Source of the DNA: Pseudomonas putida W15Oct28
GTDB lineage: Bacteria; Pseudomonadota; Gammaproteobacteria; Pseudomonadales; Pseudomonadaceae
Direction: 5' to 3'
Length of the DNA: 64,000 bases
Assembly: GCF_000708715.2 (NCBI RefSeq)
Contig: NZ_JENB01000004.1
Coordinates: 62,001-126,000 of the forward strand
Part shown: one piece after another, positions 1 to 64,000 of the stretch
Numbering within the stretch: the first letter of the stretch is position 1
Layout of the letters: each line of letters begins with the position of its first letter
Program-made: the position numbers and the translations under genes
Notes under the pieces: model-generated
What the model saw: the letters and a program-made list of their open reading frames with translations, nothing else
Database searches by the model: none
What the model was told of the DNA's origin: nothing

Positions 1-18
1 CAAGGCCGCTCCCACAAA
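1..18. repeat. Partial REP element at window edge
   Basis: The window opens inside the outer end of a REP arm (CAAGGCCGCTCCCACA), the same sequence that ends the complete REP pairs at 31303-31421 and 60007-60133. The rest lies outside the window. Confidence 0.7.
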
Positions 19-89
19 AAGCACTCCGACCGCCAGCTACTCACAATCTTTACCTTTTCCTAACATTTCCACACTTGACCAACGGCATA

Positions 90-108
90 GATGATAAGCA
101 TTATCATT
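90..108. promoter_or_regulatory. Fur box upstream of the heme-uptake sigma factor
   Basis: ATGATAA-GCA-TTATCAT at 91-107 is a perfect 7-bp inverted repeat that closely matches the Fur consensus GATAATGATAATCATTATC. It lies 26 bp upstream of the GTG start of the sigma factor gene, where bound Fe-Fur would block transcription. This predicts induction of the locus under iron limitation. Confidence 0.85.
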
Positions 109-133
109 AACCTTTCGTCGGCCAGGTCCCCCC

Positions 134-646
134 GTGAGTCAGTCCCGGTTCAACTCCGTCTTCCTCGTCCAGCGCCTTACCCTGCTGCGCACCTTGCAGC
201 GCATGGTCGGCAACCCCAGCACGGCCGAAGACCTGCTGCAGGAAACCTACCTGCGGGTGTCTCGCGCCTTGGGCGAGCGGCCCATCGAGCATATCGAGCC
301 GTTCGTGTTCCAGACCGCGCGCAACCTGGCGCTGGACCACCTGCGCGCACGCCGGGTGCAGGCACGCATGCTGGTCGACGATGTCCCTGACGAAGTGCTG
401 CACAGCGTGGCCGCGCCCGCTACCAGCAGCGAGGATGCCGCCCATGCCGAGCAGTTGCTCAAGCACCTGAGTGTCAGCCTCAACCAGCTGAGCGAACGCC
501 AGCAGCGCATCTTCATCCTCAGCCGACTGCATGGCGCCACCTACCTGGAAATTGCCGAACAACTGAGTGTTTCGCCCAGCACGGTGCAGAAGGAATTGAA
601 ACTGATCATGGCGATCTGCATGGGTGTTGCCGAGCGCCTCAAGTAG
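134..646 (+). CDS. FecI-type ECF sigma factor (iron starvation, heme uptake)
   Basis: This 170-residue protein has the two-domain layout of an extracytoplasmic-function sigma factor. Region 2 covers roughly residues 10-77 (AEDLLQETYLRV, FVFQTARNLALDHLRARR). Region 4 covers roughly 108-160, with a helix-turn-helix near YLEIAEQLSVSPSTVQKEL. FecI-group sigma factors direct RNA polymerase to the gene of a cognate TonB-dependent receptor after a FecR-type protein relays a surface signal. Both partners follow directly. A Fur box lies just upstream. The start is GTG with only a weak ribosome site. The order matches the hxuIRA heme system of P. aeruginosa, but orthology is inferred from context and no symbol is assigned. 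Confidence 0.88.
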   Translation: MSQSRFNSVFLVQRLTLLRTLQRMVGNPSTAEDLLQETYLRVSRALGERPIEHIEPFVFQTARNLALDHLRARRVQARMLVDDVPDEVLHSVAAPATSSEDAAHAEQLLKHLSVSLNQLSERQQRIFILSRLHGATYLEIAEQLSVSPSTVQKELKLIMAICMGVAERLK

Positions 647-733
647 TCCGGGCGCAGCCGAGCGGTAACGCAAAGCCCTTGCCACACCCCGCCTTAGCCT
701 TGATCATTCGCAAAAACCATTCAAGGATTCGCC

Positions 734-1696
734 GTGACTGACAGCCCCGCCTCTCGCCCGTCACCTGCCGGGCCCTGTGCCCGTGCTCGTGCCATGGACG
801 AGGCGCTGGACTGGCTGGTGCGCCTGCAATGCGCCGATACCGAGGACACCCAGGCCTTTGAAGCCTGGCTGAGCGCCGCACCGGAAAACGCCGAGGCCTA
901 TGTCGAGGCAGAAGCACTGTGGAACGGTACGCCGTTGCACCAGGCGGCCACGCAGATGCACCAGCAGCAACGCCGCTCGTGGCGCGGGCGCATGCGCAGC
1001 CACTGGAAACCCCTGGCCACCGCCGCAGTGCTGCTGGTCGGGCTGTTCACCGTCGGTAACCTGCCCACCCGTTTGCAGGCCGACCACCTGACCGTGGTGG
1101 GCGAGCGCCAGCGCCTGCAGCTGGAAGACGGCGCGAAAGTGCTGCTCAACACCAACTCGGCATTTGCCAGCGACCGCCGGGACGGCCGCCAGGTCGCCCG
1201 CCTGCTGCAGGGTGAGGCTTACTTCCAGATACCCGAGGGCGCACTGCTGCCGCTTGAGGTAGAGGCCGGGCCGTTGCGCGCACAGGTGCGCGATACCGAC
1301 TTTGCCGTGCGCTACCTCGATGGTGAGGCCCAGGTGCGGGTGCAACGCGGCGATGTCGACCTGCAAGGGGCACGCGACCAGCGCATCCGCCTGAGTGCCG
1401 GAGACAGCATCAGCGTTGGCCCGCAGGGCTTCGGCCAACGCCAACGCGCCGACATGCAAAAGGACCTGGCCTGGGTCGACGGCCGCCTGGTGTTCGAGAA
1501 TTGCCCGTTGAGCCAGGTGCTGGCTGAAGTACGGCGCTACTACCCAGGCTGGATCATCAGCCGCAATGCCCAGCTGGAAGACGTTGCAGTCACTGGCAAC
1601 TACCGCCTCGACCAGCCGCTGGAAACCCTGCGCGCACTGGCCCACATCACCTCGGCACAGCTGCATGAGTACCCTGCGCTGGTGATTCTGAACTGA
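734..1696 (+). CDS. FecR-family sigma factor regulator
   Basis: This 320-residue inner-membrane regulator pairs with the sigma factor upstream. The cytosolic N-terminus (about 20-80) carries the DUF4880-type helical region that binds the sigma factor (ALDWLVRLQ, FEAWLSAAPENAEAY). A single membrane segment lies at about 93-110. The periplasmic part holds the FecR domain (about 120-235) and a C-terminal region that should contact the receptor's signalling domain. Such proteins both restrain and activate their sigma factor, often through regulated proteolysis of the periplasmic part. The start is GTG at 734, 87 bp after the sigma gene, so the two are probably co-transcribed. Confidence 0.88.
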   Translation: MTDSPASRPSPAGPCARARAMDEALDWLVRLQCADTEDTQAFEAWLSAAPENAEAYVEAEALWNGTPLHQAATQMHQQQRRSWRGRMRSHWKPLATAAVLLVGLFTVGNLPTRLQADHLTVVGERQRLQLEDGAKVLLNTNSAFASDRRDGRQVARLLQGEAYFQIPEGALLPLEVEAGPLRAQVRDTDFAVRYLDGEAQVRVQRGDVDLQGARDQRIRLSAGDSISVGPQGFGQRQRADMQKDLAWVDGRLVFENCPLSQVLAEVRRYYPGWIISRNAQLEDVAVTGNYRLDQPLETLRALAHITSAQLHEYPALVILN

Positions 1697-1759
1697 CCCC
1701 GAAATTATTTTTACGCGATCGCCCTGCCCCGCCCGTCTCGTTATAGCCAATGCAACTGA

Positions 1760-1779
1760 TTCTTGTTTGAAAACGAGAA
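1760..1779. promoter_or_regulatory. Imperfect dyad in front of the receptor gene
   Basis: TTCTTGTTTGAAAACGAGAA is an imperfect inverted repeat in which TTCT.GTTT pairs with AAAC.AGAA. It lies 43 bp before the receptor start, in the gap where the cognate ECF promoter is expected. It could be part of that promoter or a regulator site. It does not match the Fur consensus well. Confidence 0.3.
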
Positions 1780-1822
1780 CAGCAATCACCTATAACAGCC
1801 CGCGCATCAGGGAGCGCTTTCG

Positions 1823-4426
1823 ATGTCCACTGGTCCAACCCGCTCGTCCACCCTTCCTGGCCGTACAGGGCAACTGTCCCTGCTGAGCCTTTCGTTGCTG
1901 AATCTTGCCCTGCTCGCCAGTGGCGCCTGCAGCCTGCCGGCGCTTGCCGCCGATCCGGCCCAGGCCAGCAGCCCGCGCATGGGTGACTACCGCTTCAGCA
2001 TCGGCCAGCAGCCGCTGGTGTCGGCGATCAACGCCTTCAGCCAGGTCACCGGCTGGCAGGTCGGCTTCAGCGCCGAGCTGGCCGACGGCGTGGCTTCGCC
2101 GGGTGTGCAAGGCTCACTGCCGCCAGATGCCGCCCTCAAGCGCCTGCTGCAGGGTACCGGGCTGAGTTTTCGCAAGATCAGCAACGGCAACGTGGTGCTT
2201 GAGCGCCAGACTGGCGGCAACGTGATCGCCCTGCAGCAGGTGACCGTCAGCGCCACCCGTAGCGCCCAGGACGTCAGCCAGGTGCCGAGCACCGTCAGCG
2301 TGCAGACCCGCGAGCAACTGGACCGGCAGAACGTCAACAACATCCAGGACCTGGTGCGCTACGAGCCGGGTGTGTCGGTGGCCGGTACCGGCCAGCGCAG
2401 CGGCACGAACGGCTACAACATCCGTGGTATCGACGGCGAGCGGATCCTCACCCAGGTGGACGGCGTGTCGATCCCGGACAGCTTCTTCTACGGCCCCTAT
2501 GCCCAGACCCAACGCAACTACGTCGACCCGGAAATCGTCAAGCGCGTGGAAATCCTCCGCGGCCCGGCCTCGGTGCTGTACGGCAGCAACGCCATCGGCG
2601 GCGCGGTGAGCTATTTCACCCTCGACCCCGACGACATCATCAAGCCCGGCAAGGACGTGGGTGCGCGGCTGAAGACCGGCTACAGCTCGGCCGACGAGAG
2701 CTGGCTGACCTCCGCCACCGTCGCCGGCCGCGAGGGTGATTTCGATGGCCTGCTGCACCTGAGCCAACGCAACGGCCACGAGACCGAAACCCACGGCAGC
2801 CACAGCGGTGCCGGCCTGTCGCGCACCGAAGCCAACCCGATGGACGTGCGCACCACCAACGTACTGGCCAAGCTTGGCTGGAATTACGCCGACGACGCGC
2901 GCCTGGGCGTCACCTACGAGCGCTACAAGGATGACCGCGACCAGAACATCCTCAGCGCCGTGGGCGGGCCGTTCATTCCGGGCTTTGGCGGCACGGGCTA
3001 CTACAAGGCGCGCAGTGGCAACGACACCATCAGCCGCGAGCGCTTCGGCATCAACCATGAGTTCGGCCTGGACTCGCTGGTCGCTGACCACGTCAAGTGG
3101 AGCCTGAACTACCAGATCGCCAAGACCGACCAGCACACCGAAGAAGTCTACGCACCACCTGGTCGCCAGGTACTGCGCACCCGCGACACCACCTACAAGG
3201 ACCGCCAGTGGGTGTTCGACGCCCAGCTGGACAAGGCCTTCAGCATCGGCGTCACCGACCACCTGCTGACCTATGGCACCACGATCAAGCACGAGAAAAT
3301 CACGGGTTCGCGCAGCGGCACCGGCACCTGCCTGGCCGTGGGCTCCGGTTGCTCCGCCGCCGGCGCCGAACGCCCGGCAGACGGCCAGGTGCTGGTCAGC
3401 GACTTCCCGGACCCGACCGTGAACACCTACAGCCTGTTCGTGCAGGACGAAATCCGCTGGAACAACTGGACCTTCATGCCCGGTGCACGCTACGACTACA
3501 CGCACATGGAACCGAAGTTCACCGAAGAATTCCTGCGTGGCCTGGAGTCCACCGGCACAGCCCCCACCTCCCAGGACGACTCGGACAAGAAGTGGCACCG
3601 CGTTTCGCCCAAGTTCGGCATGACCTACACCTTCAACGACAACTACACCTGGTATGGCCAGTACGCCGAAGGCTTCCGCACCCCGACCGCCAAGTCCATG
3701 TACGGGAAATTCGTCAACCTTGAGGAAGGTTACCGCGTAGAAGGCAACCCAGGCCTGGAACCGGAAAAGAGCAAGAGCTACGAAACCGGCCTGCGTGGCA
3801 ACTTCGACGCAGGTAACTTCGACGTGGCGGTGTTCTACAACAAGTACCGCGACTTCATCGACGAAGATGCGGTGCAAAGCGCCAACCTGGAACAGACCTT
3901 CCAGGCCAACAACATCAAGCACGCCACCATCAAGGGGGCCGAGTTCAAGGGCCGCCTGAACCTCGACCACTTCGGCGCGCCGCAAGGCCTGTATACCCAG
4001 GGTTCGATTGCCTACACCTATGGTCGCAACGATGACACCGGTGAGCCACTGAACAGCATCAACCCGCTGAAGGGCGTGCTCGGCCTGGGTTACGAGCAGC
4101 AGAACTACGGCGGCCTGCTGAGCTGGACGCTGGTCAAGCGCAAGACCCGTGTCGACGACTCCAGCTTCTACTCGCCCGACGGTTCAAGTTCGAAGTTCCG
4201 CACCCCGGGTTACGGCGTGCTGGACCTGACCGGCTTCTACAAGGTCACCGACGACGTGACCATCAACGCCGGCCTGTACAACCTCACCGACAAGAAGTAC
4301 TGGCAGTGGGATTCGGTACGCAGCTACGACGGCCAGGGTGAAGCGGCTGTGACCCAGCCAGCCAACATCGACCGCCTGACCATGCCGGGGCGCAACTTCG
4401 GTATCAATGTGGTTTGGGATATCTGA
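1823..4426 (+). CDS. TonB-dependent heme/hemoprotein receptor with signalling (STN) domain
   Basis: This 867-residue outer-membrane receptor has a signal peptide that probably ends near residue 43 (LPALAA). The secretin/TonB short N-terminal (STN) signalling domain lies at about 57-127 (LVSAINAFSQVTGWQVGFS). A TonB-box-like stretch at about 136-147 is followed by the plug (NIRGIDGERILTQVDG, VEILRGPASVLYGSNAIGG) and the beta barrel. The STN domain marks a transducer receptor that signals to FecR. The FRTP (about 618) and NPGLEPE (about 642) boxes resemble the FRAP/NPNL boxes of heme receptors, but no histidine lies between them. The downstream heme oxygenase supports heme as substrate. HasR is a less likely identity because no hasA gene is present. 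The best analogue I know is HxuA. Confidence 0.85.
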   Translation: MSTGPTRSSTLPGRTGQLSLLSLSLLNLALLASGACSLPALAADPAQASSPRMGDYRFSIGQQPLVSAINAFSQVTGWQVGFSAELADGVASPGVQGSLPPDAALKRLLQGTGLSFRKISNGNVVLERQTGGNVIALQQVTVSATRSAQDVSQVPSTVSVQTREQLDRQNVNNIQDLVRYEPGVSVAGTGQRSGTNGYNIRGIDGERILTQVDGVSIPDSFFYGPYAQTQRNYVDPEIVKRVEILRGPASVLYGSNAIGGAVSYFTLDPDDIIKPGKDVGARLKTGYSSADESWLTSATVAGREGDFDGLLHLSQRNGHETETHGSHSGAGLSRTEANPMDVRTTNVLAKLGWNYADDARLGVTYERYKDDRDQNILSAVGGPFIPGFGGTGYYKARSGNDTISRERFGINHEFGLDSLVADHVKWSLNYQIAKTDQHTEEVYAPPGRQVLRTRDTTYKDRQWVFDAQLDKAFSIGVTDHLLTYGTTIKHEKITGSRSGTGTCLAVGSGCSAAGAERPADGQVLVSDFPDPTVNTYSLFVQDEIRWNNWTFMPGARYDYTHMEPKFTEEFLRGLESTGTAPTSQDDSDKKWHRVSPKFGMTYTFNDNYTWYGQYAEGFRTPTAKSMYGKFVNLEEGYRVEGNPGLEPEKSKSYETGLRGNFDAGNFDVAVFYNKYRDFIDEDAVQSANLEQTFQANNIKHATIKGAEFKGRLNLDHFGAPQGLYTQGSIAYTYGRNDDTGEPLNSINPLKGVLGLGYEQQNYGGLLSWTLVKRKTRVDDSSFYSPDGSSSKFRTPGYGVLDLTGFYKVTDDVTINAGLYNLTDKKYWQWDSVRSYDGQGEAAVTQPANIDRLTMPGRNFGINVVWDI

Positions 4427-4436
4427 TCCCTCACGC

Positions 4437-4543
4437 CTGTACCGGCCTCTTCGCGGGCGCGCCCGCTCCCACAGGAACATCACAGGTCCAAGGCCTGCGT
4501 TGAACCTGTGGGAGCGGGCATGCCCGCGAAGAGGCCGGTACAG
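4437..4543. repeat. REP pair (inverted), GCGGGC/GCCCGCGAA class
   Basis: Two near-perfect 39-nt arms (4437-4475 and 4505-4543) face each other across about 29 nt. They read CTGTACCGGCCTCTTCGCGG and onward, then its reverse complement. This is a Pseudomonas REP doublet between the receptor and hemO genes. It may end or stabilise the receptor transcript. Confidence 0.9.
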
Positions 4544-4629
4544 ACAACACTAAAACCCAGTTTTTTTACTGTCCCGCCCCCTCTGTTTCGTCTTGTATCT
4601 AGACGCCCCTCTTTCCAAGGACTGCCCCC

Positions 4630-5223
4630 ATGACCGAACGCCCAGCCCTGCGCTCCCAGCGCCTGAACCAGATCACCCACGCCCCGCACGCCGAGCTGGA
4701 TGCCCTGGTCAAATCCCACGCGCCCTTCGACAGCCGCGAAAGCTTCGCCCGCTTCGTCGTTGCCCAGTACCTGTTCCAGTCCGAGCTGCAAGCCCTGTAC
4801 AACGACCCGCAGCTGATCGCCATCGTCCCCGACCTGGCCGAGCGCTGCCGTGCCGACCAGGCCCGCCTGGACCTCGCCGACCTCGACACCGAAGTGCCAG
4901 CCGCCGTGCCGGGCGCCGTGGGCAAGCCGAGCCTGGGCGAGGCAATGGGCTGGATCTTCGTCTCTGAAGGCTCCAAACTGGGCGCTGCGTTTCTGATCAA
5001 GCGTGCCGTGGCCCTGGAGCTGTCCGACAGCTTCGGTGCCCGCCACCTGGGCGAGCCAGCCGGTGGACGTGCCGAGGGCTGGAAACAGTTCACTCGCATC
5101 CTCGACGGCCTTGAGCTGTCGGCTGAAGAGGAAGCCGCTGCCGAGCGCGGTGCAGTTGCGGCCTTCGAGCGTTTCACCGAACTGCTCAAACATGCCTATG
5201 CTGCGGATGCCGCGCTGGTCTGA
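4630..5223 (+). CDS. hemO: Heme oxygenase, PigA/HemO type
   Basis: This 197-residue cytosolic enzyme opens imported heme to release iron, CO and biliverdin. It belongs to the bacterial HemO/PigA family. The motif GWIFVSEGSKLGAAFL is nearly identical to that of P. aeruginosa PigA, and PHAEL supplies the probable proximal heme ligand His20. The family-typical ends FGARHL.EP.GGRA.GWK and the C-terminal LLKHAY are present. Length is normal for the family. An AAGGA ribosome site at about 4617 fits the ATG start. It lies downstream of the receptor, separated by a REP pair, so it may have its own promoter. I saw no clear Fur box directly in front of it. Confidence 0.93.
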   Translation: MTERPALRSQRLNQITHAPHAELDALVKSHAPFDSRESFARFVVAQYLFQSELQALYNDPQLIAIVPDLAERCRADQARLDLADLDTEVPAAVPGAVGKPSLGEAMGWIFVSEGSKLGAAFLIKRAVALELSDSFGARHLGEPAGGRAEGWKQFTRILDGLELSAEEEAAAERGAVAAFERFTELLKHAYAADAALV

Positions 5224-5275
5224 TACGCCGTACCCGGCCACCCTACCGGTGGCCGAACCGTTTTGCAGTGAGACC

Positions 5276-5689
5276 ATGACCCAACCTGCCCGCTCGAAGA
5301 TCGCCCGCCTGTTGTATGGAATCCTGGCTTACGTGAGCCTCGGGGTGGGCCTGGTCGCGATCGTCATTCCCGGCTTGCCCACCACCGAATTCATCCTGCT
5401 GGCCGCCTGGGCGGCGACCCGCAGCTCGCCGCGCCTGTCTGCCTGGCTGGAGAACCATCGGCTGTTCGGGCCAATCCTCTACAACTGGCGCAATGGCAAG
5501 GTGATCCAGCGTCGGGCCAAGGTAAGCGCGACCATCAGCATGCTGCTGTGCGCGGGGCTGATGCTGACGTTTCTGGAACACCACTGGCCGGTGTTCCTGG
5601 CAATCGCCGGCATGACCCTGGGCAACCTGTGGATCTGGTCACGCCCGGAGCACGCCTGCCCTGCCCCGTCACAAGCTCAACAACCCTGA
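5276..5689 (+). CDS. DUF454 (YbaN-type) inner-membrane protein
   Basis: This 137-residue membrane protein has hydrophobic segments at about 11-31, 33-45 and 84-118. It carries the DUF454 hallmarks IPGLPTTEFILLAAWAATRSSPRL and WLENHRLFGP. The biochemical role of this family is unknown. It sits 52 bp after hemO, which suggests co-transcription and a possible link to heme or iron handling. The ATG at 5276 is preferred because upstream in-frame sequence lies inside hemO. Its last 21 bases overlap the convergent antiporter gene. Confidence 0.8.
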   Translation: MTQPARSKIARLLYGILAYVSLGVGLVAIVIPGLPTTEFILLAAWAATRSSPRLSAWLENHRLFGPILYNWRNGKVIQRRAKVSATISMLLCAGLMLTFLEHHWPVFLAIAGMTLGNLWIWSRPEHACPAPSQAQQP

Positions 5690-7096
5690 ATACAGGCCGT
5701 AGGCCGCCAGTGCAGCGCCCGCCAGCACGGCGGCGAAAATCAGCTTTTCCCAGGTGGTGAACAACGCCTTGCCCTGCTCATGCTTGGCCCTGGCAAACAG
5801 GATCACACCGGGGGCATACAGCAGCGCCGACAGCAGCAGGTACTTGAGCCCGCCGGCATACAACAGCCATACGGCATACAGCAAGGCAACCAGCGCCACC
5901 AGCAAGTCCTTGCGCCGCAACCCTGGCTGCCCGGCATAGGTTTCTGCACGTACCGCCAGCAGCACAGCGTATGCTGCCGACCACAGGTAGGGCACCAGGA
6001 TCATCGACGATGCCAGGTAGATGAGGCTGGTGTAGGTACCGGCCGAGAACAGCGTAATCAGCAGGAAGCCCTGGATCATGCAGTTGGTCAGCCACAGGGC
6101 GTTGGCGGGCACATGGTTGGCGTTTTCCTTGGCCAGGAAGCGCGGCATGGTCTTGTCCCGCGCCGTGGCAAAGAGGATCTCGGCACACAGCAGCGCCCAG
6201 GACAGCAAGGCGCCTAGCAACGAGACCGCCAGGCCCAGGCTGATGAGCAAGGCGCCCCAGGGGCCGACGATATGCTCCAGCACCGAGGCCAGCGAGGGGT
6301 TCTGCAGCCCGGCCAGTTCCGGCTGGGTCATCACCCCCAGCGACAACACGTTGACCAGCACCAGCAGCGCCAGCACCCCGAGAAAGCCGATGACGGTGGC
6401 CTTGCCCACGTCCGAACGACGCTCGGCGCGCCCGGAGTACACGCTGGCCCCCTCGATGCCGATGAACACGAATACGGTCACCAGCATCATGTTACGCACC
6501 TGCTCCAGCACGCTGCCGAATTGCGGGTTGCTCAAGCCCCAGATGTCACGGGTGAAAATGTCGGCGCGAAAGGCGAACGCCGCAATCACCACGAACATCA
6601 GCAACGGCACCACCTTGGCCACGGTGGTCACCTGGTTGATGAACGCGGCTTCCTTGATGCCGCGCAGCACCAGGAAATGCACCGACCACAGCAGCAGCGA
6701 GGCACAACCGATGGCGATCGGCGTGTTGCCTTCTCCGAAAACCGGAAAGTAGAAGCCCAGGGTACTGAACAGCAGTACGAAATAGCCGACGTTGCCCAGC
6801 CAGGCGCTGATCCAGTAGCCCCAGGCCGAAGAGAAGCCCATGTAGTCGCCGAAGCCTGCCTTGGCATAGGCGTACACCCCCGAATCCAGTTCCGGCTTGC
6901 GGTTGGCCAGGGTCTGGAATACGAAGGCCAGGGCCAGCATGCCAACGGCGGTGATACACCAGCCGATCAGCACCGCCCCGACATCGGCACGCGCCGCCAT
7001 ATTCTGCGGCAGCGAAAAAATCCCGCCACCAATCATCGAGCCGACCACCAGCGCGATCAGCGCGCCCAGGCGCAGCTTCTGTCCCGGTTCGCTCAT
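5669..7096 (-). CDS. ArcD-type basic amino acid antiporter (second paralogue)
   Basis: This 475-residue APC-superfamily permease has about 12-13 membrane segments. It opens with KLRLGALIALVVGSMIGGGIFSLPQNMA, the glycine-rich first helix that binds the substrate alpha-amino and carboxyl groups. It is closely similar along its full length to the divergent arcD gene at 7532-8959 and has the same length, so it probably also exchanges arginine for ornithine or a related amino acid. The ATG at 7096 is chosen because GGGGG lies 4 bases upstream. A longer in-frame start at 7123 has no such site. It faces away from arcDABC, so its control may differ. Its 3' end overlaps the DUF454 gene by 21 bp. Confidence 0.88.
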   Translation of the reverse strand: MSEPGQKLRLGALIALVVGSMIGGGIFSLPQNMAARADVGAVLIGWCITAVGMLALAFVFQTLANRKPELDSGVYAYAKAGFGDYMGFSSAWGYWISAWLGNVGYFVLLFSTLGFYFPVFGEGNTPIAIGCASLLLWSVHFLVLRGIKEAAFINQVTTVAKVVPLLMFVVIAAFAFRADIFTRDIWGLSNPQFGSVLEQVRNMMLVTVFVFIGIEGASVYSGRAERRSDVGKATVIGFLGVLALLVLVNVLSLGVMTQPELAGLQNPSLASVLEHIVGPWGALLISLGLAVSLLGALLSWALLCAEILFATARDKTMPRFLAKENANHVPANALWLTNCMIQGFLLITLFSAGTYTSLIYLASSMILVPYLWSAAYAVLLAVRAETYAGQPGLRRKDLLVALVALLYAVWLLYAGGLKYLLLSALLYAPGVILFARAKHEQGKALFTTWEKLIFAAVLAGAALAAYGLYSGLLSL

Positions 7097-7263
7097 GCAA
7101 CCCCCATTTTCTCGCGCTGTCATGCCTTTGAAACAGCCCTGCGGGCCATATAGATGTTGTTACTTATAATGGAACAAGCCATTCAAGCTATAGCACTCAT
7201 AACTGCTTTGTCTATGCACCATTCCTTTAAAAGCTAGCAGCTGCACAGCAACTAGAAAAGTTC

Positions 7264-7277
7264 CTGATAAAACTCAA
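7264..7277. promoter_or_regulatory. Upstream ANR-like box
   Basis: CTGAT-AAAA-CTCAA matches the ANR/FNR consensus TTGAT-N4-ATCAA at 8 of 10 positions. It lies about 240 bp before the inferred arcD transcription start, too far for direct class II activation. It could serve the divergent antiporter gene. Confidence 0.4.
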
Positions 7278-7421
7278 AATTCTTGTGAAAAATTTGCGAA
7301 AGCGGCAAAAGCAGCTAGCTTCAAGCATCGCAAGCTGAACAGAGCGTTTGCTCTAGAAAGACATGGAGGTGCCAGCGCGCAAGGCTTGCAGCATCAGCTG
7401 TCGGCACTCTCCAGGAGCACC

Positions 7422-7447
7422 CGTGAAGGAAATTTCCTACCTTCACG
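7422..7447. repeat. Perfect 8-bp inverted repeat upstream of arcD
   Basis: CGTGAAGG (7422-7429) and CCTTCACG (7440-7447) are exact reverse complements around a 10-nt loop. The dyad lies just upstream of the ANR-like box. It could be a second regulator site. No known regulator is assigned. Confidence 0.4.
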
Positions 7448-7457
7448 TCGCCTTAAA

Positions 7458-7499
7458 CTGACACAAGTCAGCTTACGGCAACGGCGTCGGATTTATGCT
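7458..7499 (+). promoter_or_regulatory. arcD promoter with ANR-like box at about -41.5
   Basis: CTGAC-ACAA-GTCAG at 7458-7471 is a perfect palindrome that keeps the FNR-family core TGA-N6-TCA. A -10-like hexamer TATGCT lies at 7494-7499 and gives a start near 7506. That puts the palindrome centre (7464.5) at -41.5, the class II position used by ANR at the P. aeruginosa arc promoter. This fits oxygen-limited induction of arcDABC. Confidence 0.62.
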
Positions 7500-7511
7500 G
7501 ACGTCAACTTT

Positions 7512-7524
7512 CTCCTGGCAGGAG
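7512..7524 (+). promoter_or_regulatory. arcD ribosome binding site within a small hairpin
   Basis: AGGAG (7520-7524) can pair with CTCCT (7512-7516) across a 3-nt loop. The site is correctly spaced from the ATG at 7532. The hairpin is short, so an effect on translation is only a possibility. Confidence 0.4.
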
Positions 7525-7531
7525 TTGTTAA

Positions 7532-8959
7532 ATGTCTGATTCATCCGGAAAACTAAAGCTCGGCGCGTTAGTTGCACTTGTCGTCGGCTCGATGATTGGC
7601 GGCGGGATATTCTCGTTGCCGCAAAACATGGCCGCCAGCGCAGGGGTTGGCGCTGTGCTGATCGGCTGGGGCATCACCGCGGTCGGCATGCTGACCCTGG
7701 CATTTGTGTTCCAGACCCTGGCCAACCGCAAGCCTGACCTGGATGGCGGGGTGTATGCCTACGCCAAGGCCGGTTTCGGCGACTACATGGGCTTCTCTTC
7801 GGCCTGGGGCTACTGGATCAGTGCCTGGCTGGGCAACGTCGGCTACTTCGTGCTGTTGTTCAGCACCTTGGGCTACTTCTTCCCGATCTTCGGTGAAGGC
7901 AACACGCCGGCCGCCATCGTGGGCGCGTCGGTTCTGTTGTGGGCAGTGCACTTCCTGGTGCTGCGTGGCATCAAGGAAGCGGCGTTCATCAACCTGGTCA
8001 CTACCGTGGCCAAAGTGGTGCCGCTGGTGCTGTTCGCCCTGATCTGCCTGTTCGCCTTCAGGCTCGACATCTTCACCGCCGACATCTGGGCCCTGGGTAC
8101 ACCGGAGCTGGGCAGCGTGATGAACCAGGTGCGCAACATGATGCTGGTCACCGTGTGGGTGTTCATCGGCATCGAGGGCGCGAGCATCTTCTCGTCACGG
8201 GCGGAAAAACGCTCTGACGTGGGCAAGGCCACTGTCATCGGCTTTGTCACCGTGCTGCTGTTCCTGGTGCTGGTCAATGTGCTGTCGCTGGGCATCATGA
8301 CCCAACCGGAACTGGCCAAGCTGCAGAACCCGTCGATGGCTGCCGTACTTGAGCATGTGGTCGGCCACTGGGGCGCGGTGCTGATCAGCGTCGGCCTGAT
8401 CATCTCGCTGCTGGGGGCCCTGCTGTCGTGGGTACTGCTGTGCGCCGAGATCATGTTCGCCGCCGCCAAAGACCACACCATGCCGGAGTTCCTGCGCCGC
8501 GAAAATGCCAACCAGGTACCGGCCAACGCCCTGTGGCTCACCAATGCCATGGTGCAGATCTTCCTGGTGATCACGCTGTTCTCCAACAGCACCTACCTGT
8601 CGCTGATCTACCTCGCCACCTCGATGATCCTGGTGCCTTACCTGTGGTCGGCGGCCTATGCGTTCTTGCTGGCACTGCGCAGCGAAACCTACGAGCAGGC
8701 CCTGGCCGAACGCAAGAAAGACCTGGTCATCGGTAGCATCGCCCTGTTGTACGCCCTCTGGCTGCTGTATGCCGGCGGCGTGAAATACCTGCTGCTCTCG
8801 GCCCTGCTCTATGCACCTGGCGCCATCCTGTTCGCCAAGGCCAAGCGTGAAGTAGGCCAACCCGTTTTCACCAACGTGGAAAAACTGATCTTCGCAGCCG
8901 TGGTCATCGGCGCCCTGGTGGCAGCCTTTGGCCTGTATGACGGCTTCCTGACTCTTTGA
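7532..8959 (+). CDS. arcD: Arginine/ornithine antiporter ArcD
   Basis: This 475-residue inner-membrane antiporter should take up arginine in exchange for ornithine, feeding the arginine deiminase pathway. It belongs to the APC superfamily with about 12-13 membrane segments. The first helix carries GSMIGGGIFSLPQNMA. The conserved blocks FVFQTLANRKPDLDGGVYAYAK and VFIGIEGASIFSSRAE are typical of ArcD. It is the first gene of arcDABC and starts at an ATG with AGGAG upstream. arcA follows after 33 bp, so the genes form one transcript. Upstream signals suggest anaerobic induction through ANR. Confidence 0.95.
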   Translation: MSDSSGKLKLGALVALVVGSMIGGGIFSLPQNMAASAGVGAVLIGWGITAVGMLTLAFVFQTLANRKPDLDGGVYAYAKAGFGDYMGFSSAWGYWISAWLGNVGYFVLLFSTLGYFFPIFGEGNTPAAIVGASVLLWAVHFLVLRGIKEAAFINLVTTVAKVVPLVLFALICLFAFRLDIFTADIWALGTPELGSVMNQVRNMMLVTVWVFIGIEGASIFSSRAEKRSDVGKATVIGFVTVLLFLVLVNVLSLGIMTQPELAKLQNPSMAAVLEHVVGHWGAVLISVGLIISLLGALLSWVLLCAEIMFAAAKDHTMPEFLRRENANQVPANALWLTNAMVQIFLVITLFSNSTYLSLIYLATSMILVPYLWSAAYAFLLALRSETYEQALAERKKDLVIGSIALLYALWLLYAGGVKYLLLSALLYAPGAILFAKAKREVGQPVFTNVEKLIFAAVVIGALVAAFGLYDGFLTL

Positions 8960-8992
8960 TCCACGTCTTCGTTCAATTGGAGGAATGAAACC

Positions 8993-10255
8993 ATGTCCGC
9001 TGAAAAACAGAAGTACGGTGTCCACTCCGAAGCCGGCAAACTGCGCAAAGTGATGGTTTGCTCGCCGGGCCTGGCGCACAAGCGCCTGACGCCGAGCAAC
9101 TGTGACGAGCTGCTGTTCGACGATGTTATCTGGGTCGACCAGGCCAAGCGTGACCATTTCGACTTCGTCACCAAAATGCGCGAGCGCGGCGTGGATGTGC
9201 TGGAAATGCACAACCTGCTGACCGACATCGTGCAGCAACCCGAAGCCCTCAAGTGGATCCTGGACCGCAAGATTACCTCTGACACCGTGGGTGTCGGCCT
9301 GACCAACGAGGTGCGCAGCTGGCTCGAAGGGCTGGAACCACGCCACCTGGCGGAGTTCCTGATTGGCGGCGTGGCAGGCCAGGACCTTCCAGTAAGCGAA
9401 GGCGCCGAAGTGATCAAGATGTACAACAAGTACCTGGGCCACTCCAGCTTCATTCTGCCGCCGCTGCCCAACACCCAGTTCACCCGCGACACCACCTGCT
9501 GGATCTACGGTGGCGTGACGCTCAACCCGATGTACTGGCCTGCGCGACGCCAGGAAACCCTGCTGACCACAGCCATTTACAAGTTCCACAAAGAGTTCAC
9601 CGGTGCCGACTTCCAGGTCTGGTATGGCGACCCGGACAAGGATCACGGCAACGCCACCCTCGAGGGCGGCGACGTGATGCCGGTCGGCAAGGGCATCGTG
9701 CTGATCGGCATGGGTGAGCGCACATCGCGCCATGCCATCGGACAACTGGCTCAGAACCTGTTCGAGAAAGGCGCGGCCGAGAAAGTCATCGTCGCTGGCC
9801 TGCCGAAGTCCCGCGCGGCGATGCACCTGGACACCGTGTTCAGCTTCTGCGACCGCGACCTGGTAACGGTATTCCCAGAGGTGGTGAAAGAGATCAAGCC
9901 ATTCATCATCACCCCAGACTCCAGCAAGCCCTATGGCATGAACATCGCGCCGCAGGATGCCTCGTTCCTCGAGGTGGTATCCGAGCAGTTGCTGGGCAAG
10001 AAAGACAAGCTGCGCGTGGTCGAGACCGGCGGTAACAGCTTCGCCGCCGAGCGCGAACAGTGGGATGACGGCAACAACGTGGTGGCCATCGAGCCGGGGG
10101 TGGTCATCGGCTACGACCGCAACACCTACACCAACACCCTGCTGCGCAAGGCCGGCATCGAGGTCATCACCATCAGCGCCGGCGAACTGGGCCGGGGCCG
10201 TGGCGGCGGCCACTGCATGACCTGCCCGATTGTGCGCGACCCGATCGACTACTAA
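8993..10255 (+). CDS. arcA: Arginine deiminase
   Basis: This 420-residue cytosolic enzyme hydrolyses arginine to citrulline and ammonia, the first step of the deiminase pathway that yields ATP without oxygen. The C-terminal [14 protein letters not shown] carries the nucleophile Cys408 (Cys406 in P. aeruginosa ArcA). The N-terminal [21 protein letters not shown] and the [10 protein letters not shown] region match the family active site. A strong GGAGGA ribosome site lies 8 bases before the ATG. It is the second gene of arcDABC. Confidence 0.97.
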
Positions 10256-10266
10256 CGACCATTGCA

Positions 10267-10296
10267 CCCGGCCGCGCCCACAAAGCGCCGGCCGGG
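10267..10296 (+). repeat. Intercistronic hairpin between arcA and arcB
   Basis: CCCGGCC (10267-10273) pairs with GGCCGGG (10290-10296), with further GC pairing inside. No T-run follows, so it is not a standard terminator. It may act in mRNA processing or differential stability within the operon. Confidence 0.5.
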
Positions 10297-10324
10297 ACAC
10301 TACCGAACTCAAGGAGAAGCAATC

Positions 10325-11335
10325 ATGGCGTTCAACATTCACAACCGTAACCTGCTCAGCCTGGAACACCACACCACCCGCGAGCTGCGCTACCTGCTGG
10401 ACCTGTCCCGCGACCTCAAGCGCGCCAAGTACACCGGTACCGAGCAGCAGCACCTGAAGGGCAACAACATTGCCCTGATCTTCGAAAAAACCTCCACCCG
10501 TACCCGCTGCGCCTTCGAAGTGGCGGCCTACGACCAGGGCGCGAACGTTACCTACATCGACCCCAACTCTTCGCAGATCGGCCACAAAGAAAGCATGAAG
10601 GACACCGCCCGCGTATTGGGGCGCATGTACGACGCCATCGAGTACCGTGGCTTCAAGCAGGAAATCGTCGAAGAACTGGCCAAGTTCGCCGGTGTGCCGG
10701 TGTTCAACGGCCTGACCGATGAGTACCACCCCACCCAGATGATCGCTGACGTGCTGACCATGCGCGAGAACAGCGACAAACCGCTGCACGACATCAGCTA
10801 CGCCTACCTGGGCGACGCCCGCAACAACATGGGCAACTCGCTGCTGCTGATTGGCGCCAAGCTCGGCATGGACGTGCGCATCGCCGCGCCGAAGGCACTG
10901 TGGCCGCATGACGACCTGGTCGAGCGCTGCAAGAAGTACGCTGAAGAAAGCGGCGCCCGCATCACCCTCACCGAAGACCCGAAAGCGGCGGTCAAGGGTG
11001 TGGACTTTGTGCATACCGACGTGTGGGTATCGATGGGCGAGCCGATCGAAGCCTGGGGTGAGCGCATCAAGCAGCTCAAGCCTTACCAGGTGAACGCCGA
11101 CCTGATGAAGTCCACCGGCAACCCGCGGACCAAGTTCATGCACTGCCTGCCGGCGTTCCACAACTCCGACACCAAAGTAGGCAAGCAGATCGCCGAACAG
11201 TACCCGGACCTGGCCAACGGCATCGAAGTGACTGACGACGTGTTCGAGTCGCCGGCCTGCATCGCCTTCGAGCAGGCGGAAAACCGCATGCACACCATCA
11301 AGGCGATACTGGTTTCGACCCTGGCTGACCTGTAA
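10325..11335 (+). CDS. arcB: Catabolic ornithine carbamoyltransferase
   Basis: This 336-residue cytosolic enzyme runs in the catabolic direction, splitting citrulline with phosphate into ornithine and carbamoyl phosphate. Visible motifs are the carbamoyl-phosphate loop [20 protein letters not shown] and the ornithine-binding FMHCLPAFH. The operon position between arcA and arcC indicates the catabolic ArcB form, not the biosynthetic ArgF. The ATG at 10325 with AAGGAG upstream is chosen over a longer in-frame start at 10262 that runs through the intercistronic hairpin. Confidence 0.96.
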
Positions 11336-11367
11336 GTAGCTTCCGCTACCGCCGAGACTGCAAGGGA

Positions 11368-11458
11368 CCTGTGGGAGCGGGCGAGCCCGCGAAAACGTCA
11401 GCTGCATCATTGGTGATGTCTGGTCTGGCCTCTTCGCGGGCATGCCCGCTCCCACAGG
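11368..11458. repeat. REP pair between arcB and arcC
   Basis: Arms CCTGTGGGAGCGGGCGAGCC (from 11368) and its near reverse complement (11433-11458) are 26 nt each. The doublet lies inside the arc operon, where it could stabilise the upstream arcDAB message relative to arcC. Confidence 0.88.
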
Positions 11459-11515
11459 GAACCCCACAGTTTTCAGTGCAGCAGCACATTCATCTTTCGT
11501 TAAAGGACATTCCCC

Positions 11516-12445
11516 ATGCGTATCGTTGTTGCATTGGGCGGCAACGCCCTGCTGCGTCGCGGCGAGCCCATGACCGCTGACAACCAGCGTGCCAATATCC
11601 GCACCGCCACCGAACAGATCGCCAAGATCCACCCTGGCAACGAACTGGTCATTGCCCACGGCAACGGTCCGCAAGTCGGCCTGCTGTCGCTTCAGGCGCT
11701 GTCCTACAAGCCCGACGAGGCCTACCCGCTGGACGTGCTGGGCGCCGAAACCGAGGGCATGATCGGCTACATGATCGAACAGGAGCTGGGCAACCTGCTG
11801 GCCTTCGAGGTGCCGTTCGCCACCCTGCTGACCCAGGTGGAAGTGGACGCCAACGACCCCGCCTTCAAGGACCCGACCAAGTTCATCGGCCCGGTCTACA
11901 GCAAGGAAGAGGCCGAGCGCCTGGCCAAAGAGAAAGGCTGGGTGGTCAAGGCCGATGGCGACAAGTACCGCCGTGTGGTGGCCAGCCCGAAACCCAAGCG
12001 CATCTTTGAAATCCGCCCGATCAAGTGGCTGCTGGAAAAGAACAGCATCGTGATTTGCGCAGGCGGTGGCGGCATCCCCACCATGTACGATGAAAACCGC
12101 AAGCTCAAAGGCATCGAAGCGGTGATCGACAAGGACCTGTGCTCGGCACTGCTGGCCGAGCAATTGGAAGCCGACCTTCTGATTATCGCCACCGACGTCG
12201 ATGCGGCTTACATTGACTGGGGCAAGCCGACGCAAAAAGCCATTGCCCAGGCCCACCCGGACGAACTCGAACGCCTCGGCTTCGCCGCCGGCTCCATGGG
12301 GCCGAAAGTGCAAGCTGCCAGTGACTTTGCCCGCAACACCGGCAAGGTGGCGGTGATCAGCTCGCTGGAAAACATCGAGGACATCGTCAAGGGCACCGCC
12401 GGCACCCGCGTTTCCACCGCGAAGCCTGGGATCAGCTACCGTTGA
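11516..12445 (+). CDS. arcC: Carbamate kinase
   Basis: This 309-residue cytosolic kinase transfers the phosphate of carbamoyl phosphate to ADP, giving ATP, ammonia and carbon dioxide. It is the energy-yielding step of the pathway. The amino-acid kinase fold is clear: [14 protein letters not shown] at the N-terminus, [12 protein letters not shown], the [10 protein letters not shown] loop and [15 protein letters not shown]. An AAGGA site precedes the ATG. A 180-bp gap with a REP pair separates it from arcB, but co-transcription remains likely. Confidence 0.96.
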
Positions 12446-12501
12446 ATGCAGTGGGCGGGCGCCTGGCGCCCGTCGTTTTCGACCTTCCGGAGAATTCCGC
12501 C

Positions 12502-12873
12502 ATGGCTCAGTTTCAACCCGGTCACGTGCACATCGAGCGCACTGCGCTGAACAGCGCCGACCATAGCTACGACCTCAACATCGAGTACGAGGCGACGACA
12601 CAAGATCCCAAGGAAGGCCGAGGGATACTGTTCCACATGCATGGCAGCATCGAGGGCAAGACGGTCGATGAAAAGTTCTTTCTGCCCAAGGATCAGGCAC
12701 TGCCCAGCTTTTTGATGGTACTGAGCCGCAAGGCCCAGGCTCATCTTGCAGCACCCAAGAAATTCGAAACCCTCAGCTCGCCACACAAGATCTACGACGC
12801 GATGTTCGAAGACATCCGCGCCAAACTGGATGTGAAGTCGGGCGACTCTATCAAGCCTGAACATCTGGAATGA
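12502..12873 (+). CDS. DUF5064 family small protein
   Basis: This 123-residue soluble protein has no signal peptide or membrane segment. I recognise it as the Pseudomonas DUF5064 type, which has no known function. Notable stretches are FHMHGSIEGKTVDEKFFLPKD and a charged C-terminus. It starts at the ATG at 12502 with CGGAG upstream, 56 bp after arcC, and the next REP pair follows it. It is therefore probably the last gene of the arc operon. A role in the deiminase pathway is only inferred from position. Confidence 0.75.
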   Translation: MAQFQPGHVHIERTALNSADHSYDLNIEYEATTQDPKEGRGILFHMHGSIEGKTVDEKFFLPKDQALPSFLMVLSRKAQAHLAAPKKFETLSSPHKIYDAMFEDIRAKLDVKSGDSIKPEHLE

Positions 12874-12885
12874 TTTCAGAATTTT

Positions 12886-13007
12886 GGGGCTGCTTTGCAG
12901 CCCTTTCGCGACACAAGGCCGCTCCTACAGATACCGCGCGAAGCCTGAAACCGGCGCGCAGCCTGTAGGAGCGGCCTTGTGTCGCGATAGGGCCGCACAG
13001 CGGCCCC
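12886..13007. repeat. REP pair (inverted), GGCCTTGTGTCGCGA class
   Basis: Arms at 12886-12930 and 12963-13007 are near-perfect reverse complements (GGGGCTGCTTTGCAGCCCTT and onward). The doublet separates the arc operon from the regulator gene. Confidence 0.9.
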
Positions 13008-13060
13008 GGCGATGTTAAGGCATACTACCGCCCTCCCCGGCCACCACCTTTCGCCTCCCC

Positions 13061-14569
13061 ATGCGCATCCACGTCAGCTTCATCGACCGCGTCGGCATCA
13101 CCCAGGAAGTCCTCGCCCTGCTCGGTGCCCGCCACCTCAACCTGGACGCCGTGGAGATGGTCCCGCCGAACGTCTACATCGACGCCCCCACCCTCAGCCC
13201 CGCCGTGCTCGAAGAACTGCATGACGCGCTATTCGAGGTGCAGGGCGTGCAATCGGTGGACGTGGTCGACATCCTTCCCGGCCAGCGCCGCCACCTGCAG
13301 CTCGATGCCCTGCTGGCAGCGATGAGCGACCCGGTGCTGGCGGTGGACAGCGCAGGCATGGTGCTGCTGGCCAACCCGGCGCTGATCGCCCTGTGCGGCC
13401 GCGAATCCGCCGGGCGCTCGGTGGGGGAACTGTTTGGCGACCCCGCGCTGCTGCAAGCGCTGCTGGACAACAACTTCCACCTGCCCATGCGCGAGATGCA
13501 GCTGAACGGCCAAAGCCTGCTGCTGGACGCCATGCCGATCACCAACGCCGGTGGCCTGCTGACGCTGTACCCCCCAACGCGCATGGGCGAACGCCTGTCG
13601 GCCCTGCACCACGACCATGCCGAAGGCTTCGATGCCCTGCTTGGCGAGTCGCCCGCCATCCGCACCCTCAAGGCCCGCGCCCTGCGCGTGGCGGCGCTCG
13701 ATGCACCGCTGCTGGTGCATGGCGAAACCGGCACCGGCAAAGAGCTGGTAGCCCGCGCCTGCCATGCCATCAGCAGCCGCCACGCCGCACCGTTCCTGGC
13801 CCTGAACTGCGCCGCACTGCCCGAAAGCCTGGCCGAGAGCGAGTTGTTCGGTTACGCCCCCGGCGCCTTCACCGGCGCGCAACGCGGTGGCAAGCCCGGG
13901 CTGATGGAGCTGGCCAACCAGGGCACGGTGTTTCTCGATGAAATTGGCGAAATGTCGCCGTACCTGCAGGCCAAGCTGCTGCGTTTTCTCAGCGATGGCA
14001 GCTTCCGCCGGGTGGGCGGCGACCGCGAAGTGAAGGTGGATGTGCGCATCATCAGCGCCACCCACCGCGACCTGGAGCGCATGGTCGCCGAAGGCAGCTT
14101 CCGCGAAGACCTGTTCTACCGCCTCAACGTGCTCAACCTGCAGGTACCGCCCCTGCGCGACAGGGGCCAGGACATCCTGATGCTGGCGCACTTCTTCATG
14201 CAGCAAGCCTGCACACAGATCCAGCGCCCACCTTGCCGGCTCACCCCCGCCACCCACTCTGCACTGCTGGCCAACCCTTGGCCGGGCAATGTGCGCCAGC
14301 TACAGAACGTGATTTTCCGCGCAGCGGCCATCTGCGAGGGCAACCTGGTGGATATCGGCGACCTGGACATTGCCGGCACCTCGGTGGCCCGCGGGCAGGA
14401 CGGCGAAGTGGCCAGCCTGGAACAGGCCGTGGGTGATTTCGAGCGCGAACTGTTACAGCGCCTGTATGCCAGTTACCCGTCGACACGGCAACTGGCCGGG
14501 CGCTTGCAAACTTCGCATACCGCTATTGCCCAGCGGCTGCGTAAGTATGGAATATCCGGGAAACTTTGA
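13061..14569 (+). CDS. gcsR: TyrR/PhhR-like sigma-54 enhancer-binding protein (GcsR-like)
   Basis: This 502-residue regulator has an N-terminal ACT-type ligand domain (about 1-72), a PAS-like domain (about 80-190), an AAA+ domain and a C-terminal helix-turn-helix (about 455-500). The AAA+ domain carries Walker A GETGTGKE at about 221 and the sigma-54 contact loop GAFTGA at 268-273. PhhR controls aromatic amino acid genes, but this gene sits near gcvH-gcvP-sdaA-gcvT. That matches P. aeruginosa PA2449 (GcsR), the glycine-responsive activator of the gcs2 operon. Candidate target boxes and a sigma-54 promoter lie before gcvH. The ATG has no strong ribosome site, and CATACT near 13022 could be its -10. 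Confidence 0.85.
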
Positions 14570-14696
14570 TACGTGTCGTCAAAACCGACAGCTCATTCAG
14601 ACTTTTCCTAGCCGCGTAGCCGCAATTGACTGGAGTGCTCGCCGTAGAATGGTGACATCGTAATTTCGCATGTCACCTTGAACGAAGAGTACCTTG

Positions 14697-15902
14697 ATGT
14701 TTGAACTCGATTTTTACGGGACACTTGTAGCCGCCTCTTTAGTACTGCTATTGGGGCGCGGGCTGGTCGCACGCATTGGTTTTCTGCGCGTTTACAATAT
14801 CCCGGAACCTGTTGCAGGCGGATTGGTCGTTGCCTTGGCGCTCTTGGCATTGCGCAGTTTCGATGTACAGGTCCAGTTTGATACCTCATTGCAAACACCG
14901 TTGATGCTGGCGTTCTTCGCCACCATCGGTTTGAGTGCAGACTTCGCCAGCCTGAAGAAAGGCGGGCGTGTGGTCGCCGTGTTCCTGCTGGTGGTGACTG
15001 GCTTGCTGCTGGTTCAGAACGCCATGGGCATCGGCCTGGCCACGGCCTTGGGGCTCGACCCACTGATGGGCCTGCTGGCCGGTTCGATCACCCTGTCGGG
15101 TGGGCACGGCACGGGCGCTGCCTGGGGCGCGACGTTCACCGAAAAGTTTGGCCTGGCTTCGGCTTCGGAACTGGCGGTGGCCTCTGCAACGTTCGGCCTG
15201 GTGCTGGGCGGTCTGATTGGTGGCCCGGTTGCCAGGCTGTTGATCAAGCGGGTAAAAACACACGGCATCGAAGAAGAAGCACCCCAACTGCCAAAAGGCT
15301 TTGAACAGCCGAATAAAGAGCGCCTGATTACATCATTTTCATTTATCGAAACCTTGGCACTGATTGCGGTCAGCTTGCTGGCGGGCACCTTGCTTAACGG
15401 TTTGTTGAAAGGCACTGCATTTGAATTACCGACCTTCGTGTGCGTGTTGTTCGTCGGCGTGATGTTGCGCAACGGTCTTTCCGCATTCGGCTTCTACCGT
15501 GTATTCGAGCGGGAAGTATCGGTACTGGGCAATGTCAGTTTGTCGCTGTTCCTGGCCATTGCCTTGATGTCGCTCAAATTGTGGGACCTGGCCGCACTGG
15601 CCTTACCCTTCTTCATCTTGCTGGCCGCGCAAACACTGGTCATGGCCCTGTTCGCGATCTTCGTGACGTTCAGGGTGATGGGCCGCAACTACGATGCAGC
15701 AGTACTGGCTGCCGGGCACTGCGGCTTCGGCCTGGGGGCGACGCCAACGGCCATCGCCAACATGCAGGCGGTAACCCAGCGCTACGGCGCCTCGCACATT
15801 GCCTTCCTGGTGGTGCCGATGGTGGGGGCATTCTTCATCGACATCATCAATGTGATCGTGATCAAGTTGTACCTGGCATTGCCCTTCCTTACTGGAGGTT
15901 GA
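14697..15902 (+). CDS. gltS: Sodium/glutamate symporter
   Basis: This 401-residue inner-membrane protein imports glutamate with sodium. It has about 10-11 membrane segments and the GltS signature blocks LAGSITLSGGHGTGAAWG and AGHCGFGLGATPTAIANMQAV, the two pseudo-symmetric re-entrant regions. A TTG at 14694 directly precedes the ATG; the ATG is preferred. It stands alone between the regulator gene and the gcv operon, and a strong dyad lies just after its stop. Codon use is slightly less GC-biased at the 5' end than in its neighbours. Confidence 0.93.
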   Translation: MFELDFYGTLVAASLVLLLGRGLVARIGFLRVYNIPEPVAGGLVVALALLALRSFDVQVQFDTSLQTPLMLAFFATIGLSADFASLKKGGRVVAVFLLVVTGLLLVQNAMGIGLATALGLDPLMGLLAGSITLSGGHGTGAAWGATFTEKFGLASASELAVASATFGLVLGGLIGGPVARLLIKRVKTHGIEEEAPQLPKGFEQPNKERLITSFSFIETLALIAVSLLAGTLLNGLLKGTAFELPTFVCVLFVGVMLRNGLSAFGFYRVFEREVSVLGNVSLSLFLAIALMSLKLWDLAALALPFFILLAAQTLVMALFAIFVTFRVMGRNYDAAVLAAGHCGFGLGATPTAIANMQAVTQRYGASHIAFLVVPMVGAFFIDIINVIVIKLYLALPFLTGG

Positions 15903-15919
15903 ACCCCCACAACCCTCAC

Positions 15920-15958
15920 GTGTATCGATTTCAATACGACGGATTGAAATCGATACAC
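15920..15958. repeat. 16-bp perfect inverted repeat upstream of gcvH
   Basis: GTGTATCGATTTCAAT (15920-15935) and its exact reverse complement (15943-15958) flank the 7-nt spacer ACGACGG. No T-run follows, so it is not a typical terminator for gltS. Each arm contains a sequence close to the GcsR box TGTAACG-N4-CGTTCCG, read from opposite strands (15921-15938 plus, 15940-15957 minus). Confidence 0.75.
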
Positions 15959-15974
15959 ACGCATTCGAATGCGT
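15959..15974. repeat. 16-bp perfect palindrome abutting the previous dyad
   Basis: ACGCATTCGAATGCGT equals its own reverse complement and begins at the base after the 15920-15958 repeat ends. It could be a dimeric regulator site or an extension of the same structure. Confidence 0.65.
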
Positions 15975-16020
15975 CTGCACAAGGGTTTGATCCCAAAACC
16001 CTTTCCCCCTTCTCGCCAAC

Positions 16021-16038
16021 TGTAGCGTTTTCATTCCA
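16021..16038 (+). promoter_or_regulatory. Candidate GcsR enhancer box
   Basis: TGTAGCG-TTTT-CATTCCA matches the reported GcsR site TGTAACG-N4-CGTTCCG at 11 of 14 positions. It lies about 90-105 bp upstream of the inferred sigma-54 start, a usual enhancer distance. Confidence 0.5.
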
Positions 16039-16100
16039 CAAGAATCACAAATACAGTTCAGTAATTTTCTAACTAGCTGATTTAAAAGGCTTTTTGTGAT

Positions 16101-16115
16101 TGGCCGCAATATTGC
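16101..16115 (+). promoter_or_regulatory. Sigma-54 (-24/-12) promoter of the gcv operon
   Basis: TGGCCGCAATATTGC has the invariant GG (16102-16103), exactly 10 intervening bases and GC (16114-16115). It fits the consensus TGGCAC-N5-TTGC. The start would be near 16127, about 55 bp before the gcvH ATG. An adjacent enhancer-binding protein gene supports it. Confidence 0.82.
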
Positions 16116-16181
16116 TTAGGGAATCCCAACTCAAGAGCGCGGAGCCACCGCGCCCAACGCCCTGCTTCCCGAGGATTCCCC

Positions 16182-16565
16182 ATGAGCGAGTTGCGTTTCA
16201 CTGAAGATCACGAATGGCTGCACGTCGAAGCCGATGGCAGCGTCACCGTGGGCATCACCGCCTACGCCCAGAACGCCCTTGGCGATGTGGTTTTCGTGCA
16301 ACTGCCCGAGTTGCAGCAGTATGAGAAAGGCAGCGAAGCGTCCACCGTCGAATCGGTCAAGGCCGCCAGCGGCGTGTACATGCCCCTGACCGGCGAAGTG
16401 GTCGAGGTCAACGGCCAGCTCGAAAGCAGCCCGGAACTGGTCAACGAAGACCCGATGGGCGAAGGCTGGTTCTTCCGCTTCAACCCGGCCGACATGAGCG
16501 AAGTCACCGCCCTGCTCGACCAGGACGCCTACGACCGCCTGATCAAAGCCAACGACGACGCCTGA
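16182..16565 (+). CDS. gcvH: Glycine cleavage system H protein
   Basis: This 127-residue protein shuttles the aminomethyl group from glycine on a lipoyl arm between the P, T and L proteins. The lipoylated residue is Lys60 in the motif [11 protein letters not shown]. The C-terminus has the usual PMGEGWFF block. It is first in gcvH-gcvP-sdaA-gcvT, and gcvP begins 11 bp after its stop. An apparent sigma-54 promoter drives the operon. The L protein gene is not in the window. Confidence 0.97.
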
Positions 16566-16576
16566 GGAACCCCACC

Positions 16577-19432
<2,856 letters not shown>

Positions 19433-19450
19433 CGCGGCCTTGGAAAAGCT

Positions 19451-19555
19451 GGGGCCGCTTTGCGGCCCTTTCGCGACACAAGGCCGCTCCTACAAGGGCG
19501 GCACCTATCCCTGTAGGAGCGGCCTTGTGTCGCGAAAGGGCTGCGCAGCAGCCCC
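19451..19555. repeat. REP pair between gcvP and sdaA
   Basis: Arms starting GGGGCCGCTTTGCGGCCCTT (19451) and its near reverse complement (ending 19555) flank about 17 nt. It lies inside the operon and could protect the gcvHP part of the message. Confidence 0.9.
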
Positions 19556-19573
19556 AAATCAGGAGGTCTCACC

Positions 19574-20950
<1,377 letters not shown>

Positions 20951-20953
20951 CCC

Positions 20954-20961
20954 AACAATAA
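20954..20961 (+). promoter_or_regulatory. Candidate Hfq/Crc CA motif before gcvT
   Basis: AACAATAA fits the catabolite-repression motif AANAANAA, bound on mRNA by Hfq with Crc in pseudomonads. It lies just 5' of the AAGGAG ribosome site of gcvT, the usual place for translational repression. One short motif alone is weak evidence. Confidence 0.45.
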
Positions 20962-20977
20962 AACCAAGGAGTCACCG

Positions 20978-22099
20978 ATGTCCGAAACACTGCTCAAGAC
21001 CCCACTGCACGCCCTGCACCTGGAACTGGGTGCGCGCATGGTGCCGTTCGCCGGCTACGACATGCCGGTGCAGTACCCGCTGGGCGTGCTCAAGGAACAC
21101 CTGCACACCCGCGAGCAGGCCGGCCTGTTCGATGTCTCGCACATGGGCCAGATCATCCTGCGCGGTGCCGAGGCCGCCAAGGCCCTGGAAAGCCTGGTGC
21201 CGGTGGATATCATCGACCTGCCGGTGGGCATGCAGCGCTATGCCATGTTCACCAATGAACAAGGCGGCATCCTTGACGACCTGATGGTTGCCAACCTGGG
21301 CGACGACACCCTGTTCCTGGTGGTGAACGCCGCCTGCAAGGACCAGGACCTGGCCCACCTGCAAACGCACATCGGCAGCCGTTGCGAAGTGCAGCCGTTG
21401 TTCGAGCAACGTGCCCTGCTCGCCCTGCAAGGGCCGGCAGCGGTCAAGGTGCTGGAGCGCCTGGCCCCGGAAGTGGCCGGCATGACCTTCATGCAGTTCC
21501 GCCCGGTAAAACTGCTGGGTGAAGACTGCTTCGTCAGCCGCTCGGGCTACACCGGCGAAGACGGCTACGAAATTTCGGTACCGGTGGACGCTGCCGACGC
21601 CTTGGCCCGCCACCTGCTGGATCAGCCCGAAGTACAGCCTATCGGCCTGGGCGCGCGCGACTCGCTGCGCCTGGAAGCCGGCCTGTGCCTGTATGGCCAT
21701 GACATGAATACCGAAACCACCCCGATCGAAGCCAGCCTGTTGTGGGCGATTTCCAAGGTGCGCCGTGCCGACGGTGCACGTGCGGGCGGCTTCCCCGGCG
21801 CCGAAGCGATCTTTGCCCACCAGCGCGACGGTGTGGCACGCAAACGTGTCGGCCTGTTGCCGCAGGAGCGCACGCCGGTACGTGAAGGCGCGGATATTGT
21901 CGATGCAAACGATAAACCGGTGGGTAAAGTGTGCAGCGGCGGCTTTGGCCCGACACTCGGCGCACCTGTCGCAATGGGTTATATCGATAGTGAACATGCT
22001 GCACTCGACACCGCACTGTTTGCCGTGGTGCGCGGCAAGAAGGTTGCCTTGAAAGTCAGCAAAATGCCTTTCGTGGCGCAACGTTACTACCGTGGTTGA
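20978..22099 (+). CDS. gcvT: Glycine cleavage system T protein (aminomethyltransferase)
   Basis: This 373-residue enzyme releases ammonia from the H-protein-bound aminomethyl group and makes methylene-tetrahydrofolate. The blocks [27 protein letters not shown] and [12 protein letters not shown] are family hallmarks, as is the C-terminal [20 protein letters not shown]. It starts at ATG with AAGGAG upstream, 27 bp after sdaA, and is followed by a clear hairpin. It closes the gcv operon. Confidence 0.96.
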
Positions 22100-22119
22100 A
22101 ACAGCTTTGTGAAGGTTAT

Positions 22120-22154
22120 GGGCAGGTTCGACATATTCGTTTTCGAACCTGCCC
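22120..22154 (+). terminator. Terminator after gcvT
   Basis: GGGCAGGTTCG (22120-22130) pairs perfectly with CGAACCTGCCC (22144-22154) around a 13-nt loop, with extra pairing outside. A weak AATAACTTTT tail follows, so termination may be partial. Confidence 0.7.
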
Positions 22155-22167
22155 AATAACTTTTGAA

Positions 22168-22191
22168 CATGGCGCCAGGCCAGGCGCCATG
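22168..22191. repeat. GC-rich hairpin
   Basis: CATGGCGCC (22168-22176) and GGCGCCATG (22183-22191) are exact reverse complements around AGGCCA. No T-run follows. Confidence 0.6.
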
Positions 22192-22205
22192 CCGTTTCCG
22201 ACAAA

Positions 22206-22247
22206 TTGGTCGGTTATCGGCAAGCGGCCGATTTCCCATACGACCAA
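22206..22247. repeat. Nested inverted repeats upstream of cspA
   Basis: An outer dyad TTGGTCG (22206-22212) / CGACCAA (22241-22247) encloses an inner dyad ATCGGC (22216-22221) / GCCGAT (22227-22232). The sequence then runs into CAAGGGCTTGTTTTT. The arrangement resembles a short structured RNA with its own terminator, but no promoter is assigned. Confidence 0.45.
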
Positions 22248-22457
22248 GGGCTTGTTTTTCGCTCGGGAGTTGTCGTAGAGTCTCAGCACTGTGTTTGCAT
22301 GGGTCGCAACAGTTCGTGACCTGGGCCAGTAGCCGCAATTTGCTACAACCCGTTCGACGTCTCTTACTTTCCTGCAACCCAGCCCAGTAATCTTTCGCTT
22401 ACAAACAAGTGCGAAAGTAACTGTCATAACAATTTAAGTTTCATAGGAATTAAGACA

Positions 22458-22670
22458 ATGTCCCAGCGTCAGAACGGTACCGTCAAGTGGTTCAATGACG
22501 AAAAAGGTTACGGTTTCATCACCCCAGAGAGCGGTCCGGATCTGTTCGTGCACTTCCGCGCCATCCAAGGCAACGGCTTCAAGAGCCTGAAAGAAGGCCA
22601 GAAAGTGACCTTCGTTGCTGTACAAGGCCAAAAAGGCATGCAGGCTGACGAAGTCCAGCCAGAAGCCTGA
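22458..22670 (+). CDS. cspA: Cold-shock family RNA-binding protein
   Basis: This 70-residue protein is a single cold-shock domain. RNP1 is visible as KGYGFITPE and RNP2 as LFVHFRAI, both needed for single-stranded nucleic acid binding. It probably acts as an RNA chaperone or anti-terminator. It starts at ATG after TAGGAATTAAGACA, with a long upstream untranslated stretch as is usual for csp genes, and ends at a strong terminator. Pseudomonas genomes hold several paralogues, so cold induction cannot be assumed. Confidence 0.95.
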
Positions 22671-22684
22671 TACTTCTAAAAAAG

Positions 22685-22717
22685 AGCCCTTGCGTTGACG
22701 CGCAGGGGCTTTTTTTT
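22685..22717 (+). terminator. Terminator after cspA
   Basis: AGCCCTTGCG (22685-22694) pairs with CGCAGGGGCT (22701-22710), one mismatch, followed by eight T residues. This is a strong intrinsic terminator. Confidence 0.93.
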
Positions 22718-22767
22718 GCGTGCAATTCCATAGAATGAGCTTTTTTCCTCTCTGGAGCTGCCCAGCG

Positions 22768-23256
22768 ATGCCCAAGCCACACCTTCTCCCGCAGGGTGAC
22801 TTCCCCGCCGCTGGCCTCGGCCGACGACTGGCTGCGATGTTCTACGACTTCCTGCTTTGTACTGCGCTGCTGATCGTGACCGCCGGTGCCTACAAACTGA
22901 TCCAGATGGCGATCATTGGCGAAGCGCGCATGCGTGAGCTGACCGAAGCCGGCGCACTGGACGGCGACCCGCTACTGTCGACGGTACTGCTGTTCGCTTT
23001 GTTCGGCTTCTTTGCCAAGTTCTGGACCCATGGCGGGCAGACGCTGGGCATGCAGGTGTGGGGCGTGCGCGTGCAGAATGCCGATGGTTCGGCTATCAGC
23101 CTGTGGCAGGCATTGTTGCGTTTCGTAGTGTCGATTGCCTCTTGGCTGTGCCTGGGGCTGGGCTTTTTCTGGGTGCTGATCGACAAGCGCAAGCGTGGCT
23201 GGCATGACATCTATTCGGAAACCCAGCTGGTGCGGGTGCCTAAGCAGAAGAAGTAA
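22768..23256 (+). CDS. RDD family membrane protein
   Basis: This 162-residue inner-membrane protein has about three hydrophobic segments (about 20-45, 70-88 and 112-140). It shows the RDD pattern: an early R/D pair (RRLAAMFYDFLL), GQTLGMQVWGVRV and the C-terminal DKRKRGWHDI. The family has no settled function; some members have been proposed as ion antiporters. The ATG at 22768 is preferred because GGAG lies 10 bases upstream; an earlier in-frame ATG would sit in the cspA terminator. It is a single gene, convergent with lptG. Confidence 0.88.
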   Translation: MPKPHLLPQGDFPAAGLGRRLAAMFYDFLLCTALLIVTAGAYKLIQMAIIGEARMRELTEAGALDGDPLLSTVLLFALFGFFAKFWTHGGQTLGMQVWGVRVQNADGSAISLWQALLRFVVSIASWLCLGLGFFWVLIDKRKRGWHDIYSETQLVRVPKQKK

Positions 23257-23282
23257 GCCAAAGACTTGTATGGCCTGCTCGG

Positions 23283-23374
23283 GCCTCTTCGCGGGCGCGC
23301 CCGCTCCCACAGGTACAGCACAGGATCCGAAATCTGCGCGATCCCTGTGGGAGCGGGCATGCCCGCGAAGAGGC
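23283..23374. repeat. REP pair, GCGGGC/GCCCGCGAA class
   Basis: Arms 23283-23313 and 23344-23374 (31 nt each, beginning GCCTCTTCGCGGGCGCGCCC) are near-exact reverse complements. It lies between the convergent RDD gene and lptG. Confidence 0.9.
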
Positions 23375-23395
23375 CAGCACAAGCCCACACCCATG

Positions 23396-23424
23396 AAAAA
23401 GCCGACCCTAGGGTCGGCTTTTTT
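23396..23424. terminator. Bidirectional terminator between the RDD gene and lptG
   Basis: GCCGACCCTAGGGTCGGC at 23401-23418 is a perfect palindrome flanked by five A residues and six T residues. It can end transcription from both strands, which suits its convergent neighbours. Confidence 0.93.
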
Positions 23425-23439
23425 GTGCAGCTCAGGCCA

Positions 23440-24501
23440 CTACCCTGCCCGGCGCAACAACCACACACCCGCCAGCGCACAGATGGCAGCCGGGATCACC
23501 ACTGCCAGCAGCGGCGGGAAACCGAACACCTGGCTCGAAGGCCCCAGCAGGTCCTGGGCGATGCGGAACACGAAGCCCACCAGTACACCGGTGAACACGC
23601 GCTGGCCAAGGGTTACCGAGCGCAGCGGGCCGAAGATGAAGGAAATCGCCATCAGCACCAGCGCCGCGGTGACCATCGGCTGCAGCACCTTGGTCCAGAA
23701 CGCCAACCAGTAACGGGCGTTGTTCAGGCCCTGGTCGGACAGGTAGTGGATGTAATCCCACAACCCGGTAATGGACAGCGACTCCGGCGCCAGGATCACC
23801 GTATTGAGCAGTTCTGGCGTGAGCGAAACGTCCCAGCGCTCCTGCGGCGCGCTGACAACTTCGGTGTGGTCGCCACGGAAGTAGGTGGTACGCACGTCGG
23901 CGAGCAACCAGTGGTCGCTCTGGTACTGCGCGCGGCGGGCGAAGCTCGAGGTGACAATCTTGCGCTCGCTGTCGAAGCGGTAACGGGTCACACCCAGCAG
24001 CAGGCCATTGGGCTGCACGGCGTTGATGTGCACGTACTCTTCACCCTGGCGGTGCCACATACCGCGCTTGGAGCTTTGCGCCTCACCACCGCCCTGGGCC
24101 AGGGAACGGTCGGCCTGGGCCTTGTTCTCGGTCACCGGTGCCACGTATTCGCCGATCAGCAGGCCGACCAGCATCAGCACCAGCATCGGCTTCATCACCG
24201 CCCAGACGATGCGGCCGATGGACACCCCGGCCGCACGCATGATGGTCAGTTCGCTGCTGCTGGCCAGGCTGCCCAGGCCGATCAGGCAGCCGATCAAGGC
24301 GGCCATCGGCAGCATGTCGTACAGCCGCCGAGGTGCTGTAAGCAGGACGAAGTTGCCCGCTTCCATCACTGTGTAGGTGTCACTCAGGTCGCTCATCTCG
24401 TCGATGAAGGCGAACAGCGAGGCCAGGCCGAGGATGATGCCCAGCACAGCCAGGATGGCCAGCAGTACGCTCTGGCCGATGTAGCGGTCCAGCTTACCCA
24501 T
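23440..24501 (-). CDS. lptG: LPS export ABC transporter permease LptG
   Basis: This 353-residue inner-membrane subunit works with LptF and the ATPase LptB to extract LPS from the inner membrane and drive it along the Lpt bridge. It has six predicted membrane segments, three on each side of a large periplasmic beta-jellyroll domain. It begins MGKLDRYIGQSVL. The ATG at 24501 overlaps the lptF stop by 8 bp, indicating translational coupling. LptB, LptA and LptC are encoded at 48350-50159 in this same window. Confidence 0.95.
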   Translation of the reverse strand: MGKLDRYIGQSVLLAILAVLGIILGLASLFAFIDEMSDLSDTYTVMEAGNFVLLTAPRRLYDMLPMAALIGCLIGLGSLASSSELTIMRAAGVSIGRIVWAVMKPMLVLMLVGLLIGEYVAPVTENKAQADRSLAQGGGEAQSSKRGMWHRQGEEYVHINAVQPNGLLLGVTRYRFDSERKIVTSSFARRAQYQSDHWLLADVRTTYFRGDHTEVVSAPQERWDVSLTPELLNTVILAPESLSITGLWDYIHYLSDQGLNNARYWLAFWTKVLQPMVTAALVLMAISFIFGPLRSVTLGQRVFTGVLVGFVFRIAQDLLGPSSQVFGFPPLLAVVIPAAICALAGVWLLRRAG

Positions 24502-25609
24502 GGGCCACCTCCGCACGACGGGCGGCGCGCTTGAGGCGCATCGGCTCCCAGTACAACAGGCCGAGGCCGATCAGCAGGAACAGGCCGTGGACCCACCACA
24601 TGCCCAGGCCAATCGGCAATTTGCCCTTCTCGAGGGCGCCGCGTACGGAAATCAGCATTGTCAGGTAGGCCATGTACAAGAGAATTGCCGGCAGCAGCTT
24701 GAGGAAGCGGCCCTGGCGGGGGTTGACCCGGGACAGCGGTACCGCCAACAGGGTAACCACAAATACCAGGATCGGCAGCGACAGCCGCCATTGCAGCTCG
24801 GCACGCTCCCGCAGGCCCTTCTTGCCGATAAGCTGGGAAGTGGGGATGGCTTCGCGCTCGGTCACTTCCTCGGCGACTTCCGGTTTGGGCAGCAGCACAC
24901 CATAAGTGTCGTACTTGATCGCGCGGTAATCGGCCTGGCCCGGGTTCCCGTCATAGCGATAGCCGTTTTCCAGCACCAGGTAGCGGTTGCCGTCGGCCTG
25001 GATCTCCTGGTGACCTTTTTCAGCGACCAGTACCGATGGGGCGCGGTCCTTGGTCTTGTCCTGGTTGAAACGCTTCTCGGAGATGAACACCCCGGCCAGG
25101 TTGACGCGGTCGTCCGACAGCTGCTCGGTGTAGGTAACCCGCGAGCCGTCACGCAAAGTCTGGAAGCGGCCCGGCACCAGGGTGTCGAACTCGGTCAGCG
25201 TGTCCTGCTGAGCGATGATCTGCTGCACCTGGGCAACGCCCAACGGCGCAAGGCTCAGGCTCAGCCAGGCCACCAGCAGGGCGACCAGCGCCGCCGGCGC
25301 CATCGTCAGCCCCAACAGCCGCTGCTGGCTCATACCGGTTGCGGACAGCACGGTCATCTCGCTTTCCAGGTACAGCCGCCCGTAAGCCAGGAGAATGCCG
25401 AGGAACAGCCCCAGAGGCAGGATCAGTTGCAGGAAACCCGGCAGCCGGAAACCCATGATCAGGAACAGCACGCCCGGGTCGAGCACGCCTTGGGCCGCCT
25501 GGGCCAGATACTTGATGAAGCGCCCACTCATGATGATCACCAGCAGCACAGCGCTGACGGCGCTCAAGGTCACCAGGACCTCGCGGGACAGATAACGAAA
25601 GACGATCAA
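24494..25609 (-). CDS. lptF: LPS export ABC transporter permease LptF
   Basis: This 371-residue LptG partner has the same layout of six membrane segments and a periplasmic domain. The N-terminus IVFRYLSREVLVTLSAVSAVLL is family-typical. The start is taken as TTG at 25609, since AGGAG lies 8 bases upstream and family members begin at this residue. Upstream in-frame ATG and GTG codons would add a non-conserved tail. The gene is divergent from pepA, the same arrangement as in E. coli. Confidence 0.93.
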   Translation of the reverse strand: MIVFRYLSREVLVTLSAVSAVLLVIIMSGRFIKYLAQAAQGVLDPGVLFLIMGFRLPGFLQLILPLGLFLGILLAYGRLYLESEMTVLSATGMSQQRLLGLTMAPAALVALLVAWLSLSLAPLGVAQVQQIIAQQDTLTEFDTLVPGRFQTLRDGSRVTYTEQLSDDRVNLAGVFISEKRFNQDKTKDRAPSVLVAEKGHQEIQADGNRYLVLENGYRYDGNPGQADYRAIKYDTYGVLLPKPEVAEEVTEREAIPTSQLIGKKGLRERAELQWRLSLPILVFVVTLLAVPLSRVNPRQGRFLKLLPAILLYMAYLTMLISVRGALEKGKLPIGLGMWWVHGLFLLIGLGLLYWEPMRLKRAARRAEVAHG

Positions 25610-25617
25610 ACCAGACA

Positions 25618-25622
25618 CTCCT
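25618..25622 (-). promoter_or_regulatory. Ribosome site that decides the lptF TTG start
   Basis: AGGAG on the minus strand lies 8 bases before the TTG at 25607-25609. None of the upstream in-frame alternatives has a comparable site. Confidence 0.7.
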
Positions 25623-25689
25623 GGGTTGTCAGGGCGGACTGCCATGCAATGGCGCCAAACAATGACTTAGTACAGCCAAGACCAATGCC

Positions 25690-25708
25690 GGTTCGCCAAA
25701 GGCGAACC
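25690..25708. repeat. Perfect dyad between lptF and pepA
   Basis: GGTTCGCC-AAA-GGCGAACC is an exact 8-bp inverted repeat with a 3-nt loop. It could be an operator or an mRNA hairpin. No T-run follows. Confidence 0.5.
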
Positions 25709-25769
25709 TCCATGTAAAGTGCGCGCATTATCCTGTGATTGACCGCGCCTGTCACTTGGCCGCGCATGA

Positions 25770-27404
<1,635 letters not shown>

Positions 27405-27453
27405 CGCCTGAGGCCGGGGGTGCCTTGCGCACCACCGGCCGGCGATTACAAAC

Positions 27454-27882
27454 ATGAGCAAAGTCGACTTCTACATCTTGCCCACCGACTCGCTGTCGGC
27501 GCGGCTCGATTTCGCCTGCAAACTGTGCGAAAAGGCCTGGCGCCTCGGCCACCGGGTCTATCTGCATTGCCAGGATGAAGAACAGCGCAGCGAGCTGGAC
27601 CTGCGTCTGTGGCGCTTCAAGGGCGAGGCCTTCGTGCCCCACGACCTGGCCGAGCTGCATGCCGATGCCGGCGTGGCCCTTGGCCTGGCTGACAACGCGG
27701 GCGAGCACCGCGACCTGCTGATCAACCTGGGGGCCGGCGTGCCGGGCTTCGTCGGCCAGTTCGAGCGGGTGGCCGAAATCGTGGTCGAAGAGCCTGGCAT
27801 CCGCCAATCAGCCCGTGAGCGATTCCGTTTCTACCGCGAACAGGGCTATGCTCTGCAAGACCACCGCTTACAGCGACTTTGA
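27454..27882 (+). CDS. holC: DNA polymerase III subunit chi
   Basis: This 142-residue clamp-loader accessory subunit links SSB on the lagging strand to the polymerase III holoenzyme. It shows the chi-type N-terminus VDFYILPTDS followed by KLCEKAWRLGHRVYLHC, and RWRFKGEAFVPHD-like residues. Length fits the family. Its place between pepA and valS is the same as in E. coli. Confidence 0.93.
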   Translation: MSKVDFYILPTDSLSARLDFACKLCEKAWRLGHRVYLHCQDEEQRSELDLRLWRFKGEAFVPHDLAELHADAGVALGLADNAGEHRDLLINLGAGVPGFVGQFERVAEIVVEEPGIRQSARERFRFYREQGYALQDHRLQRL

Positions 27883-27887
27883 CGACG

Positions 27888-28253
27888 ATGGACAAGCCCT
27901 CACCTTTGCCCGACTCCGCCCATCTGCTCGATGACCTCGAGTCGATCCGCCAGCTGCTTGGCGACGCCGACCTGCAACCGCCGCTGCTGACCGAGACGGT
28001 GGAGCAGATCCCGTTGCTGCTGGAAGAACCTGCCGGTAACCCTGCGCCAGTCGTCGAGCCGGTAGCCGCCCAGCCCGAGGACGACTCGCAGACACGCCGG
28101 CAGGACACCCTGCTGCACCTGGAAAGCGAGCTGCGCGCAGCGGCGCAGATGATCATGCAGGACGTGATCAACGACTTCACCCCGCATATCGAGAACGAGA
28201 TCAAGCGCCGGCTGGATGCGCGGATCGAGCGGTTGATCAAGCGTACCGAGTGA
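27888..28253 (+). CDS. Conserved hypothetical protein between holC and valS
   Basis: I do not recognise this 121-residue protein. The first 80 residues are acidic, proline-rich and probably disordered. The C-terminal 40 (ELRAAAQMIMQDVINDF and a basic helix ending IERLIKRTE) look like an amphipathic helix that could bind a partner. The ATG at 27888 is 5 bp after the holC stop; a TTG at 27879 overlapping that stop is an alternative start. Tight linkage suggests a DNA polymerase III accessory role, but this is only context. Confidence 0.7.
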   Translation: MDKPSPLPDSAHLLDDLESIRQLLGDADLQPPLLTETVEQIPLLLEEPAGNPAPVVEPVAAQPEDDSQTRRQDTLLHLESELRAAAQMIMQDVINDFTPHIENEIKRRLDARIERLIKRTE

Positions 28254-28259
28254 TATTCC

Positions 28260-28361
28260 GGGGCCGCTTTGCGGCCCATTCGCGGCACAAGGCCGCTCCT
28301 ACAGGGATCGCGGTGCCTGTAGGAGCGGCCTTGTGCCGCGAATGGGCTGCAAAGCAGCCCC
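28260..28361. repeat. REP pair upstream of valS
   Basis: Arms beginning GGGGCCGCTTTGCGGCCCAT (28260) and the reverse complement ending at 28361 flank about 11 nt. Confidence 0.9.
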
Positions 28362-28438
28362 AGCGGCTGTCGCCTCAACACCCCAGCTTGGTTATACTTC
28401 CCGGCTTTCCCGAATAAATGCACAGGGTCCCGCCGCGC

Positions 28439-31285
28439 ATGGATAAGACCTACCAGCCGCACGCCATCGAAACTTCCTGGTACAACACCTGGGAGTCCGA
28501 GAACTATTTCGCCCCACAAGGTGCAGGCGAGTCCTACACCATCATGATCCCGCCGCCGAACGTGACCGGCAGCCTGCACATGGGCCACGGGTTCAACAAC
28601 GCGATCATGGATGCCCTGATCCGTTTCCGCCGCATGCAAGGCCGCGACACGCTGTGGCAGCCAGGTACCGACCACGCCGGTATCGCCACCCAGATGCTGG
28701 TCGAGCGCCAGCTCGAAGCCAAGGGCCAGAACCGCCATGACCTGGGCCGCGAGAAGTTCCTGGAAAAAGTCTGGGAATGGAAGGACCAGTCCGGTGGCAA
28801 CATCAGCCGCCAGATCCGCCGCCTGGGCTCGTCTGTAGACTGGAGCCGCGAGCGTTTCACCATGGACGACGGCCTGTCCGAAGCAGTCAAGGAAGCCTTC
28901 GTGCGCCTGCATGAAGACGGCTTGATCTACCGCGGCAAGCGCCTGGTCAACTGGGACACCAAGCTGCACACGGCCATCTCCGACCTCGAAGTGGAAAACC
29001 ACGACGAAAAAGGCCACCTGTGGAACCTGCGCTACCCGCTGGCCGACGGCGCCAAGACCGCCGAGGGCCTGGACTACCTGGTGGTTGCCACCACCCGTCC
29101 GGAAACCCTGCTGGGTGACGCGGCCGTTGCGGTCAACCCGACCGACGAACGCTACCAGGCGCTGATCGGCAAGTTCGTCGAACTGCCGCTGGTTGGCCGC
29201 CGCATTCCGATCATCGCCGACGACTACTGCGACCCTGAGTTCGGTACCGGCTGCGTGAAGATCACCCCGGCTCACGACTTCAACGACTACGAAGTCGGCA
29301 AGCGCCACAACCTGCCGCTGCTGAACATCTTCGACAAGAATGCCTTCGTGCTGGCCAGCGCCCAGGCCTTCAACCTCGACGGCAGCATCAACGAGCAGGT
29401 CGACACCCGCCTGCCGGCCCAGTACGCCAACCTCGACCGCTTCGTCGCGCGCAAGCAGATCGTTGCCGACCTGGACGCCCAGGGCCTGCTGGTGAGCATC
29501 GACGACCACGCCCTGAAAGTGCCGAAAGGCGACCGTTCGGGCACCGTCATCGAGCCGTGGCTGACCGACCAGTGGTACGTCTCCACCAAGCCGCTGGCAG
29601 AACCTGCCATTGCTGCCGTGGAAGATGGCCGTATCCAGTTCGTGCCCAAGCAGTACGAGAACATGTACTTCTCCTGGATGCGTGACATCCAGGACTGGTG
29701 CATCAGCCGCCAGCTGTGGTGGGGCCACCGCATCCCGGCGTGGTACGACGAGGCCGGCCAGGTCTACGTTGGCCGCGACGAGGCAGAAGTGCGTGCCAAG
29801 CACAATCTGGGCGCCGACGTGGCCCTGCGCCAGGACGACGACGTACTCGACACCTGGTTCAGCTCGGGCCTGTGGACCTTCTCCACCCTGGGCTGGCCGG
29901 AGCAGACCGAGTTTCTCAAGAAGTTCCACTCCACCGATGTGCTGGTGACCGGCTTCGACATCATCTTCTTCTGGGTTGCGCGCATGATCATGCTGACCAT
30001 GCACCTGATCAAGAACGAAGACGGCACCCCGCAGGTACCGTTCAAGACCGTGTACGTGCACGGCCTGGTGCGTGACGGCCAGGGCCAGAAGATGTCCAAG
30101 TCCAAGGGCAACGTCCTCGACCCGCTGGACATCGTCGACGGCATTACCCTCGACGCCCTGCTGGAAAAACGCACCAGCGGCATGATGCAGCCCAAGCTTG
30201 CCGAGAAGATCGCCAAGCAGACCAAGGCCGAGTTCCCCGAAGGTATTGCCAGCTACGGCACCGACGCCCTGCGCTTCACCTTCTGCTCGCTGGCCTCCAC
30301 CGGCCGCGACATCAAGTTCGACATGGGCCGCGTCGAAGGCTACCGCAACTTCTGCAACAAGATCTGGAACGCCGCCCGCTACGTGCTGGACAAGGGCGAG
30401 GACTGCGGCCAGAACGGCGAAGCCTACGAGCTGTCGCTGGCCGACCGCTGGATCATCTCGCAGCTGCAGCGCACCGAAGCCGAAGTGACCCGCCAGCTGG
30501 AGCAGTTCCGCTTCGACCTGGCCAGCCAGGCGCTGTACGAGTTCATCTGGAACCAGTACTGCGACTGGTACCTGGAGCTGTCCAAGCCGGTACTGTGGGA
30601 CGAAAACGCCCCGGTCGAGCGCGCCCGCGGCACCCGTCGCACCCTGGTTCGCGTACTGGAAGTGGCACTGCGCCTGGCGCACCCGTTCATGCCGTTCATT
30701 ACCGAAGAAATCTGGCAGCGCATCGCGCCGCTGGCCGGTATCGAAGGCAAGACCATCATGCTGCAGCCGTGGCCGGTGGCCAATGAAAGCCGCATCGATG
30801 TGGCTGCCGAAGGCGACATCGAGTGGCTGAAGGAACTGATGGTCGGCCTGCGCAATATCCGCGCCGAAATGAACATCGGCCCGGGCAAGCCGCTGCCGCT
30901 GTTCCTGAAGAACGCCAACGCCGACGACCAGCGCCGCCTGCACGAAAACGAAGCGCTGCTGAAGAAGCTGGCCAAGGTCGAGTCGTTCACCGTCCTTGGC
31001 GATGCCGACGAAGCGCCGCTGTCGGCCACGGCCCTGGTCGGTGACCTGCAAGTGCTGGTGCCAATGGCCGGCCTGATCGACAAGGATGCCGAGCTGGCGC
31101 GCCTGAACAAGGAAATCCAGCGCCTGCAAGGCGAAGTCGCGCGCGTGGGTGGCAAGCTGTCCAATGCCGCCTTCGTCGACAAGGCACCGCCTGCGGTGAT
31201 CGAGAAGGAACGCGCCAAGCTGGCCGAGTCCGAACAGGCCCTGGCCAACTTCACCGAGCAGCATGCGCGGATTGCAGCGCTCTAA
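28439..31285 (+). CDS. valS: Valyl-tRNA synthetase
   Basis: This 948-residue class I synthetase charges tRNA-Val. The ATP-binding HIGH-type motif reads [14 protein letters not shown] and the KMSKS loop is [12 protein letters not shown]. The editing domain lies between them ([17 protein letters not shown]). A C-terminal coiled coil ends the protein ([17 protein letters not shown]). The start is the ATG at 28439, 21 bases inside a longer frame, because family members begin MDKTYQPH. A -10-like TATACT lies at 28393. Confidence 0.97.
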
Positions 31286-31302
31286 TCACTAGAGAGACCG
31301 TC

Positions 31303-31421
31303 GGGGCCGCTGCGCGGCCCTTTCGCGACACAAGGCCGCTCCCACAGGACGGCGCCGGGTTTACAGGCGCTACCATCCTGTGGGAGCGGCCTTGTGTCGC
31401 GAAAGGGCTGCAAAGCAGCCC
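31303..31421. repeat. REP pair after valS
   Basis: Arms beginning GGGGCCGCTGCGCGGCCCTT (31303) and its near reverse complement (ending 31421) flank about 28 nt. Confidence 0.9.
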
Positions 31422-31466
31422 TAGGCTCTATTAAGCCACCGCTCGTATAGGGCTGGACACACTGCC

Positions 31467-32420
31467 ATGACCCCGAACAAACCCACCCTGCACCCGCGCA
31501 ACCGCCACCAGGGCCGTTACGACTTCCCCAGCCTGATCAAGGCCCACCCTGACCTGGCGCGCTTCACCATCACCAACCCCCACGGCAAACCCAGCATCGA
31601 CTTCGCCAACCCCGAAGCCGTGCGGGTATTCAACCGTGCGCTGCTCAAGGCCCAGTACGGCATCCAGCACTGGGACATTCCCGCCGATTACCTGTGCCCG
31701 CCCATTCCGGGTCGCGCCGACTACATCCACGCGGCCGCCGACCTGTTGGCCGACGACAATGCCGGTGAGATCCCCAAGGGCGCCAAGGTGCGTGCGCTGG
31801 ATATCGGCGTTGGCGCCAACTGCATCTACCCGCTGCTGGGCTACAGCGACTACCGCTGGCGCTTCCTCGGCTCGGACATCGACCCCGTGGCCCTGGCCTC
31901 GGCCAAGGCCATTGTCCAGGCCAACGGCCTGGGCAAGGCCATCACCCTGCGCCAGCAGGCCAACCGCGCGCACATCCTCAGCGGCTTGCTGCAGGATGAC
32001 GAGCGCTTCGACCTGACCCTGTGCAACCCGCCCTTCCATGCCTCGCGCGAGGAAGCCACCCGTGGCAGCCAGCGCAAGTGGAAGAACCTCGGCAAGCAGG
32101 ACCCCAAGCGCAAGTTGCCGGTGCTGAACTTCGGCGGCCAGAACAATGAACTGTGGTGCGAAGGCGGCGAAATCCGCTTTGTCACCCAACTGGTTGGCGA
32201 AAGCGTGCAATACGCCCAACGGGTGCTGTGGTTCACCAGCCTGGTGTCCAAGGCCGGCAACCTTCCGGGGATCGAGGCCGCGCTGAAAAAGGCCGGCGCC
32301 AAGGCCGTGCGCATCATTGAGATGGGCCAGGGGCAAAAACAGAGCCGCATGGTCGCCTGGAGCTTCCAGGACGCCGCCGCGCGCCAGGCCTGGCACGCCC
32401 AGCGTAAATCACAGGCATGA
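31467..32420 (+). CDS. rlmF: 23S rRNA (adenine1618-N6)-methyltransferase
   Basis: This 317-residue SAM-dependent enzyme methylates A1618 of 23S rRNA. It has the N-terminal [17 protein letters not shown] typical of RlmF, a SAM-binding [15 protein letters not shown] motif and the catalytic N6-adenine motif CNPPFH. The length matches the family. It is a single gene ending at a strong terminator. Confidence 0.94.
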
Positions 32421-32455
32421 AAAAACCGCGCCTGGGCAAGCCAGGCGCGGTTTTT
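32421..32455. terminator. Bidirectional terminator between rlmF and the HU gene
   Basis: CCGCGCCTGG (32426-32435) pairs exactly with CCAGGCGCGG (32441-32450), flanked by A5 and T5. It serves both convergent genes. Confidence 0.94.
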
Positions 32456-32471
32456 GTCAACGCTTCAACAA

Positions 32472-32753
32472 TTACTTGTTGATGGCGTCGGTCAGCACTT
32501 TGGCTGGAACGAACTTGACGACTTTCTTGGCAGCGATTTCGATGGCAGCGCCAGTCGAAGGGTTGCGGCCGGTACGGGCAGGACGCTCGGAGACTTTCAG
32601 CTTGCCGATGCCTGGCAGAGTGATTTCAGCGCCGTTTTCCAGTTGGTCGGCAACGATCTGGCCCAGTTGCTCCAGAGCGTTTTTAGCGGTGGCTTTTGGC
32701 GCGGCGATCGATTCGGCGATGTCGGCAATCAGTTGGTCTTTGGTCAATGCCAT
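32472..32753 (-). CDS. hupN: HU-family nucleoid protein
   Basis: This 93-residue histone-like protein bends and compacts DNA as a dimer. The conserved arm is visible as GRNPSTGAAIEIAAKKVVKF, and the N-terminus MALTKDQLIADIAES is HU-like. P. putida carries three HU genes (hupA, hupB, hupN); I assign hupN from gene context next to yejK and from memory. A strong AGGGAAGGAAC site precedes the ATG. Confidence 0.9.
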   Translation of the reverse strand: MALTKDQLIADIAESIAAPKATAKNALEQLGQIVADQLENGAEITLPGIGKLKVSERPARTGRNPSTGAAIEIAAKKVVKFVPAKVLTDAINK

Positions 32754-33123
32754 GGTGATGTTCCTTCCCTATCAAATTCGATGGTTATGCAGCGAACTAC
32801 GACGTTATCGGGCCAGCCCCTTACAGTGGAGGGCCGCGCCAATCGCGTATGTAGATACGTAAATCGGCGTTTGGTTCGACACGACGACAGCACGCTGCCA
32901 GCAATGCGCCACACGAGGGGCGCAAGACCGCGCAAAACTACCACAGGAATGGATAAATATCCGCTGCGCACTTCGATTTAATGCAGGTTTTTCGGGGGTT
33001 TTAGCCTAAAACGCGCAAAACTGAACAAAAAACGAACAACCGACATATCTGCCAACATACGGCCACTGCATCACCTTGTGTCTAGGGTAAACTTGACGCC
33101 TTTTGCAGCTCGCCGAGAATCCC
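32754..33123. other. Divergent HU/yejK promoter region
   Basis: This 370-bp gap has no credible gene. It contains AT-rich tracts (about 32950-33060) and a small dyad CGTAT-GTAG-ATACG at 32849. Promoters for both genes must lie here, but I could not place them firmly. Confidence 0.5.
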
Positions 33124-34131
33124 ATGCCAATCCGTCATTGCATCGTTCACCTGATCGACAAAAAGCCCGATGGCAGCCCTGCTGTACTGCATGCCCGCGA
33201 CGCTGAGCTGGCCGCTTCTGACGCCATCGAAAACCTGTTGGCAGACCTCAACGACAGTTACAACGCCAAGCAAGGCAAGGCCTGGGGTTTTTTTCACGGT
33301 GAGTCCGGGGCCTACCCGCTGAGTGGCTGGCTGAAGCAGTACCTCGACGAAGAAAAGGACTTTACCGCCTTCAGCCGCGTGGCAGTGGAGCACCTGCAAA
33401 AACTGATGGAAGAGTCCAACCTGTCCACCGGCGGCCACACCCTGTTTGCCCACTACCAGCAAGGCATGACCGAGTACCTGGCAATTGCCCTGCTGCACCA
33501 CAGTGAAGGCGTGGCGGTGAACGCCGAGCTTGATGTGACCCCTTCGCGCCACCTCGACCTTGGCCAACTGCACCTGGCAGCGCGCATCAACCTGTCGGAA
33601 TGGAAGAACAACAAAAGCTCCAAGCAGTACATTTCGTTCATCAAGGGCAAGAACGGCAAAAAGGTCTCGGACTATTTCCGCGACTTCATCGGCTGCCAGG
33701 AAGGCGTCGACGGCCCGGGCGAAACCCGCACCCTGCTCAGAGCCTTCAGTGACTTCGTCGAGAGCGAAGACTTGCCAGAAGAGTCCGCCCGCGAAAAAAC
33801 CCAGACCCTGGTCGAGTACGCGACCAGCCAGACCAAAATGGGCGAGCCGGTAACGCTGGAAGAACTGTCCAGCCTGATCGACGAGGACCGGCCCAAGGCG
33901 TTCTACGATCATATCCGCAACAAGGACTACGGCCTGTCGCCGGAAATCCCCGCAGACAAACGCACCCTCAACCAGTTCCGCCGCTTCACCGGGCGTGCCG
34001 AGGGGCTGTCGATCAGCTTCGAGGCGCACTTGCTGGGCGACAAGGTGGAGTATGACGAAGAGGCAGGGACCTTGATCATCAAGGGCCTGCCTACAACCCT
34101 GGTGGACCAGCTGAAGCGGCGCAAGGACTGA
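33124..34131 (+). CDS. yejK: Nucleoid-associated protein YejK/NdpA
   Basis: This 335-residue protein is a nucleoid-associated protein of the YejK/NdpA family. Homologues bind topoisomerase IV and the nucleoid. Conserved blocks are [42 protein letters not shown] and [16 protein letters not shown]. The ATG at 33124 is preferred to an in-frame TTG at 33103. Its 3' end overlaps the convergent GIY-YIG gene by 41 bp. The neighbouring divergent gene is another nucleoid protein, HU. Confidence 0.93.
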
Positions 34132-34420
34132 TACCCCCAAGGCCGCTGAAGGAGGCCACCAGCGCCTCCTTTGCCGACTTGCGCAGCCGCTTGACCAACC
34201 GCTCCTGGCGCAACGCCTCGCCTTTGTCCGGCCACTGCTCCACATACACCAGCGCCTGGGCAGGGCTGGTCTTGAAGTAACGGGCACCCTGCCCCTTCTG
34301 ATGCGCGGTAAACCGGCGCTGCGGGTCATCACTGATGCCACAGTACAGCGAGCCATTGGCAGCCCTTACCAGGTAGACATACCAGGGTTTGCCAACAACC
34401 GTTTCAAGGACATCACTCAC
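34091..34420 (-). CDS. GIY-YIG nuclease-like protein (YhbQ type)
   Basis: This 109-residue protein is a lone GIY-YIG domain, with the motif [20 protein letters not shown] giving the YVY and YCG elements. The conserved Arg in [10 protein letters not shown] follows. YhbQ-type proteins are reported to act on damaged or branched DNA, but activity is not proven here. The start is GTG at 34420, overlapping the stop of the upstream gene by 8 bp. The last 13 or so residues arise from sequence antisense to the yejK end and look non-conserved. Confidence 0.82.
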
Positions 34421-34889
34421 CCTGGGCCTGCTGGAATGCGCGCAATCCCTTGAATGCCTGCAGGCGCACCTTGTTCTGCACCAGTGGCGACCAGCCCAGC
34501 AACATACCCGGCACACCCAGCGCCTGTCGCGACCAGCGCCACAGGTCGAAGGTATCGTCATGCTGGCAGATCAGCCCATCGCGGATCACAAAGCGGGCCT
34601 GGATGTCGTTGACCACAATACGGCCGGTCTGGCTGAACAGGTAGGTTGCCACCCAGTGCGCACCGCCACTGCGCTCGTCGGCGCGGACGCTGTCGAATGT
34701 CAGGGTGAAGTTTTTGGCGCGGGTGGTGAGCATGCGCCACATGTCGCCGGCATCCTTGCCGCGCAGGGTGCCGAAAACCGGGTCGCTGAAAACGATATCG
34801 TCGCTGTAGCAGGCCACCATGGCCTCGGCGTCCAGGCGCTGGAAGGCCTGGTAGAAGCGGGTGATCAGGTCGCGGTTGGCGTCGCTCAT
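34413..34889 (-). CDS. NTF2-like / SnoaL-fold protein
   Basis: This 158-residue protein has the cone-shaped SnoaL/ketosteroid-isomerase fold pattern: [32 protein letters not shown] at the N-terminus and [11 protein letters not shown] after it. Members include isomerases, cyclases and non-enzymatic proteins, so the substrate is unknown. It is the upstream gene of a two-gene unit with the GIY-YIG gene, which it overlaps. Confidence 0.8.
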
Positions 34890-34955
34890 GGGGCAGGTCC
34901 GTCCTGGGGTCGAAAGCAGCCACGATAATCTGCCCCGGTGGCTTACGCCAGTACC

Positions 34956-35048
34956 GGCCCTATCGCCGGCAAGCCAGCTCCCACAGGAAGCTCACGGCTC
35001 CGAAGATTGTGGTTTCCTTGTGGGAGCTGGCTTGCCGGCGATAGGGCC
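34956..35048. repeat. REP pair, GCTGGCTTGCCGGCGATAG class
   Basis: Arms beginning GGCCCTATCGCCGGCAAGCC (34956) and its reverse complement ending at 35048 flank about 28 nt. The stem differs from the two other REP classes in the window. Confidence 0.88.
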
Positions 35049-35067
35049 AGTGTTGCCGACAGCAGCT

Positions 35068-36348
35068 TCAGACTTTTTCGCTGGTCACCTGCACATGCAA
35101 CGCCCGCCCGGCACCCAGCCCGAACACAATGGCGCCAATACCCAGCACAGCAAAGATCCACCCTACTGCCGCCCAGCCCCCTGTCAGGTCATGCACCAGG
35201 CCCACCGCAAACGGCCCCATCGACGCCAGGGTGTAACCTACCCCCTGGGCCATGCTCGACAGGTTCGCCGCCACATGGGCATCTTTCGAGCGCAGCACGA
35301 TCAAGGTCAGCGCCAGGGCAAAGGTTCCGCCCTGCCCCAGGCCCAGCACCACGGCCCATCCCCACAGCCCGGACACCGGTGCATACAGGCAACCGAACAG
35401 GCCAGCCAGGGTAATCAGCATGACCAGCACGATCGCCAGCCGCTGGTCCTTGCCGCGGGTGGCCAGCCAGGGCGCACTCAGCGAGCTGACCAGTTGCACG
35501 ATCACCGACCCCGACAACACCAGGCCCGCCTCGGTCGGGCTCAGGCCGCGGCCGATGAGGATCGATGGCAACCAGCCGAACACGATGTAAGCCAGCGATG
35601 ACTGCAGGCCCATGTAAAGGGTCACCTGCCAAGCCAGCGGGTCACGCCACAGGCCACGCACGCGATAGGCCACCTTGTGCAGGCCATGCCCCTGGCGGGC
35701 CTGCGGCAGCCACACCAGCATGGCCAGCAGCGCCGGAAGCATCCAGAAGCCCAGCCCCACCGCCCAGCTACCGTCGAAATGCTGGGCCAAAGGAACAGTC
35801 GCCCCCGCCGCCATGGCCGCGCCCAGGCACAACGCCATGGTGTACACGCCAGTCAACGTGCCAGCGTGTTGCGGGAAGTCGCGTTTAACGATACCTGGCA
35901 ACAACACGCCGATGATGCCGATGCTGGCCCCCGCCATCAGGCTGCCGAGGAACACCCCGATGGCCCCAAAGGTGCTTCGCACCACAATGCCAAGCGCCAG
36001 GGTGACAAGGATGCCCAAGATCACCCGCTCGCTGCCAAAGCGCCGCGCCAGCACCGGCGCCAGTGGGGCGAACAGCCCCAGGCACAGCACCGGCAAGGTG
36101 GTCAGCAACCCGGCCTGCGAGGCACTCAGCCCCAGGCCTTCGGTAACCTGCCCCAGCACCGGCGCCATGCTCGACAACGCAGGGCGCAGGTTCAATGCCA
36201 CCAGCACCAGGCCAAGCAGCAACAGCCACGGCCGCCGCAACACCACAGGCTGTTGCTGCACCTGCTCGTCGTCCGCTTCAGCGTCGATCAGCAGCTCGTC
36301 GAGGTCCCGCTGGTTGCGCGGGTTGTTACGGGTGATGGATTCAGCCAT
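35068..36348 (-). CDS. MFS transporter, CynX/NimT type
   Basis: This 426-residue major-facilitator permease has 12 hydrophobic segments after a charged 40-residue N-terminal tail. The block ALNLRPALSSMAPVLGQV is typical of the CynX/NimT group (cyanate, nitroimidazole and related exporters). The substrate is not known. It starts 13 bp after the stop of the GntR-family gene, so the two are an operon and the regulator probably controls it. Confidence 0.85.
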   Translation of the reverse strand: MAESITRNNPRNQRDLDELLIDAEADDEQVQQQPVVLRRPWLLLLGLVLVALNLRPALSSMAPVLGQVTEGLGLSASQAGLLTTLPVLCLGLFAPLAPVLARRFGSERVILGILVTLALGIVVRSTFGAIGVFLGSLMAGASIGIIGVLLPGIVKRDFPQHAGTLTGVYTMALCLGAAMAAGATVPLAQHFDGSWAVGLGFWMLPALLAMLVWLPQARQGHGLHKVAYRVRGLWRDPLAWQVTLYMGLQSSLAYIVFGWLPSILIGRGLSPTEAGLVLSGSVIVQLVSSLSAPWLATRGKDQRLAIVLVMLITLAGLFGCLYAPVSGLWGWAVVLGLGQGGTFALALTLIVLRSKDAHVAANLSSMAQGVGYTLASMGPFAVGLVHDLTGGWAAVGWIFAVLGIGAIVFGLGAGRALHVQVTSEKV

Positions 36349-36361
36349 GGCCTTCTCGGAG

Positions 36362-37012
36362 TCAGGATTCGATGAGGGTACGGCTCAGGCGCTTGGCCTG
36401 CTCCGCATCACGTTGTTCGATGGCGTCGAGGATCTGCCCATGCAGATCGAACGTTGCCTGGCAACGGGGCACGGTCGCCATGTTGCGCTGCAGTGCGGCA
36501 GCCACCACCCCGGAAAAGTACCGATACAGCTCGCTTAATGCCGGGTTGTGGGCGGCATCGACCAGCCGCTGGTGAAACACCAGGTCACAGGCTACATAAG
36601 CATCGACATCGCCGTGAAAGTGCCCGGCACTGCCGGCCAGGGCATCACGCAGCGCTTGCAGGTCGGCATCCGTACGGCGCAACGCCGCCAGGCCAATGGC
36701 CTCGGCTTCGAGGATATGGCGGGTTTCACGGGCCTGCTCGGGGGTGCAGCGGGACATGGCCTGCACCGCCTGCAAAGGGTCTTGGGCCGTGCGCAGGTAG
36801 CTGCCGTCGCCTTGGCGAACTTCCACCAGGCCACTGAACGCCAGCACGCGCATGGCCTCGCGCACGGTGTTGCGGCTGATGCCCAGCTCAAGTGCCAGCT
36901 CCGGCTCGGTCGGCAAACGCTGGCCGACTTGCCAGTCGCCCATGACGATGCGCTCGCGCATGCGCTCCACAGCCAGTTCGACCAGGGAACGCTTGGTCAA
37001 CTCGGTGCTCAT
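36362..37012 (-). CDS. GntR/FadR-family transcriptional regulator
   Basis: This 216-residue regulator has an N-terminal winged helix-turn-helix (about 8-72; RLPTEPELALELGISRNTVREAMRVLAFSGLVEVRQGDG) and a C-terminal all-helical FCD ligand domain. FCD domains bind small acids, often with a metal. The ATG at 37012 is chosen because the longer frame begins in the promoter. It is the first gene of a pair with the MFS transporter, so it probably senses the transported compound. Confidence 0.88.
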   Translation of the reverse strand: MSTELTKRSLVELAVERMRERIVMGDWQVGQRLPTEPELALELGISRNTVREAMRVLAFSGLVEVRQGDGSYLRTAQDPLQAVQAMSRCTPEQARETRHILEAEAIGLAALRRTDADLQALRDALAGSAGHFHGDVDAYVACDLVFHQRLVDAAHNPALSELYRYFSGVVAAALQRNMATVPRCQATFDLHGQILDAIEQRDAEQAKRLSRTLIES

Positions 37013-37151
37013 CTTACTCAACCAATCATCCGATGAATTTGCACAGCTTAATGGATGCCGGTCAACGCCGCAAACCACCTGGTATTTCTGCCAGTTGTGA
37101 ACAAAACCCTTTGTTGCAACGCTCGTGCTGTTCTTTCAAGGGTGTACTTAC

Positions 37152-38336
37152 ATGCGACTGGCGAGCCTGCTGTTAATGTTGTTTCTGGCAATGCTGCCGG
37201 GTTGCGATCCGGCCAGACACCCCAGCCGTCCCAAAGCCTTGCTTATCGGGCTCGACGGTGTGCAACTGGAGCAATATCTGCAGTTGGGCGATGCCACCCA
37301 CCTGAAACAACGGCTGTATTACGGCAAGGCCTACACTGGCGGAGTCAATGGCAAGGCCAGCGAGCAGCCTACCTTGAGCGGCCCAGGCTGGGTCACGCTG
37401 CTGACCGGCGTCTGGAGCAACAAGCATGGCGTCGATTCGGATACCGAATCGTTGCGGGTAGATCCGGCGTTTCCCAGCCTGTTCAAACGACTGCGCCTGG
37501 CCATGCCCAACGCCTACCTGTCCAGCGTGGTCGGCTGGTCACCGCTGAACACGGCATTCCTGCTGGAAGATGCCCATGGTGCCGATGTACGCGAGAGCGG
37601 TTTGTCAGATGCGCGGGTAATCGAACGAACGTTGCAGATCCTGGCCAACACGCCCGCCGACTTCACCTTCATTCAGTTGGATGCGGCAGACCAGGTCGGG
37701 CACGACAGTGGCTTTGGCGATCACTATCAGCAGGCGTTGCGCACACTCGATAGCCAGATCGGGCATTTGCTGGACAAGGTCGACGAACGCCGGCGCCTGC
37801 ACCGGCAGGAAGACTGGCTGGTGATCATCAGCACAGACCATGGGCGCGATTACTGGGGGAAAGGCCATGGCAGCGCTTCGGAGCAGGAAAAGAGCATCTT
37901 CATCGCCAGCAACAAGCCGCTGAATCAGGAGCTGACCGAGCTGAGCATTCCTGCGGAAATGCCTGGGCCCAACAGCCTGTACGGCCTTCCCGCGCAGACT
38001 TCGGTGGCACCTACTGTGCTGCGCCACATGGGCCTGACGCTGCAGCCGGAATGGCGACTGGATGGCACGCCTTTGCTGGGTAAAACCGGTGCGCGCAAGG
38101 TTCGAGCCGATGAACACAAGGGGCGGTTACGCTGGAACAGCAATGCCACTGGCTACCTGACGATTCTGAAGAACGGGCATGTGGTTGCACAGGTACCGGC
38201 CAGGGACGGGCAATGGACTGATCCGCAGGGGATGGAGAAGCAGAACGATTACGTGCTGGTGCTTGATGGCACACCGACGGCGGTGCGCAACCGGCCAGCC
38301 GCCAAGGCGTTTGTCATTGAAGAGAGCAGCTACTAG
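37152..38336 (+). CDS. Lipoprotein of the phosphodiesterase/alkaline phosphatase superfamily
   Basis: This 394-residue protein has a lipoprotein signal (lipobox AMLPGC), so it should be anchored on the periplasmic face of a membrane. The body is an alkaline-phosphatase-superfamily fold: metal-binding LLIGLDGVQ, the nucleophile loop TLSGPGWVTLLTGVWSNKHGV, DQVGHDSG and TDHGRDYWGKGHGS. These match type I phosphodiesterase/nucleotide pyrophosphatase enzymes. The substrate is unknown. The ATG at 37152 is preferred over one 27 bases upstream, since it leads straight into the signal peptide. The gene stands alone. Confidence 0.83.
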   Translation: MRLASLLLMLFLAMLPGCDPARHPSRPKALLIGLDGVQLEQYLQLGDATHLKQRLYYGKAYTGGVNGKASEQPTLSGPGWVTLLTGVWSNKHGVDSDTESLRVDPAFPSLFKRLRLAMPNAYLSSVVGWSPLNTAFLLEDAHGADVRESGLSDARVIERTLQILANTPADFTFIQLDAADQVGHDSGFGDHYQQALRTLDSQIGHLLDKVDERRRLHRQEDWLVIISTDHGRDYWGKGHGSASEQEKSIFIASNKPLNQELTELSIPAEMPGPNSLYGLPAQTSVAPTVLRHMGLTLQPEWRLDGTPLLGKTGARKVRADEHKGRLRWNSNATGYLTILKNGHVVAQVPARDGQWTDPQGMEKQNDYVLVLDGTPTAVRNRPAAKAFVIEESSY

Positions 38337-38353
38337 ATGGAAGGCGCGCTTTT

Positions 38354-38484
38354 TGTAGGAGCGGCCTTGCCGGGGCGCCGGACCGGTCGGATAGGGCCGC
38401 AAAGCGGCCCCGGCAATTCTTGCTTGAATGCTGAAATCCTGGGGCCGCTGCGCGGCCCTATCGCGACACGAGGCCGCTCCCACA
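38354..38484. repeat. REP pair before hisC (3' end)
   Basis: TGTAGGAGCGGCCTTGCCGG (from 38354) and GCGACACGAGGCCGCTCCCA (ending near 38482) are the outer arms. The inner GGCCGCAAAGCGGCCCCGG and GGGGCCGCTGCGCGGCCC form their own stems. The left copy is degenerate. Confidence 0.8.
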
Positions 38485-38500
38485 AAGTCTGCGGAAAGCG

Positions 38501-39547
38501 TCAGTTCAACGCATCAAGCAGCGCCTGGTTCATCTCTGGCGTGCCGATGGTAATGCGTAGGAACTGGGCAATGCGCGACTGCTTGAAGTGACGCACGATC
38601 ACGCCTTGCTCGCGCAGACGTGCTGCCAGCTCGGCGGCATCCTGCTGCGGGTGGCGTGCGAAGATGAAGTTGGCGGCCGAAGGCAGTACCTCGAAGCCCT
38701 TGGCCTCAAGCTGCCCGACCAGCACTTCGCGACTGTCGATGACCTTGCGGCAGGTTTGCTCGAAGTACTCGCGGTCTTCAAACGCCACCGCCGCGCCAAC
38801 GATCGCCGCACGGTCCAGCGGGTAGGAGTTGAAGCTGTTCTTGATCCGCTCCAGCGCCTCGATCAGGTCCGGGTGCCCGACCGCCAGGCCAACCCGCAGG
38901 CCGGCCAGGGAGCGCGACTTCGACAGGGTCTGGGTCACCAGCAGGTTGTCGTAGCGGTCCACCAGGCTGATGGCCGTCTCGCCACCGAAATCGATGTAGG
39001 CCTCGTCGACCACCACCACCGAGTCACGGTTGGCCTGCAGCAACTGCTCCACCGCCTGCAGCGGCATCAGGCAGCCAGTCGGCGCGTTGGGGTTGGGGAA
39101 GATGATGCCGGCGTTGGGCTTGTTGTAGTCCTCGATGCGAATCTGGAACTGCTCGTCCAACGCCACCTGCTCGAAGGCAATCCCGTACAGGCCGCAATAG
39201 ACCGGGTAGAAGCTGTAGCTGATGTCCGGGAACAGCAGCGGTGCATCGTGCTGGAACAGGCCGTGGAAGATGTGCGCCAGCACCTCGTCCGAGCCGTTGC
39301 CGACAAATACTTGCCCCGGGGTCACGCCGTAGTACTCGGCAACCGCCTGCTTAAGCCGGTCGCCGTTCGGGTCCGGGTACAGGCGCAGGTTGTCGTTCAG
39401 CTCGCCGCGCATGGCCTCCAGCGCCTTGGGCGACGGGCCATAGGGGTTTTCGTTGGTGTTGAGCTTGACCAGACGGGCCAGCTTGGGCTGCTCGCCCGGC
39501 ACGTAAGGCACCAAGTCCTTGACGAAGGGGCTCCAGAATCGACTCAT
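38501..39547 (-). CDS. hisC: Histidinol-phosphate aminotransferase
   Basis: This 348-residue PLP enzyme converts imidazole-acetol phosphate to histidinol phosphate. It shows [13 protein letters not shown] at the N-terminus, [12 protein letters not shown] and the PLP lysine Lys210 in [13 protein letters not shown]. It begins 2 bp after hisD, so the two are coupled. P. putida has other aminotransferases of this fold, but the his context makes HisC the natural choice. Confidence 0.95.
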
Positions 39548-39549
39548 GC

Positions 39550-40875
39550 TCAGTTCCCCTTCTCTTGGGTCAGGATACGGTATTCAGCACTGCGGGCGTG
39601 GGCGGTCAGCGACTCGCCACGGGCCAGCACAGAAGCGGTGTGGCCCAGCTCGGACGCGCCCTGCTCGGAGCAGAAGATGATCGACGAACGCTTCTGGAAG
39701 TCATACACCCCCAGCGGCGACGAGAAACGCGCGGTGCCGGAGGTAGGCAGCACGTGGTTGGGGCCGGCGCAATAATCGCCCAGCGCTTCGCTGGTGTGGC
39801 GGCCCATGAAGATCGCGCCAGCGTGGCGAATGTGTGGCAGCCAGGCTTGCGGGTCGGCCACCGACAGCTCGAGGTGCTCCGGGGCGATGCGGTTGGCCAC
39901 TTCCATGGCCTGTTGCATGTCACGCACCTGGATCAGCGCACCACGGCCGTTGATCGATTTCTCGATGATCCCGGCACGCTCCATGGTCGGCATCAGCTTG
40001 TCGATGCTGGCGGCAACGCGGTCGAGGAACGCAGCATCCGGGCTGACCAGGATGGCCTGGGCGTCTTCGTCGTGCTCGGCCTGGGAGAACAGGTCCATGG
40101 CGATCCAGTCCGGGTCGGTCTGGCCGTCGCATACCACGAGGATTTCCGACGGGCCGGCGATCATGTCGATGCCCACCTGGCCGAACACGTGGCGCTTGGC
40201 AGTGGCCACGTAGATGTTGCCCGGGCCGACAATCTTGTCCACCTGCGGCACGCTTTCGGTGCCGTACGCCAGCGCTGCGACCGCCTGGGCACCACCGACG
40301 GTGAACACGCGGTCGACACCGGCGATGCAGGCGGCAGCCAGCACCAGTTCGTTGATTTCGCCACGCGGGGTCGGCACTACCATCACCACTTCGGCGACGC
40401 CGGCAACCTTGGCCGGGATGGCATTCATCAGCACCGACGACGGGTACGACGCCTTGCCGCCCGGCACATACAGGCCTGCACGGTCCAGCGGGGTGACCTT
40501 CTGGCCGAGCACGGTGCCGTCGGCCTCGGTGTACTGCCAGGAGTCCTGCTTCTGCCGCTCGTGGTACATGCGTACACGGTTGGCGGCCTTTTCCAGGGCT
40601 TCGCGCTGGACTGGGGTAATGCGGGTCAGGGCCAGCTCAAGGCGCTCGCGGCCGAGGATCAGGTCATCGATGCTGTTGGCGGCAACGCCGTCGAAACGCT
40701 GGGTGAATTCCACCAATGCCGCATCGCCGCGCTCGCGCACGCCCTTGATGATGTCGAGCACGCGCTGGTTGACCGCGTCATCGGACACACTTTCCCAGCT
40801 CAGCAGATGATCCAGATGTCGGGCGAAATCCGGATCAGCAGCGTTGAGACGGGCAATTGCAGTGGACACGGTCAT
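39550..40875 (-). CDS. hisD: Histidinol dehydrogenase
   Basis: This 441-residue zinc enzyme oxidises histidinol to histidine in two NAD-dependent steps. Visible motifs are [29 protein letters not shown] and the metal-binding QAEHDEDAQ. The length fits the family. It is separated from hisG by 285 bp, so it may have its own promoter. Confidence 0.97.
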
Positions 40876-41160
40876 GGCGAGGGCCTCGTAATATTAGCGA
40901 ATGCTCAGGCGCCCTAGGGGATTGTGCGAAAAGTGCCTGCGCGACGATCATGCTACGTTAAAAACAGGCTCGGAATGCTCATTTGCAACCAGCAAAGTCG
41001 GGCGCGACCCCGGCCGTTCCTCATCTGTTTTCATCTTGCCTGATCGCCGCTCGGCGACTTTTCGCACAATCCCAAGCTACCAGTCCATCCGCGCGGGCAC
41101 CCGAGAAAAGTGGCTATGACGCGGATAGACGGGCGCGACAGCGAAGGTCGCGCGCAGGAG
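40876..41160. other. hisG-hisD gap with distant 17-bp inverted repeats
   Basis: This 285-bp stretch has no credible gene. It is unusually long for neighbours in one biosynthetic block. Its main feature is a pair of perfect 17-bp inverted repeats (40918-40934 and 41057-41073). Confidence 0.55.
40918..41073. repeat. Perfect 17-bp inverted repeats 122 bp apart
   Basis: GGGATTGTGCGAAAAGT (40918-40934) recurs exactly as its reverse complement at 41057-41073. The left copy lies 43 bp before the hisD start. The pair could be operators for looping, the ends of a small mobile remnant, or a long-range RNA stem. Confidence 0.75.
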
Positions 41161-41796
41161 TCAACCGCGGTGTCGGGATTCGACCGCCTGACGAAGCGTG
41201 TCGATCAGGCTCTGGATGCGGGCATGCTGCATTTTCATGGAGGCCTTGTTGACCACCAGGCGCGAGCTGATCGTGGCGATCAGGTCCTGGGGCTCCAGGC
41301 CGTTGGCACGCAGGGTGTTGCCAGTGTCGACCACGTCGATGATCTTGTCGGCGAGGTTGATCAGCGGTGCCAGCTCCATCGAACCGTACAGCTTGATGAT
41401 GTCGACCTGGCGGCCCTGTTCGGCGTAGTAGCGCTTGGCTACGTTGACGAACTTGGTGGCCACGCGCAGGCGGCCCTTGGGCTCGGGTGCGCCGACCACG
41501 CCAGCAGTCATCAGCTTGCACTGGGCAATCTGCAGGTCCAGGGGTTCGTACATACCCTGGCCGCCGTACTCCATCAGCACGTCCTTGCCCGCCACACCCA
41601 GGTCGGCGGCACCATGCTCGACATAGGTCGGCACGTCAGTGGCACGCACGATCAGCAGGCGCACATCGTCCTGCGTGGTGGGGATGATCAGTTTGCGGCT
41701 CTTGTCCGGGTTTTCGGTCGGCACGATGCCGGCCTCGGCCAGCAGCGGCAGGGTATCGTCGAGAATACGGCCTTTGGAAAGCGCGATGGTCAACAT
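41161..41796 (-). CDS. hisG: ATP phosphoribosyltransferase, short form
   Basis: This 211-residue enzyme joins ATP and PRPP in the first step of histidine synthesis. It is the short form lacking the C-terminal regulatory domain and so should need HisZ, which is not in the window. Motifs [19 protein letters not shown] and [15 protein letters not shown] are clear. The ATG at 41796 is chosen by the family N-terminus. Confidence 0.96.
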
Positions 41797-41826
41797 TGGA
41801 ACGTCGGTCCTTAAGCGGCTACTGCC

Positions 41827-41847
41827 GGCCAGGTCATCGACCTGGCC
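41827..41847. repeat. Hairpin between murA and hisG
   Basis: GGCCAGGTC-ATC-GACCTGGCC is an exact 9-bp inverted repeat. No T-run follows on the minus strand, so it is more likely an mRNA stability or pause element than a terminator. Confidence 0.55.
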
Positions 41848-41887
41848 GCATTCAATTCGAAAGGTGCATCCTTGCACCAGCGGGCTA

Positions 41888-43416
<1,529 letters not shown>

Positions 43417-43462
43417 GCTCAACCTCAATCGGCGCCCGATGCGCACGGGTCGGCCATCATAC

Positions 43463-43515
43463 AAAAAAGCCCCTCGCCTGCGAAGCCCACATAGGGCGTG
43501 CGCTGACCGAGGGGC
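43463..43515 (-). terminator. Terminator after the mla operon
   Basis: On the minus strand GCCCCTCG (43515-43508) pairs with CGAGGGGC (43476-43469), followed by six T residues. The 31-nt loop can form inner stems. It ends the mlaFEDCB message before ibaG. Confidence 0.8.
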
Positions 43516-43534
43516 CTCAATCAGTGGCGAGCCA

Positions 43535-43837
43535 TCAGCTCGCCAGCACTTCATCGAGGTCATAAACCTCGGCAATTTCCCGCATGTCGTCGGGCATGCC
43601 ACGCACCTCGAAGGCCTTGCCGGCGGCCTGGCCATCGCGAATGAACGCCAGCAACAGCGACAGGCCGACACTCGACGACTTCTCGACAGCCGAGCAATCA
43701 AGCACCAGGCGTGGCTCGCGAGAGGCTTCGATCAACATCTTGCCTTGTTTGCGCAAGCCCGGGCCGCTGCGAAAATCCAGCACGCCAGCCAGGCGCAGCA
43801 CGCCTGGTTCGGCCATGCTCACACCGGCATCACTCAT
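43535..43837 (-). CDS. mlaB: MlaB STAS-domain protein
   Basis: This 100-residue STAS protein is the small cytosolic subunit that binds the MlaF ATPase in the MlaFEDB complex. VLDCSAVEKSSSVGLSLLLAFI is the typical STAS loop. The ATG overlaps the mlaC stop by 4 bp. In P. putida this operon is the ttg2 toluene-tolerance locus. Confidence 0.9.
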   Translation of the reverse strand: MSDAGVSMAEPGVLRLAGVLDFRSGPGLRKQGKMLIEASREPRLVLDCSAVEKSSSVGLSLLLAFIRDGQAAGKAFEVRGMPDDMREIAEVYDLDEVLAS

Positions 43838-44481
43838 TTCACTTCCTTGTCTGGCGAGCTGTCGGCGGTTTGCTTGGCCTTGGCCACTTCGCCGGCCCAG
43901 CCGTCGATGGTCTTGTCCAGGTTGTTGCCGTTGCGCTGCATGGCATCGGCGAACTGGTCACGGAACAGCTTGCCGATGTTGATGCCGTTGACGATGACGT
44001 TACGCACCTTCCACTCGCCACCGATGTTTTCCAGGGTGTACTGCACCGGGTACACGGCACCGTTGTTGCCGGTGACCTTCATGCCGACACTGGCGCGCTT
44101 GCCGTCATCGGCCTTGGCCGGGTCGACGATGATGCCCTGGTTGTTGTATTCGAGCAGCGCGTTGCCATAGAACTGCATCAGGCTGCGCTTGAAGTTTTCC
44201 TGAAAGCGCTGCATCTGCTCAGGCGTGGCCTTGCGCGAGTACTTGACGGTCATGATGCTGCGGGAAATACCGTCGGCGTCAACCACCGGGCCGAGGATGC
44301 GGTTGAGCGCATCGTAGAAGGCACCTGGGTTGGACTTGTACTGTTCCTTGTTAGCCTTGAGGTCACCCAACAGTTCGGTGGTGGTGCTTTGAACCACATC
44401 GTGGGGCGTCTGCGCGGCCACGACCAACAGGGGGAAAGCCGCCAGCAGGACCAGCAGGCCACGTCGCAGGATCGAAATCAT
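43834..44481 (-). CDS. mlaC: Periplasmic phospholipid-binding protein MlaC
   Basis: This 215-residue protein has a signal peptide (LLVLLAAFPLLVVAAQ). It carries phospholipids between the outer-membrane MlaA complex and the inner-membrane MlaFEDB. The blocks RILGPVVDADGISRSIM and NGAVYPVQYTLENIGGEWKVRNVIVNGINIG are family-typical. It follows mlaD by 9 bp. Confidence 0.94.
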   Translation of the reverse strand: MISILRRGLLVLLAAFPLLVVAAQTPHDVVQSTTTELLGDLKANKEQYKSNPGAFYDALNRILGPVVDADGISRSIMTVKYSRKATPEQMQRFQENFKRSLMQFYGNALLEYNNQGIIVDPAKADDGKRASVGMKVTGNNGAVYPVQYTLENIGGEWKVRNVIVNGINIGKLFRDQFADAMQRNGNNLDKTIDGWAGEVAKAKQTADSSPDKEVK

Positions 44482-44490
44482 GGAAACTCC

Positions 44491-44976
44491 TTAATTAGCC
44501 GGTTGCGCTTCTTTCGGTTCCTTGCCAACGGAGTTGAGCAGGAACTTGCCAATCAGATCTTCCAGCACCAGTGCCGACTGGGTGTCGTGGATGGTCGCGC
44601 CATCCTTGAGCACTTCGTCTTCACCGCCCACGCTGATGCCGATGTATTTCTCGCCAAGCAAACCGGCGGTCAGGATCGAGGCAGTGGAGTCGGTCGGCAG
44701 GTTGTCCACCGTCTTGTCCAGCTGCAACGTCACCCGACCGGTGTAGGAATCGCGGTCCAGATCGATGGCGGTAACCTTGCCGATGGTCACACCGGCCATG
44801 GTCACTTTAGCTCTGACCGTCAAACCGGCGATATTGTCGAAGTAGGCATAAACTTTATAGGTATCGCTGCTCGGGCTGGCCGACAGCCCGCTGACACGCA
44901 GGGCCAGCAGCAGCAGCGCCAGGATCCCGGCCAGGAGGAACAGGCCGACACCGATTTCCAGGGTGCGGTTTTGCAT
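44491..44976 (-). CDS. mlaD: MlaD, MCE-domain substrate-binding subunit
   Basis: This 161-residue protein has one N-terminal membrane anchor (about 7-27) and a periplasmic MCE domain (VYAYFDNIAGLTVRAKVTMAGVTIG, and LGEKYIGISVGGE). It forms a hexameric ring on MlaE. Its ATG overlaps the mlaE stop by one base. Confidence 0.95.
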   Translation of the reverse strand: MQNRTLEIGVGLFLLAGILALLLLALRVSGLSASPSSDTYKVYAYFDNIAGLTVRAKVTMAGVTIGKVTAIDLDRDSYTGRVTLQLDKTVDNLPTDSTASILTAGLLGEKYIGISVGGEDEVLKDGATIHDTQSALVLEDLIGKFLLNSVGKEPKEAQPAN

Positions 44977-45773
44977 CAGAAATCTCCAAACATCAAGGCG
45001 GTCAGAATAAAGTCCAGACCCAGCACTGCCAACGAGGCATAGACAACGGTCTTGGTGGTGGCACGGCTGATCCCTTCTGAGGTGGGCTCACAGTCGTACC
45101 CCTGGAATACGGCGATCCAGGTTGTGACGAAGGCGAACACCAGGCTCTTGACCAGGCCGTTGAGCACGTCGTCAGTGAAAGAAACACTGTTCTGCATGTT
45201 GGCCCAGAACGAGCCCTCGTAGACGCCCAGCCAGTCCACGGCCACCCACGAACCACCCCAGATGCCGACCACGCTGAAGATCAGCGCCAGCAGCGGCAGC
45301 GAGATGAAACCGGCCCACAGGCGCGGCGCGACGATGTACTTGAGCGGGTCGACGCCGATCATTTCCAGGCTCGACAGCTGCTCGGTGGATTTCATGTTGC
45401 CGATCTCGGCGGTCAACGCCGAACCTGCACGGCCGGCAAACAGCAACGCCGTTACCACCGGGCCAAGCTCGCGCAACAGGGTCAGGGCGACCATCTGCCC
45501 CACCGCCTGCTCCGAACCGTACTTGGTCAGGATGCTGTAGCCCTGCAGCGCCAGCACCATGCCGATGAACACACCGGACACGACAACGATCGCCAACGAC
45601 AGCACGCCTACCGAGTACAGCTGCTTGGTCAGCAGCTGGAAGCCGCCGCCGATGCCGCCACGGCCGACCAGCGCATGGAACAGGAACAGGCAGGAACGCC
45701 CGAGCACGGCCAGCACGTCGATTGCCGAACGGCCCAGCAGGCGGACACGTTCGAGTAAGGATTTTCTGCGCAT
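44976..45773 (-). CDS. mlaE: MlaE permease
   Basis: This 265-residue inner-membrane permease has five or six hydrophobic segments and the family blocks [14 protein letters not shown] and [18 protein letters not shown]. The ATG at 45773 overlaps the mlaF stop by one base (TGATG). A TTG at 45776 is a less likely start. Confidence 0.95.
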
Positions 45774-46582
45774 CAACGCGCTCCCAGCAGGTCGGCGCGG
45801 TAGTCAGGCGCAGGAAAGTGGAAGGGTACCGGGCCGTCCGGGTCGCCCTTCATGAACTGGCGGATGCGAGGGTTGTCCGAGCCCATCAGCTCGTCGGGCG
45901 TACCCTGCCCCAGCACCTGCCCATCGCCTACCACGTAGATGTAGTCGGCAATGCTGGCGGTTTCTGCCAGGTCGTGGGAGACGACGATGCTGGTGATGCC
46001 CAGGGCATCGTTGAGCAGGCGGATCAGGCGCACCAGTACGCCCATGGCGATCGGGTCCTGGCCGACGAACGGTTCGTCGTACATGAGGATCTGCGGGTCC
46101 AGAGCAATTGCCCGGGCCAGCGCTACACGGCGCTTCATGCCACCGGACAACTCGTCAGGCATCAGGTCGATGGCACCGCGCAGGCCCACGGCCTGCAGCT
46201 TCATCAGCACGATGTCGCGGATCATTTCGTCCGACAGCTGGGTGTGCACGCGCAGCGGAAACGCGACGTTCTCGAACACATCGAGGTCGGTGAACAGCGC
46301 GCCACTCTGGAACAGCACACCCATCTGCTTGCGGGCGTCGAACAGATCGCTGCGCGACAGCGTCGGCAGGTTCTGGCCGGCAACCCATACTTCACCGCTG
46401 GAGGGGCGCAGTTGCGCGCCCATCAGGCGAAGCAACGTGGTCTTGCCGCAACCCGATGGTCCCATGATGCCGGTGACCTTGCCGCGCGGGATGCGAATGT
46501 CGACGTTGCTGAAAATGCTGCGCGAACCGCGTTTGAAGGTAACCCCCTTCAACTCGACCGCGTAGGCGCTATCCACACTCAT
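45773..46582 (-). CDS. mlaF: MlaF ATPase
   Basis: This 269-residue ABC ATPase powers retrograde phospholipid movement that keeps outer-membrane asymmetry. Walker A is GPSGCGKTT, the signature is [14 protein letters not shown] and Walker B is [16 protein letters not shown] precedes the ATG. It is the first gene of the mlaFEDCB operon (ttg2ABCDE in solvent-tolerant P. putida). Confidence 0.96.
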
Positions 46583-46791
46583 CTAGACTCCTTGCTAGTG
46601 CAGCCTCGTCCTAGTGGACGCCGGCCTCCATCAGGAAGGCACAAGCGCCCCTGGCAGGCCGAATAGCGGCGAACTATAGCACCGCTGACGGCGCCGCCCC
46701 AAGGCCAGGCAAGCAGTCGTTCAGCCCTGTGACAGGCTTTGATGACATTCGCTACAGCAATCGAAGGGGTGAGGGTTTTCGTCATTGCGCG

Positions 46792-46797
46792 TATAAT
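46792..46797 (+). promoter_or_regulatory. -10 element of the kdsD promoter
   Basis: A consensus TATAAT lies 34 bp before the kdsD ATG and predicts a start near 46804. No clear -35 is visible at the right spacing, so the promoter may depend on the extended -10 or an activator. Confidence 0.6.
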
Positions 46798-46830
46798 CGC
46801 GGCCTTTTCATCAGGCATTGCTTTCTCGAC

Positions 46831-47805
46831 ATGAGCCAATCCAGCGAGCTGATCCAATCCGCCCAACGCACCCTGCGCCTGGAACTCGAGGCCGTAGAGG
46901 CCCTTTTGGCGCGCATCGACGACAATTTCGTCAAAGCCTGCGAACTGATCCTGGCCAGCAAGGGCCGAGTGGTCGTGGTCGGCATGGGCAAGTCCGGGCA
47001 TATCGGCAACAAGATCGCCGCCACCCTGGCCAGCACCGGTACGCCGGCGTTTTTCGTGCACCCGGCTGAAGCCAGCCATGGCGACATGGGCATGATCACC
47101 CGCGACGATGTCATCCTTGCCCTGTCGAATTCCGGCAGCACTGCCGAAATCGTCACCCTGCTGCCACTGATCAAGCGCCTGGGCATCAAGCTGGTCAGCC
47201 TGACCGGCAACCCGGATTCGCCCCTGGCCCAGGCCGCCGAGGTCAACCTCGACGCCCGCGTCGAGCAAGAGGCCTGCCCGCTTAACCTGGCACCCACCTC
47301 CTCCACCACGGCGTCGCTGGTGCTGGGCGACTGCCTGGCTATCGCCCTGCTCGAAGCCCGCGGTTTCACCGCCGAGGACTTTGCCTTCTCGCACCCGGGC
47401 GGTGCACTGGGCCGCCGCCTGCTGCTCAAGGTCGAGAACGTGATGCACAGCGGCGACGAGCTGCCCCAGGTACCCCGCGGCACCCTGCTCAAGGATGCGC
47501 TGCTTGAAATGTCCCGCAAAGGTCTGGGCATGACCGTGATCGTCGAAGCCGACGGCACGCTGGCCGGGATCTTCACCGACGGCGACCTGCGCCGCAGCCT
47601 GGACCGCAACATCGACGTACACACTACCCTGATCGACGAAGTGATGACCGTGCACGGCAAGACGGCCCGCGCCGAAATGCTGGCTGCCGAAGCCCTGAAG
47701 ATCATGGAAGACCACAAGATCGGCGCACTGGTGGTGGTGGACCGCGAGGACCGCCCGACCGGCGCCCTGAACATGCACGACCTGCTGCGCGCCGGTGTAA
47801 TGTAA
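46831..47805 (+). CDS. kdsD: Arabinose-5-phosphate isomerase
   Basis: This 324-residue enzyme makes arabinose 5-phosphate for KDO. It has an N-terminal SIS sugar-isomerase domain (VVVVGMGKSGHIGNKIAATLASTGTPAFF) and two C-terminal CBS domains. The ATG at 46831 is chosen because the longer frame begins upstream of the -10. It begins the kdsD-kdsC-lptC-lptA-lptB run. Confidence 0.95.
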   Translation: MSQSSELIQSAQRTLRLELEAVEALLARIDDNFVKACELILASKGRVVVVGMGKSGHIGNKIAATLASTGTPAFFVHPAEASHGDMGMITRDDVILALSNSGSTAEIVTLLPLIKRLGIKLVSLTGNPDSPLAQAAEVNLDARVEQEACPLNLAPTSSTTASLVLGDCLAIALLEARGFTAEDFAFSHPGGALGRRLLLKVENVMHSGDELPQVPRGTLLKDALLEMSRKGLGMTVIVEADGTLAGIFTDGDLRRSLDRNIDVHTTLIDEVMTVHGKTARAEMLAAEALKIMEDHKIGALVVVDREDRPTGALNMHDLLRAGVM

Positions 47806-47816
47806 GGAGCGATGGA

Positions 47817-48341
47817 ATGAACCAGGATCTCATGCAACGTGGCAAAGCCATCAAGCTGGCAGTGTTCGATGTGGACGGCGTGCTCACCGACGGGCGCCTG
47901 TACTTCCTCGAGGACGGCAGCGAGTTCAAGACCTTCAACACCCTCGACGGCCAGGGCATCAAGATGCTCATGGCCTCGGGCGTGACCACCGCGATCATCA
48001 GCGGGCGCAAAACCCCTGTGGTCGAGCGCCGGGCGAAAAACCTCGGCATCCCGCACCTGTACCAGGGGCGCGAGGACAAATTGGTCGTGCTTGACGGCCT
48101 GCTCGCCGAACTGGGCCTAAGCTATGATCAAGTGGCCTATCTGGGCGACGACCTGCCCGACCTGCCGGTCATTCGCCGGGTAGCACTGGGCATGGCCGTG
48201 GCCAACGCCGCACCGTTTGTTCGCCAGCACGCCCACGGCGTGACCCAGGCACGCGGCGGCGAAGGCGCAGCCCGTGAATTCTGCGAACTGATCATGCAGG
48301 CCCAGGGCACCCTGGACGCTGCCAACGCCAACTACCTGTAA
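47817..48341 (+). CDS. kdsC: KDO 8-phosphate phosphatase
   Basis: This 174-residue HAD-superfamily phosphatase releases KDO for lipid A core synthesis. The nucleophile motif is FDVDGVLTDG, and GDDLPDLPVI supplies the acidic metal ligands. It lacks a large cap domain, as usual for KdsC. It lies 11 bp after kdsD. Confidence 0.95.
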   Translation: MNQDLMQRGKAIKLAVFDVDGVLTDGRLYFLEDGSEFKTFNTLDGQGIKMLMASGVTTAIISGRKTPVVERRAKNLGIPHLYQGREDKLVVLDGLLAELGLSYDQVAYLGDDLPDLPVIRRVALGMAVANAAPFVRQHAHGVTQARGGEGAAREFCELIMQAQGTLDAANANYL

Positions 48342-48349
48342 GGCTGCCC

Positions 48350-48922
48350 ATGTTCAGCAAGAAAGCCCGCAATGTTGCGCTGCTAGCAGTGATTGCCGCC
48401 CTGCTGGCGGCGGTCGGCTACTGGAATGTCAGCCCTGAAAGCTTCCTCGACAAGCCTGTGGCCCAGGTCGACGAAAGCGCCATCGACTACTATGCGATCA
48501 ACGCCCACAGCGTGCAGTTTTTGCCTGATGGCAAGCTGCAGTACGAAATGACTGCCGACAAGGTCGAGCACCTCAAGGCCAGCGAAATCACGTTGCTGAC
48601 CACGCCGGACCTGCACATGTACCGCGGTACTGAATACCCGTGGCACGTTCAGAGCACCCGCGCCGAGGTCAATCCGGACGGCACCGAGGTCGAACTGATC
48701 GACAAGGTACGGATTGCACGCATCGACGAAAAGCAGCGTGAAACCATCATTACCAGCTCACGCATGACCGTGTTCCCGCAGAAGCAATATGCGCAGACCG
48801 AGCAAGCCGTTAGAATCGACGGCGCCGGTGGCACAACTACGGGCAAAGGAATGAAAGCGTATTTGAAAGAAAGCAGGATGGACCTGCTCTCTAACGTAAG
48901 AGGACAGTATGAGGCTCGTTAA
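48350..48922 (+). CDS. lptC: LPS export protein LptC
   Basis: This 190-residue protein has one N-terminal membrane segment (about 9-24) and a periplasmic beta-jellyroll. It receives LPS from LptBFG and hands it to LptA. It overlaps lptA by 14 bp and lies 8 bp after kdsC. Confidence 0.93.
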   Translation: MFSKKARNVALLAVIAALLAAVGYWNVSPESFLDKPVAQVDESAIDYYAINAHSVQFLPDGKLQYEMTADKVEHLKASEITLLTTPDLHMYRGTEYPWHVQSTRAEVNPDGTEVELIDKVRIARIDEKQRETIITSSRMTVFPQKQYAQTEQAVRIDGAGGTTTGKGMKAYLKESRMDLLSNVRGQYEAR

Positions 48923-49433
48923 AACCCTCCCCCTTTTGCTCAGCCTGAGCGCAGCACTGGGAAGCGCGAGCGCCTTCGCACTGCCGAATGACCGTGATCA
49001 GCCGATCCGCATCCAGGCCGACCAGGCCCACCTGGATGACAAGCAAGGCGTAGCCACCTATACCGGCGACGTGGTCATTACCCAGGGCTCGATGATGATC
49101 AAAGGCAACACCGTGACCATCACCCGCTCCGCTTCCGGCGACATCGATGTGGTGACCTCGGTGGGCAACCTGGCCTACTTCGAGCAGCAGCAAAGCGCGG
49201 CCAAGCCCGACAAGATGAAAGGCTGGGGCGTGACCATCCAGTATCAGTCGCTGAAAGACCTGGTGATCCTCACTGACCGCGCCAAGGTCGAGAACGAAGG
49301 CAACACCACCGAAGGCGAGAAAATCGTCTACAACACCCAGACCCAGGTGGCGACCGCCGGTCGTGGTGGCAACGTGACTACACCGCGTCAGCGTATCGAC
49401 ATGGTGATCCAGCCCAAGAAGAAGGCCGAGTAA
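48909..49433 (+). CDS. lptA: LPS transport periplasmic protein LptA
   Basis: This 174-residue periplasmic protein has a signal peptide (LPLLLSLSAALGSASAFA). It forms the Lpt bridge to the outer membrane. The OstA-like repeats DDKQGVATYTGDVVITQGSM are visible. Its stop is immediately followed by the lptB ATG. Confidence 0.94.
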   Translation: MRLVKTLPLLLSLSAALGSASAFALPNDRDQPIRIQADQAHLDDKQGVATYTGDVVITQGSMMIKGNTVTITRSASGDIDVVTSVGNLAYFEQQQSAAKPDKMKGWGVTIQYQSLKDLVILTDRAKVENEGNTTEGEKIVYNTQTQVATAGRGGNVTTPRQRIDMVIQPKKKAE

Positions 49434-50159
49434 ATGGCAACCCTCAAAGCCCAGCACCTGGCCAAGAGCTACAAGGGCCGGCAGGTGGTACGTGATGTCA
49501 GCCTGTCGATCGACAGTGGCCAGATCGTCGGCCTGCTTGGCCCCAACGGCGCCGGCAAAACCACCTGCTTCTACATGATCGTCGGGCTGGTCCAGGCCGA
49601 GCAGGGGCGCGTGCTCATCGACAACCTCGATGTCAGCCATCAGCCCATGCACGGCCGCGCCCGTGCTGGCATTGGCTACCTGCCGCAGGAAGCCTCGATC
49701 TTCCGCAAGCTGTCGGTGGCCGACAACATCATGGCCATTCTCGAGACCCGCAAGGACATCGACCGCGACGGCCGGCGCAAGGAGCTGGAAAGCCTGCTGC
49801 AGGAGTTCCACATCAGCCACATCCGCGACAACCTCGGCATGAGCCTCTCTGGTGGTGAACGCCGTCGCGTCGAAATTGCCCGCGCCCTGGCGACCGCACC
49901 CAAGTTCATCCTGCTGGACGAACCATTCGCCGGTGTCGACCCGATCTCGGTCGGCGACATCAAACAGATCATCCACCACCTCAAGGCCAAGGGCATCGGT
50001 GTACTGATCACCGACCACAACGTGCGCGAGACCCTGGATATCTGCGAAACCGCCTATATCGTCAACGATGGCCGACTGATCGCCGAAGGCGACGCCGAAA
50101 CCATCCTGGCCAACGACCTGGTCAAAGAGGTGTACCTGGGCCACGAGTTCCGTCTCTGA
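49434..50159 (+). CDS. lptB: LPS export ATPase LptB
   Basis: This 241-residue ABC ATPase powers LPS extraction through LptFG (23440-25609). Walker A is GPNGAGKTT (36-44), the signature is [14 protein letters not shown] and Walker B is [11 protein letters not shown]. It is translationally adjacent to lptA with no gap. Confidence 0.97.
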
Positions 50160-50236
50160 CCCCGGCACGCGCCTGGAGCACCGGAAAATAGCCGCACAAC
50201 GGCGGGTAAAGTTGTTACGGTGCTCTAGGCAAACGC

Positions 50237-50242
50237 TACAAT
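50237..50242 (+). promoter_or_regulatory. Possible -10 of the rpoN promoter
   Basis: TACAAT at 50237-50242 lies about 92 bp before the rpoN ATG. TTGTTA at 50212-50217 is a possible -35 but with a 19-bp spacer. Read-through from lptB is also possible. Confidence 0.4.
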
Positions 50243-50334
50243 TTAAGGCATAAAACTTGCTTGATCTGGCGCCCCGGCGCCCTCGTGTAGTGGATGGCGC
50301 ATGCGCGCCGGCGAACAAGGTACAAGCCCCTGCC

Positions 50335-51828
50335 ATGAAACCATCGCTCGTCCTAAAAATGGGCCAGCAACTGACGATGACACCGCAGTTGCAACAGGCC
50401 ATCCGCCTGCTCCAGCTTTCCACCCTGGACCTCCAACAGGAAATCCAGGAAGCGCTGGAGTCGAACCCGATGCTCGAACGTCAGGAAGACGGCGAGGACT
50501 TCGACAACAGCGACCCGATGGCGGACAACGCCGAGAACAAGCCGACAGCCGAAGCCCAGGACAACAGCTTCCAGGAAAGCACCGTCAGTGCCGACAACCT
50601 GGAAGACGGTGAATGGAGCGAGCGCATTCCCAACGAGCTTCCGGTCGATACCGCCTGGGAAGACATCTACCAGACCAGCGCCAGCAGCCTGCCGAGCAAC
50701 GATGACGACGAGTGGGACTTCACCACCCGCACATCGGCCGGCGAAAGCCTGCAAAGCCACCTGCTGTGGCAACTGAACCTGGCGCCGATGTCCGACACCG
50801 ACCGCCTGATCGCCGTTACCCTGATCGACAGCATCAACGGCCAGGGCTACCTGGAAGACACCCTCGAAGAAATCTGCGCCGGTTTCGACCCGGAGCTGGA
50901 CATCGAGCTGGACGAAGTCGAAGCGGTGCTGCACCGCATCCAGCAGTTCGAACCGGCGGGTGTCGGCGCCCGCAACCTGGGCGAATGCCTGCTGCTGCAA
51001 CTGCGCCAGCTACCTGCCAATACGCCGTGGATGACCGAAGCCAAGCGCCTGGTCACCGATTTCATCGACCTGCTCGGCAGCCGCGACTACAGCCAGCTGA
51101 TGCGGCGCATGAAAATCAAGGAAGACGAGCTTCGCCAGGTCATCGAACTGGTACAAAGCCTCAACCCGCGCCCTGGTTCACAGATCGAGTCCAGCGAACC
51201 CGAGTACGTGGTGCCCGACGTCATCGTGCGCAAAGACACCGACCGCTGGCTGGTGGAGCTGAACCAGGAAGCCATACCGCGCCTGCGGGTGAACCCGCAA
51301 TACGCCGGTTTCGTGCGCCGCGCCGACACCAGTGCCGACAACACCTTCATGCGCAACCAGTTGCAGGAAGCGCGCTGGTTCATCAAGAGCCTGCAAAGCC
51401 GCAACGAAACCCTGATGAAGGTTGCCACGCAGATCGTCGAGCACCAGCGCGGCTTCCTCGACCACGGCGACGAAGCAATGAAGCCGCTGGTGCTGCACGA
51501 CATCGCCGAAGCGGTGGGGATGCACGAGTCGACCATTTCGCGGGTTACCACGCAAAAGTACATGCACACCCCGCGTGGCATCTACGAATTGAAATACTTT
51601 TTCTCCAGCCACGTCAGCACCTCCGAAGGCGGAGAATGCTCGTCCACGGCGATTCGCGCGATCATCAAGAAACTGGTTGCGGCGGAAAATCAGAAAAAGC
51701 CATTGAGTGACAGCAAGATCGCTGGTTTACTGGAGGCACAAGGCATCCAGGTAGCCCGTCGCACCGTCGCCAAGTACCGCGAGTCCCTCGGCATCGCACC
51801 GTCGAGCGAGCGCAAGCGACTGATGTAG
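50335..51828 (+). CDS. rpoN: RNA polymerase sigma-54 factor
   Basis: This 497-residue alternative sigma factor recognises -24/-12 promoters and needs AAA+ activators. Region I ([20 protein letters not shown]) is glutamine- and leucine-rich; an acidic region II follows. The C-terminal HTH and the RpoN box [10 protein letters not shown] are intact. The ATG at 50335 is chosen by the conserved N-terminus. It would serve the gcv promoter at 16101. Confidence 0.98.
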
Positions 51829-51907
51829 CCCCTGAGATGTGCCACAGCGTTTGTGGGGCAGGTGCAAGACCTGCCTCTTTATGCACGGGCAACAAAGGAG
51901 AAGCTGT

Positions 51908-52216
51908 ATGCAAGTCAATATCAGTGGACACCATGTCGAAGTCACCCAACCGCTGCGCGATTATGTGGAGCAGAAGCTCAAACGCCTGGAGGGTCACTTC
52001 GACAAGATCACCAACGTGCAGGTCATCATGAAAGTCGAGAAACTGCAGCAGAAGGTCGAAGCGACCCTGCAGATTCCCGGCAGCGAAGTGGTAGCGAACG
52101 CCGAACACGAAGACATGTATGCAGCAATCGACGCATTGACCGACAAGCTCGACCGCCAACTGAAAAAACACAAGGAAAAACAGCAAAGCCTGCTGCAAGG
52201 TGCAGCTGCCCGCTGA
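51908..52216 (+). CDS. hpf: Ribosome hibernation promoting factor, short form
   Basis: This 102-residue protein (MQVNISGHHVEVTQPLRDYV) binds the 30S decoding site and promotes 100S dimer formation in stationary phase. It is the short HPF lacking the C-terminal dimerisation domain. AGGAGAAG precedes the ATG. The order rpoN-hpf-ptsN-rapZ-ptsO is conserved. Confidence 0.94.
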   Translation: MQVNISGHHVEVTQPLRDYVEQKLKRLEGHFDKITNVQVIMKVEKLQQKVEATLQIPGSEVVANAEHEDMYAAIDALTDKLDRQLKKHKEKQQSLLQGAAAR

Positions 52217-52228
52217 TCCCCCTCATCC

Positions 52229-52693
52229 ATGATCCGACTTGAAACCATCCTGACCCCCGGCCGTTCCCTCGTGAACGTGCCGGGCGGCAGTAAGAAGCGC
52301 GCCCTGGAAAAGGTCGCCACCGTCATCGCCGACCAAGTGCCAGAACTGGAGATGCAAGACGTCTTCGAAAAACTGGTTGCCCGGGAAAAACTCGGCTCGA
52401 CCGGTTTCGGCAATGGCATCGCCATCCCGCACTGCCGGCTTGAAGGCTGTTCCGCCCCGGTCAGTGCCCTGCTGCACCTTGAAGCCCCAATCGATTACGA
52501 CGCCATCGATGGCGCGCCCGTGGACCTGCTGTTCGTCCTGCTGGTGCCTGAAGCCGCTACCGATGCCCACTTGGAACTGCTGCGCCAGATTGCCAGCATG
52601 CTCGATCGCAAGGAGGTTCGTGATCGCTTGCGTGCCGCCAGCAGTAACGAGGCCCTGTTCCAGGTTGTCCTGGACGTACAGAACGAGCACTGA
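52229..52693 (+). CDS. ptsN: Nitrogen PTS enzyme IIA
   Basis: This 154-residue IIA-Ntr protein is phosphorylated at His68 ([13 protein letters not shown]) by PtsO. It does not transport sugars. In pseudomonads it affects sigma-54 promoters, potassium transport and carbon control. It lies 12 bp after hpf. Confidence 0.96.
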
Positions 52694-52695
52694 AC

Positions 52696-53550
52696 ATGCG
52701 CCTGATCATTGTCAGCGGCCGCTCCGGCTCCGGCAAGAGCACCGCCCTCGATGTACTGGAAGACAACGGTTTCTACTGCATTGACAACCTGCCCGCCGGG
52801 CTGCTGCCGCAGCTGGCGGAAGAAGCGCTGATCAACACCGAACTGCTGCAACCGAAGGTTGCCGTGTCGATCGATGCGCGTAACCTGCCCAGCCACCTGT
52901 CGCGCTTCCCCGAATTGCTCGAAGAAGCCCGCGCGCGCAACATCCAGTGCGATGTGCTGTTCCTGGATGCCGACGAAGACATGCTGCTCAAGCGCTTCTC
53001 GGAAACCCGCCGACGCCACCCACTGACCAATGCCAACCGCTCGCTGGCAGAAGCGATACGCGTCGAGAACGAGCTTCTGGGCCCGATCGCCGACCTGGCC
53101 GACCTGAAGATCGACACCACCAACCTGAACCTGTATCAGCTGCGTGATTCGATCAAGCTGCGCCTGCTCAATCAACCCGAGCCTGGCACCGCGTTCCTGG
53201 TCGAGTCGTTCGGTTTCAAGCGTGGCATGCCGGTCGATGCAGACCTGGTGTTCGATGTGCGCTGCCTGCCCAACCCTTACTGGAAGCCAGAACTGCGCGA
53301 GCACTCCGGCCTCGACCAACCGGTAATCGACTACCTGGCCGCACAGCCGGATGTCGAAGACATGTTCAGCGACATTTCCAGCTACCTGCTCAAGTGGCTG
53401 CCCCGCTTCGCCGCCAGCAACCGCGCCTACGTCACCATTGCAATCGGCTGCACCGGCGGCCACCACCGCTCGGTGTACATCACCGAGCGCCTTGGCCAGT
53501 TGCTGCAGCAATCCCTGAAAAACGTCCAGGTCCGCCACCGCGACCTCTAG
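52696..53550 (+). CDS. rapZ: RNase adapter protein RapZ
   Basis: This 284-residue protein carries Walker [11 protein letters not shown] and the C-terminal [15 protein letters not shown]. In E. coli it guides RNase E to the sRNA GlmZ and so controls GlmS. The glmZ/glmY sRNAs are not known in Pseudomonas, so its partner here is open. It starts 2 bp after ptsN. Confidence 0.94.
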
Positions 53551-53569
53551 CCCAAGGATCCACCCCACG

Positions 53570-53842
53570 ATGCCCGCCCGCGAAATCACCATCATCAACA
53601 AGCTGGGCCTGCATGCCCGGGCGGCAGCCAAGTTCGTCGGCGTGGCGGGCCGCTTCCCCTGCCAGGTGCGGGTTGGCCGTGCGCCGGACAAGCTGGTGGA
53701 TGGCAAAAGCATCATGGCGGTGATGATGCTGGCGGCCGGCAAAGGCACCCAGGTGCACCTGCACACCGAAGGCGAGCAGGACAACGACGCCATGGATGCG
53801 CTGGTCGAGCTGATCAACAACTTCTTCGACGAAGGCGAGTAG
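53570..53842 (+). CDS. ptsO: Nitrogen PTS phosphocarrier NPr
   Basis: This 90-residue HPr-like protein passes phosphate from PtsP to PtsN at His15 (NKLGLHARAAAKF). The regulatory serine region (VDGKSIMAVMML) is present. It closes the rpoN cluster; ptsP is not in the window. Confidence 0.95.
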   Translation: MPAREITIINKLGLHARAAAKFVGVAGRFPCQVRVGRAPDKLVDGKSIMAVMMLAAGKGTQVHLHTEGEQDNDAMDALVELINNFFDEGE

Positions 53843-53865
53843 AAGCATCAGCCCTGCACCGCCCA

Positions 53866-53981
53866 TGTGGGAGCGGCCTTGTGTCGCGATTGGGGCGCGC
53901 AGCGGCCCCGGCAATCTCGAACACCTTGAAGATCGCCGGGTCTGCTGCGCAGCCCGATCGCGACGCAAGGCCGCTCCCACA
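53866..53981. repeat. REP pair after ptsO
   Basis: Outer arms TGTGGGAGCGGCCTTGTGTC (from 53866) and its near reverse complement (ending 53981) lie between the convergent ptsO and ZIP genes. Confidence 0.85.
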
Positions 53982-54009
53982 GTGTGTATCCCGCCGACCT
54001 GACGAACGA

Positions 54010-54918
54010 TCAGGACATCGCAGTATCCATCACCATCATCAGGCAGAAGCCAATACACAGCCCCAGGCTGGCCAAGCGGTGATGGCCGTTGCTGCGCGAT
54101 TCGGGGATGATCTCCTGGGTCACCACTAGCAGCATCGCACCCGCCGCGCAGGCCAGGCCCAGCGGCAGCAGCAGTTCGGCGATGTTCACCAGCCAGGCGC
54201 AGATCACTGCAGCCACCGGCTCGACCAGGCCTGAAGCTGCGCCAATCAGGAAGGCTTTGAAGCGCGACATGCCCGCCCCGGCCAGCACCAGCGCAATCAC
54301 CAGCCCCTCTGGCACATCCTGCAACGCAATGCCCATGGCCAGGCTGTCGGCATCGGCCATGCCGCCACCGGCCGATACACCGATGGCCATGCCTTCCGGG
54401 ATGTTGTGAGCGATGATGGCGATGACAAACAGCCAGATGCGCGCAGCAATCACCGGCTGGTTGTCGATGCCGACCAGCGCTTCTGGCGAGGCGCCAGACA
54501 CCTTGAGGTCAACCAGAAACAGGCACAGCGCACCGAACAGCAAGCCAAAGCTGATCAGGCCACCCGCGCCCCAAGGGCTGAAACCGATGGACTGGGCCGC
54601 GTCCAACCCTGGAATAATCAGGGAAAACGCGGTGGCCGCCAGCATCACCCCGGCGCCAAAGCCCAGCAGTGTGTCGGCCAGCGCCACCGGCATGTTGCGA
54701 ATGACCAGTACCGGTACCGCCCCCAACGCTGTCCCCAGTGCGCACAATGCGCCGCCCTCCAGGGCGCGCAACATACGTGGCTCCAGGTCCAGCCAGGCAA
54801 GGCCGCGCGCTACCAGCAGCGCGGTGCCGGCCAGCAAAAGCAAAGTCCCAAGCGCCAGGCGAAACAGGCGCACACTGCTGACAGACATCACTTCAGAGCG
54901 CATACCGGTCCGACTCAC
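54010..54918 (-). CDS. ZIP-family metal transporter
   Basis: This 302-residue inner-membrane transporter has about eight hydrophobic segments. The two metal-site motifs [10 protein letters not shown] and [11 protein letters not shown] mark the ZIP family; in the second a glutamine replaces the usual histidine. It probably imports Zn, Fe or Mn. The GTG at 54918 overlaps the sodA stop (GTGA), implying coupling. ATG codons at 54903 and 54888 are alternative starts. Its place in a Fur-controlled operon with Mn-SOD makes Mn uptake an attractive guess. Confidence 0.82.
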
Positions 54919-55526
54919 TTCAGGGCTTCAACGTAACGACGTTCCACTTCCGCCCAGTCAATGACGTTGTAGAAAGCACCGATGTATTCCGGACGACGGT
55001 TCTGGTACTTCAGGTAGTAGGCATGCTCCCACACGTCCAGGCCGAGGATCGGCGTATTGCCGTGCATCAGCGGGCTGTCCTGGTTACCGCTGCTTTCTAC
55101 CACCAGGGTTTTCTGCGGGGTCACGCTGAGCCAGGCCCAGCCGCTGCCGAAGCGGGTAAGCGCCGCTTTGGTGAAGGCGTCCTTGAAGGCGTCGAAACCG
55201 CCCAGTTGCGAGGAGATGGCCTGTGCCAGCTGGCCCTGCGGCTCACCGCCGCCCTGCGGCGACATCACGGTCCAGAACAGGCTGTGGTTGGCGTGGCCGC
55301 CGCCGTGGTTGGTCACCGCGCCACGCAGGTTTTCCGGCAGCTGCTTGACCGCACCGACCAGTTTTTCCACCGGCCATTCGGCCCACTCGGTGCCCTCGAT
55401 GGCGGCATTGAGGCCGTTGACGTAGGTCTGATGGTGCTTGCTGTGGTGGATCTCCATGGTCTGGGCGTCGATGTGCGGCTCCAGTGCATCGTAGGCGTAA
55501 GGCAAAGCAGGCAAGGTATGGGGCAT
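54915..55526 (-). CDS. sodA: Superoxide dismutase, Mn type
   Basis: This 203-residue cytosolic enzyme removes superoxide. Metal ligands are His27, His81, Asp164 and His168 (MEIHH, NHSLFW, DVWEH). Gly77 and Gln149 (GNQDSP) indicate the Mn form, not Fe. The ATG at 55526 is preferred to longer in-frame starts. It lies 1 base after orfX in the fagA-fumC-orfX-sodA operon, which is induced by iron lack in P. aeruginosa. Confidence 0.95.
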
Positions 55527-55527
55527 G

Positions 55528-55989
55528 TCAGTGAATTCCGTAGGCATGGGTTCTGGGCGCCACGTCCGGCTGGGCAGCGAGTTCGCTGGCCCCGGCATTG
55601 TGGCGGTTGAGCAGGCGCTCGGTTCGCGGGTACTGGCCGTACTCGGCGATGAAATTCAGCAGTTCGGTGTAGGTTCGCCCACTGTGGCGCAGGGCTGCGT
55701 CACGCAGCGCCTGGGGCAAGCGCGCCTCCTGGCTGGCCTGCAGCAGCCGCTGGTGGGCGGCGCACAGGTAGTCGGCGCTCTCGTGCGGCTGATTCAGGCG
55801 CAGGTGCAGGTCGGCCAGGTTGTGGTGGGCGATGACGAATATGGCCACCGCTTCGTCGACGTCATGCCAGCGCTCGAACAGCACCTGGGCCAGCGCCAGG
55901 GCTTGTAGGTAGTGTTCCCGGGCGTCAACCAGCTCGCCTTGTTCGAACAGGCGGTTGGCGGTTTCCGTGGTGCGTTTCCAGTGCTGCAT
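55528..55989 (-). CDS. OrfX, TPR-like protein of the fumC-sodA operon
   Basis: This 153-residue soluble helical protein has TPR-like repeats ([25 protein letters not shown]). It corresponds in position to orfX (PA4469) of P. aeruginosa. Its function is unknown. GGAG precedes the ATG at 55989, and sodA begins 1 base after its stop. Confidence 0.82.
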
Positions 55990-56017
55990 GGTTTGTCTCC
56001 TGGGCGGTGACGCAGGG

Positions 56018-57394
56018 TCAGATACCGCCGGCGGTGAGTTTTTCCGGGTCCAGCAGCGCTTCAAGCTGGTCACGCGACAGGTCGGTGTGCTCCAGCGCCA
56101 CATCGATGACCGGGCGGCCCTGCTTGTAGGCGGTCTTGGCGATTTCGGCGGCCTTGAGGTAACCGATGATCGGGTTCAGCGCGGTGACCAGGATCGGGTT
56201 GCGCGCCAGGGCTTCCTTGAGCTTGGCCTCGTTGACCTTGAAGCTGGCGATGGCCTTGTCGGCCAGCAAGCGGCTGACGTTGGCCATCAGCTCAATGCTC
56301 TCCAGCAGGTTGCGGGCGATCACCGGCAGCATCACGTTCAGCTCGAAATTGCCGGACTGGCCAGCGACAGCGATGGTCGCGTCGTTACCGATCACTTGGG
56401 CGGCAACCATGGCAGTGGCCTCCGGGATCACCGGGTTGACCTTGCCTGGCATGATCGAAGAGCCCGGCTGCAAGCCTTGCAGCTCGATTTCGCCCAGGCC
56501 GGCCAGTGGGCCGGAGTTCATCCAGCGCAGGTCGTTGGCGATCTTCATCAGTGCCACGGCGGTGGTCTTGAGCTGGCCGGACAGCGCCACGGCGGTGTCT
56601 TGCGAGCCGATCAGGGCGAACAGGTTCTGCCCTGGGGTGAACTCGACCTGGGTCAGGCCGCTGAGCTGTCGGGCAAAACCGGCAGCGAACTGCGGGTGGG
56701 CGTTGATGCCAGTACCCACGGCGGTGCCGCCCTGGGCCAGCGCCTGCAGGCTCGGCAGGGTCGCTTCGATGTGCCCCTTGGCAGCGTTGATCTGCGCTGC
56801 CCAGCCATCCAGCACCTGGCTCATGCGCACCGGCATGGCGTCCATCAAATGGGTGCGGCCAGTCTTCACATACTGATGCACTTGCGCCGACTTGGTCTCG
56901 ATCACCTGTACCAGGTGGCTCAGCGCCGGCAGCAACTGCTCGTGCAAGGCCAGCGCAGCGCTGACATGGATGGTGGTGGGGATGATGTCGTTGCTGCTCT
57001 GGCCACAGTTGACGTGGTCGTTGGCGTTGACCGCGTCACCCAGCACGCGGCTGGCCAGGGTGGCAATCACCTCGTTGGCGTTCATGTTCGAGCTGGTGCC
57101 GGAGCCGGTCTGGAACACATCCACCGGGAAGTGCTGGATGAAGTCTTCGGCCAGCAATTGCTCGACAGCCTTGACGATGGCCTGGCCCTGCGCCGCAGAC
57201 AATTGCTCCAGCTCGACGTTGGCCTTGGCGGCAGCAGCTTTGGCCAGCAACAAGGCACGAATGAACTGGGCCGGCATGCGCAGGCCACTGACCGGGAAGT
57301 TGTCGACCGCGCGCTGGGTCTGGGCACCGTACAGGGCCTGGGCCGGCACCTGCAGTTCACCCATGCTGTCACGCTCGATACGGGTATCACTCAT
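56018..57394 (-). CDS. fumC: Fumarase class II (iron-independent)
   Basis: This 458-residue enzyme interconverts fumarate and malate without an iron-sulfur cluster, so it keeps the TCA cycle running when iron is scarce. The SS-loop signature is GSSIMPGKVNPVIPE and substrate motifs are GSGTSSNMNANEV and GRTHLMDAMP. The start is set at the ATG at 57394; another ATG (57397) and a TTG (57400) lie in tandem. It overlaps the fagA stop by 8 bp. Confidence 0.95.
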   Translation of the reverse strand: MSDTRIERDSMGELQVPAQALYGAQTQRAVDNFPVSGLRMPAQFIRALLLAKAAAAKANVELEQLSAAQGQAIVKAVEQLLAEDFIQHFPVDVFQTGSGTSSNMNANEVIATLASRVLGDAVNANDHVNCGQSSNDIIPTTIHVSAALALHEQLLPALSHLVQVIETKSAQVHQYVKTGRTHLMDAMPVRMSQVLDGWAAQINAAKGHIEATLPSLQALAQGGTAVGTGINAHPQFAAGFARQLSGLTQVEFTPGQNLFALIGSQDTAVALSGQLKTTAVALMKIANDLRWMNSGPLAGLGEIELQGLQPGSSIMPGKVNPVIPEATAMVAAQVIGNDATIAVAGQSGNFELNVMLPVIARNLLESIELMANVSRLLADKAIASFKVNEAKLKEALARNPILVTALNPIIGYLKAAEIAKTAYKQGRPVIDVALEHTDLSRDQLEALLDPEKLTAGGI

Positions 57395-57779
57395 CATCAA
57401 ATCCTTGCATCAGTTCATCGGGAGAAATCGACGGCAGCAGACGGCAATTGGCCAACTGCAGGGCGTAGGGCTGCCAGCGCTGGTTCTGTTCGTGGCGGTC
57501 GAGGTTGCGCAGGTCCAGCAGCGGGCGCCAGGCCTGATCCAGGCACAGGCAGCGCCAGTGCCAGGGCAGCATGCGGTCGCAGGCGGTATCCAGCAGCAGG
57601 CGGAAAGAAGTCAGGGCCACCGTCCATGACGAGGTCTCGGTGCAGCACACCAGATAGCGGCCTTCGGCCAGGTAATGCTCGATCAGGCGCGGCTCGTCGG
57701 GCTCGAGCGCACAGCGGATGCGCCGGCTGAGCCAGCGCCAGTTTTCCAGGTAGGGCAGTTCGCGGAGGACGGGTTTCAT
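57387..57779 (-). CDS. fagA: FagA, Fur-associated protein
   Basis: This 130-residue protein opens the operon and corresponds to P. aeruginosa fagA (PA4471) by position and Fur control. It is arginine- and tryptophan-rich (YLENWRWLSRRIRCALEPDEPRLIEHYLAEGRYLVCC), with three nearby cysteines. Its function is not known. The ATG at 57779 is preferred to one 9 bases upstream. It lies 22 bp after the Fur box. Confidence 0.85.
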   Translation of the reverse strand: MKPVLRELPYLENWRWLSRRIRCALEPDEPRLIEHYLAEGRYLVCCTETSSWTVALTSFRLLLDTACDRMLPWHWRCLCLDQAWRPLLDLRNLDRHEQNQRWQPYALQLANCRLLPSISPDELMQGFDDE

Positions 57780-57801
57780 GAACATCATCGCCGGGTTACT
57801 G

Positions 57802-57820
57802 GATAATGATATTCATTATT
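57802..57820. promoter_or_regulatory. Fur box of the fagA-fumC-orfX-sodA operon
   Basis: GATAATGATATTCATTATT matches the 19-bp Fur consensus at 17 positions. It lies 22 bp upstream of the fagA ATG and predicts repression by Fe-Fur. Confidence 0.93.
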
Positions 57821-57857
57821 AAGTGATAAACAGAATCACTTCAAGAAAAAGGTGATG

Positions 57858-57883
57858 AAAAAAACCCGGCGCAGGGGCCGGGT
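57858..57883 (-). terminator. Terminator downstream of pmbA
   Basis: On the minus strand ACCCGGC (57883-57877) pairs with GCCGGGT (57870-57864) around 6 nt, followed by a run of T residues (57864-57858). It ends pmbA transcription ahead of the fagA promoter. Confidence 0.85.
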
Positions 57884-57916
57884 CTTCTGTGGGACTGAAA
57901 ATTTTGTAGTGCCTGG

Positions 57917-58015
57917 ACCGGCCTCTTCGCGGGCTCGCCCGCTCCCACAGTGATCGCACAGGCCTAAGCTGGCGCAGTTACTTGTGGGAGCGGGCAAGCC
58001 CGCGAATAGGCCGGT
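57917..58015. repeat. REP pair downstream of pmbA
   Basis: Arms beginning ACCGGCCTCTTCGCGGGCTC (57917) and its near reverse complement ending at 58015 flank about 33 nt. Confidence 0.88.
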
Positions 58016-58027
58016 ACAGGCTAAAGA

Positions 58028-59374
58028 TCAGCTACCAGCAACAGTCATCCGCTCGATCAACACCGAGCCTGTGTGGATGTTGCTGCGGGTTTCAAGATCA
58101 TTACCAATCGCCACGATTTGCTGGAACATATCTTTCATATTGCCGGCAATGGTCACTTCCTGCACCGCATGCTGAATCTCGCCATTTTCGACCCAGAAGC
58201 CTGCCGCACCACGGGAGTAATCCCCCGTCACCATGTTCAGCCCATGCCCCATCAACTCGGTCACCAGCAGCCCGCGCCCCATACGGCGGATCAACGCGGC
58301 CTGATCTTCGACACCGTGAGTGACGAACAGGTTGTGCACGCCACCGGAGTTGGCCGTGCTCGGCAAGCCCAGCTTGCGCCCGGAATAGGTGCCCAGCAGG
58401 TACGACACCAGTTCACCTTTGTCGACGAACGGCTTGGCATAGGTCGCCAAGCCATCACCGTCGAATGCCGCGCTACCCAGTGCCCGTGGAATATGGGGGC
58501 GCTCGTCAAGGGTCAGCCAGGAGGGGAACAGGCGTTGGCCAATGGTCCCTTCAAGGAACGACGACTTGCGGTAAAGATTGCCGCCGGAAATGGCCGAGAG
58601 GAAGCTGCCGAACAGGCCACCGGCCAGTTCGGCGGAGAACAGCACCGGCACCTCGCAGGTCGGTACCGGGCGCGCGCCCAAACGGCTGGCTGCGCGCTGG
58701 GCAGCGCGCACGCCGATGCTGCGCGGATCGGCCAGCAGGGTGCCCTGCCGGTTCACGTCGTACCAGTAGTCACGCTGCATCTGCCCGTCGCCTTCAGCGA
58801 TCATCACGCAGCTCAGGCTGTGCCGGGTCGAGGCGTAACTCCCAATAAAACCGTGGCTGTTGCCATACACACGGCAGCCTTGGTGGGTATTGAGCGTGGT
58901 GCCGTCGGCGTTGAGGATGCGCGGGTCTGCATCGAACGCCGCAGCCTCGCAGGCCAGGGCCATCTCGATGGCCTTTTCGGGCTCGATATCCCAGTCGTGG
59001 TAAAGGTCCAGATCCGGAATTTCGCGGGCCATCAGCGCCGCGTCGGCCAGGCCTGAACATTCGTCCTCGGAGGTATGCTTGGCAATGGCCAAGGCCGCCG
59101 CGACAGTTTCGCGAATCGCATCCGGGCCACTGGCCGAGGTGCTGGCCGAGCCTTTGCGCTGGCCCACATAAAGGGTGATACCAAAGCCCTGGTCGCGATT
59201 GAACTCGACCGTTTCGACCTCGCGCTGGCGTACCGTGGTGGACAGGCCCTGCTCCAGCGACACCGCCACTTCGCAGGCGCTGGCCCCCTGGCGGCGCGCC
59301 TCGGCAATGATCGCCTCGACCTGCTCCTGCAATGCTGGCAGGTCTTTCGGACCTACGCTCTGGACTGCACTCAT
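58028..59374 (-). CDS. pmbA: Metalloprotease PmbA/TldE
   Basis: This 448-residue protein is the PmbA (TldE) partner of TldD (60141-61580). Together they degrade unfolded peptides and help process small peptides such as microcin B17 in E. coli. PmbA itself lacks the HExxxH metal motif; TldD supplies it. The ATG at 59374 with GGAGAGAACC upstream is chosen over a start 12 bases earlier. Confidence 0.94.
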   Translation of the reverse strand: MSAVQSVGPKDLPALQEQVEAIIAEARRQGASACEVAVSLEQGLSTTVRQREVETVEFNRDQGFGITLYVGQRKGSASTSASGPDAIRETVAAALAIAKHTSEDECSGLADAALMAREIPDLDLYHDWDIEPEKAIEMALACEAAAFDADPRILNADGTTLNTHQGCRVYGNSHGFIGSYASTRHSLSCVMIAEGDGQMQRDYWYDVNRQGTLLADPRSIGVRAAQRAASRLGARPVPTCEVPVLFSAELAGGLFGSFLSAISGGNLYRKSSFLEGTIGQRLFPSWLTLDERPHIPRALGSAAFDGDGLATYAKPFVDKGELVSYLLGTYSGRKLGLPSTANSGGVHNLFVTHGVEDQAALIRRMGRGLLVTELMGHGLNMVTGDYSRGAAGFWVENGEIQHAVQEVTIAGNMKDMFQQIVAIGNDLETRSNIHTGSVLIERMTVAGS

Positions 59375-59483
59375 GGTTCTCTCCACTAAAATTCTGCGTA
59401 CGGCTTGGGGTCATTCTACGACCGGGCCGGACAAGCGGCCCCCGACTGGTTATCATGGCGGCGATTTCTAGCGGACTGCCACC

Positions 59484-60002
59484 ATGGTTGATTCAAACGA
59501 CGCCTACGACGGCGAAAAAAGCAAAACCCAGATCAAGCGCGAACTGCATGAGCTGGTTGAACTCGGCGAGCGCCTCACTACGCTCAAGGCCGACACTCTG
59601 GCGCGTCTGCCGTTGACCGACGAGCTACGCAAGGCGCTGGCCGAGGCTTCCAAGCACACCGCTCACGGCGCCCGTAAACGCCACATGTCGTTCGTCGGCA
59701 AGCTGATGCGCGTGCAGGACCTGGATGCCATCCACGCCTTGCTTGAGCAGATGGACAGCTCGACCCGCCAGTACAACGAGCGCTTCCACGGCCTGGAGCG
59801 CTGGCGCGACCGGCTCATCGACGGTAATGACGAGGACCTCGAGCGTTTCGTCAACGAATACCCCGATACCGATCGCCAGCAACTGCGCTCGCTGATCCGA
59901 CATGCCCAGCACGAAAAAGCGCGGAACAAGCCGCCTGCTGCCGCGCGCAAGGTGTTCAAGTACATCCGCGACCTCGACGAGATGCAGCGCGGTTTGCGCT
60001 GA
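59484..60002 (+). CDS. darP: Ribosome biogenesis factor DarP (YjgA)
   Basis: This 172-residue helical protein binds late 50S precursors. [20 protein letters not shown], and [13 protein letters not shown] are family blocks. It is divergent from pmbA by 109 bp, as in E. coli. Confidence 0.92.
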
Positions 60003-60006
60003 GTCC

Positions 60007-60133
60007 CTGGGGCCGCTGTGCGGCCCAATCGCGACACAAGGCCGCTCCCACAGTATTCGCGCAGCCATTGCTGTATGGCGCGGTCCCTGTGGGAGCGGCC
60101 TTGCGTCGCGAAAGGACCGCAAAGCGGTCCCAG
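60007..60133. repeat. REP pair between darP and tldD
   Basis: Arms CTGGGGCCGCTGTGCGGCCC (60007 on) and its near reverse complement (ending 60133) lie between convergent genes and could act in both directions. Confidence 0.9.
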
Positions 60134-60140
60134 ATGGCCA

Positions 60141-61580
60141 TCACGCCCCGGTACCGCCCACGGTAATCGCGTCCAGCTTCAAAGTCGGCTGCCCTACTCC
60201 CACGGGTACCGACTGCCCATCCTTGCCGCAGGTCCCTACCCCGCTGTCCAGCGCCAGGTCGTTACCGACCATCGACACCCGGCTCATCGCCTCCGGCCCA
60301 TTGCCGATCAGGGTCGCGCCCTTCACGGGGGCAGTAATCTTGCCGTCTTCGATCAGGTAGGCCTCACTGGTCGAGAACACGAACTTGCCGCTGGTGATGT
60401 CCACCTGGCCACCGCCAAGGCTGGCGCAGTAGATACCTTTCTTCACCGATGCGATGATTTCCTGCGGGTCGCTTTCGCCGGCACGCATGTAGGTATTGGT
60501 CATGCGCGGCATCGGCAGGTGCGCGTAGGATTCGCGGCGGCCGTTGCCGGTCACCGCCATGCCCATCAGGCGTGCGTTGAGCTTGTCCTGCATGTAACCC
60601 TTGAGCACACCGTTCTCGATCAGCGTGGTGCATTCGGTCGGGGTGCCTTCGTCATCCACGCTCAGCGAGCCACGGCGCCCTTCGAGCGTGCCATCGTCAA
60701 CGATGGTGCACAGGCTCGAAGCCACTTTCTCGCCAATGCGGCCGCTGAACGCCGAACTGCCCTTGCGGTTGAAGTCACCTTCCAGGCCATGGCCCACAGC
60801 CTCGTGCAGCAACACGCCCGACCAGCCCGAGCCCAGTACCACCGGCAAGGTGCCGGCGGGTGCCGGGATCGCCTCCAGGTTTACCAGCGCCTGGCGCAAT
60901 GCCTCGCGGGCATAGCCCATTACCCGTTCTTCGGTGAAGAAGCGGTAGTCGGTGCGCCCGCCACCGCCCTGCCCGCCGCGCTCGCGACGGCCGTTCTGCT
61001 CGACGATGACGCTGACGTTGAAGCGCACCAGCGGTCGCACGTCGGCGGCCAGGCTGCCATCCGCCGCAGCGATCAGGATGCGTTCCCAGACCCCGGCCAT
61101 GCTCACGCTGACCTGCTGGATGCGCGGGTCCAGGGCGCGGGTGGCGACATCGACACGCTTGAGCAGCTCGACCTTTTCGGCACGGCTGAGTACATCCAGC
61201 GGGTTGTCTGCGGCATACAGGGCAGTCACCTCCTGGCTGCGGAAGGCCTGGACCGTGCCGTTTTGCCCGGCACGTGAAATCGAACGGGCGGCACGCGCCG
61301 CCGAGGTCAACGCCTCGAGGTTGATCGCATTGCTGTAGGCGAAGCCGGTTTTTTCACCGGACTGGGCCCGTACGCCCACGCCCTGGTCCAGGTTGAAGCT
61401 GCCCTCTTTGACGATGCCGTCTTCCAGCGCCCAGGTTTCCGAGATCTGACCCTGGAAATACAGGTCGGCGGCGTCGATGCCGGGGCCGGCCAACTCACCG
61501 AGCACGCTCTGCAGGCTGTCCAGGGTCAAGCCGCCTGGGGCCAAAAGCTGCTCACTGACGGTGGATAACATCTGGCTCAT
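60141..61580 (-). CDS. tldD: Metalloprotease TldD
   Basis: This 479-residue protein is the catalytic half of the TldD/PmbA protease. The zinc motif is [11 protein letters not shown]. The ATG at 61580 with GGAG 5 bases upstream is preferred over a GTG at 61586. It starts 2 bp after the stop of the nitrilase gene, indicating co-transcription. Confidence 0.95.
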
Positions 61581-61582
61581 AG

Positions 61583-62434
61583 TCACTCCGAGGTGTGCGC
61601 AGGCCGCAACGCGCCCTGCGAGAAAAAGCGCCGGTGCGATACCACCGGCATGCGCGCCCGGATGGACGCTTGTTCTTCAATGTCGCGCTCGGCAAGCAGT
61701 ACCGCTTCGCCTTGCGCCTGTTCTGCGACGATGCGCCCCCAAGGGTCGACGATTGCCGCATGGCCATGGGTTTCCCGAGGGCCTGGGTGGATGCCGCCCT
61801 GCGCCGCAGCCAGCAGGTAACACTGGGTTTCGATCGCGCGGGCGCGTACCAGCACCTCCCAATGTGCCGCGCCTGTCACGGCAGTGAAGGCCGCTGGGGC
61901 AGTGATCAGTTCCGCGCCGGCAGCACGCAGCGCGCTGTACAACTCTGGGAAGCGCAAGTCGTAGCACACGCTAAGCCCCAGCCGCCCAACCGGCGTGTCA
62001 GCCACCACCACCTGGCCGCCATGGGCGTAGTCGTCCGACTCACGGTACCGACCGCGGTTGTCGGCAACGTCCACGTCGAACAGGTGCAGCTTGTCATACC
62101 GTGCCGCCACCTCGCCGTGTTCGTCGATCAGCAGCGAGCAGGCATGCGCCTTGGCCTCGGGCTGGCCGACCGGAGGCAAGGGCAAAGTACCGGCGACAAT
62201 CCATAACTTGAGGTCGCGGGCGGTGCGTTTCAACCATGGCAGGATCGGCCCTTCGCCCAATGCTTCGGCGCGGCCAATGGCAGCGGCGTCCTTGCGGCCC
62301 ATGGCGGCGAAGTTTTCCGGCAGTACCGCCAGCCGTGCGCCGCCAGATGCGGCCTGCTCCAACAGGGCACCGGCACGCTGCAGGTTGGCCAGCACATCAT
62401 CCTGGCTGACCATCTGGATTACCGCTGCCTTCAT
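61583..62434 (-). CDS. Carbon-nitrogen hydrolase (Nit1/YbeM type)
   Basis: This 283-residue enzyme has the nitrilase triad Glu40 (VLPENF), Lys115 (YDKLHLFD) and Cys157 ([10 protein letters not shown]). It resembles the Nit1/YbeM amidases that repair deaminated glutathione, though the substrate is not proven. The ATG at 62434 with AGGAG 5 bases upstream is chosen over a GTG at 62440. It lies 8 bp after the yhdP-like gene and directly before tldD. Confidence 0.9.
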
Positions 62435-62442
62435 GGGCACTC

Positions 62443-64000
62443 CTAGCGGGATTTCTCGAAAGGTTTCACAAATGTGATTCTAGGCTCTTTCCACGGCCCT
62501 TCGACACGGTAGTGCACGCTGGCAAAGCGCGACACGCGGTCACCGATCAACCGGTCGACCAGGAACAGCGCGCCGCCTACGGCTGGTGCGCCGATAATCA
62601 GTGCCGCCAGCGGCAGGTTGTTGGTCACCGGCAGGCTCACCTGCAGGTTGGCATCGACCCGGTCGCGCACCATGTCCAGGGTGCCCTCCAGCTCGAAGTT
62701 GCTCGACGGGCCAGTGACACTGATCGGTTCGCGGGTCACATAGACACCGTCACTGGCCACCAGCAGGCCTTTGACCCGGTCATAGGCCAGACCCTTTTCG
62801 AACAGGTCGGAGAAGTCCAGGCGCAGGCGCCGGCCTATGGAGTTGAAGTTGAGCAGGCCGAACACGCGCAGTGCCTGTGCACTGCCTTCGACTTCGACGA
62901 ACTGGCCGGTGCGCAGCGCCGCATCCATGCTGCCAGAGAAGCGCTTCAGGCCCACCGCAGCAGGCGAACCCGGCCAACGGCCGTCCACGTCCAGGCGGAA
63001 GTCACGGCTGGTCACCGTCGGGGCGAAGCCCCAGGCCTTGAGCACATCTGCCAGGTTCTTGCCGTCCAGGCGCCCTTTGTACCAGCTGCTGGTGCTGCCC
63101 TGCTCACCCTCCCAGCCGCCACCGCCGTCGATGCGCAGCCCTTTGAAGTCGAGGTCGATATCGCTGGCGTTCACGCCACGCGCTGTCGGTCGCAATTTGA
63201 TCGCCGCGCTGCCGAACAGGTCGTCGCCGCGGTAGAGCTTGTCGATGCTCAAGTCCAGCGCCGGTACCTTGCGCGGGTCGAACGAGGCCAACGGGTCCGG
63301 GCCCTCTTCGGCCTGAGCCTGGGCGGGGTCGGCAGCAGGCAGGCGCAGGGTCTGCATTCGCACGACCATGGGCGCACCCTTGGCATCCGGCACACGGGCG
63401 TTGCCAATCACTTCCTTGCTGTCCAGGCGCAAGTCCCAGGCCGCGCCGCCACGGGCCATGCGTACCACGGCCTGGTTCAGGTCCATGCCGAAGGCTTTCA
63501 GCTGGCCAATGCTCAGGTCGACACTTTGCAGGTTCTGCCGCGCGCTGCCACCCGGGTCGTCGCCGGCCAGGCGGGCCGCCTGCTCCTGCCAGGGCGCCAG
63601 GTCCAGCGACTCCAGGCGCCCGCGCACCCGCAGGCCCTGGCCGGCGGGCACTTGCGCGTCACCCGTGCCCAGCAGCAATTCACCACGACCCTGCATCAGC
63701 TTGTCGACCGGTGCAGCGTAGGCAAAGCGTGCAAGGTCGGTGTAAGCGGCATCGAAACGTCGCTCCTGGCCTTGCAGGTTCATGCTGAAACGGCTGTCGC
63801 GGGCGTCTGCCGCTGCTTTGCCGAAGGGCGCCGGCAGGTCGATGGCCAAGCCCTTCAGGTTCGAGTTGACGCTCAGCCGGTTGTCCCGGCTACCCAGGCT
63901 GAGCTGCAACTGGTAAGGAAGGTCGCCGGACGCTGGCAAGGCCTGCTTGAACTGCAGCCAGTCGGTCAGTGCCTTGAGCGAAACCTGGCCATTGGCGTCG
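62443..64000 (-). CDS. yhdP: YhdP-like AsmA-family protein (3' part, cut by window end)
   Basis: The open frame continues to base 64000 with no start, so only the C-terminal 518 residues or so are seen. The repeated beta-strand pattern (WYKGRLDGKNLADVLKAWGF, FSDLFEKGLAYDRVKG) and the C-terminal LPLAALIIGAPAVGGALFLVDRLIG are typical of YhdP-type AsmA proteins. These are proposed to move phospholipids to the outer membrane. It heads the yhdP-nitrilase-tldD unit. Confidence 0.88.
   Translation of the reverse strand, partial: DANGQVSLKALTDWLQFKQALPASGDLPYQLQLSLGSRDNRLSVNSNLKGLAIDLPAPFGKAAADARDSRFSMNLQGQERRFDAAYTDLARFAYAAPVDKLMQGRGELLLGTGDAQVPAGQGLRVRGRLESLDLAPWQEQAARLAGDDPGGSARQNLQSVDLSIGQLKAFGMDLNQAVVRMARGGAAWDLRLDSKEVIGNARVPDAKGAPMVVRMQTLRLPAADPAQAQAEEGPDPLASFDPRKVPALDLSIDKLYRGDDLFGSAAIKLRPTARGVNASDIDLDFKGLRIDGGGGWEGEQGSTSSWYKGRLDGKNLADVLKAWGFAPTVTSRDFRLDVDGRWPGSPAAVGLKRFSGSMDAALRTGQFVEVEGSAQALRVFGLLNFNSIGRRLRLDFSDLFEKGLAYDRVKGLLVASDGVYVTREPISVTGPSSNFELEGTLDMVRDRVDANLQVSLPVTNNLPLAALIIGAPAVGGALFLVDRLIGDRVSRFASVHYRVEGPWKEPRITFVKPFEKSR

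Follow-up and report, generated by a model that had tools for sequence, protein, structure and literature searches.

Introduction

The closest described counterpart of the promoter considered here is that of gcvH2 in Pseudomonas aeruginosa, where each of three boxes is bound by GcsR and induced expression requires GcsR, RpoN, and glycine (Sarwar et al., 2016, PMC4894688). The published box, TGTAACG-N4-CGTTCCG, consists of two 7-bp palindromic arms, and putative GcsR sites were earlier reported in P. putida KT2440, P. fluorescens Pf0-1, and P. syringae DC3000 (PMC4894688). In P. fluorescens overexpressing gcsR, gcvP or gcvT was mutated in 9 of 10 motile isolates, which the authors attribute to a build-up of glycine acting on GcsR (PMC10482368), and in P. 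putida the putative regulator PP_0997 has been deleted and gcvH-I placed under a synthetic promoter (PMC12421819).

Two further systems offer partial likenesses. TyrR boxes (TGTAAA-N6-TTTACA) are also 18-bp two-armed sites with a TyrR-type helix-turn-helix reader (PMC4894688), and sigma-54 promoters at which looping is often assisted by IHF, such as those of NifA and Pu, also combine enhancer sites, an IHF-like site, and a -24/-12 element (PMC7057263). The term "IHF" is absent from the main text of the PAO1 paper (PMC4894688). Among the matches listed in a search of open-licence titles and abstract openings, which is weak evidence of absence, there was no report of an IHF site at a gcvH promoter or of a second GcsR operator, and the one review among the matches listed for GcsR and IHF does not link the two in the portion available.

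The promoter of the gcvH-gcvP-sdaA-gcvT operon

The window, by which we mean the whole 64-kb stretch of DNA analysed, holds the following features, given with coordinates and strand.

13061..14569, plus: gcsR ortholog, TyrR-like sigma-54 enhancer-binding protein of 502 aa, predicted activator (Pfam and NCBIfam matches)
14694..15902, plus: gltS, sodium/glutamate symporter, a cargo gene that separates gcsR from the operator (NCBIfam gltS 583 bits, cut-off 311)
15920..15958, no strand assigned: 39-bp inverted repeat formed jointly by boxes 1 and 2, 16 bp per arm perfect
15921..15938, plus: GcsR box 1, near-palindrome, TGTATCGATTTCAATACG (28.4 bits)
15940..15957, no strand assigned: GcsR box 2, near-palindrome, CGGATTGAAATCGATACA (24.5 bits; 19 bp from box 1)
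15980..15992, minus: predicted IHF core, GATCAAACCCTTG, with one mismatch (G for W) to WATCAANNNNTTR
16002..16004, minus: short A-tract reading AAA, which likely belongs to the IHF site
16021..16038, plus: GcsR box 3, TGTAGCGTTTTCATTCCA (22.4 bits; 81 bp from box 2)
16101..16116, plus: sigma-54 -24/-12 element, TGGCCGCAATATTGCT (T 16101, GG 16102-16103, GC 16114-16115)
16182..16565, plus: gcvH, with which the operon begins (NCBIfam GcvH 160 bits, cut-off 117)
16577..19432, plus: gcvP (NCBIfam gcvP 1499 bits)
19574..20950, plus: sdaA, L-serine ammonia-lyase (NCBIfam sda_mono 724 bits)
20978..22099, plus: gcvT (NCBIfam GcvT 569 bits)

The gcsR product matches Sigma54_activat (225 bits) and HTH_50 (54 bits) in Pfam and HTH_TypR in NCBIfam (88.3 bits against a cut-off of 30), while falling below the TyrR equivalog cut-off (458.8 vs 576 bits). 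The gene adjoins the glycine cleavage cluster on the same strand (13061-14569, with gcvH from 16182), and gcsR, gltS, and gcvH-gcvP-sdaA-gcvT (16182-22099) are all on the plus strand, with a gap of 279 bp between gltS and gcvH. A small DUF5064 gene (12442-12873; Pfam 141 bits) lies immediately 5' of gcsR. A plasmid search with the region gave no match.

An earlier note on this DNA had pointed to a GG-N10-GC at 16102-16115 and to three 18-bp sites at 15921-15938, 15940-15957, and 16021-16038, adding that P. aeruginosa GcsR binds three repeats of this type. Direct reading confirms the former, the latter score 28.4, 24.5, and 22.4 bits, and the statement on P. aeruginosa is borne out by the published work (PMC4894688). 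The matrix used for scoring was symmetrised and trained on 120 other promoters of the GcsR1 class defined below, with the window and its near-copy L130 excluded. The same matrix gives the runner-up 18-mer of the window 2.8 bits, and no site in 20 Markov-1 random windows exceeds 14.4 bits, so the boxes are not chance occurrences; the best score in the gcsR-gltS intergenic region is -12.5. Three 18-bp two-armed boxes thus stand 5' of a -24/-12 element, the arrangement by which a GcsR-controlled promoter is recognised.

The layout resembles that of PAO1 in having gcsR nearby, three 18-bp two-armed boxes, a predicted sigma-54 element (79 bp 5' of gcvH in PAO1), and the genes gcvH, gcvP, sdaA, and gcvT, and differs from it in that the window operon has no glyA and that its operator is separated from gcsR by gltS (Sarwar et al., 2016, PMC4894688). 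Against the published consensus, boxes 1, 2, and 3 match at 10, 11 (box 2 as its reverse complement), and 11 of 14 letters. The CG at box positions 6-7, a trait of the P. aeruginosa consensus, is found in all three window boxes with box 2 read on the minus strand, while 3 of the 6 window arms end in TG and not in CG as in the P. aeruginosa boxes (PMC4894688). At positions 12-13 the CG/GG of the P. aeruginosa three-site consensus is absent, all three window boxes having CA; position 13 is A in 48, 37, and 43 of the 122 GcsR1 promoters for boxes 1, 2, and 3, respectively, and we take CG/GG at these positions to be a P. aeruginosa letter and no family trait. The arm of the GcsR1 boxes can be written YGTANYG, with a G at position 7 that sets it apart from the TyrR box.

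Comparison with related loci

We compared the window with other gcsR-relative loci, 161 in all: the window itself, the first 20 of 80 named loci, and 140 stretches from the same genus and family, one of which comes from the window's own genome. These loci were drawn from the best-scoring matches, which biases the set towards close relatives. A same-strand gcvH downstream of gcsR was present in 142 of the 161; the other 19, which lack one within the stretch taken, were left out, and removal of the near-copies L009, L167, and L179 left 139 distinct gcvH promoters, 122 of them belonging to GcsR1 (regulators without the residues SHTAIG) and 17 to a paralog, GcsR2. Start codons were taken from the protein match (L213 starts at GCA), and the boxes of L231 were positioned by hand.

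With the element of each promoter chosen as the best GG-N10-GC candidate 30-160 bp 5' of the start codon, a GG-N10-GC starting TGGC is present in 139 of 139 promoters. The boxes and the -24/-12 element are kept in close relatives, where their loss would, according to the earlier note, have counted against its proposal; this conservation supports the reading of the region as a putative GcsR-type sigma-54 promoter of gcvHP-sdaA-gcvT. One comparison locus, L206, is likely to be P. aeruginosa or a near relative, having boxes with the published P. aeruginosa letters, a GG 78 bp 5' of gcvH, and spacings of 20, 81, and 84 bp. Its regulator, which fits the description of PAO1 GcsR, is 80% or 78% identical to that of the window depending on which of two programs is used; the published criterion for the regulator is more than 80% identity to PAO1 GcsR (PMC4894688).

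The distance from gcsR to gcvH ranges from 261 to 8447 bp across the 122 GcsR1 loci and exceeds 1 kb in 51 of them. The interval between gcsR and box 1 (14570-15920 here, with a counterpart in L130-L189) is a hotspot for cargo whose content varies by species. In part of the relatives gltS was not found between gcsR and the operator, and the two loci scanned for interval cargo, L132 and L161, carry gltS, a TonB receptor, an epimerase, a LysR regulator, an amidohydrolase, a chemoreceptor, and an S-type pyocin; despite the differing cargo, the three boxes and the -24/-12 element are still present in both.

Spacing of the promoter elements

What is held nearly constant among these promoters is distance. 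The step from box 1 to box 2 is 19 bp in 121 of 122 GcsR1 promoters, the exception being L206 at 20 bp; that from box 2 to box 3 measures 79-83 bp in 118 of 122, and exactly 81 bp in 100; and the start of box 3 lies 80-85 bp from the GG of the sigma-54 element in 121 of 122. The window has 19, 81, and then 81 bp to the GG. The length from GG to ATG is variable (56-109 bp across the 139 promoters) and falls outside this conserved frame. Odd gaps between boxes 2 and 3 were seen at L014 (134 bp) and at L018, L246, and L216, two of which have 69 bp and one 59 bp. Gaps of 69 and 59 bp are about one or two helical turns short of 81 bp, and such natural variants suggest assembly on one face of the helix. 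The conserved feature is a spacing ruler and not a head-to-head geometry of the boxes.

A predicted IHF site between boxes 2 and 3

The earlier note overlooked one feature of the box 2-3 gap, a predicted IHF core on the minus strand. From the IHF core consensus, WATCAANNNNTTR, the window site departs by one mismatch. A core with at most one mismatch is present in this gap in 83 of 92 GcsR1 promoters whose -24 element is of the TGGCC type, compared with 2.4% of shuffled gaps, and in 2 of 30 TGGCA-type GcsR1 promoters and 1 of 17 GcsR2 promoters. In 80 of the 83 it lies on the minus strand at an offset of 21-23, and when strand and offset are fixed in this way, the site is found in 80 of 92 TGGCC-type promoters (missing in 12) vs 2 of 30 of the TGGCA type. 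The gap of L206 has no IHF-like site, its best match having two mismatches.

In 80 promoters of identical spacing, the best-conserved columns are those of the three boxes and of the motifs GCAAGG.TTTGATCC and CTTTTT, with other columns of the gap mostly below 0.7 bits; the core is present in 73 of the 80. An IHF site has an A-tract 5' of its core, and GCAAGG.TTTGATCC and CTTTTT would fit both halves of a predicted IHF site. A run of four T is present in 65 of the 80 aligned promoters, the window having three only. At sigma-54 promoters, the usual place of IHF is between the whole enhancer and the promoter, and by the geometry of IHF the bend here would come to lie within a few bp of the midpoint between boxes 2 and 3. 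Unlike the NifA and Pu promoters, the window has its IHF-like site among the activator boxes, near that midpoint.

The same conserved block could alternatively be bound by a protein that is not IHF, or by an additional regulator linking gcvH to another signal. In favour of this, conservation extends to the letters on either side of the core (GC before, CC after), but the four spacer letters vary (ACCC, AGCC, AACC, AAGG, and others) while the core letters stay, as an IHF site allows, and the T tract lies roughly where an IHF site would be expected to have its A-tract. We therefore regard a different factor as unlikely and retain the predicted IHF site. Its role has a limit: the gap of 79-83 bp is kept in 26 of 30 TGGCA-type promoters although 28 of the 30 have no IHF-like site, so IHF is not what fixes the spacing and would be an aid to it. 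A trade-off between a weak -24 (TGGCC) and the presence of an IHF site, strong in the raw counts, was considered and set aside, as a sign test on 4 independent pairs cannot reach 0.05; the link between the IHF-like site and TGGCC is unproven as independent of descent.

Directly readable from the DNA are the boxes and their spacings, the -24/-12 element, and the IHF-like core, together with the conservation of each. From boxes at conserved spacings and a GG-N10-GC, we predict with good confidence a glycine-induced sigma-54 promoter switched by GcsR, likely with an IHF bend between boxes 2 and 3. One GcsR dimer would occupy each box, those at boxes 1 and 2 lying side by side; IHF would bend the DNA sharply about midway between boxes 2 and 3, and the bend is predicted to bring the box 3 dimer against the dimers at boxes 1 and 2. 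Glycine would then allow the three dimers to close into an ATP-driven hexamer that would open the complex of RNA polymerase and sigma-54, leading to expression of gcvH-gcvP-sdaA-gcvT. The dependence on GcsR, RpoN, and glycine is carried over from P. aeruginosa and is presumed to hold here.

A promoter known from one species would in this way become a family-wide architecture with measurable rules, and the ruler, together with an IHF-like site within the enhancer, may provide a clean system for studying how three dimers form a sigma-54 hexamer. The promoter is also relevant to the engineering of glycine flux in P. putida.

Hairpins and the orientation of boxes 1 and 2

The repeat formed by boxes 1 and 2 has, as the earlier note described, 16-bp perfect arms (15920-15935 with 15943-15958); a repeat search extends the arms to 15920-15938 and 15940-15958, 19 nt each and 95% complementary. 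A perfect 16-bp palindrome, ACGCATTCGAATGCGT (15959-15974), abuts box 2, and by eye only parts of it recur in relatives. As RNA, the repeat (15920-15958) would form a very stable hairpin just 3' of gltS.

This raises the alternative that the inverted repeat and a second hairpin, AAGGGTTT..AACCCTT, are intrinsic terminators or 3' ends of the gltS mRNA and not an operator. The folding energies are in keeping with such a role, -28.3 kcal/mol (z -7.6) for 15903-15975, with gltS ending at 15902, and -9.2 kcal/mol (z -2.3) for 15975-16015. Against this, the first stem is not followed by a T run and a terminator scan of 14500-16300 found 0; the boxes and the ATCAA-N4-TTG core also occur at loci where gltS was not found in the interval, such as L145; and among the 80 aligned promoters that core is found in 73 and the hairpin stem in 22. 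We consider this alternative improbable and set it aside, the hairpin being unconserved and no GC stem with a T run being present in 14500-16300, and we keep the reading of boxes 1 and 2 as operator sites, whose RNA hairpin might additionally help to end or protect the gltS mRNA.

The earlier note further proposed that boxes 1 and 2, being inverted and head-to-head, form a different layout that presents two dimers face to face. While its observation of the repeat is real, the claimed novel geometry is not: the inverted likeness is unconserved, the boxes are near-palindromic, and their spacing is common. Scored against the asymmetric published letters, box 2 fits better backwards in 93 of 122 GcsR1 promoters, and box 1 fits forwards in 10 of 122, with 64 ties. 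A strict head-to-head reading (box 1 forward and box 2 backward) was found in 4 of 122, namely the window, L141, L216, and L246, and was not seen, by published-letter scoring, in the nearest relative, L130; its rarity is mostly because box 1 has no preferred direction in those 64 promoters. The consensus of each box position is self-complementary at 14 of 18 bases, and with two palindromic arms per box, a dimer would read a box alike from both sides. The strict reading is thus rare and unconserved, and for palindromic sites orientation would not be expected to matter.

That the window's lineage has a distinct inverted, face-to-face operator altering how two GcsR dimers meet is highly improbable, since what speaks for it (17 of 18 bases shared by boxes 1 and 2 when one is reverse-complemented vs 11 when they are compared directly, the 16-bp perfect arms, a likeness of at least 16/18 that is inverted in 14 of 122 promoters and direct in 5, and a strict head-to-head reading that is at least unusual at 4 of 122) is met by the absence of a prevailing orientation (the likeness of boxes 1 and 2 is greater in inverted comparison in 51 of the 122, greater in direct comparison in 49, and equal in 22), the lack of the strict reading in L130, the want of direction of a dimer on a palindromic box, and a box 1-2 spacing that is the common 19 bp. 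We read the inverted repeat as a by-product of adjacent palindromes, with no new geometry. Of the earlier interpretation as a whole, the GcsR-type sigma-54 promoter stands and the inverted geometry falls away.

A paralogous regulator in the same genome

The genome of the window carries a second gcsR-like gene, 71% identical to the first, 5' of gcvH and gcvP (L226, contig C1, 36794-52317), where a further open reading frame is read as a candidate glyA. The operator spacings at this locus are 19, 81, and 85 bp, the same ruler but with a different spelling of the boxes: all 6 half-sites carry G at arm position 3. Across the classes, position 3 is G in 100 of 102 half-sites of the 17 GcsR2 promoters vs T in 633 of 732 of GcsR1.

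Matrices trained on each class score their own promoters higher in 122 of 122 GcsR1 and 17 of 17 GcsR2 cases, most of these being in the training set. With own loci excluded from training, the GcsR1 matrix gives boxes 1, 2, and 3 of the window 28.4, 24.5, and 22.4 and those of L226 10.6, 15.0, and 16.8; under the GcsR2 matrix the window boxes score 14.7, 18.5, and 20.3 and the L226 boxes 17.7, 20.2, and 24.0. By these scores, most boxes clearly favour their own class, and at box 3 the margin is small.

Residue 490 is Ala in 122 of 122 GcsR1 and Gly in 17 of 17 GcsR2 regulators, the classes having been defined by this helix residue itself, and no other position of the DNA-binding domain (452-498) has a class-specific residue shared by at least 90% of the members of each class. 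The pattern suggests that residue 490 may read arm base 3. A quick tree built from 82 of the 139 regulators plus 4 outgroups places GcsR2 in one clade (SH-aLRT 100), so residue 490 and base 3 underwent one change each, and the correspondence between them counts as one event. The GcsR/GcsR2 pair could offer a specificity switch of one residue and one base.

A bolder combined proposal, which we hold only tentatively and consider rather doubtful, is that the glycine promoters of Pseudomonas are split enhancers folded by IHF at the midpoint of a rigid 81-bp gap, one distant dimer joining an adjacent pair into a hexamer, and that the second copy is kept apart by a one-letter code in which Ala490, in the recognition helix, reads T3 and Gly490 of GcsR2 reads G3, with no cross-talk between two glycine sensors that are close relatives. 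The spacing of boxes 2 and 3 in GcsR2 promoters is slightly unlike that of GcsR1, at 84-85 bp in 14 of 17.
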